Part shown: piece by piece, positions 1-38,285 of the stretch | How positions within the stretch are numbered: position 1 is the first letter of the stretch | Layout of the letters: the number at the start of each line of letters is the position of its first letter | Assembly: GCA_000993535.1 (NCBI GenBank) | Contig: LBWG01000017.1 | Location: 1-38,285 of the forward strand | DNA from: Candidatus Uhrbacteria bacterium GW2011_GWF2_39_13 | Lineage (GTDB): Bacteria; Patescibacteriota; Patescibacteriia; UBA9934; GWF2-40-263 | Reading direction: 5' to 3' | DNA length: 38,285 nt | The notes under the pieces: generated by a model | What the model saw: only the letters and a program-made list of their open reading frames with translations | Told to the model about the DNA's origin: nothing | Databases searched by the model: none | Translations under genes and position numbers: made by a program

Positions 1-90
1 GCGTGCCTCTTCGGTCTTGCTTGCCGCAATCCGCATAAGCTTCAGGCGAACATCTTTTTCTATTTTCAGTACTGGTGTTTTTCGTGGCAT
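1..90 (-). mobile_element. Partial IS630-like transposase N-terminus (runs off left edge)
   Basis: Reverse strand from the ATG at 90 reads MPRKTPVLKIEKDVRLKLMRIAASKTEEAR..., resembling the N-terminal leader of IS630-family transposases. Open to the window edge. Confidence 0.5.
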
Positions 91-345
91 AGATTCCTCG
101 TATGCCATACTATATATCTATTTATTACTTTTGCAATTAAACACTAGATATCTATCGTGTTTTTTTAGTTCCTACGCATTGTAATGTTTTTCGTACTACG
201 CCAGATAAGAAAAATTGAAAACTGGTGATTTAACAGCCTTTTGCTTTCACTTTGCATAAAAAGCCAAGACATTATTGATTAAAAGAAACTTCATTTCAGC
301 GTATACCATAATATATGTGTATATCCAGTATTCGAATGGAGAAAA

Positions 346-420
346 TGGCTCCGGCAGCTGGATTCGAACCAGCGACCAAGTGGTTAACAGCCACCTACTC
401 TACCGCTGAGCTATGCCGGA
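346..420 (-). tRNA. tRNA-Asn (GTT)
   Basis: Reverse complement TCCGGCATAGCTCAGCGGTAGAGTAGGTGGCTGTTAACCACTTGGTCGCTGGTTCGAATCCAGCTGCCGGAGCCA. Cloverleaf, CTGTTAA anticodon loop, GGTTCGAATCC T-arm and encoded CCA. Confidence 0.96.
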
Positions 421-593
421 ATAATAAATTTCAGAGCGCATATTTTAGCATAACCACAGAGAAAAACAAATTAAAAACAGTGCTTAATTAAAAAAATCAT
501 TCGTTTTTATCCGAATAACTGAGTTCTTTCGTGTATATAAGGGCCGTTAGATATCAGTTTACTTGAATATAATATTAAAGTTTCAGAGTAAAC

Positions 594-616
594 AACCACC
601 CCTATAAAGGGTGGTT
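594..616. repeat. Perfect 8-bp-stem hairpin, likely IS200/IS605-type end hairpin
   Basis: AACCACCC-CTATAAA-GGGTGGTT, located just beyond the 3' end of the TnpA remnant. Confidence 0.6.
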
Positions 617-643
617 TTAAAGATGACCCTGAAAGGGATAATT

Positions 644-842
644 TTACTTATGCCACAACGTCATTTGTTCCATTTTCTGTTCTATCTGCTACTGGTTCTT
701 GACGTATGCTTTTATCGCTTCTTCGTCAAGCCCAACCGTGCTCACACAATATCCTTTTGCCCAAAAGTGTCACCCACACATCTCCCTTCAATATCCGAAA
801 CTGGTATTTTGGACACCATACTATGAGGTATTTAGTTTTTCA
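644..842 (-). pseudogene. Degenerate, internally deleted IS200/IS605 TnpA (Y1 transposase) remnant
   Basis: Reverse strand reads KTKYLIVWCPKYQFRILKGDVW... then, in another frame, HFWAKGYCVSTVGLDEEAIKAYVKNQ*QIEQKMEQMTLWHK*. These match TnpA N- and C-terminal motifs with the middle missing and stops/frame changes present. Confidence 0.7.
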
Positions 843-936
843 ACTCTTTCCTTGTTATCTATTACTCATGCGTAGCCTATTTGCACCATCATTAAAAATG
901 ATGGTTTTATAAATTTAATAAAAACGAGTTCAAGAT

Positions 937-964
937 TTGACATTGCTCGCAATACAAGTATCGT
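937..964 (+). promoter_or_regulatory. Candidate sigma70-type promoter for the glycan operon
   Basis: TTGACA (937-942), 16-nt spacer, TATCGT (959-964), about 105 bp upstream of the first cluster gene. Confidence 0.35.
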
Positions 965-1069
965 AACCAAAGTAAACGTTGCTTAATGTAAGCGATGGGG
1001 CGGAGCGTAGAAAGATTCCGTAAAATACACACCTAAAAAATATCCCGGGATACATCAGGAATAATCGAA

Positions 1070-1657
1070 GTGCTCAAAGTCGAAAAACATGATATGCTTG
1101 AACTGGAAGTGCTCAGGCATGTGGAAGAAAGTCCTCTTCTGACTAATCGCAGGATGGCTGACAAGCTGGGAGTAAGCGTCAAGCTGGCACACGCCATTTT
1201 AAGGGGGATGGTGAAAAGAGGCCTTTTTCATATCAAAAAACATCACTCCCGCCGCTGGGACTATTTCCTGACCCCGAAAGGATTGGCGGAAAAAGTCAGG
1301 CTTACCCGTGAATTTCTGGAATTCTCAATGCAGTTTTACCAGGAGGCGCGTAAGGCCAGTTCCCAGGTATGCAGGGATATCGCCGAGTCAGGCAAGAGAA
1401 AAATCGCTTTCATGGGTGCCGGTGATCTGGCAGAGATAGCATATCTCGGTGTCAAGGAATGGAATCTTGAACTTATTGAAATTTATGATGATGAAAAGGA
1501 AAGTTTTTTGGGAATTCCAGTAAAAAAACTGGACAGAATATCCACTTCTTCTTCAGATTATATTATTGTTTGCCTTTATGACAAATCAAAACCGATGGCG
1601 GAAAGATATCTCCCCCAAAATATCAGGGCCATGGACAATATGAGATGGATTTTTTAA
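1070..1657 (+). CDS. Winged-helix (MarR-like) regulator with C-terminal Rossmann/nucleotide-binding-like domain
   Basis: HTH-like TNRRMADKLGVSVKLAHAILRGMVKRGLF, then KRKIAFMGAGDLAEIAYLGV (GxGxxxE-like). First gene of the cluster. Confidence 0.7.
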   Translation: MLKVEKHDMLELEVLRHVEESPLLTNRRMADKLGVSVKLAHAILRGMVKRGLFHIKKHHSRRWDYFLTPKGLAEKVRLTREFLEFSMQFYQEARKASSQVCRDIAESGKRKIAFMGAGDLAEIAYLGVKEWNLELIEIYDDEKESFLGIPVKKLDRISTSSSDYIIVCLYDKSKPMAERYLPQNIRAMDNMRWIF

Positions 1658-1670
1658 AAGCTGACGAAAC

Positions 1671-2876
1671 ATGAATTTAGGCATAATACGTAAAATTGAC
1701 GAATACCTCGGGCCTCTTGTCTGCAGGTTTTTCTATTGGCTGGAACAACTGAGTCATCCGTCAAGAAAACGCAATATAATTGAGAACTTAACTCCAAAAA
1801 AAATTCTGATTATAAAATTTTTTGGCCTCGGCACTATCCTGTTGACCTCTCCTGCACTGAGAATATTAAAAGAGAAATACCATGATGCGGAAATAACAAT
1901 ACTCACAACAACTTCAAATGTTACCGTCTGCTCCATGCTGCCAACCCTTGATAAAGTCCTGGATATAAATATTAAAAATCCCGCAAGCTTTTTAATAAGC
2001 TATCTCAAACTGCTTAACAGTTTCAGAAAAGAACACTACGACCTTATCATCGATCTGGAATTCCTTACCAACTTTTCATCGTTAACGACAATTCTTTGCA
2101 TGTTTTTAGGAAAGTCCAGAGTCTCAATAGGCTTCAATTCGCCACAGCAATGGCGGAACAGAATTTACAATTATACGGTATCTTTTGACCACAGCAGGCA
2201 TATTTCGAAAATATTCATGAAACTGGTAAGTATTCTTTTCGATGAAAAAATACGCGATGATATAGACTTCAATACGGAGAGAAAGGTTTTCATTGAAAAC
2301 GCGGATAAAAAATACTTTGATAAACTTCTGAAAAAAGAAGACGCTCTTAAAAAATGCCGGCATATCGTATGCGTAAATATAAATGCCGGCTTTCTCTGCC
2401 TGCACCGCCGCTGGCCTGAAGAATATTACAGGGAAATTCTGGAAAAACTCCTAAAAATACAGGATATGGGAATAGTTCTTATTGGCGGTAAAGAGGATGA
2501 AAATTATGTTTCAGGATTATACAGAAAAATTCCGTCAAACCCGCGTCTTGTCAATGTCTGCGGCATGAACACCATTAAAGAGTTGATGGGGCTTTTCGTA
2601 AAATCAAATCTCCTGATTACCAATGATAGCGGGCCTCTTCATATCGCGTATCTGATTGGCCTCCCGACAATATCTTTTTTTGGCCCGGAAACCCCGTTCC
2701 TTTACGGGCCTATCGGCCATGAGCATCACATATTTTATGAAGATATATATTGCAGCCCCTGTCTGAATATCTACAACTCAAAATTTTCTAAATGCAAAAA
2801 TAATATATGCCTTAGAAATATCACGCCTGAAAAAGTATTGAAAGTACTAAAAGAAAAATATCATTACTGCCTGTGA
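1671..2876 (+). CDS. Glycosyltransferase family 9 (heptosyltransferase-like)
   Basis: ILIIKFFGLGTILLTSPALRILKEKY; VLIGGKEDENYV; LLITNDSGPLHIAYLIGLPTISFFGPETP. Confidence 0.85.
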   Translation: MNLGIIRKIDEYLGPLVCRFFYWLEQLSHPSRKRNIIENLTPKKILIIKFFGLGTILLTSPALRILKEKYHDAEITILTTTSNVTVCSMLPTLDKVLDINIKNPASFLISYLKLLNSFRKEHYDLIIDLEFLTNFSSLTTILCMFLGKSRVSIGFNSPQQWRNRIYNYTVSFDHSRHISKIFMKLVSILFDEKIRDDIDFNTERKVFIENADKKYFDKLLKKEDALKKCRHIVCVNINAGFLCLHRRWPEEYYREILEKLLKIQDMGIVLIGGKEDENYVSGLYRKIPSNPRLVNVCGMNTIKELMGLFVKSNLLITNDSGPLHIAYLIGLPTISFFGPETPFLYGPIGHEHHIFYEDIYCSPCLNIYNSKFSKCKNNICLRNITPEKVLKVLKEKYHYCL

Positions 2877-2883
2877 CGCCACA

Positions 2884-3957
2884 TTGAAAGAACTTATCCT
2901 TAAAAACCATTTAAATCTGCCGTTTATAACAAGGATGCTCAAGTGGCATTTTTCGTACTATATTCTCGGCAGGGGATACCCTGTAAGCGCTGGAGTATAT
3001 TTAACCGACACCTGCAACAGCCGTTGTATAATGTGTAATCTCTGGAAGAAAAAAAATCCATACACATATCCTATGGAAGAGCAGAAAGCCGCAATAGACG
3101 CGTTATCCGCAATGGGATGTTATTATTACTCCATAAGCGGAGGAGAACCGACACTTGTAAAAGACCTGAAGGAAAGGCTCAGATACGCGTCAGCTAAAAT
3201 TCCCTACGTACATCTCGTTACAAACGGTCTTTTATCGGAAGAAAAAATGGTGTCTGAAATAGTATCTACCGGGATAAAGGAAATAAGCATATCAATTGAC
3301 GGAACAGAAAAATTTCACAACGCACTGAGAGGAAGGGAAGACGGATTTCAGAAGGCGTTCAATACCTTGAAGCTTTATGCGGCACACTCAGATAAACTTC
3401 AGCTAACGGTCAACTCTATTCTGACAAAACGCAGTCTTTCCGAATTGAGAGAACTCAGAAAAATGCTTGATGATTTTCCGGGAGTTCATTATAAATATCT
3501 GCCACTGTCTGTACATGAATTATTTCAGAACGACGCAGGTATTGATAAAGCCTTTCCCGGCAACGACGCGTCCATAGATGAAATGGAAGCCTTTCTGAAC
3601 GAAGCAGCGGCGGACGACAGAAATGTCAATTCGAAGATATTCCTGAAAAAAGCAAAACTTTTTTTCCGGGGACAGGAGGATATTCTACCTGAACAGAAGC
3701 AATGCGTATATTCATATCATGCAGTGGAGTTCGGTCCTGACGCTTCAGTTTATCCATGCAGGACCGGAATGAACTTCGCGTCAGAGATTTCAGGTAAAAC
3801 CGATCTGAAAGAATTTTATTCATCCGCAAAATGCTCCAATATCCAGAAAGAATTAAAGTCCTGCAAAAGATGTCGCAATACAATGCCATTGTGCTATTAT
3901 GAGCCCAGATTGAATTTTCCAATAACAAATCTTGTAAAGTATTACTTTTCAAAATGA
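2884..3957 (+). CDS. Radical SAM protein with C-terminal Cys cluster (SPASM-like)
   Basis: TDTCNSRCIMCNLW (CxxxCxxC), SISGGEPT, C-terminal CVYSYHAVEFGPDASVYPCR...CSNIQKELKSCKRC. TTG start. Confidence 0.88.
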   Translation: MKELILKNHLNLPFITRMLKWHFSYYILGRGYPVSAGVYLTDTCNSRCIMCNLWKKKNPYTYPMEEQKAAIDALSAMGCYYYSISGGEPTLVKDLKERLRYASAKIPYVHLVTNGLLSEEKMVSEIVSTGIKEISISIDGTEKFHNALRGREDGFQKAFNTLKLYAAHSDKLQLTVNSILTKRSLSELRELRKMLDDFPGVHYKYLPLSVHELFQNDAGIDKAFPGNDASIDEMEAFLNEAAADDRNVNSKIFLKKAKLFFRGQEDILPEQKQCVYSYHAVEFGPDASVYPCRTGMNFASEISGKTDLKEFYSSAKCSNIQKELKSCKRCRNTMPLCYYEPRLNFPITNLVKYYFSK

Positions 3958-6263
3958 ACTTCATATTAAATATCATAAAGAAAATATACTGCCAGAAGCT
4001 GGAAGACTTCTGTGTCAGGCTTCTCTATTTTTTCAACACTATTGACACATATTTTATTGTATCGGGCTTCCTTACATATCTTTTTCTGTCGTATAACAGA
4101 GAGGTCTCTCCGCTGATACTGTTTCCTGTTTTAATACTGGCGATAACGGCGGCTTTCATTTCCGATTTTTATCCCTGGTTCGTTATATTTTCCCTCCCAT
4201 TAATAGTATTGAACGCCATAGGCATTGATATGCCTCTGAATGATATTTATGTTCTTCTGGTTTTGAATATTATTGTATTTTTTACTATTCAATTTGGACT
4301 GATGGGACTGCCCGACTCAATAGTCGCCAGAGACATAAAAGTGGCATTCATCAAGATGTACAATTCCCTTTTCACTATTGCGCCTACAACAGTTTCATTT
4401 GTGATGAGCGTGTTTTTCGGTTTTTTCCTTGCGTTCTCCTTAAATTCAGCAAATTACTGTAAAGACAAGAGCGATTATGCTGTACTTGCCTCTTTCTGGA
4501 TTTTGATTTTAGTTTCCGCGTTTATCACGAGATACCTAAGACCGAAAAATCATTTCACTAAATTTCACAAGCCCGATATACCGGAAAAACCGCTTTTCAA
4601 AAGGGTTCTCCTGCTTAATATAGATGGCGCCAGGAAAGATATTTTCGATAAACTCGTCCTTCCGTGCGTAAGAAAGATTATGACGGAAGGCTCCTATCAT
4701 CCCAAAGGCCTTGAGACCGTTTACAGAGCGCTTACAAATCCGGCTTTTGCCAGCATATACACCGGAACAATTCCAGAAATACACGGCGTAAAAGACAATA
4801 ATTTTGGGCAATCAATCAGAACAGAAGGATTGCCGGACATAGTCCCGACAATATCCTACGGTTCTATGCATGTACAACACTTCAATAAAAAATATTGGGA
4901 AACAAAAATAGTATCGCTCCCTGAACATTCCGTTTACAAATCCGATGACATAATGGTTGAATGGCTGAAAAAAGATCTTCTTGAAAGAAATGAAGTAAGA
5001 CTTTTCATCGCGGATTTCAGCGAGGCCGATTTTATCGCTCATGCTTATGGCAGCACTTCGAAAAGTTACAAAGACGCCCTTGAGCGGATTGATGGAAGAA
5101 TAGGCGGCATAATAGACTGGATGCGCAAAGAAAAACTTGCCGATGAGACAGCTGTAATAATATGTTCAGACCACGGCATATCAGCCATCGACCACAGCTA
5201 CCTTATCGCGGAATCAGAAAAATATGTCCCCTTCATCATGTGGGGAAAAGGCATAAAAAAAGGGTTTGAGATTACTCGTCCCGGTAAAATAATGGATATA
5301 TGCTGCACAATATCTTATCTTCTGGGAATGCGCTATCCTCTTGACTGCAGAGGGCAAGTTTTCACGGAGGCGCTGGAAAATCACGATAGAGAAATGGAGA
5401 CAGATAATTTTGTCTCAAGATTCAATTCTTTGAGCTATGAGGCGACAGCAGAAGATTATGCGAAGGAGAGGGTGGAAATCTATCATGGCGACAGTGCCTG
5501 GTGGCAAGACTGCCTGAAAAAACACGTTACAGCTCCCGATGAAGGATTGACCATACTGGACATAGGATGCGGAAGAGGTTTTGTCGCCGACATTTTTTTG
5601 TCGTCAGGGCTTAAAATAAAGCGTTTCGTATGCATGGATATTTCCAATGAAATACTTGATTGCTGCAAAAAGAAATTCGGAACTAACGAAACTTTTGAAT
5701 TTACAGACACTCTCACCAATCTTAACGGCAAATTTGATGTGATTGCGGTAAGTTCTGTCTTTCATCATCTTCACAGACCGGAAAAACTCGCCACCAGAAT
5801 CGATGAATTACTGAATTCAAACGGGTTTGTGATAGGCAGTCACGAACCGGATAAAACGCCTTTCCTGAAACTTCTTTTCAGACATGCGGCAACTTTATAC
5901 AAAATGATTGGCGGCGGTATATCCATAAACAACTCAGCCGTCGAAGAATTCAACAGACTTCTGAAAACCAAGTATCCCGCCGCATGTCCAGTCTGCCGGG
6001 AGGAAATACTCCAGATGGTCGAATATCATTCGCCCGTAGAGCAATACGACAGTTATGTTGACGCGGAAAGCGGTTTTATCCCGCATGAGTTTTTCAGAAA
6101 AGTATTTAGCGGATATGATATTATTCTGCTGGAAAACTATACGACTTTCTTTCACAGACCGCTACTCGAAAAACATAAAATCATTCAGAACGTTCTGAAA
6201 CTGGGTTTCAAGGTCTTTTCCGGCAAGGGAAATCTCTTCAGATATCTGATTAGGAAACACTGA
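3954..6263 (+). CDS. Membrane-anchored type I phosphodiesterase (alkaline phosphatase superfamily) fused to class I SAM methyltransferase
   Basis: N-terminal hydrophobic segments; LLLNIDGARKDIF, ALTNPAFASIYTGTIPEIHG, ADFSEADFIAHAYG, IICSDHGISAIDHS; then ILDIGCGRGFVADIF methyltransferase motif I. Confidence 0.85.
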   Translation: MNFILNIIKKIYCQKLEDFCVRLLYFFNTIDTYFIVSGFLTYLFLSYNREVSPLILFPVLILAITAAFISDFYPWFVIFSLPLIVLNAIGIDMPLNDIYVLLVLNIIVFFTIQFGLMGLPDSIVARDIKVAFIKMYNSLFTIAPTTVSFVMSVFFGFFLAFSLNSANYCKDKSDYAVLASFWILILVSAFITRYLRPKNHFTKFHKPDIPEKPLFKRVLLLNIDGARKDIFDKLVLPCVRKIMTEGSYHPKGLETVYRALTNPAFASIYTGTIPEIHGVKDNNFGQSIRTEGLPDIVPTISYGSMHVQHFNKKYWETKIVSLPEHSVYKSDDIMVEWLKKDLLERNEVRLFIADFSEADFIAHAYGSTSKSYKDALERIDGRIGGIIDWMRKEKLADETAVIICSDHGISAIDHSYLIAESEKYVPFIMWGKGIKKGFEITRPGKIMDICCTISYLLGMRYPLDCRGQVFTEALENHDREMETDNFVSRFNSLSYEATAEDYAKERVEIYHGDSAWWQDCLKKHVTAPDEGLTILDIGCGRGFVADIFLSSGLKIKRFVCMDISNEILDCCKKKFGTNETFEFTDTLTNLNGKFDVIAVSSVFHHLHRPEKLATRIDELLNSNGFVIGSHEPDKTPFLKLLFRHAATLYKMIGGGISINNSAVEEFNRLLKTKYPAACPVCREEILQMVEYHSPVEQYDSYVDAESGFIPHEFFRKVFSGYDIILLENYTTFFHRPLLEKHKIIQNVLKLGFKVFSGKGNLFRYLIRKH

Positions 6264-6265
6264 TT

Positions 6266-7786
6266 ATGAAAATAATATTCCCGGTCGTAGGCGCTGAAAA
6301 CATATCCGTAGCCTATCTCTCATCCGTTCTGAAAAAAGCAGGGCACACTGTAAAAGTCGCCTTTGACAGGTCGCTTTTCAACGACATGCAGTATTTTTCC
6401 GTCAAATTTCTAAGCAGGATATTCAGTGAAAAGAAAAGGATGGTTAAACAGATAATTCTCGAGAAACCGGATATCCTGGCTATGTCCGTTTTTACGGATA
6501 ATTACCAATGGGCGCTGGATGTTGTAAGAGAAGTCAGGAAACAGCATAAATGTATCACGGTCTGGGGCGGAATGCATCCCACCGCCTGCCCTGAAGAAGC
6601 GATTGCCCAAGAAGAGGTTGATTACATGATAATCGGTGAAGGCGAAGCGCCGTTTCTGGAACTCGTCGATGCACTTGAGAAAAATACGTCCATGAAAAAT
6701 ATTCAGAATCTCTGGTATCGGGAAAATGACGGCAATATCGTTAAAAATCCACCCCGGACATTAATGGACCCAAAAGATTTTCCTCCGGTCGATAAAACAG
6801 TTTATGAGAAGTTCATCCCAATGAAGGAATATTATCTGACGGTTACGTCAAAAGGCTGTATTGCAAAATGCAGTTACTGTCTTCAGAATTTTCTGTGGAA
6901 CTGGGAAAAGGAACAACAGATAGGTAAATTTCTGCGCGAAAAAAACGTTGACATGGTTATAGACGAATTCAGGGAAATGAAGTCTCGTTACGGCATTAAA
7001 TACATTGACATTAAAAACAATGTACTGTCTGGAAATAAGCAGTGGATGGATGAGTTTCTGAAACGCTATGCGGAAGAAATAAAACTTCCATTTCGGATTA
7101 TGGGACACCCTCTACTTTTCCAGGAAGATCTCGCTGAAAAATTAAAAAAGGCGGGATGCCATCATATTCAAATCGGCATAGAGTCCATGAACTCTGATGT
7201 AAGAAAAAATGTTCTCTTCAGAAATGAAAGCAATGAACAGATAAAGAAAGCGCTGGACAGTATCGACAAGGCGGGAATAAATTTTTCTGCCGATCTTATC
7301 GTTGGCCTACCGGGTGAAACTGAAAATGATCTGATTGTCAGTGTCAAAATCCTCTCCGAATATAAACATCTCATAAGAGCGTCCATATTCTGGCTCCAGT
7401 ATCTCCCGAGTGTCGCCATAACCAGAATGGCAATTGAAAAAGGTTATATTGACGGAAAAAATGAAGAGCTTATAAATAAAGGTCTGCAGAATAATTATCT
7501 TTCGACAGGCTCGCCGATGGAGGCTGACAGAATGCGCATACTGAAAACTTATCATATCATATTTCGCCTTCTGCCAATAATACCCCAAAAAATTGTCAAT
7601 CTCATCATGAATACCGGCATTTACCATATTTTTCATTACCTCCCTTTTCAGACGGCATTCATAATAGCCGTGGACGTTTTCGTCTCATATATCAGAAATG
7701 ATTATTACGCGAAATGGATAATGAAATGGTACTTTAAACAGATATGGAAGCATATTATGGGAAAAATAGAAACAATATCAGAATGA
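6266..7786 (+). CDS. B12-binding-domain radical SAM protein
   Basis: GGMHPTACPEEAIAQEEVDYMIIGEGE; SKGCIAKCSYCLQNF (CxxxCxxC); ADLIVGLPGET. Confidence 0.9.
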   Translation: MKIIFPVVGAENISVAYLSSVLKKAGHTVKVAFDRSLFNDMQYFSVKFLSRIFSEKKRMVKQIILEKPDILAMSVFTDNYQWALDVVREVRKQHKCITVWGGMHPTACPEEAIAQEEVDYMIIGEGEAPFLELVDALEKNTSMKNIQNLWYRENDGNIVKNPPRTLMDPKDFPPVDKTVYEKFIPMKEYYLTVTSKGCIAKCSYCLQNFLWNWEKEQQIGKFLREKNVDMVIDEFREMKSRYGIKYIDIKNNVLSGNKQWMDEFLKRYAEEIKLPFRIMGHPLLFQEDLAEKLKKAGCHHIQIGIESMNSDVRKNVLFRNESNEQIKKALDSIDKAGINFSADLIVGLPGETENDLIVSVKILSEYKHLIRASIFWLQYLPSVAITRMAIEKGYIDGKNEELINKGLQNNYLSTGSPMEADRMRILKTYHIIFRLLPIIPQKIVNLIMNTGIYHIFHYLPFQTAFIIAVDVFVSYIRNDYYAKWIMKWYFKQIWKHIMGKIETISE

Positions 7787-9294
7787 AAAAAATTATGGGC
7801 AGAAGAATACTTTTTTCCGTACCCGAAAGCGGCACAGTTATAAAACAGGCACAGGCTCTGAACGGGCTCGGATGGGAAATAATAATCACTCCCAATCTCG
7901 AAAAAGTTTTCGGAAATTCCAATATTCCGTTCAGGACAGTAAATGAATTTACAGGTTTTGAAAAAGAATTTCCATTCCCTCCGACCCTGCATCCTGAAAT
8001 GGAAGCGGCGTTGACACTTGATACGGCAAACAGAATAGATATCGTATATGATATTACCTACAGTCTGGAAAGAGGCAATGATGTCGGAGGACATACATTA
8101 CTGGCTCTCGCCGTTAAAGGAAACCGTATTCCTGTGGCTTCAGAAGAAGATATGGATACGCTTATCGACCTGCTCAAAAATGGAACTGTTATCGATGAAA
8201 CAAGAAAAACATTTATCAGCAGAACTTTAGATAAAATCATATCACATTACCAGTCTCTGAAGAACGATAGAGGTGATTATGTTTCCGGCAATTTATTCCT
8301 GGAACTGGAAAACGGTGAAAATCCTTATCAGACGCCTGCATATCTTTACAGCGCGTCTGACGATGACGCGCTTGCGATACATAAATTTCAATTGCTCTCT
8401 GCCAATGTTCCGTGCTTTACGAATACCGCGGATATGGACTGTATCCTCCATACGATCTGCCTGGCGGCAGAGGCCTTTAAAAAAGCTTTTGGCAAAGTCC
8501 CTTTCATAGCGATATCAGCTAAACATGGCAATCCATGCGGAATGGCGGTGGATTGGAACAGTCCTGAAAAATGCATTGAAAAATCATTATGGGGAAGTCC
8601 TCTGGCAGTGTGGGGCGGTGAATTTATCGTAAACTTTCCGATAGATGACTTGCTTGCGGAAAAACTTGTTTCGAGTCCTTTGCGCGAAAAGAAATATAAC
8701 AGCCCATATTGGATGCTTCATATAATAGCGGCCCCTGAATATTCAGAAAAAACCCTTGCCGTTCTGTCAAAGGGAAAAAGCAGAAAGATTTTCAGAAATC
8801 CGGCACTTTCCGAGCCCAGCCTTAACCAGAACCCTCTGAAGCGTTTTGTAAGAGGCGGTTTTATGAAACAGCCAGCTTGCAGTTATGTTCCGGCTTTTAA
8901 AGACTTGTCAGGGATTTCTGATATCAACACTCTGACTGACATGATAATTTCATGGTCTGTATCGTTCAGTTCTTTTCACGGCGGGAACGAAGTAGCGCTT
9001 TCATCGGCCAACAGGCTTATTGGTGTTGGCGGAGGACCGTCAACGCTTGACGCGGCGCAGATAGCAGTTTTGCGAGCTCGTGATAATGGACACGATCCGA
9101 AGGGTTCAGTTTTTGCGGCAGACGCCTTTTTCCCGTTCACTGATGCACCTGAAATTTTGTATTCCGGAGGCTGTATTGCGGGTTCCGTTCCGGAAGGCGG
9201 CAAAAATGATAAACTTGTTAAAAATTATTTTGCTGAAAAAAATGTTTCCGTCGCCTATCTCCCCGAACAATATCGCGGTTTCATACGTCATTAA
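7783..9294 (+). CDS. PurH-like protein (AICAR transformylase/IMP cyclohydrolase paralog), divergent
   Basis: RRILFSVPESG...TLHPEMEAAL...NDVGGHTLLALAVKG (MGS/IMPCH-like); GENPYQ; AISAKHGNPCGMAV; FAADAFFPFTDAPE...VPEGGKNDKLV...YRGFIRH. Start set to ATG 7783 (ATGA overlap) rather than 7744. Confidence 0.85.
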   Translation: MKKIMGRRILFSVPESGTVIKQAQALNGLGWEIIITPNLEKVFGNSNIPFRTVNEFTGFEKEFPFPPTLHPEMEAALTLDTANRIDIVYDITYSLERGNDVGGHTLLALAVKGNRIPVASEEDMDTLIDLLKNGTVIDETRKTFISRTLDKIISHYQSLKNDRGDYVSGNLFLELENGENPYQTPAYLYSASDDDALAIHKFQLLSANVPCFTNTADMDCILHTICLAAEAFKKAFGKVPFIAISAKHGNPCGMAVDWNSPEKCIEKSLWGSPLAVWGGEFIVNFPIDDLLAEKLVSSPLREKKYNSPYWMLHIIAAPEYSEKTLAVLSKGKSRKIFRNPALSEPSLNQNPLKRFVRGGFMKQPACSYVPAFKDLSGISDINTLTDMIISWSVSFSSFHGGNEVALSSANRLIGVGGGPSTLDAAQIAVLRARDNGHDPKGSVFAADAFFPFTDAPEILYSGGCIAGSVPEGGKNDKLVKNYFAEKNVSVAYLPEQYRGFIRH

Positions 9295-9303
9295 GGAAGA
9301 ATT

Positions 9304-10779
9304 ATGAGAGTTGCACTTATACAGGCAAGGATTACTGACGCAAATACATTCCTTACCCCTTTGGGATTATTGTATATTGCCGCATATCTTCGCAGGCAGG
9401 AACATCAGGTAATAGTTCTTGATCAGGACTGTGACGTAAATGACCCTATGCCGCTGCTTTCTAATTTTCAGCCGGAAGTGATAGGTTTTTCCGTAATGAC
9501 CACCTATTACAGAAGAACTGACCGGATGATAAGAAAAATCAGAAAAGAATTGCCGGGCGCCGTAATCTGCGCGGGAGGAATACATCCCAGCGCGCTGCCT
9601 GAAAGGACAGTTCAGGAACTTGGCGGCGGACTTGATTTCATCATAAGAGGCGAAGGAGAGCTGACTCTTACCGAAGTCTTGAGAAGAATGGAAGCGGGAG
9701 AAGATATCCATACCGTCAGGGGAACTTATTTTTATCAGAACGCCAAACTAACCGATAACGGACGGGCAGAGGCATGCCCGAACCTTGATCTGCTGCCGTT
9801 TCCAGCAAGAGATTTGCTGGATATGTCCAAATACATGACCTACCCCGGTTTCATAAAAGGCATACCTCTGGAAAAAACAACAAATCTAATATCAAGCAGA
9901 GGCTGTCCCGCCCAGTGTATCTATTGCGGCAATCAGGTATTGTTTGACAGAAACATCAGAAAGCGTTCCGCCGATAATGTCATCGGTGAAATCGAAAGTC
10001 TCGTCGAAAATTACAATATCGGCGGTTTTGGTTTTTCGGATGATAATTTTATGGCCGACAGCAAGCGGGTTGTTGAATTCTGTGAAAAACTTATAGACAA
10101 AAAATGGAACTTGAAATGGGTATGCAGCACAAGGGCTCTGAATATAAAGGAAGATCTTACGAGATTGATGTACAGGGCCGGATGCCGTCAATATGAGATA
10201 GGCGTTGAATCCGGTAGCGATAAGATACTTAAATATATGAAAAAAGGTCTCACAACAGAACAGATTGCCGAAGGATATGACATAGCAAAGAAAAACGGCA
10301 TGAGGCGCATGGCGTCTTTTATCATAGGCTTCCCTACTGAAACGGAAGAGGACATAAAACTCACTGAGAAGTTCGCAAAAAAAATAAAACCTGATTTCGC
10401 CTCCTTCTTTTTCCTTACCCCCTACCCGGGAACAGAACTTTACTCAATGGCACTGAAAAACGGCTGGATACCGGAGAAACACGAATTCGGAGAAGACTGG
10501 ACAATCCGCCAGGCGGAAGAGCCGCTGATGGCAATTGAATTCACGCCGAAGCAGCTGAAGTTTTTCAGGGCGCACCTTCAGAACGCTTTCTTCTGGAAAA
10601 ACTTCTTTTCAGGTATCAACATACCGTTTTATTCCCTTATGGCGTGGTCACTGCTTGTGAATCCCAAAATACTTTTTAAGTCAGTCTTCCAGGTCATAAA
10701 GACCCGCAGATTCGACTACCTTGCAGAAAGCGCATTAGCCGCATACAGATATAAAATCGAGAAATGCGGGCGCAAATAG
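9304..10779 (+). CDS. B12-binding-domain radical SAM protein (BchE-like architecture)
   Basis: AGGIHPSALPERTVQELGGGLDFIIRGEGE; SSRGCPAQCIYCGNQ; ASFIIGFPTET. Confidence 0.9.
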   Translation: MRVALIQARITDANTFLTPLGLLYIAAYLRRQEHQVIVLDQDCDVNDPMPLLSNFQPEVIGFSVMTTYYRRTDRMIRKIRKELPGAVICAGGIHPSALPERTVQELGGGLDFIIRGEGELTLTEVLRRMEAGEDIHTVRGTYFYQNAKLTDNGRAEACPNLDLLPFPARDLLDMSKYMTYPGFIKGIPLEKTTNLISSRGCPAQCIYCGNQVLFDRNIRKRSADNVIGEIESLVENYNIGGFGFSDDNFMADSKRVVEFCEKLIDKKWNLKWVCSTRALNIKEDLTRLMYRAGCRQYEIGVESGSDKILKYMKKGLTTEQIAEGYDIAKKNGMRRMASFIIGFPTETEEDIKLTEKFAKKIKPDFASFFFLTPYPGTELYSMALKNGWIPEKHEFGEDWTIRQAEEPLMAIEFTPKQLKFFRAHLQNAFFWKNFFSGINIPFYSLMAWSLLVNPKILFKSVFQVIKTRRFDYLAESALAAYRYKIEKCGRK

Positions 10780-10911
10780 AAATCAAATGAAAATAATAGC
10801 CGCGAATAAAAAAATACGGGAAAGCTGAACAATGAAAGCATATTCTGCCGCATAAAACTTGGAAGGCGTATTCCCCTTTATTGCGAGTGGGAAATAACTT
10901 CTACGTGTAAC

Positions 10912-11838
10912 ATGAAATGCCCTTTCTGCAGCACCTCCAGAAGTCCCGGTTCTCATGAAAAGGATCTGGACACGGAGGACGCTTTAAATACAGTAAGACA
11001 ACTCGCTGAGATGGGAACACGCATAATACATTTTTCAGGAGGAGAACCGACTCTGCGTAAAGACCTCCAAGAAATCGCGGCTCACGCGACTGAATGCGGC
11101 ATGATTGTCTCAATGACGACAAACGGCTCAGCATCGGAAGCGCAAATGTCCAGATTACTTGATATTGATCTGATACGGGTAAGCATTGACGGTACTGAGA
11201 TCTTTCATGATGAACACAGACAGACGCCAGGGGCTTATGCAAAAGCAATAAACATTTTGAAATACTTGAAATCCAAAGGAAAGCATCCACAGATAACAAC
11301 CGTTTATACGGAAGATTCAAGATATGAAACACTGGCAGAGCTGGCAGAAACGGCACGTGATATCGGGGTAAACATTACTCTCAATGTGCAGGGTAGAAAT
11401 GTTAATATGGGGAAATCCGATGAGGATGGAGAACAAATAAATAAACTTCATTCGGAGTTTTTCCGCAAATATCTTGATGTCCTCACTACTCTCAAAAAAA
11501 AGTTTGGCAAGGTTATAACAGATTCCGAACCCATCCCGACTATAATAAAATATGGCGGACTGAATATTTTCGGATGCAGGGCCATGGATATTGCTGTCAC
11601 AATAAAGTCTGACGGAGCCGTATCTCTCCCATGCAATGGCCTTGGAATAATAAGCGAAAAAGGCGTATTGAAGGATATCTATTACAGCGACAAAGCATAT
11701 GAAATCAGAAAAATGCAGGGTAAATACCCAATCTGCAAAGGATGTTATATCAAATGCATGTGCTCGGCAAGCGCCATGTTGAAATTTTCCGGGCTCTATG
11801 GAATTATAAATTCATACATAAAAAATATATTAAAGTGA
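10912..11838 (+). CDS. Radical SAM protein with SPASM-like C-terminus; N-terminal start unresolved (frame open from 10810)
   Basis: The ORF-track ATG lies inside the Fe-S motif. In-frame upstream sequence reads ...GRRIPLYCEWEITSTCNMKCPFC, so the true N-terminus is upstream. Confidence 0.85.
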   Translation: MKCPFCSTSRSPGSHEKDLDTEDALNTVRQLAEMGTRIIHFSGGEPTLRKDLQEIAAHATECGMIVSMTTNGSASEAQMSRLLDIDLIRVSIDGTEIFHDEHRQTPGAYAKAINILKYLKSKGKHPQITTVYTEDSRYETLAELAETARDIGVNITLNVQGRNVNMGKSDEDGEQINKLHSEFFRKYLDVLTTLKKKFGKVITDSEPIPTIIKYGGLNIFGCRAMDIAVTIKSDGAVSLPCNGLGIISEKGVLKDIYYSDKAYEIRKMQGKYPICKGCYIKCMCSASAMLKFSGLYGIINSYIKNILK

Positions 11839-11846
11839 GATGCTTC

Positions 11847-12899
11847 ATGAAAGGCAGAATCAAAACAATAATCAACGCCAGAAAAGCAGCATTAAAACTG
11901 CTGGAATGTAAATTGACCGGGCGCCGCATACCGGTAAGAGTCAGTCTGCTTATAACCAAATACTGCAATCTCAGATGTTTTTACTGTTACGCTAAAGACA
12001 CACTGGATAATAAAGACATTAAAGAACCATCTCTTGATGATCTTAAAAACATAGTTGATCAGATATATGATTGCGGGTGTCGCTGGATCAATATACTCGG
12101 CGGCGAACCCCTGATAAGAAACGATGCCGGGGAATTCATTGACTATGCTCACAATAAAGGCATGCTTCTGGAAATCACAACCAATGGTTTCTTCATACGG
12201 CAGAAAATAGAAGCACTGAAGAAGGTCGATCATCTCTGTGTAAGTCTTGACGGCGACAAGGAAGCCAATGACAAAAGCAGAGGCAAGGATTCCTTTGAAA
12301 AAATCATTGATGGAATAAAATTTGCCGTCGAAAACGGTCTGCGCGTCAGAGTACATGCCACATTATGTAAGCGGACAATGGCAGAAAAATCACTGAGTTT
12401 TCTTTCGGACTTCTGTAAAAGCTACAATATAAAATTCAATTATTCCGAAAACGGTTTGCCGGGAATTGAAGAACTTGACCCCGATTTTCTGCTGACTGAA
12501 GAAGAAACCCTTAATTTTTACAAACAATACAGGAAACTTAAAAAACAGGGGTATCCTATTGTGAGTTCAGATGTCGCCGTCGATTATGTTGCCCAATGGC
12601 CCCTGAAAAATATTACCACGATTTACCGCAAGGATCTTCCGGAAATAAAATCCGACACTTACTACCCCTGTATGCTGGGACGAAACCAGTGCTTCATAAG
12701 CAGTAACGGAGATGTTTATCCCTGCACAAAAAAATGGGGTTATGGGAAAAATATTTATGAAGTCGGCTTCAAGGAAGCATGGGAATATCTTGCAGGCCTC
12801 GACTGTGTCGCCTGTAAAGAACTCGGAACTATAGAACAGAGCGTAATCCTCGGCCTGAATCCTAAAGCTATTTTGAATGCAATACTGAACTTCAGCTGA
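11847..12899 (+). CDS. Radical SAM/SPASM-like protein
   Basis: ITKYCNLRCFYCYAKD; ILGGEPL; SSNGDVYPCTKKWGYG...CVACKEL. ATG at 11847 preferred over 11742, which overlaps the upstream gene. Confidence 0.9.
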   Translation: MKGRIKTIINARKAALKLLECKLTGRRIPVRVSLLITKYCNLRCFYCYAKDTLDNKDIKEPSLDDLKNIVDQIYDCGCRWINILGGEPLIRNDAGEFIDYAHNKGMLLEITTNGFFIRQKIEALKKVDHLCVSLDGDKEANDKSRGKDSFEKIIDGIKFAVENGLRVRVHATLCKRTMAEKSLSFLSDFCKSYNIKFNYSENGLPGIEELDPDFLLTEEETLNFYKQYRKLKKQGYPIVSSDVAVDYVAQWPLKNITTIYRKDLPEIKSDTYYPCMLGRNQCFISSNGDVYPCTKKWGYGKNIYEVGFKEAWEYLAGLDCVACKELGTIEQSVILGLNPKAILNAILNFS

Positions 12900-12909
12900 A
12901 AGAAAACTT

Positions 12910-13521
12910 ATGGTCTGCAAATACTGTATAGATGAAAAGGCGGCCTGTAAAATAAAGGTCGCCCGCATAGAAACAAAATGCAAGTATCATTGTTGCCCCG
13001 GACTGGTCTATTCCTACGACAAAATTGCGCCTGCGGGAATATGCAGAGAGCTTTTTTATTCCGTATATCCGGAATGTCTCTCCCTTCTTTACAGTGGAAA
13101 ACCACGCAAACTTCTGCCCAGAAAAAAAGGTATGACAAAAATAATGGCATCATGCCCGGCACCGGATGGCGTAAAAGTGGAAATATCTGTAAAAGATATC
13201 TTTCCCCCTCCCGTGAGAATTATCAAGGAAATCACAGAGGAAATATGTAAGTTTATTTACCGTCCTTTAGATGGACACTTCAGGAGAGTATTCATAAGAA
13301 TTATTGACAAAGGCAATGCCTGCCCTAAAAACTTTCTTCCCGGAAGCATTTTCGAATTTAATACTATTAAAAAAGATGAATTATGTCCTGCCGGTTTTGC
13401 CGCGATTTATCCATATATCAAAACATTCTACAGCACTCATAAGGATGGCGAAATGCCGGAAATAAAAATACACTGTCCAGATTATGTCGGCGTTACTTAC
13501 GAAATAAAGGATATTAACTAA
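12910..13521 (+). CDS. Cys-rich protein with two tandem TIGR04076-like modules
   Basis: Module 1: CKIKVARIETKCKYHCCPGLVYSYDKIAPAGICRELFYSVYPECLSLLYSG...ASCPAPDGVKVEI. Module 2: RRVFIRIIDKGNACPKNFLPGSIFEFNTIKKDELCPAGFAAIYPYIKTFYS...IHCPDYVGVTYEI. Confidence 0.65.
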   Translation: MVCKYCIDEKAACKIKVARIETKCKYHCCPGLVYSYDKIAPAGICRELFYSVYPECLSLLYSGKPRKLLPRKKGMTKIMASCPAPDGVKVEISVKDIFPPPVRIIKEITEEICKFIYRPLDGHFRRVFIRIIDKGNACPKNFLPGSIFEFNTIKKDELCPAGFAAIYPYIKTFYSTHKDGEMPEIKIHCPDYVGVTYEIKDIN

Positions 13522-14009
13522 TGGGAGCTACCGATTTTTTTTGTCATTCATGCACGTGCGGTAGTTTCAAATTAAATGGAAACGGCACAGTCCGCGAAAT
13601 GAAGGATATTCTGCCGGAAAATATCTGCCCTCTGCTTTTTCACAGCGTCTATGCTTACATACTCACTCTTGTAAACGGAGGCTGGATGAACTGGGTCGGA
13701 CACGAAACTCATGTTATCGTGAATTGCCCTTACACAAACGGTGTAGCTGTATATGTCAAAGGAAATAATGTACCGCATACTATTGAAATAGAATTGATTA
13801 AGACTGGAGTCTGTCCCAAGGCATATAAACTCGGACAAGCTTTTATTTTCAGCACAAGACCTGAAAATATGCTTTTAATGAGCATGATTGAAAAAGCATT
13901 TCCCGATATCCTGATTTTTTCCGAGGAAAACAAATGCCAATCCAAAACTTATCTTCATAATTTTGATAACCGTGAGATATCTTTTGAAATAGAATATACA
14001 GGCAGGTAA
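13521..14009 (+). CDS. Second Cys-rich TIGR04076-like protein
   Basis: FCHSCTCG...ENICPLLFHSVYAYILTLVNGGWMNWVGHETHVIVNCPYTNGVAVYVKG, then IEIELIKTGVCPKAYKLGQAFIFS. Start overlaps the previous stop (TAATG). Confidence 0.55.
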   Translation: MGATDFFCHSCTCGSFKLNGNGTVREMKDILPENICPLLFHSVYAYILTLVNGGWMNWVGHETHVIVNCPYTNGVAVYVKGNNVPHTIEIELIKTGVCPKAYKLGQAFIFSTRPENMLLMSMIEKAFPDILIFSEENKCQSKTYLHNFDNREISFEIEYTGR

Positions 14010-14013
14010 AATC

Positions 14014-14811
14014 ATGAACTACCACAATTTGCTGAATGCTAAAAGAGCGCTCATAACAGGTGCGTCACGGGGTGTGGGCAGAGCAACAGCACTGCTCTTC
14101 GGAAAGTACAAAATGAGACTGGGACTCATCGCACGCGATATTGAAAAGTTGAACGCCCTCGCTTCCGAAATCAATAGTACGGGCGGGGAAGCGTTTGCCA
14201 TCCAATGCGATCTATCTGAAACTGAATCCGTCAATCATGCGGCTTCATGTTTTCTGAAGCGCTTCGGAACTCCCGATTTTCTGATCAATAATGCGGGAAT
14301 CGCGGTAAGAGATTACTGGCGGAATATAGATATTTCGACAGAACTGAAAATTACGTCCGTAAACTATATAGCCCCTTTGCTTCTTATAAGATTTTTTCTT
14401 CCAGATATGCTTAAACAAAACAAAGGTCATATAATAAATATCAATTCGATTGCCAGTTATTATGCCGCTCCCTATCAGGGTGCTTACTGTGCGAGCAAAA
14501 GCGCACTTCTGGCATACAGCGAAAGCCTTGCTTATGAACTTGAAAAAACAAAAGTCAATATCAGTAATATATGTCCAGGCCCGATTGACACAGATTTTCT
14601 GAATGGTAAAAATTACGAGAAGTTCAGGAAAGATGCAGGAATAGTCAAAGCGGAACAGATAGCTGAAGCAATATTGAAAGTAATCGCTACTCCAGAAGAA
14701 ATGATTTTTATTTCTCCCGCATGGAAAGTGCTTGCTTTAAAAATTGCGAAGTTCAAGCCTTCTTTTTTTAGACGGATATTTGAGTTGAAAAACCTTTCTC
14801 CCGGGAAATGA
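14014..14811 (+). CDS. Short-chain dehydrogenase/reductase
   Basis: RALITGASRGVGRATALL; LINNAGIA; SIASYYAAPYQGAYCASKSALLAYSESLAYEL (YxxxK). Confidence 0.92.
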   Translation: MNYHNLLNAKRALITGASRGVGRATALLFGKYKMRLGLIARDIEKLNALASEINSTGGEAFAIQCDLSETESVNHAASCFLKRFGTPDFLINNAGIAVRDYWRNIDISTELKITSVNYIAPLLLIRFFLPDMLKQNKGHIININSIASYYAAPYQGAYCASKSALLAYSESLAYELEKTKVNISNICPGPIDTDFLNGKNYEKFRKDAGIVKAEQIAEAILKVIATPEEMIFISPAWKVLALKIAKFKPSFFRRIFELKNLSPGK

Positions 14812-15887
14812 AATACATGATTGAGATGATACAAGGTTATATAAATTATTTCATCAGGAAGCCAACGGCCCTCCCTAGAGCCATCTCTGGAATATTTGAT
14901 AGAGTAATTCTGAAAAAGCCGCACCTCAGAGTGGCGGAAGTCGCTACTACCTTTCTCTGCAACTCTAAGTGTGTCATGTGTTCATGTTCGGAATATTGCA
15001 ACACCGAGAAAGAAAAACAGAGAATGTCTCCTGAAGAATATAAGAAGCTGGCGGCGGAACTTGATGAAATTGGTTGTGTTTCAGTAAATATTACGGGTGG
15101 GGAAGCCCTTGTCAGAAAAGATATAGACGCGGTTATAAAGGCTTTCAATCCGTCAAACAAAATAGTCAATCTCATAACAAACGGGATACTTCTGGACAAA
15201 GAAAAAATCAAATACTATGCGTCTATCGGCATTGACAGTATCGTAGTCAGCCTTGAAAGCACAAACGCCGAAGAAAATGACCACATAAGAGGGCATGAAG
15301 GACACTTTGCAAAAGTAATGGACATCATAAATTGGACTGCTGAATTCAAGGTGAAATTAGGTCTGAGCCTTACAATCGGCGATTTCAATTTTGACAAAGT
15401 ATATGAAATGCTCGATTTCTGTAAAAAGCGGAAAGTTTTCCTCTGCCTTGCGCATGGCGGAAGCATTGGCAAATGGTCGGAAAACAAGTCGATATTTCTT
15501 GCGGAGAAAAATGCGGAAAAACTCCTGAAACTTATAAAACAGCACAAGGAAATGAAAATTGATTTCAGCGCCAATCTGGGACTGAAGCCCGGCTGTCCGG
15601 CAATTCTCGAGAAAATATATGTCACGCCCTATGGTGATATACTTCCATGTACTTTCATCCCTCTTTCATTCGGAAATCTCAGAAAAGAGCCTTTTAAAGT
15701 CATATGGGACAGAATGATAAAATTCCATAAGGAAAACGTTACATGCAGGACTTACTGTCTGAGGTCTTATAATAAAGATTTCATCACAAAGTTCCTCGAA
15801 CCTGTAAAATCTCTGCCACAGCCGGTTTGCATAAAAGACCATCCATATTTTAAGGAAACAGGAAAGAAAAATGTCAAATCTGAGTAA
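14808..15887 (+). CDS. Radical SAM protein with SPASM-like C-terminus
   Basis: TTFLCNSKCVMCSC; NITGGEALVRKD; CPAILEKIYVTPYGDILPCTFIPLSFGNL. Confidence 0.9.
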   Translation: MKYMIEMIQGYINYFIRKPTALPRAISGIFDRVILKKPHLRVAEVATTFLCNSKCVMCSCSEYCNTEKEKQRMSPEEYKKLAAELDEIGCVSVNITGGEALVRKDIDAVIKAFNPSNKIVNLITNGILLDKEKIKYYASIGIDSIVVSLESTNAEENDHIRGHEGHFAKVMDIINWTAEFKVKLGLSLTIGDFNFDKVYEMLDFCKKRKVFLCLAHGGSIGKWSENKSIFLAEKNAEKLLKLIKQHKEMKIDFSANLGLKPGCPAILEKIYVTPYGDILPCTFIPLSFGNLRKEPFKVIWDRMIKFHKENVTCRTYCLRSYNKDFITKFLEPVKSLPQPVCIKDHPYFKETGKKNVKSE

Positions 15888-16929
15888 AAAAATAATTGCC
15901 GGAATGAAAGTGTTCATACGCCGCTTCACGGGAAAACAGGCGCCGCTTGAAATAAACATTCATATAACTGACAAATGCAATCTGAAGTGCACCTACTGCT
16001 ATTCCAATTTTTATAAAAGACACAATGATGATATTTCACTGCATGACATAAAAAGGATTGTCGACAGTTTTTATGAAATGGGTGTAATTGAGGTTTCCCT
16101 GATAGGAGGAGAACCCTTTCTTCACCCCCAGTTTCCGGAAATAGTGGATTATGTCAAATCAAAAGGATTATTCTGTTCTGCTGTTACAAACGGTTACTTT
16201 GTCAGCAAACTCATTGATACAGCAAAGAAACTTGATATGATTTGCGTCAGCATTGACGGACTGAATGAAGTAAATGACCTTACCAGGGGCAACGGCAGTT
16301 TCAACAAAGCTATTGAAGCACTGGAAATCATGCAGAAAAATAATATAAACAGAAGCATCAGGGCCACGTTGCAGAAACATAATCTTCAGTACATTGAAGA
16401 TATGATGGATCTCGCAGTGAAATACGGCGCCATTCTTAATTTCGGACTGCTTTTTCCGCAAAGTTCAGAGAGCGGCGAAGTAAAAGTCGTGAGTAATGAA
16501 ACTCCTCCTGACGAGCTTTATAAAAACGCGTTGTCCCGGATAATAGAGTTGAAAAAGCGTTACCCGTCCAGATTTTTCAATTCAATTACGAATTTCACCA
16601 ATGCCCTCAATTGGCCGGTCAGCTATACGAAGTTTTTTCTCTTTGAAGATGAGTTGAAAAATATAACTAATTTCAAAGCTGTTCCATGTTACGGCGGCAG
16701 GACTTTTGCCACGATAGATACCGACGGCAGGATATATCCCTGTACTAATCTCATAGGTTATTATGACGCCCCTAATGTTCTGGAAATGGATGTAAAGGAA
16801 GCGTGGAATAAGATAAAAGACCACAAATGCAGCGCATGCTTCTATCTCTCCAGCGTAGAGAAAAATCTTGTTTCAAATTTCAATATTGATGCCATGCTGA
16901 ACCTTCTGAAAGTAAAAAGAATAAAATGA
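15871..16929 (+). CDS. Radical SAM/SPASM-like protein, paralog of the 11847 gene
   Basis: ITDKCNLKCTYCYSNF; LIGGEPF; ATIDTDGRIYPCTNLIGYYDAP...CSACFYL. Confidence 0.9.
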   Translation: MSNLSKKIIAGMKVFIRRFTGKQAPLEINIHITDKCNLKCTYCYSNFYKRHNDDISLHDIKRIVDSFYEMGVIEVSLIGGEPFLHPQFPEIVDYVKSKGLFCSAVTNGYFVSKLIDTAKKLDMICVSIDGLNEVNDLTRGNGSFNKAIEALEIMQKNNINRSIRATLQKHNLQYIEDMMDLAVKYGAILNFGLLFPQSSESGEVKVVSNETPPDELYKNALSRIIELKKRYPSRFFNSITNFTNALNWPVSYTKFFLFEDELKNITNFKAVPCYGGRTFATIDTDGRIYPCTNLIGYYDAPNVLEMDVKEAWNKIKDHKCSACFYLSSVEKNLVSNFNIDAMLNLLKVKRIK

Positions 16930-18585
16930 ACGTTATGCCTAAAACAATATCTATAATTTCAGTCATCATTTCTCTGACCCTTTTGTCCTTTTTGTTTGAT
17001 GGCGCTTTCACGTATATGTCAGGAGATGATGCTTATGCCATCACGGCAATAGAAAAAAAATATGATTCATCTCTGTATCATGATGATTTGCAAGTAGCAT
17101 CAATGGTAAAATCATATTTTACGGCTTATTACGAATGCCTGTATTTTTGGGGAAACCGGATCGGCATAAAATCGGCATGTATCATTTTTCAGCTTATCTC
17201 ACGCCTGCTCTTATATTCTTCATTACTTTTCCTTGGATATTCCCTTTTCAAATCCTTTAATATCGGATTACTCACAGCGTTTATGTTTATTACCCATAAA
17301 ACAGTGCTGGCCTGGGGCAATATTACCGCGACAACACTTCACCCTCAGTTTTTGGCGCTTCCTGTCCTGCTGTATGGTTTTGCTTTTCTTTTCCGGGGAA
17401 ACATGCTGACTTCCAGCATAATCATCGCGGCGTCCATTTACATACACGCCACAACCGCGATATGGGGCATGATAATTTTCCCGTTCTGCTGGCTTGCGCT
17501 GGAAGGCTACAAAAACATGAAAAAAAGCATAATATCCGCAAGCGCCGCAGTAATAATATTACTCCCCTTCGCGATGCTTTACTTCTCAATGTTTCCGGTT
17601 GGAAAAGGCATATATGATGTAAACCTTATTGAAGCCTTGGCCAGATGGCGGCTTGCCTATCATATTTTCCCCTCATACTGGCCAATATATCAGACATTGT
17701 TAAAAATCATTGACTTCTCCGGTTTTGCCGTATTTGGTTATATCGGTGTCCGGAATAACGCAAGGCTGCGCAATCTTCTAATCGCAATTATATCTGGCAC
17801 ATTGTTACTCTGGACAGCTGGATTTATCATGAGCGAAATACATTACACGCCTCTCATAAACAAACTTCAATTTATAAGAGCATCATTCATTGAATATATT
17901 TTATTATCAGTGTTTCTTGCAAACTACATATGGACAAAAATGTCTCAATCTTACTCTGAAAACAAATTTTCGAATTTGGCCCTGTATATATTTGCGTCAG
18001 TTTTTTTATGCCTGCCAGGAGTCGGGAAGATGCAATTCGCGGGCTTATTTCTTCTGACTGCAAACCTCTTTCTGAATCTCAAATATCTTGATAATCTTAT
18101 GAGTAGAATTTACAAGAACTTACTGTTCTGTTGTAAAAAGCTTGAAAAGCAACATGTTTCTAATCTTCTTTTCCTTGTCGTTCTTATTCTGATAACGATT
18201 ATTTTCTTTTCCGCAAACATAAAAACACTTGAACCCAAGCTGAAGGAGGCCGCTCTCTGGGCAAATTCCAATACAGCAAAACAAGATTTATTTATAACAC
18301 ATCCGACCCTTGCGGAAGGCTTCAGGTATTGGGCGAAGCGCCCGCAATTACCGGACTGGAAAGACGGCGGGATTGCAAACTATGATTATGCATACGGCGA
18401 AGCTTTATGGATTTACTCCGGGAATGGACGAAAGCCAGCTTGAAAAGGTGCGGGCGGAGGACATTATCCGCGCGGGAATTGCGGCAGAGGCCCGATATGC
18501 TTTGCTTCCTTTTTCAGAGGATTTTCTTGATAAGCGCATTGTCTTTAATAACGATAAATGGCTCATACTGGATTTAAAAAAGTAA
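16926..18585 (+). CDS. Polytopic membrane protein (possible glycosyltransferase/ligase-like), apparently frameshifted near 18404
   Basis: ORF 16926..18443 has many hydrophobic segments. A plausible C-terminus continues in the +1 frame (ORF 18310..18585: LYGFTPGMDESQLEKVRAEDIIRAGIAAEARYALLPF...). Confidence 0.6.
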
Positions 18586-18602
18586 TAAATGGATTTTTCT
18601 AA

Positions 18603-20396
18603 ATGTTAGACACTCTGAATAAAATCTGGCAGATATTAAACATCAAAGAAAGATATTCTTTAATAGCGGTTTCCATTCTTATTTTTATCGGTTCAGCGCT
18701 GGAACTTGCCGGTATCGGTATGCTTCTTCCCTTTATAGCTCTGCTGAGCGATGTTGAAAATCTCACGAAAAAATGGTATCTGAAGCTCTTCAGTGATTTT
18801 TTCAAATGCGAGAGTCCTGAATCATTACTGACAATAATGGCTGTCATTCTAATCATATTTTTCATGGCAAAAAACTTTTTCCTCTTCACCCTGACATTTA
18901 TCCAGTCAAAATTCATCAATCATCTGTACAGAAGAATATCTGACACTCTTTTCAAAACTTATATGCACAGCTCTTACGCGTTTCATTTGCAGAAAAACAG
19001 CGCTCATCTTCTGAAAAACCTGCAGGCGGTATATTTTCTTTGCCGGGTGCTGATGAGTTCCGTGATGATACTTTTTTCCGAACTGCTTTTGATATCACTG
19101 ATAGCATGTTTCCTTGTTATTTTATATCCGTACTCTTCGACAGTCATCATATCGCTTATGATTGTATTCAGCTCTCTTTTCTATTATTTCATGAGAAAGA
19201 AAATTAAATACTGGGGAGAAGTCCAGCACGTACAGGAAAAATTTGCCATACAGCACGTAAAACAGGGCCTTGCCGGGATAAAAGAGGCCAAACTGATGGG
19301 ATGCGAAGACCATTTCTGCGATCTTTATGAAAATAATCTCTCAATGATGGCAAAATCTTTTTTTTACCAGGATGTTCTTAATCAGTCCCCGCGACTCTAT
19401 ATAGAAACACTGAGTGTGGTTTTATGTCTTTCTTTTATGATTTATTATTTTCAGACCGGCATGAAGCCGGGAGATGTTTTCATTGAATTTTCGCTTCTTG
19501 CCATAGTAGCCATAAGACTGATGCCCTCCATGAACAGGATAGTATCGGCGCTGGTGCTTATAAGATTTCAACTGCCCAGCTTGCATTTAGTCCATGCAGA
19601 CATATCATCCCTTCAGTTAAAACATGGTAGAGTTAGTGATGAAAAGAAAATTGCCTTCAATAATGTCATCGAACTTGAGAATGTCTCTTTCCGCTATGAA
19701 GGAACTGCGGACGACACACTGAAACACATATCGGTCTCGGTAAAGAAGAACAGTTCAGCGGCTTTTGTCGGCGCTACCGGCGCGGGAAAAACGACTATTG
19801 TTGATATCATCCTTGGACTTTTGAAGCCGCAAAGCGGAAAGGTTATTGTAGATGGATACGACATTCATGATTTTTTGTCATCATGGCAGAAGAGCATAGG
19901 ATATGTGCCGCAGGATATTTCTCTCGCCGATACATCAATAAAGGAAAATATCGCCTTCGGTATTCTCCCTGAAAATGTTGATAACAAAAGATTGGAAAGA
20001 GCAGTCAAGATATCCATGCTTGAAGATTTTATCAGGGAACTTCCGGAAGGACTTGACACTGTCATAGGAGAAGATGGGGTCAGGCTTTCAGGTGGACAGC
20101 GTCAGCGTATCGGCATAGCGAGGGCCCTTTATAACGATCCGGAAATAATTGTACTTGACGAAGGAACGGCATCTTTGGACAATCTCACTGAAGATGCTGT
20201 CATTAAAGCATTGGATCGTTTAAACCGAGAAAAGAAAACTATAATAATCGTCGCTCACAGGCTCTCAACAGTCAGGAGATGCGACAAAATCTACTTTGTT
20301 AAAAACGGACAAATAGCCGCAACTGGAACTTATGATGAATTGATTAAGTCTTCAGATGACTTTGCGCAGATGCTTACAGCGGGCCAGCTCAATTGA
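18603..20396 (+). CDS. ABC transporter, fused permease/ATPase (PglK/MsbA-like lipid-linked saccharide exporter)
   Basis: N-terminal transmembrane region; VGATGAGKTTIVDIILG Walker A; LSGGQRQRIGIARAL; IIVLDEGTASLD. Confidence 0.92.
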   Translation: MLDTLNKIWQILNIKERYSLIAVSILIFIGSALELAGIGMLLPFIALLSDVENLTKKWYLKLFSDFFKCESPESLLTIMAVILIIFFMAKNFFLFTLTFIQSKFINHLYRRISDTLFKTYMHSSYAFHLQKNSAHLLKNLQAVYFLCRVLMSSVMILFSELLLISLIACFLVILYPYSSTVIISLMIVFSSLFYYFMRKKIKYWGEVQHVQEKFAIQHVKQGLAGIKEAKLMGCEDHFCDLYENNLSMMAKSFFYQDVLNQSPRLYIETLSVVLCLSFMIYYFQTGMKPGDVFIEFSLLAIVAIRLMPSMNRIVSALVLIRFQLPSLHLVHADISSLQLKHGRVSDEKKIAFNNVIELENVSFRYEGTADDTLKHISVSVKKNSSAAFVGATGAGKTTIVDIILGLLKPQSGKVIVDGYDIHDFLSSWQKSIGYVPQDISLADTSIKENIAFGILPENVDNKRLERAVKISMLEDFIRELPEGLDTVIGEDGVRLSGGQRQRIGIARALYNDPEIIVLDEGTASLDNLTEDAVIKALDRLNREKKTIIIVAHRLSTVRRCDKIYFVKNGQIAATGTYDELIKSSDDFAQMLTAGQLN

Positions 20397-20434
20397 AAAC
20401 TAAAACCATAAAGCTAACACAGGGAGATATTATA

Positions 20435-21502
20435 ATGGGAAAGAAGCTCAGGATTGCCCTCACTGGTTGCGGTAGAATAGCCCAGAGACATTCCGAACTG
20501 CTGGGGAAGAGTTTAATTGCCGGGGCGGAACTTGTGGCTGTTTCTGATATAAACAGAGAAAAGGCTGAAGATTGCGGAAAAAAATATGCTGTTCCATACT
20601 ATGAGGACTTTAATGTTATGATGGAGAAGGAGAAACCGGATGTGGTTTCGGTATTGACACCCAGCGGACTTCATGCGGAACACGTAATAGCTCTTTCAAA
20701 GTATGGCAAACATATAATTGTAGAAAAGCCAATGGCGTTAACTCTTAACGACGCCGATAATATGATCAGAGCATGTGACTTAAACGGGTGCAGGCTTTTC
20801 GTTGTGAAACAGAACCGTTTCAATTTGCCGGTCGTAAAGCTCAGGGAGGCAATGGACAGTTCCCGTTTTGGAAAAATAGTACTCGGGACAGTTCGTGTAA
20901 GATGGTGTAGGCCTCAGAAATATTACGACGCTGACGCATGGCGCGGAACCTGGGCGCTGGATGGCGGAGTTTTATCCAATCAGGCAAGTCATCATATAGA
21001 TCTGCTTGAATGGATGCTCGGAGATGTTGAAAGCGTTTTTGCGAAAAGTACTACAGCACTAGTCAATATAGAAGCGGAAGACACCGCCGTGGTAGTATTG
21101 AAATTTGTTAGCGGCGCTTTGGGAATTATTGAGGCAACTACTGCCACCCGCCCTAAAGATCTTGAAGGCTCAATCAGCATACTCGGAGAAAAAGGAAGCG
21201 TCGTTATAGAAGGCTTCGCCGTCAATGAACTTAAGACTTGGAATTTCACGCAGATGCCTCCTGATGAAAATGATGTTATCAAAAAATATTCGGTAAACCC
21301 TCCCGACGTTTACGGCTTCGGTCACAAGGCATATTACGAACATGTTGTTGACTGTATAAACAATAATCGCCATCAGTTGGTTGACGGTCTTGAGGGCAGG
21401 AAAAGTCTCGAACTGATATCCGCGATATATGAATCAATCGAAACAGGAAAAGAGGTTTTTCTGAGATTCAAACCGAGTAAATGCAAGCTGGGACATAAAT
21501 AA
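20435..21502 (+). CDS. Gfo/Idh/MocA oxidoreductase (WbpB/WlbA-like)
   Basis: LRIALTGCGRIAQRHSELL; VSVLTPSGLHAEHVIALSKYGKHIIVEKPMALT. ATG 20435 preceded by AGGGAGA; the 20393 start lies in the upstream gene overlap. Confidence 0.88.
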   Translation: MGKKLRIALTGCGRIAQRHSELLGKSLIAGAELVAVSDINREKAEDCGKKYAVPYYEDFNVMMEKEKPDVVSVLTPSGLHAEHVIALSKYGKHIIVEKPMALTLNDADNMIRACDLNGCRLFVVKQNRFNLPVVKLREAMDSSRFGKIVLGTVRVRWCRPQKYYDADAWRGTWALDGGVLSNQASHHIDLLEWMLGDVESVFAKSTTALVNIEAEDTAVVVLKFVSGALGIIEATTATRPKDLEGSISILGEKGSVVIEGFAVNELKTWNFTQMPPDENDVIKKYSVNPPDVYGFGHKAYYEHVVDCINNNRHQLVDGLEGRKSLELISAIYESIETGKEVFLRFKPSKCKLGHK

Positions 21503-21520
21503 TAGAAAGGCTGAGTTTCA

Positions 21521-21982
21521 ATGACCCCCTCTATCAAAAATATCGATATTGTTGATGTTGAATTCGGTGAAAATGTAACTGTTGTAAAGCCTGTCAATCT
21601 CTACGGCTGCAGGATTGGCGACGGAACCTTTGTCGGCCCATTCGTCGAGATACAGAGAAATGCCGTTGTCGGCAAAAATTGCAAGATACAGTCCCATGCG
21701 TTCATTTGCGAACTTGTGGAAATAGGCGATAATTGTGTAGTTTCCCACGGCGTTATGTTTATCAACGATCTTTTCAAAACAGGCAAACCAGCTTTTCGTG
21801 ATAAAACATTATGGAAGGCCACAAAAATAGGTTCAAATGTTCTTTTCGGTTCAAACTCGACAATACTTCCAGTAACAATTGTCGATGGAGTAGTCATCGG
21901 AGCCGGTTCTGTTGTTACAAAAAACCTGCTGATTAAAGGAATCTATGCGGGAAACCCGGCGAAACTTTTAAGAAAACTTTAA
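21521..21982 (+). CDS. Left-handed beta-helix N-acetyltransferase (WbpD/WlbB-like)
   Basis: Hexapeptide-repeat pattern: IGDGTFVGPFVEIQRNAVVGKNCKIQSHAFICELVEIGDNCVVSHGVMFIND...VVIGAGSVVTKNL..GIYAGNPAKLLR. Confidence 0.9.
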   Translation: MTPSIKNIDIVDVEFGENVTVVKPVNLYGCRIGDGTFVGPFVEIQRNAVVGKNCKIQSHAFICELVEIGDNCVVSHGVMFINDLFKTGKPAFRDKTLWKATKIGSNVLFGSNSTILPVTIVDGVVIGAGSVVTKNLLIKGIYAGNPAKLLRKL

Positions 21983-21996
21983 ATTCGGAGTGATTT

Positions 21997-23106
21997 ATGA
22001 ACGTCCCATTTGTTGATTTAAAATGTCAATACGCTAATATCAAAGACAAAATTGATTCTGCAATAAAAAACGTGGTAGAGGAAACTGCCTTTATCCGAGG
22101 AAAATACGTTGAGAACTTTGAAAAAAGTTATGCGTCTGAATATGGCGTAAAAAACTGTGTAAGTGTCGGCAATGGTACAGAAGGCATTTACATAGCACTG
22201 AAAATGCTGGGCATCGGCCCCGGCGATGAAGTCATAACTACCGCATGCAGTTGGATTGCCACTTCGGAAACCATCACACAGACTGGGGCAAAACCTGTTT
22301 TTGTTGACATAAACCCTGACTGTTATACAATAAATACATCTCTGATAAGAGGTAAAATCACTAAGAAAACTAAAGCAATTATTCCTGTGCATTTTTACGG
22401 ACAGCCTGCCGATATGGATAAAATAATGGCAATTGCTCAGGAATATGGGCTTTATGTTATTGAAGATTGCGCACAGGCGCACTTTGCGATGTTTAGAGGG
22501 AAAAAGGTCGGAACTATCGGTAATGTCGGGGTGTTCAGTTTTTATCCCAGCAAAAATCTCGGAGCATATGGCGATGCGGGCTGCATAATTACCGATAATG
22601 ATGAACTCGCTTATAAGATGCGCCTTTATGCAAACCATGGCTCCGTAAATAAGGTTGATCACTTGTTCGAAGGTATAAACAGCAGAATGGACGGACTTCA
22701 GGCTTCAGTGCTTTTGACAAAACTTCCTTATATTCATGAATGGAACAAAAGACGATATGAAAACGCGATGATTTATAATTCTCTTCTGAAGGATTTTGAA
22801 AAAATAAAAATTCCTGTCGTAAGAGATGAATGCCAGCACGTGTTTCATGTCTATGCGATAAGAGCGGAACAGAGAGACGAACTAAAGGAATTCCTTTCTT
22901 CAAATGGCATTCAAACGGTGCTTCACTATCCCAGAGCACTGCCGTTTCTTTCGGCATATAAGTATTTGAATCACGATAAAGATGATTTCCCTGTAGCTTA
23001 CAAACACCAGACGGCAATCTTGTCGCTTCCGATGTATCCGGAACTTGAAAGAGCACAGATTGAATATGTTGTGAAAAAAATAAAAGAGTTCTACAAGTCA
23101 AAATGA
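21997..23106 (+). CDS. DegT/DnrJ/EryC1/StrS aminotransferase (WbpE-like)
   Basis: VPFVDLKCQY; SVGNGTEGIYIALKMLGIGPGDEVITTACSWIATSE; VIEDCAQAH; FSFYPSKNLGAYGDAGCIITD. Confidence 0.93.
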   Translation: MNVPFVDLKCQYANIKDKIDSAIKNVVEETAFIRGKYVENFEKSYASEYGVKNCVSVGNGTEGIYIALKMLGIGPGDEVITTACSWIATSETITQTGAKPVFVDINPDCYTINTSLIRGKITKKTKAIIPVHFYGQPADMDKIMAIAQEYGLYVIEDCAQAHFAMFRGKKVGTIGNVGVFSFYPSKNLGAYGDAGCIITDNDELAYKMRLYANHGSVNKVDHLFEGINSRMDGLQASVLLTKLPYIHEWNKRRYENAMIYNSLLKDFEKIKIPVVRDECQHVFHVYAIRAEQRDELKEFLSSNGIQTVLHYPRALPFLSAYKYLNHDKDDFPVAYKHQTAILSLPMYPELERAQIEYVVKKIKEFYKSK

Positions 23107-24290
23107 GTTATACCCTGGCCAAGATAACAAGTTTCTATCCGGGATACCTTAGAAATTATTATGAACGCTTTCCCGGCATCACTGAAAAATCCTATTCGGA
23201 ACAGTTTGACCACTTGATGTCAGACTCTTTTGGCTGGGCAGATTATTTCGCGAAAAATCTCAGGTTACTGGGAGTAAATGCCCATGAAATTGTTTTCAAC
23301 ATTAAGCCTCTTCAGGAAACCTGGGGTAAAGAAAATAATGTTAAAAATAATGAGTTGAAGCATATACTGATTGAACAATTGAGAAGTATAAAACCGGATG
23401 TTCTTTTTATCGAAGACGCGTTCAAACTAAATGGCGACTGGGTAGAATATGTAAGAAAGGAAATTCCATCCGTAAAACAGGTTTTCGGATGGTGTGCCGT
23501 AAATTACTCAAAAAAGGACTTTGATAATTTCAAACCATTTGACTATATGCTGTCCTGCACTCCCGGTTTCAGGGATGAATTTATAAGGAACGGAAAGAAA
23601 TCATATCTTTTATATCATGCATTTGAGAAAAATATTCTCACTAAAATTGAACCTATGAATGAACACAGAGATAAAGACATAATTTTCATTGGCTCTATTA
23701 TATTACAGGAAGCTTTTCATCTTAAAAGGCTTGAAATTCTGAAAAAGCTCAATGACGCGGAAGTAAAGCTGGAAATTTACTCTGTTCTCAAGCGGCATGA
23801 TAAATATAAAAATTTTCTGAAGCAGATATATCAATTCCTGAGAAAGTTTTTTTCATTCCTTAAATCCCCAAATATGCAGGCCTTTCCGATGAATATAATT
23901 GACGATTACAATACATTATGCTCAATATGCAAAACGCCTGTTTACGGGATAGAAATGTTTAGGACCATGTCGAAAGCTAAAATATGTTTCAACAATCATA
24001 TAGACGCGGCGGGTGAATATGCGGGCAACATGAGACTCTTTGAAGCGACAGGAGTAGGCACATGCCTGCTTACTGATCATAAAAAAAACATTCCCGAAAT
24101 ATTTGAAGCCGACAAAGAAATTGTAACATATAAAAGTGTTGATGAGTGCATAGAGAAAACCTTATGGCTCCTCAGCCATGACAAGGCAAGAGAAGAAATT
24201 GCTTTATCCGGTCAGAAACGGGTACTGAAGGAACATACCTATTACCACAGAGCAGAACAGTTGAATGATATAATTGCGAAAAACTTTTAA
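23103..24290 (+). CDS. Glycosyltransferase (CgeB/GT4-like)
   Basis: KAKICFNNHIDAAGEYAGNMRLFEATGVGTCLLTDHKKNIPEIFEADKEIVTYKSVDECIEKTLWLL. Confidence 0.8.
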   Translation: MSYTLAKITSFYPGYLRNYYERFPGITEKSYSEQFDHLMSDSFGWADYFAKNLRLLGVNAHEIVFNIKPLQETWGKENNVKNNELKHILIEQLRSIKPDVLFIEDAFKLNGDWVEYVRKEIPSVKQVFGWCAVNYSKKDFDNFKPFDYMLSCTPGFRDEFIRNGKKSYLLYHAFEKNILTKIEPMNEHRDKDIIFIGSIILQEAFHLKRLEILKKLNDAEVKLEIYSVLKRHDKYKNFLKQIYQFLRKFFSFLKSPNMQAFPMNIIDDYNTLCSICKTPVYGIEMFRTMSKAKICFNNHIDAAGEYAGNMRLFEATGVGTCLLTDHKKNIPEIFEADKEIVTYKSVDECIEKTLWLLSHDKAREEIALSGQKRVLKEHTYYHRAEQLNDIIAKNF

Positions 24291-24301
24291 GAGTCTTCAT
24301 T

Positions 24302-25135
24302 ATGAAAAAGCTCATCAAAAATATAATTAAAGACATTCTTCCCCCGTTCTTCTATAGAACCATTTTGGATTTCACCGCGCAATTAACTTTTTCAGGTTCA
24401 TATTCCAGTTGGCAGGAGGCACAAGCGTTATCCAAAGGATATAATGATTCTGCTATTATTGATAAGGTATTGACCGCTGCTTTGTCAGTAAAAAATGGAA
24501 AGGCCGCATACGAAAGAGATTCTGTGCTTTTCAATAAGATTGAATACTCATGGCCGCTTCTCACGGGACTTATGCTTGCGGCTTCTTACAGAAAAAAAGA
24601 TTTTTCAGTGCTGGACTTTGGAGGGGCTTTCGGCAGCAGTTACTTTCAAAACAAAAAATTCATTGATGCCATCGGCAATGTGAAATGGCATATCGTAGAG
24701 CAGACAGAATTTGTAAGGCGTGGAAAAGAAAATATGGAGAACGAATATCTTCTGTTTCATGAGAGCATTGTTTCAGCCCTCGCTTCTGCCGGGTGTTTTG
24801 ATGCTGCGCTCTTATCAAGTGTTCTTCAGTATCTTGAAACCCCCTATGAAACACTTGAGCAGATTATCTCAATGGACCTGCCATACATTATCATTGACAG
24901 AACACCTCTCTACAAAGGACTCAATGACCGACTTACAGTTCAAAAAGTTCATCCATCTATCTATGATGCCAGCTATCCGGCGTGGATATTATCAGAGAAC
25001 AAAATGCTGAAATGCATATCTGACCAATATAATATCATCAGCCAGTTTGTATCACTCGGTGGAAATATCAGGCTTGTGAAGCCTGACGGGATGGCGACTT
25101 ACACAGGTTTTATACTCAAGAGAAAGAAAAACTGA
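24302..25135 (+). CDS. Methyltransferase, TIGR04325-like
   Basis: SGSYSSWQEAQALSKGYND...YERDSVLFNKIEYSWPLLTGLMLAA...FSVLDFGGAFGSSYFQNKKF. Confidence 0.75.
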   Translation: MKKLIKNIIKDILPPFFYRTILDFTAQLTFSGSYSSWQEAQALSKGYNDSAIIDKVLTAALSVKNGKAAYERDSVLFNKIEYSWPLLTGLMLAASYRKKDFSVLDFGGAFGSSYFQNKKFIDAIGNVKWHIVEQTEFVRRGKENMENEYLLFHESIVSALASAGCFDAALLSSVLQYLETPYETLEQIISMDLPYIIIDRTPLYKGLNDRLTVQKVHPSIYDASYPAWILSENKMLKCISDQYNIISQFVSLGGNIRLVKPDGMATYTGFILKRKKN

Positions 25136-25137
25136 TC

Positions 25138-26097
25138 GTGGATATATTTAAAAATATTCTTTCAATGGATGAATTTAAAGATAAACCGCCGGTTCTGGTT
25201 GATATCGGAGCATCCGCGTGTATTCATGCAAAATGGAAGGATATTGCAAAGTGGTCTATTTGTATCGCATTTGATCCTGATATGCGCGAAATGGATTATA
25301 TTGGCAAGGAAGACAAGCGCTTCAAGAAGCTTTATGTGTTTCCTGATATTGTCCATGAATCTATAAATGGAGAAATAGATTTTTACCTTACAGCCTCCCC
25401 CCAGTGCTCAAGTATTTTGCGTCCTGATAAAGAAGCTCTTCAGCCGTGGTATTTTGCAGGATTATTTGAACTTAATGACAAGAAAAAATTTAAATCTATT
25501 ACCCTCAGCCATGTTCTGAATAAACTCGCCATAAATCATATTGACTGGTTCAAGGCAGATTCACAGGGAACAGATTTAAGACTTTTTAAAAGTCTTGAAG
25601 AGCGTATTATTAAAAATATCACTGTTGCGGAATTTGAACCCGGATTAATTAATTCATATATTGGCGAAGACAAGTTATGGCCGTTGCTTAAATTTATGGA
25701 TACGTTGAACAGCTTCTGGATTTCAGACGTTAAAATCAAAGGGAGTCAATTTTTCCCTGCTGAACTTTTGAAAAAATATCTCTCACCTTTCACAAGCAAG
25801 TTGATTTCAAGTGCCGTGAAGAGTTCGCCGGGATGGGCCGAAATTTCTTACCTAAATAAAATGGAAACTGTAACTGAAAGAAGGCAACTGCTGTTTGCCT
25901 GGATTACCGCAATGATAGAGCGCCAATATGGATTTGCTCTCTACGTGGCAGATAAGGGCACAAAATTGCAGGATAACAGAATTTTCAGTGAACTGATTAC
26001 AATTACAATAAAAGAGTTTAAAAAGTCTTCGCTGAACAGCGGATTATTAAAAAAAGCATTCGCCAAATTATTTCATATGTTTAAATTAAGAACATGA
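25138..26097 (+). CDS. FkbM-like methyltransferase
   Basis: PPVLVDIGASACIHAKWKDI...FDPD; INHIDWFKADSQGTDLRLFKSL. GTG start. Confidence 0.7.
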   Translation: MDIFKNILSMDEFKDKPPVLVDIGASACIHAKWKDIAKWSICIAFDPDMREMDYIGKEDKRFKKLYVFPDIVHESINGEIDFYLTASPQCSSILRPDKEALQPWYFAGLFELNDKKKFKSITLSHVLNKLAINHIDWFKADSQGTDLRLFKSLEERIIKNITVAEFEPGLINSYIGEDKLWPLLKFMDTLNSFWISDVKIKGSQFFPAELLKKYLSPFTSKLISSAVKSSPGWAEISYLNKMETVTERRQLLFAWITAMIERQYGFALYVADKGTKLQDNRIFSELITITIKEFKKSSLNSGLLKKAFAKLFHMFKLRT

Positions 26098-26124
26098 TAT
26101 TATAATTTATATTGGGGATTTGCA

Positions 26125-27105
26125 ATGGGAAAAATATTTCAAAACAAAAAAGTACTGATAACTGGCGGGTTGGGTTTTATCGGCTCAAATCTCGCAAAAC
26201 GACTCGTCAAAATGAATGCTGAGGTAACTATCGTCGACAGCCTGATACCGGAATATGGCGGCAATTTATTCAATATAAAAGGATTCGAGGATAGGCTTAA
26301 AATAAATATTTCAGATGTCCGTGATGTTCACAGCATGAAATATCTTGTGCAGGGAATGGATTACCTTTTCAATCTTGCCGGACAGACCAGTCACATGGAT
26401 TCCATGTCCGACCCTTTTACCGACTTGGAAATAAACAGCAAGGCACAACTGTCGATACTTGAGGCCTGTAGAAAAAACAACCCTGACATAAAAATTGTTT
26501 TTGCCAGTACACGACAAATATATGGACGTCCACAGTATTTACCCGTCGATGAAAAACATCCATCAGCCCCCATTGATGTCAACGGAATAAATAAGTTGGC
26601 AGGAGAACAGTATCATGTTCTTTACAACAACGTTTACGGGATCCGTTGCAGCATTTTGAGATTGACCAATACTTACGGGCCAGGAATGAGGATAAAAGAC
26701 GCCAGGCAGACGTTTGTAGGAATATGGATTAAAAACGCTATCGAGGGAAAACCGTTTGAAGTTTGGGGGGGCGAACAGCTGAGAGACTTTACCTTTGTTG
26801 ATGACGCAGTAAACGCATTTCTTCTTTGCGCAGCAAAAGATAATGCTAATGGAAAAGTTTATAATTTAGGCGGAGAACGCAACTTTACGCTGAAGAAACT
26901 GGCGAAAATTATTGAAACTTTTTCTGGATGCGAGTACCATATCAGAGATTTTCCATCTGATAGAAAAGTCATAGATATCGGCGACTATTATTCAGATTAT
27001 AGCAAAATTAAATCCGAATTGAACTGGGAACCTGAAACATCTCTTGAAACAGGTATGAAACATACATTTAACTTCTACAAAGCAGCTATCAATCATTATC
27101 TTTAA
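26125..27105 (+). CDS. NAD-dependent epimerase/dehydratase-like (extended SDR)
   Basis: KVLITGGLGFIGSNLAKRLV; FASTRQIYGRPQYLPVDEKHP; IDVNGINKLAGEQYH; LRLTNTYGPGM. Confidence 0.9.
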   Translation: MGKIFQNKKVLITGGLGFIGSNLAKRLVKMNAEVTIVDSLIPEYGGNLFNIKGFEDRLKINISDVRDVHSMKYLVQGMDYLFNLAGQTSHMDSMSDPFTDLEINSKAQLSILEACRKNNPDIKIVFASTRQIYGRPQYLPVDEKHPSAPIDVNGINKLAGEQYHVLYNNVYGIRCSILRLTNTYGPGMRIKDARQTFVGIWIKNAIEGKPFEVWGGEQLRDFTFVDDAVNAFLLCAAKDNANGKVYNLGGERNFTLKKLAKIIETFSGCEYHIRDFPSDRKVIDIGDYYSDYSKIKSELNWEPETSLETGMKHTFNFYKAAINHYL

Positions 27106-27125
27106 GACTGAAGAGTAATTTTATA

Positions 27126-28694
27126 ATGAACTGTAAATTTCGCCAGGGGCCAGTTGTTCTTGTCTCCAGGAAAATACAATATGTTTTTCCTTTGGCTTAC
27201 GCATATCTCGCGGCTTACCTTAAACAGCATGGCGAACATGTTATTATTCTTTTCAAAGAATATCCTCCTGAAAAAATGGCCAGTTTAATTTTAGAACTTA
27301 ATCCGCTTCTTGTGGGATTTGGAAATCTTTATCCTGAACTCAAGGAAACCGCTGATATAATCAGTATTCTTAATAAACGCGACAGACAGTTCCCTGTCGT
27401 CATAGGGGGACAGATGGTTTCTCCCACCCCTGAATTTGCCGTTAAAATAACAGGCGCTGATTTCGGGATAACAGGAGAAGGCGAGATTACCCTTCATAAA
27501 CTTGTACTCGCGTTGCGTGAGGCAAAAGACCCCCTTGAAATCAAAGGGCTTGCAGTCAGGCAGGGTAATGATGTAATCATGACCGGACCAGGAGAGTTCA
27601 TAGAAGATATTTCCCAGTTGCCTAAAATTCCATACGAACTCTTTCCCGCTGATAAATGGCTGCCTATTGGGAAATGGTATGCCGGATTTGTTCCGAATTC
27701 TTTCTGGCATTACGATGACAGGGTCGTCAATATTCATGGTGGACGGGGATGTCCATTCAATTGTAATTTCTGCTATCACCACAGCAAGCCAAGGTATCGC
27801 TCCATTGAAAGCATGATGGCAGAGGCCAGTGAATATTTGGATAAGTTTGACGCCAATATTCTTTATTTTTCCGATGATACCGTGTTAATGTCCCCTAACA
27901 GGGCAAAGGAGCTTGTCAAGGGGATAAGGCAGTTAAACAGGAAAGTGAAATTTTCAGTTTCCACCAGATTTGATATTATTGCCCGAATGGATGATAATCT
28001 GCTCAATGAACTTCATGATGCAGGTTGTATTATTATGGGACTTGGTTTTGAATCAGGCTCAGACCGTATCCTTGATATTATCGGGAAAAATTTCACCGTT
28101 GATGTAATGCTCTCTGGTGTTGAACGTCTAAAAAAAGCAGGCATACTTCCTACTGGCAATATAATGGTAGGTCAGTATACAGAAACTGCAGCTGATGTTG
28201 AGGCATCAATCCAGCTCATGAAAAGAAGTCTTGAGATTTTCCCGCAGATGGAATACAGCTTTTCCCTTTGTACGCCATTCCCCGGTTCTGCACTTTATAA
28301 TATGATAATGGAAAAGGGCCTTTTAAAAGACGATCAAGATTTTTATAACAAATTCTTCTCAGGCAATGATGCTGATTCATGGAAGCTGATTGTTAATCTT
28401 TCGGCGATGACAGACAAACAAGTCCATGAAATGTACAGTAAATTGACTCATGAATACACTGAAACCAAAAAGAGACTTTTCAGTCCTTTATTGAAATACA
28501 TATACTATTCACAAATTGCTTATTATCGTTTATGGCGAATTTCCGACAGAGTAATAACGAGAATTTTACCGGGCAGTACTCCATCAGGCATACCAAGAAG
28601 CCTCGTTTCCGGTATTTACGACTGTGCCCAGAGATATACTCAGAAAATAAACTGGAAACTAAGAAAACTTGATAGCTTCCTCAAAAATGAATAA
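27126..28694 (+). CDS. B12-binding-domain radical SAM protein
   Basis: GGQMVSPTPEFAVKITGADFGITGEGE; GGRGCPFNCNFCYHH; STRFDIIARMDDNLLNELHDAGCIIMGLGFESGS. Confidence 0.92.
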   Translation: MNCKFRQGPVVLVSRKIQYVFPLAYAYLAAYLKQHGEHVIILFKEYPPEKMASLILELNPLLVGFGNLYPELKETADIISILNKRDRQFPVVIGGQMVSPTPEFAVKITGADFGITGEGEITLHKLVLALREAKDPLEIKGLAVRQGNDVIMTGPGEFIEDISQLPKIPYELFPADKWLPIGKWYAGFVPNSFWHYDDRVVNIHGGRGCPFNCNFCYHHSKPRYRSIESMMAEASEYLDKFDANILYFSDDTVLMSPNRAKELVKGIRQLNRKVKFSVSTRFDIIARMDDNLLNELHDAGCIIMGLGFESGSDRILDIIGKNFTVDVMLSGVERLKKAGILPTGNIMVGQYTETAADVEASIQLMKRSLEIFPQMEYSFSLCTPFPGSALYNMIMEKGLLKDDQDFYNKFFSGNDADSWKLIVNLSAMTDKQVHEMYSKLTHEYTETKKRLFSPLLKYIYYSQIAYYRLWRISDRVITRILPGSTPSGIPRSLVSGIYDCAQRYTQKINWKLRKLDSFLKNE

Positions 28695-29658
28695 TTATCA
28701 ATTTGTGACACTTTTTGATAAGTTTTATCTTTACAGGGGACTTGCCCTTGCAAGATCTCTGAAAAATACCTGCCCTGCAGCCAGGCTTTTTGTTATATGT
28801 CTTGATGATATTACCTTTAAAATCCTGAGTGAACTGCACTTGGCAAATGTTTTTCCGATAGCAAAAGACGAATTTGAGAACAAAGAACTTCTTGCCCTCA
28901 AGAACAAACGGAATAACGCGGAATACTGCTGGACGTGCACTCCTGCCTCCGTCAAATACGTATTGGAAAAGAACCCTGACATTGATATGCTTACTTATCT
29001 TGATGCAGACCTCTTCTTTTTTGCTCCTCCAGATATTATTTTTGACGAAACAACTGATTGCTCAGTCCTGATAACAGAACATAGATTCAGAAAAAACATC
29101 AAGTGGAATGAGTATTACAACGGCAGATTCAATGTGCAATATTTAACATTCAAAAACAATCCGCAGGGTTTGAAAACACTAAACTGGTGGTATGACAAAT
29201 GCATTGAATGGTGTTATGACAGGCATGAGGCTGAAAGATATGGCGATCAGAAATATCTTGACAAATGGCCTGAAATTTTTGATGGCGTGAAAATACTTGA
29301 GAATATCGCCACATGCCTGGCCCCTTGGAATTTGTTGACTCATAAGTTAAGCAGCAAAAGTGGATTGGTGATGGTTGATGAAAGAACGCCATTGGTTTTC
29401 TATCATTTTCAAAGCTTGAAGATATTTTCAGAAAACGCTTTCAACATGGCAGTGGATTACAGATTGAGAAGAGAAGACAGAGAATTAATTTATCTGCCTT
29501 ATTTGCTGGAATTGCAAAACGTCATCACCAAATTAAAAAATGAGTATCCTCAATGGAAGCCCCAATTTGACCAATTGGAAAATAGAAACGGTTTTTTCAA
29601 AAGTTTAAAATTTATCAAAAGGAAGTTCCTTCTGAAGGACAATTATTTTACATTATGA
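28687..29658 (+). CDS. Glycosyltransferase, nucleotide-diphospho-sugar transferase fold (GT8-like)
   Basis: YQFVTLFDKFYLYRGLALARSLKNTCP; DIDMLTYLDADLFFFAPP (DxD). ATG 28687 used rather than the overlapping TTG at 28669. Confidence 0.75.
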   Translation: MNNYQFVTLFDKFYLYRGLALARSLKNTCPAARLFVICLDDITFKILSELHLANVFPIAKDEFENKELLALKNKRNNAEYCWTCTPASVKYVLEKNPDIDMLTYLDADLFFFAPPDIIFDETTDCSVLITEHRFRKNIKWNEYYNGRFNVQYLTFKNNPQGLKTLNWWYDKCIEWCYDRHEAERYGDQKYLDKWPEIFDGVKILENIATCLAPWNLLTHKLSSKSGLVMVDERTPLVFYHFQSLKIFSENAFNMAVDYRLRREDRELIYLPYLLELQNVITKLKNEYPQWKPQFDQLENRNGFFKSLKFIKRKFLLKDNYFTL

Positions 29659-30737
29659 ATATTCCATTTTTTGATTATTTAAGACAGTACAAAAGCATCG
29701 AACAGGAAATCCTTTCGGAAACAGGAAAAGTACTTTCTTCAGGACAACTTTTCTTCGGAGCGGAAACGAGAAAACTTGAAAGAGGATTTTCTGATTTCAC
29801 TGGTGCAAAGCATTGTGTCGCTGTCAGCTCCGGAACAGACGCACTATATATCGCGTTGAAAACACTCGGCATCGGCCATGGAGATGAAGTAATAACCGTT
29901 TCAAATACCGCAGTACCTACAATAAGCGCAATAAGAATGACTGGCGCAAATCCTGTTTTTGCCGATGTGAACCACGCTAGCGGATTGATTGACATAAATG
30001 CAATCCCCTCTCTGATAAATACAAAAACGAAAGTAATTCTTCCAGTCCATCTATATGGCGCCTTCTGTGAAATGGATAAAATCCGTGAAATAGCGGACAA
30101 ACATCATCTTTTCATTGTCGAAGACTGTGCGCAGGCATGTGGTACTTCTTATAATGGACGCCATGCTGGAAGATATTCCGACATCGGATGTTTTTCATTT
30201 TACCCGACAAAAAATCTGGGCGCCTACGGAGACGGAGGCTGTGTAATTACCGATAATGATGAATATTTCGAGAGAGCAGCAAAGATCAGATTTTACGGTT
30301 TCGATGAAGACCGGCGCTCCGTCACTGAGGGGATAAACGGCAGGATGGATGAAATTCAGGCGGCAGTTTTAAATCTTAAATTGAAATATCTCAGTAAATG
30401 GATTGCCACAAGAAAATCCATCGCGCAATATTATATTGAGAAAATTAAAAATTCACTTATATCTTTACCCGAAAAAGATGAATTCTGCTCATATCATCTT
30501 TTTATCATAAGTACCACACATAGAGATCGGCTTGTTCAATATCTGAAAAAAAACGGTATCGCCACTGCAGTGCATTACCCTGTCCCCATCCATCAGATGA
30601 AAGCTTATGACTTTCCCAACCTTCATCTATATGCTACGGAAAAGCGCGCCGGGGAAATACTAAGCCTTCCTCTCTTTCCAGAACTTCAACAGGACGAACT
30701 TGATTATATATGCGACACTCTGAACAAATTTGAATAA
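29655..30737 (+). CDS. DegT/DnrJ/EryC1/StrS aminotransferase (second copy)
   Basis: IPFFDYLRQY; VSSGTDALYIALKTLGIGHGDEVITVSNTAVPT; VEDCAQACGT; FSFYPTKNLGAYGDGGCVITD; IRFYGF. Confidence 0.93.
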   Translation: MNIPFFDYLRQYKSIEQEILSETGKVLSSGQLFFGAETRKLERGFSDFTGAKHCVAVSSGTDALYIALKTLGIGHGDEVITVSNTAVPTISAIRMTGANPVFADVNHASGLIDINAIPSLINTKTKVILPVHLYGAFCEMDKIREIADKHHLFIVEDCAQACGTSYNGRHAGRYSDIGCFSFYPTKNLGAYGDGGCVITDNDEYFERAAKIRFYGFDEDRRSVTEGINGRMDEIQAAVLNLKLKYLSKWIATRKSIAQYYIEKIKNSLISLPEKDEFCSYHLFIISTTHRDRLVQYLKKNGIATAVHYPVPIHQMKAYDFPNLHLYATEKRAGEILSLPLFPELQQDELDYICDTLNKFE

Positions 30738-30738
30738 A

Positions 30739-31461
30739 ATGCGATTTTCAATCATAACAGCTACCTGTAATTCAGAAAAGACCGTCGAACACACTGTTCG
30801 CAGCGTCATGAGACAGGAACTTGCCGACATCGAACATATCATTGTGGATAATTGCTCTTCGGACAATACTTTGAAGATTATTTCAGACTGCAAAAGTCCA
30901 TTTGTAAAAGTCATATGCGAAGCGGATAAAGGCATCTATGATGCTTTCAATAAGGGATTGAAAGCCGCTTCAGGTGAAGTAATTTCCTTTCTTAACTCAG
31001 ATGATTATTACCTCAAAGACGCGTTGAAAAAAGTTTCAAATGTTTTTTCAAAGGATAAAGATGCTGTCTGTGTTCATGGGAATATTCAGGTGAACAATAG
31101 AACAGTGAAGCCTGTAAAAGGTTTTTCTTCTTTCGGCGGAAGAAGGATTTTTCATCCTGCGTCATTTATGCGCCGCACTGTATTTGATGTTACTGGAAAT
31201 TTTGATACACAGTTTAAGATAACATCTGATCTGGATTTGTTTCTGCGCATCCCGGAATTTTTAAAGTTCGTCTATATAGACGCCCCCCTTACAAGTTTTG
31301 CTCTCGGAGGTATCAGCACCCAAAAACTTTTTTCAGTCCCTATTGAAATAAAAAATGTTCTCTTAAAAAACAATTATCCTTCCCGTCTTGCGTATCTTAT
31401 ATTTCTCATTGAAGTGATTAAAAACATTAAATCAATCACATACAGACGCATATTCAGTTGA
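30739..31461 (+). CDS. Glycosyltransferase family 2
   Basis: MRFSIITATCNSEKTVEHTVRSVMRQELADIEHIIVDNCSSDNTLKII...ADKGIYDAFNKGLKAASGEVISFLNSDD. ATG 30739 preferred over TTG 30730. Confidence 0.92.
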   Translation: MRFSIITATCNSEKTVEHTVRSVMRQELADIEHIIVDNCSSDNTLKIISDCKSPFVKVICEADKGIYDAFNKGLKAASGEVISFLNSDDYYLKDALKKVSNVFSKDKDAVCVHGNIQVNNRTVKPVKGFSSFGGRRIFHPASFMRRTVFDVTGNFDTQFKITSDLDLFLRIPEFLKFVYIDAPLTSFALGGISTQKLFSVPIEIKNVLLKNNYPSRLAYLIFLIEVIKNIKSITYRRIFS

Positions 31462-31652
31462 AATCACTGAAAGCAAAATATACAATGGGGAAAAATCTTC
31501 GGCACCCCAATACCCGAGAAAATTTTCCTTTCTTTATTATGCAATTACAGCTATATAGATGCCTCCATTCGCACCCACGAAAACATTTTTTCTGCCACAC
31601 AATCCTCCAAGCTTAGTAACACCCGTCCTTTTATTTACAACCCTTTTGCCTT

Positions 31653-31668
31653 TGCCTCACCGGAGGCA
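31653..31668. terminator. Hairpin TGCCTC-ACCG-GAGGCA followed by T-rich sequence; possible terminator
   Basis: 6-bp stem with 4-nt loop, then TTACGTTTTTCTTT, downstream of the last cluster gene. Confidence 0.35.
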
Positions 31669-31789
31669 TTACGTTTTTCTTTAAAATTTTTACTTTTTTG
31701 AGTTTTATGAGGTTGAAAGAAATAAGCTTCACTGTAGAATATCCTTTCGCATTATTTTTGAGGACAAAGATAAATCTAAAAGGTTATTT

Positions 31790-32107
31790 ATGGAAGAAAT
31801 GCTTAAATTGGAGTTTTATGTACCGGATTCACATCTCACTGCGGTAAAAAAGGCTGTTTTTGAAGCAGGCGCCGGTATTCTTGGAAATTATGACAGCTGT
31901 TGCTGGGAAACTCTCGGCTCCGGACAGTTCCGACCCAAAGAAGGCAGCGAGCCATACGTGGGCGAACAGAATGTCATCGAAAAAATCAAAGAATACAAGG
32001 TAGAGCTTATCTGCCCCGCGGCTGATATAGAAAAAGTAATAACGGCACTCAAAGAGAGCCATCCTTATGAAACACCGGCTTACCAGTATTGGAAAGTAAC
32101 GGTATAA
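31790..32107 (+). CDS. NIF3/YqfO-type small domain protein
   Basis: LKLEFYVPDSHLTAVKKAVFEAGAGILGNYDSCCWETLGSGQFRP...KVELICPAADIEKVITALKESHPYETPAY. Confidence 0.8.
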   Translation: MEEMLKLEFYVPDSHLTAVKKAVFEAGAGILGNYDSCCWETLGSGQFRPKEGSEPYVGEQNVIEKIKEYKVELICPAADIEKVITALKESHPYETPAYQYWKVTV

Positions 32108-32285
32108 AAGCTATTGTATCAAATGGAGATGTTCTGACGAAGCGGAGCTCTCCATGTTTTCATATATAATAAACCTGTATATGGTTTGCGCTTCGTCGCG
32201 ACTATACCGCAACTGTTGAGGTCATATTATTTTTATTCAGCGGCTCTTTACAGATCCAGGGGCGGCGCTAATACAGATAGTCATT

Positions 32286-32861
32286 GTGATATTTTCCATC
32301 TGCTGCCATGAATACGCCCATGCAAGGGCGGCGCTATGGCAGGGAGACAGCACCGCCGCAAATGGGGGACATCTGACATTGAACCCCTTAAAGCAGATGG
32401 GTATTTTTTCGCTCATAATGCTGGCATTCCTGGGTATTGCTTTCGGCAGCGTCCCGGTAAACCCGGCAAGAATGAAACACAGATACAGCAATATGCTGGT
32501 ATCCATTGCCGGACCGCTTACAAACTGCCTGCTCTTTATTCTTTTTACAATGTTTATCGCCCTGGCTGTCATTTTCAAAATAAACTCAGATGGTCTTATA
32601 CTGTTCTTGCAGCTGGGGGCAATCATGAACGCTCTTCTCTTCATCCTGAATATGCTGCCAATCCCGATGCTGGACGGATGGAGCGTTTTCGCCTACTTTT
32701 TCCCCCGTTACTCCAGACCCCAGAGTGAATTCGCAAAGGGTATAATGCTTATCCTTATCCTCGGCATATTCATATATATAAACAAACTCTTCGAAATTGC
32801 TCTTTTTATGACACAGGAACTGCTGGGCTTCTTTCTTTTCATCGCGCAATCCATAATCTGA
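32286..32861 (+). CDS. Site-2 protease family (M50B) membrane metalloprotease; true start probably upstream
   Basis: HEYAHA zinc motif, hydrophobic helices, LNMLPIPMLDGW (NPxPxxDG-like). Frame open upstream to 32220. Confidence 0.8.
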   Translation: MIFSICCHEYAHARAALWQGDSTAANGGHLTLNPLKQMGIFSLIMLAFLGIAFGSVPVNPARMKHRYSNMLVSIAGPLTNCLLFILFTMFIALAVIFKINSDGLILFLQLGAIMNALLFILNMLPIPMLDGWSVFAYFFPRYSRPQSEFAKGIMLILILGIFIYINKLFEIALFMTQELLGFFLFIAQSII

Positions 32862-32878
32862 AAAGCAGATAGTGCCTT

Positions 32879-34123
32879 ATGAGTGAAGAAAAAATATGGA
32901 CCGTATCCGAAGCTAATTCCGCGGTGAGGGAAATCATAGAGAACAGCCTGCTTCCCTTCTGGCTTCAGGGAGAAATAGGCACCATAAACCTGCATCGCTC
33001 CGGACATGTTTACCTTACGCTGAAAGATATTAGAACACAGATAAAAGGTGTTTTTTTCGGGGGCGCGGAACAGGCAACGTCGATGCGCCTGCAAGCAGGC
33101 ATGTCAGTGGAGGCTTTCGGAAATCTGACCGTCTATGAAGTCAGGGGCGAATATCAGTTTTCGATCAAAAAACTGCGTCCCCTGGGATTAGGCGAACTTC
33201 AGAAAAAATTTGAAGAGCTTAAATCAAAACTCGCAGCCGAAGGACTTTTCGCGGAAGAAAGAAAAAAGAAAATCCCCATGCTCCCCGCAAAAATAGGGAT
33301 TGTAACATCTCCCGACGGGGCCGCGATAAAAGATTTTCTCCAGATAATAAACAGACGCTTCCCAAATGTCAACATAAAAATATATCCTGCTGCAGTCCAG
33401 GGAAAAGGGGCGGAAAAACAACTTGCCCGCGGATTGAAATTCTTCAACACGCATACTGATGTGGATGTGATAGTTGTAACTCGCGGCGGCGGCAGTATGG
33501 AAGACCTCTGGCCTTTCAACGAAGAGAAACTTGCCCGCGCCGTAGCCATGAGCAAAATCCCTGTAATAAGCGCGGTGGGACATGAAATAGATTTCACAAT
33601 ATGCGACTTTGTTTCTGATCTGAGGGTGCCGACCCCCTCCGCCGCGGCTGAACTGGTAATAGCCGGACAGGAGGAAATAAGCGAACGCCTTAAAAGCATA
33701 AAGAAAAAAATACAGGGAATACTTGAATTGAAATCCCAGAGACTCTGCCGCCGTTATGAAAAGGCCGCGGGAAGCTATGTTTTCAGAGAACCTCTCAGGA
33801 TAATAAGAGAAAAACAGCAGAATATTGATGAACTCATAAAAGATATTGAGAATGCGGCCAAAACATACGCTGAAAGAATGGATTCGAAACTTGAGCGTCT
33901 CAATGGCAAACTGAACGTACTCAATCCCATCGCGGCACTGAAGCGGGGATACGCCATACTTGTGGAAAAATCCACAAATAAAACAGTATCCTCCCCGGAC
34001 ACCCCGCCGGGCACACAGGTACGGGCATTCGTCTCCGGGGGCATACTTGATATGAAAGTCGAAACTGCCGAAAAAAGGGATTTCGACAGTTTGCGTCTTG
34101 ATTTCGGCACACCTGAACAGTAA
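32879..34123 (+). CDS. xseA: Exodeoxyribonuclease VII large subunit
   Basis: WTVSEANSAVREIIENSLLPFWLQGEI; MLPAKIGIVTSPDGAAIKDFLQIINRRFP; VVTRGGGSMEDLWPFNEE; AVGHEIDFTICDFVSDLRVPTPSAAAEL. Confidence 0.97.
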   Translation: MSEEKIWTVSEANSAVREIIENSLLPFWLQGEIGTINLHRSGHVYLTLKDIRTQIKGVFFGGAEQATSMRLQAGMSVEAFGNLTVYEVRGEYQFSIKKLRPLGLGELQKKFEELKSKLAAEGLFAEERKKKIPMLPAKIGIVTSPDGAAIKDFLQIINRRFPNVNIKIYPAAVQGKGAEKQLARGLKFFNTHTDVDVIVVTRGGGSMEDLWPFNEEKLARAVAMSKIPVISAVGHEIDFTICDFVSDLRVPTPSAAAELVIAGQEEISERLKSIKKKIQGILELKSQRLCRRYEKAAGSYVFREPLRIIREKQQNIDELIKDIENAAKTYAERMDSKLERLNGKLNVLNPIAALKRGYAILVEKSTNKTVSSPDTPPGTQVRAFVSGGILDMKVETAEKRDFDSLRLDFGTPEQ

Positions 34124-34177
34124 AATAAAGAGGAATGCGGCTGATAATCAAAATTATCCCAAATCGAGGAAAAAACA

Positions 34178-34570
34178 ATGAAGATCAAAATTACAATGTT
34201 TTTGCTTTTAGCGTTTTTCATTCATGGCTGCGGAGAACAAGCGCCACCCCAGAACGCAAACCAGAAACCGGATTACAGCACACTCGCAGAAAAATGTACA
34301 GTTGAGGATCCCGACGATGCCAAAAACAAGGACAGAAAACCATCGCACACAAGCACATCCCGGACTTCCACTACCGCTAAAACTCTTCAGATTAACGCCA
34401 AGACACCAATGGTAACTCCAGCATCTACCAGCGGAGGTACAGTCGATTCGGTCATGAATTATGGAACTGGCGCAACCGCACTCAGCATCAAGAAGAGGTC
34501 TACTGAAAAGCTGAAAAACATCCAGGACTCCCATAATGCCGCAACACAAAAGGCGCTGAAAGATAATTAA
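34178..34570 (+). CDS. Small putative lipoprotein
   Basis: MKIKITMFLLLAFFIHGCGEQ: signal peptide with a lipobox-like Cys. Confidence 0.6.
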   Translation: MKIKITMFLLLAFFIHGCGEQAPPQNANQKPDYSTLAEKCTVEDPDDAKNKDRKPSHTSTSRTSTTAKTLQINAKTPMVTPASTSGGTVDSVMNYGTGATALSIKKRSTEKLKNIQDSHNAATQKALKDN

Positions 34571-34714
34571 GACTTCTTTTCTTCACTTATCTTCACAAAT
34601 CACCGAGATTCCTCTTAATCGGGTTTGAAAAATGACAATGAACGAGTTAGATTTCAACGTGGGATGAGAGAACATCCAGCATAAAATATATTTTATAGAG
34701 TATGACATTTAAAT

Positions 34715-36085
34715 ATGATTTCAGAGAAATTTGACAATACTATATCAACCCGGATAATGTCCAAAGACGGCGGGGATATGCCTTCGAGAATATTGGTTGT
34801 GGACGATGACGGGTATATAAGAGATATGTTGAAAAACGCGCTTGAACCGGCTGGTTATCACGTTGATCTGGCTTTCGGCAGCGGAGATGCTCTAGAAAAA
34901 CTGATAGACTACAAATACAATCTCCTCATCCTCGACGCCAACCTCCCGGGAATATCAGGTTTCGAGCTTCTCAAATACTGCAAGAAGCATCATCCTATAA
35001 TGGAAATAATAATGATAACCGGCAATCCCGAACTTGACGACGCGATTTCGACTGTCAAGGATGGAGCTTTTGATTATCTGCCTAAACCTTTTTCCCTGGA
35101 AAAGCTCCTTTCCAGAATGCAGGACGCCCTGAAGCACCAGAAAGATGAACTGATTAAAAGCCTTTCTCCGGCCAATGCCGATAAACTGAACAATCCTCAT
35201 AACCTTCTCCTCCCTGAATACAAAATAATTAAAACCCTCGGGACCGGGATGATGGGAATTGTTTTCCTTGCCGAAAAAGACTGTAAGCAATACGCGTTGA
35301 AAATACTGAGACGGGAAGGTGATGATGTAAGTCACGCGGGACGCCTGAAACGCTTCCTCAGAGAAGCAAAAATTCTTTCCCAGATAGAACACCCCAACGT
35401 TGTAAGGGTTTATGATTTCGGTTTTCCTAAAGACAGCGAAATACCGTATATAGTAATGGAATATGTTCCGGGCAAATCTCTCACGTCCTTCATAAAAGAA
35501 AACAAATTAACCCTTGAACAGAAACTTTACATAATAGCTCAAATTGCTACGGCCCTGGCGATAGTGCATAAATTCGGAGTGCTTCACAGGGATGTAAAAC
35601 CGAGCAACATACTGGTTACAGATGACCACGTAGCAAAGCTTTCAGACTTCGGCATAGCTAAAATCTCAGATTCGTCCCTGACAATGACCCACGAAGTCCT
35701 CGGCTCTCCCGCATACATGCCTCCCGAAACCTTCAAACAGAATAAAATGCTGGACTGCCGTTCCGATATATTTTCGCTCGGCATCATGTCCTATGAACTG
35801 ATAACAGGAATAAAGCCCTTTCACGGGGAAACTGTCGGTGAAATGATGGACGCCATACAGAACGCGCGCCCGCAGGAGCCGCGAAAAATAAATCCGGACC
35901 TCCCGCTTTCAGTTCAGAATCTTCTTGAAAAAATGCTCAAGAAAAAACCTGAAGAAAGATTTCAGAGTGCCTCGAAAATTATCGAAGCTATAAATAATCT
36001 GAGCAAAAACAGCACCGAAGAAAACAGTAAACTGTTGGGTCTGCTGAAAAACATAATCAACGGCAGCGGCCGTGTCTGGTCCTGA
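34715..36085 (+). CDS. Response-regulator receiver domain fused to Ser/Thr protein kinase
   Basis: ILVVDDDGYIRDMLKNALEPAG...LLILDANLPGISGFELL...DYLPKPFSLEKLL; then TLGTGMMGIVFLAEKDCKQYALKIL...HRDVKPSNILVTDDHVAKLSDFGIAKI...GSPAYMPPE. Confidence 0.94.
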   Translation: MISEKFDNTISTRIMSKDGGDMPSRILVVDDDGYIRDMLKNALEPAGYHVDLAFGSGDALEKLIDYKYNLLILDANLPGISGFELLKYCKKHHPIMEIIMITGNPELDDAISTVKDGAFDYLPKPFSLEKLLSRMQDALKHQKDELIKSLSPANADKLNNPHNLLLPEYKIIKTLGTGMMGIVFLAEKDCKQYALKILRREGDDVSHAGRLKRFLREAKILSQIEHPNVVRVYDFGFPKDSEIPYIVMEYVPGKSLTSFIKENKLTLEQKLYIIAQIATALAIVHKFGVLHRDVKPSNILVTDDHVAKLSDFGIAKISDSSLTMTHEVLGSPAYMPPETFKQNKMLDCRSDIFSLGIMSYELITGIKPFHGETVGEMMDAIQNARPQEPRKINPDLPLSVQNLLEKMLKKKPEERFQSASKIIEAINNLSKNSTEENSKLLGLLKNIINGSGRVWS

Positions 36086-36111
36086 AGCTGCTAACGCTTT
36101 TGCTATATTAC

Positions 36112-36300
36112 TCAACTTCTTCTGACACAAACTATCTGTGTTTTCAGACATATATTAACCAGCATCAGCATTAGCGGGACTTCAATCAGAACGCCAACGA
36201 CCGTTGCCAGCGCCGCGCCTGACGAAAGCCCAAAGAGCATGGTAGAGTTGGGGATCGAGATCGCCCACACACAATCCGGTGGCATAGCGCATGACTGGTA
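36112..36300 (-). pseudogene. C-terminal remnant of a second ACR3-type arsenite transporter
   Basis: Reverse-strand [34 protein letters not shown] parallels the intact ACR3 end [34 protein letters not shown]. No other part of the gene is present. Confidence 0.7.
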
Positions 36301-36319
36301 AAAAAGACATATCACTCCC

Positions 36320-37372
36320 CTATTTATCTTGAGGGAACCAATGTTTTGTTCTATTGGCAATTCTTACCAGAACCAGCATTACGGGAACTTCGACCAGTAC
36401 CCCGACAATGGTCGCCAATACAACCGGCGAAGCCGTGCCAAAGACGGCAATTGCCACCGCGACTGAGAGTTCAAAAAAGTTAGAAGCGCCAATCATGCCC
36501 GCAGGAGCAGCCACGTTGTGCGGCAACTTTAGCCATTTGCAGGGAATGTAGGCAATAAAGAAAATAAGGAACGTTTGAATCACCAGCGGAACCGCGATCA
36601 GAATAATGTGTAACGGATTGTTGATAATCACATTCCCTTGAAATGAGAAGATGATAATCAACGTAAGGAGCAGTCCGCCAATAGTGGCGTGGTTGAACTT
36701 CGGGATGAATTTATTCTCAAAGTAATCCAATCCTCTATGCCTGACGATCACGAGTCTGGTAATGATACCACCAGCTAGAGGAATTACTACAAACAGCAGG
36801 ACGGAAAGAATCAAGGTGTTCCACGGAACGGATATGTCGCTCAATCCCAGCAGAAATTTCACAATCGGAATGAATGCAATTAAAATGATAAGATCGTTTG
36901 TCGCAACTTGAACTACCGTATACGCTGGGTTCCCTTTGGTAAGATGACTCCATACAAAAACCATCGCGGTACACGGTGCAGCGCCTAAAAGAACAGCGCC
37001 CGCAAGGTAGTCTTTCGCCAACTCAGGCGTGATCCAGTTTTTGAAAATCACATAAAAGAACAGCACGGCGAGACCATACATGGTGAATGGCTTGATCAGC
37101 CAATTGGCAATCCAGGTCACGAACAGTCCTTTCGGATTTTTTCCGACATTACGGATGCTCTTAAAATCAACCTTCATCATCATAGGGTAAATCATCAGCC
37201 AAATCAAAATGGCAATCGGAATGGAGACTTGATAATATTCAAACTTGCTGAGGAATGCCGGAAACGCCGGGATGAATTTGCCAAGCAGCACCCCCGCAAT
37301 CATGCATAAGATTACCCATAACGTTAGATATTTCTCAAAGAAACCAATCCCTGAACTTTTTGCTTCACTCAT
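36320..37372 (-). CDS. acr3: Arsenite efflux transporter, ACR3 family
   Basis: [60 protein letters not shown]; adjacent arsM-like gene. Confidence 0.92.
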
Positions 37373-37614
37373 TCTATTTCCTCATTGGTTGCGTTTGCTT
37401 CACCCGCAGATTTCATGCTGATAGATGCCTCGGCACCACGCTGAATGGCGTCTCCCACCTCCACCGCGTCTTTAATCTCCGCATCCGACAATCCCAGTTC
37501 CTTTGCTTTGTTCAAATAACAGATAACGCAAGGCTGGCAATGCGCGGTAATTGACGCGTCGACAGCAATCAGTTCCCGAGTTTTTTCATCAAGCTTGCTT
37601 TTTAAACGGAGGTT
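37369..37614 (-). CDS. Carboxymuconolactone decarboxylase/AhpD-like small protein of the ars operon; no canonical start in frame
   Basis: Open frame [81 protein letters not shown] (CxxC-type motif). TGA overlaps the acr3 ATG. Absent from the ORF track. Confidence 0.7.
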
Positions 37615-38285
37615 TTAATCACCGAAATGTTCAGGCTGGTAATATAATCACTCAGTTTATCTCCCTTCGGCAACAATTCGATTATGGAAAGATACAAGGG
37701 GTCATTCCATTGTGTCATTTTATCAACATAGCCTGATTTCTTTTCAAATCTGAATTCCGAAAAACCTGCATCCTTTATCATTTTTTCTGTCTCATCCGTC
37801 AATACCGCTCCAGCGACACAGCCGACAAGCGCGGAAACTGCTTCGAGAACATTTTCAGGAAGCGGCTTCAGTAACGCCAGATCGGAAATCGCAGCTCGTC
37901 CGCCCGGTTTGAGAACACGAAAAATTTCCCTCCACACCTGCCCTTTGTCAGGGGAAAGATTTATGACACAGTTTGATATTACCACGTCAATACTACTGTC
38001 CGCCACCGGCAGGTGTTCTATTTCCCCGAGCCGGAACTCGACATTCTTCAATCCCGTCCGTTTTGTAAATTCGCTGATATTGTTTCTTGCCTTCATAAGC
38101 ATTTCATATGTCATATCAACACCAATTGATTTACCGGTTTTCCCTACCTTTTCAGCGGCAATGAAAACATCAAATCCGCCGCCCGCGCCCAAATCCAGAA
38201 CAACATCGCCTTCCTTCAATGACGCGATTGCCGTTGGATTACCGCATGACAAACCCATGTTTGCACCATCAGGCAATGAGGCCAG
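37602..38285 (-). CDS. arsM: Arsenite methyltransferase ArsM (5' end beyond window)
   Basis: [83 protein letters not shown]. Frame open to the window edge. Confidence 0.9.

Follow-up and report, generated by a model that had tools for sequence, protein, structure and literature searches.

A divergent two-domain PurH paralog in a glycan and radical SAM gene cluster of Lentisphaeria, a candidate N-formyltransferase for an amine other than AICAR

Results

A PurH homolog over both domains

The gene at positions 7783-9294 of the window (the whole stretch of 38,285 nucleotides that was analysed) encodes a homolog of PurH over both domains, and on sequence grounds it forms, with a single ortholog, a two-member subfamily that is distinct within the known PurH superfamily. 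The residue pattern gives good support to a changed substrate and suggests that formyl transfer and the use of folate were retained. We lean, with a little better than even confidence, towards a neofunctionalised PurH that would act as a folate-dependent N-formyltransferase on an amine other than AICAR. To our knowledge nearly all organisms have PurH, and it hardly ever serves more than one function.

The reading frame is uninterrupted over 503 codons and the protein belongs to the AICARFT/IMPCHase superfamily (PF01808, 79.6 bits with a Pfam cut-off of 25). Its scores for the two PurH equivalog models lie far below the cut-offs (TIGR00355, 88.4 versus 528; PRK00881, 127.3 versus 402), and PurH chains were its sole matches among solved structures (PDB sequences). 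The N-terminal domain, the weaker-matching part, was tested apart, and in a profile-profile comparison the two paralogs matched 26 canonical PurH N-domains with a probability of 98.5%. A structure model obtained from 23 sequences was of middling confidence (pLDDT 68, pTM 0.43) and, given that it does not predict the domain arrangement, was used for the domain folds only. The 21 best Foldseek matches of this model were all PurH; next came ForH and dCMP deaminases and, further down the ranking, an MGS domain. Its whole-chain TM-scores of 0.23 to 0.27 (by query length) are low, as they should be for a model that leaves the arrangement of the domains unpredicted. A model from the two-sequence alignment of the paralogs (pLDDT 41) was discarded.

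Table 1. Location of the PurH-like gene, its domains and motifs, and neighbouring genes (positions in the window; residues in the PurH-like protein).
Feature	Residues (aa)	Position	Strand	Basis or remark
PurH-like gene, 503 aa, intact		7783..9294	+	ORF, profile matches, alignment, profile-profile comparison, Foldseek
N-terminal IMP-cyclohydrolase-like (MGS-fold) domain of the PurH-like protein	1-150
C-terminal AICAR-transformylase-like domain of the PurH-like protein	about 165 to 503
FPPTLHP	65-71	7975..7995	+	versus GRVKTLHP; R64 to F, catalytic K66 to P; TLHP kept
DVGGHTLLALAVK	100-112	8080..8118	+	versus DIGG...AAK; D125 and K137 equivalents kept
ENGENPYQ	176-183	8308..8331	+	versus RYGENPHQ; R208 to E, Y209 to N
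KHGNPCG	247-253	8521..8541	+	transformylase catalytic Lys and His kept
VGGGPST	415-421	9025..9045	+	versus GAGQxSR loop; Gln and Arg lost
AADAFFPFTD	445-454	9115..9144	+	folate-side motif, including D546 equivalent, kept
B12-binding radical SAM protein, upstream		6266..7786	+	stop overlaps the ATG of the PurH-like gene by 4 nt
B12-binding radical SAM protein		9304..10779	+	9 nt downstream of the PurH-like gene
Radical SAM/SPASM protein		10912..11838	+
Radical SAM/SPASM protein		11742..12899	+
Two-domain TIGR04076 protein, 203 aa		12910..13521	+	42.0 bits, cut-off 33; related to the G479 copy
TIGR04076 protein, 162 aa		13521..14009	+	36.4 bits, cut-off 33
Short-chain dehydrogenase		14014..14811	+
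Gfo/Idh/MocA oxidoreductase, hexapeptide transferase, DegT aminotransferase (amino-sugar biosynthesis set)		20393..23106	+	same run

Origin of the window

The assembly is chimeric and the window is a Lentisphaeria contaminant, partly binned, in a reduced-genome bin. Tetranucleotide usage splits the 53 contigs into a reduced-genome bulk (C1-C3, C5-C7, C9-C13 and others) and a set of Lentisphaeria contigs (C4, C8, C15, C17, C21-C27 and others), and the window contig, C17, correlates at 0.94-0.96 with C4 and C8 and at 0.44-0.58 with the bulk. Prepilin-like proteins, which we take to be typical of Lentisphaeria, are encoded on C4, and the XseA protein of the window shows 55-66% identity to a large Verrucomicrobiota clade, whose class (200 genomes) we infer to be Lentisphaeria. 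A search of the bin for an SSU rRNA gene gave none. The assembly has no PF01808 gene besides the PurH-like gene, and the family is missing from nearly all relatives of the bin. The lack of a canonical purH, in the bin as in its relatives, was dropped as evidence once tetranucleotide usage had revealed a mixed bin; as the Lentisphaeria genome is only partly included, nothing follows from the gene's being the sole purH there. Neither the housekeeping transformylase of the window's host nor its PurO was found in the contigs of this partial genome. One relative of the bulk genome has, at locus L002 (G024:C1:632423-632569), an ORF of about 216 aa that contains the PurH N-terminal domain only, and no transformylase part was found beside it in the DNA fetched there.

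Purine synthesis in Lentisphaeria

A match was found in 183/200 Lentisphaeria genomes, and the matching ORF was nearly always of the AICARFT-only kind, about 373 aa long; PurO, the archaeal-type IMP cyclohydrolase (PF07826), was present in 20/20 genomes tested. The full-length ortholog of the PurH-like protein occurs in one of the 200 genomes (G479; 46% identity, residues 2-503). That genome is among the 20 with PurO and has exactly two PF01808 genes, the paralog and an ordinary 373-aa transformylase, which adjoins a phosphoribosyltransferase-like gene. With an ordinary AICAR transformylase and PurO at hand, purine synthesis does not need the paralog, in agreement with the proposal of an earlier note on this DNA that the gene is a PurH paralog outside purine synthesis.

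The last two purine steps thus appear to be split between separate proteins throughout a bacterial class (e.g. G479:C118:35502-36098 and G479:C21), with PurO tested in the 20 genomes; PurO-like genes have been reported in only 22/1266 bacteria (PMC6797443). Another split form of purH was seen in many IMG/VR viral contigs (loci L148-L204, e.g. L148, L152 and L186), where a transformylase ORF (about 314 aa) comes first and a separate cyclohydrolase ORF (about 193 aa) second, so that the usual domain order is reversed.

Altered and retained residues

The window protein and its ortholog were aligned with 26 canonical PurH and 27 AICARFT-only proteins, with residues numbered by the avian/human PurH count. 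The residues of IMP cyclohydrolase are K66, Y104, D125 and K137, and AICAR is contacted by R208, Y209, K267, H268 and R589 (PMC3261824). All named cyclohydrolase, AICAR-contact and transformylase positions were invariant in 26/26 canonical PurH, and the transformylase positions also across the 27 AICARFT-only proteins. We further assumed a role in AICAR recognition for the Arg of GAGQxSR (residue 452, by counting along the avian chain) and a catalytic role in the transformylase for N431/432.

In the transformylase domain both paralogs keep K267, H268, N431/432, N212, N240, D546 and FFPF, among them the catalytic Lys-His pair, the Asn and the FFPFxD motif on which a folate-dependent N-formyltransferase is recognised by sequence. 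Two of the AICAR contacts are lost, R208 being E/L and Y209 N/W in the two proteins; in both, F316 is replaced by W, R452 by T, the Gln of GAGQ by P, and the Ser and Arg of PGGSxR by G and N. In the N-terminal domain the equivalents of Y104, D125 and K137 are kept, K66 is Pro and R64 is Phe in both paralogs, and the STGGT phosphate loop is gone.

Every motif reading of the earlier note was borne out by this alignment: formyl-transfer motifs kept as KHGNPCG and FFPFxD, KTLHPK changed to PTLHPE, RYGEN to ENGEN and GAGQxSR to GVGGG-PST, the D and K of DIGG...AAKN retained, and AICAR-binding residues altered. Its reading of MRHFRH as YRGFIRH was also correct, but the change is milder than it looks, since the R589 column still holds an Arg, owing to an insertion that displaces the tail. 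The losses of the STGGT loop, R64 and PGGSxR go beyond that reading.

The 53 housekeeping proteins share 50 invariant transformylase columns; both paralogs keep 28 of these, all the catalytic columns included, and 85 residues are common to the pair and found in none of the 53. This is more than expected by chance and the pattern indicates a changed substrate with kept chemistry rather than random decay, even if some substitutions could represent drift after loss of function given the very long branches of both paralogs.

Phylogeny and search for further members

The window protein and its ortholog formed a clade of their own (100/100), on a long branch, outside both canonical PurH and the AICARFT-only clade, so that the pair does not group with PurH in the tree; the attachment point of the clade is unsafe because of the long branches. 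No further ortholog was found in the scan of genome contigs, which gave only a canonical verrucomicrobial PurH, in viral contigs, or in 348 sister-class genomes at E <= 1e-20; 394 Verrucomicrobiota genomes contained canonical types only, and plasmids and phages, among the matches listed, only canonical-type PurH of less than 28% identity. No publication on this subfamily was found in the open-access literature.

Gene neighbourhood and the TIGR04076 companion

The PurH-like gene is one of 27 consecutive genes on the same strand (1070-31461), spaced mostly by -4 to +27 nt. This run encodes glycosyltransferases, DegT aminotransferases, methyltransferases, an epimerase, a Gfo/Idh oxidoreductase together with a hexapeptide transferase, an ABC transporter, two TIGR04076 proteins and several radical SAM/SPASM proteins. 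Several of these genes fit an amino-sugar or surface-glycan cluster, and the ortholog too is located in a large radical SAM/glycan cluster; the glycan/radical SAM operon described in the earlier note is upheld. Its statement that the window has no other purine gene agrees with our result that, among the window proteins scanned, no other purine gene was found, PurC-, PurB- and PurA-like genes included. Within the run, the two radical SAM/SPASM ORFs at 10912-12899 overlap by 97 nt, and the start of the second is probably annotated too far upstream. Positions 3954-6263 encode a single 769-aa protein with phosphodiesterase/sulfatase-like and SAM methyltransferase domains and N-terminal hydrophobic segments.

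At the ortholog's locus a radical SAM/SPASM gene precedes a 192-aa TIGR04076 gene, which lies directly upstream of the ortholog with a 4 nt overlap, and an iron-containing alcohol dehydrogenase gene lies downstream. The TIGR04076 copy is the only one found in this 3.8-Mb genome; the TIGR04076 pair of the window is located 3.6 kb downstream of the PurH-like gene. Scored as whole proteins, the G479 copy reached 38.3 bits and the window copies 42.0 and 36.4 bits (NCBIfam cut-off 33), but the local scores of the genome scan were below the cut-off (24.5 bits for the 203-aa window protein), so that all three are divergent members. Given that TIGR04076 passes the cut-off in only 42/200 genomes of the class, its association with the PurH-like gene is unlikely to be due to chance, with two loci as the whole sample. 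Apart from TIGR04076 the two clusters have only generic radical SAM and sugar genes in common. The TIGR04076 proteins (window 12910-14009; L128 4142-4720) have repeated ICPxxF...YPY and CPAG / CPD motifs, and one window gene and the G479 copy have a two-domain form. The literature search gave nothing on TIGR04076 function.

Discussion

Comparison with known systems

The window protein resembles PurH/ATIC (PF01808, TIGR00355, PRK00881) in its two-domain order, whole-length homology, KHxNPCG, the Asn of SNxxV and FFPFxD, but is without the AICAR-contacting Arg and Tyr, the GAGQxSR Arg, Lys66 and the phosphate loop, is only 24-28% identical, belongs to a separate clade and lies in a glycan/radical SAM cluster. 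The AICARFT-only proteins (PRK07106 type, about 373 aa, housekeeping in Lentisphaeria) share the transformylase domain and its catalytic residues; they differ in having no N-terminal domain and in keeping R208, Y209 and R452, and they form another clade, which places the window protein outside this group. ForH of the formycin pathway (PDB 6nko) is likewise related to PurH, has been recruited to a specialised pathway and matches the N-terminal domain in structure, but its 216-aa chain is a stand-alone cyclohydrolase-like domain whereas the window protein has both domains. For the O-antigen sugar N-formyltransferases (formyl_trans_N fold, PF00551) both reaction and genomic setting are established, and the window protein may share the two, but the fold is unrelated; none of the window proteins scanned against Pfam matched PF00551. 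Regarding PurH paralogs with new functions and N-formyl sugar enzymes, formycin was the only directly relevant precedent found in the open-access literature.

Proposed function and alternatives

From the kept Lys-His pair, catalytic Asn and intact FFPFxD motif we propose that the C-terminal domain would use 10-formyl-tetrahydrofolate to formylate an amine, although loss of the Ser and Arg of PGGSxR could weaken folate binding. The loss of AICAR contacts and of the N-domain phosphate loop suggests a rebuilt site for an acceptor that is not AICAR and that probably has no ribose 5'-phosphate or is held differently. This acceptor would probably be made within the cluster, where amino sugars and radical SAM products could both be available, and its class is a guess as long as generic radical SAM and sugar genes are all that the two clusters share besides TIGR04076. 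The product would probably be part of a surface glycan or a radical-SAM-made metabolite, in a pathway that would also use the TIGR04076 protein. The N-terminal domain, having lost Lys66 and the phosphate loop though Tyr104, Asp125 and Lys137 are kept, is probably no longer an IMP cyclohydrolase and may be structural, or act on a different substrate or in a related ring closure.

If instead both half-sites were active, the amine would be formylated and the ring then closed with a neighbouring carboxamide, so that a natural product would come to bear a purine-like or pyrimidinone heterocycle. The equivalents of Y104, D125 and K137 retained in both orthologs and the match of the N-domain model to ForH speak for this, and formycin biosynthesis is a precedent for a recruited set of Pur-like enzymes (PMC8724604); with K66, R64 and the STGGT loop lost in both orthologs and no PurC-, PurB- or PurA-like genes among the window proteins scanned, we regard it as quite unlikely. 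It is also unlikely, if a reading to be taken seriously, that the fold was kept for another use, as an inactive or regulatory pseudo-enzyme (e.g. in folate sensing or scaffolding) or for a non-formyl reaction: long branches and the loss of many invariant residues speak for it, but two proteins of only 46% identity have both kept the folate-side motif and the catalytic Lys, His, Asn and Asp.

That the gene is an ordinary, fast-evolving PurH of the host's purine synthesis would agree with its being the sole PF01808 gene in the bin, but the bin is chimeric and incomplete, R208, Y209, R452 and K66 are lost here and invariant in 26/26 PurH, and Lentisphaeria use the 373-aa transformylase with PurO, both of which G479 has alongside the paralog; this makes it very improbable. 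A decaying pseudogene or a sequence artefact, which the high divergence might suggest, is scarcely credible in view of the intact frame, the tight operon-like spacing and an independent intact ortholog with 85 shared specific residues, and is refuted unless both copies are silent.

Our preferred reading, a folate-dependent N-formyltransferase for a non-AICAR amine, has a bolder extension that we put forward tentatively and consider rather doubtful: the protein may be the first N-formyltransferase of PurH fold to act on a non-nucleotide amine and the founder of a family which, together with TIGR04076 and radical SAM proteins, would make a formylated group of a surface glycan or secondary metabolite in Lentisphaeria. 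Genes of this kind may be annotated as purH by automatic pipelines, and they could therefore be miscounted as evidence for purine prototrophy. If the reading is true, TIGR04076 would gain a function-bearing partner and the AICAR transformylase fold would prove able to supply formyl groups outside nucleotide synthesis.
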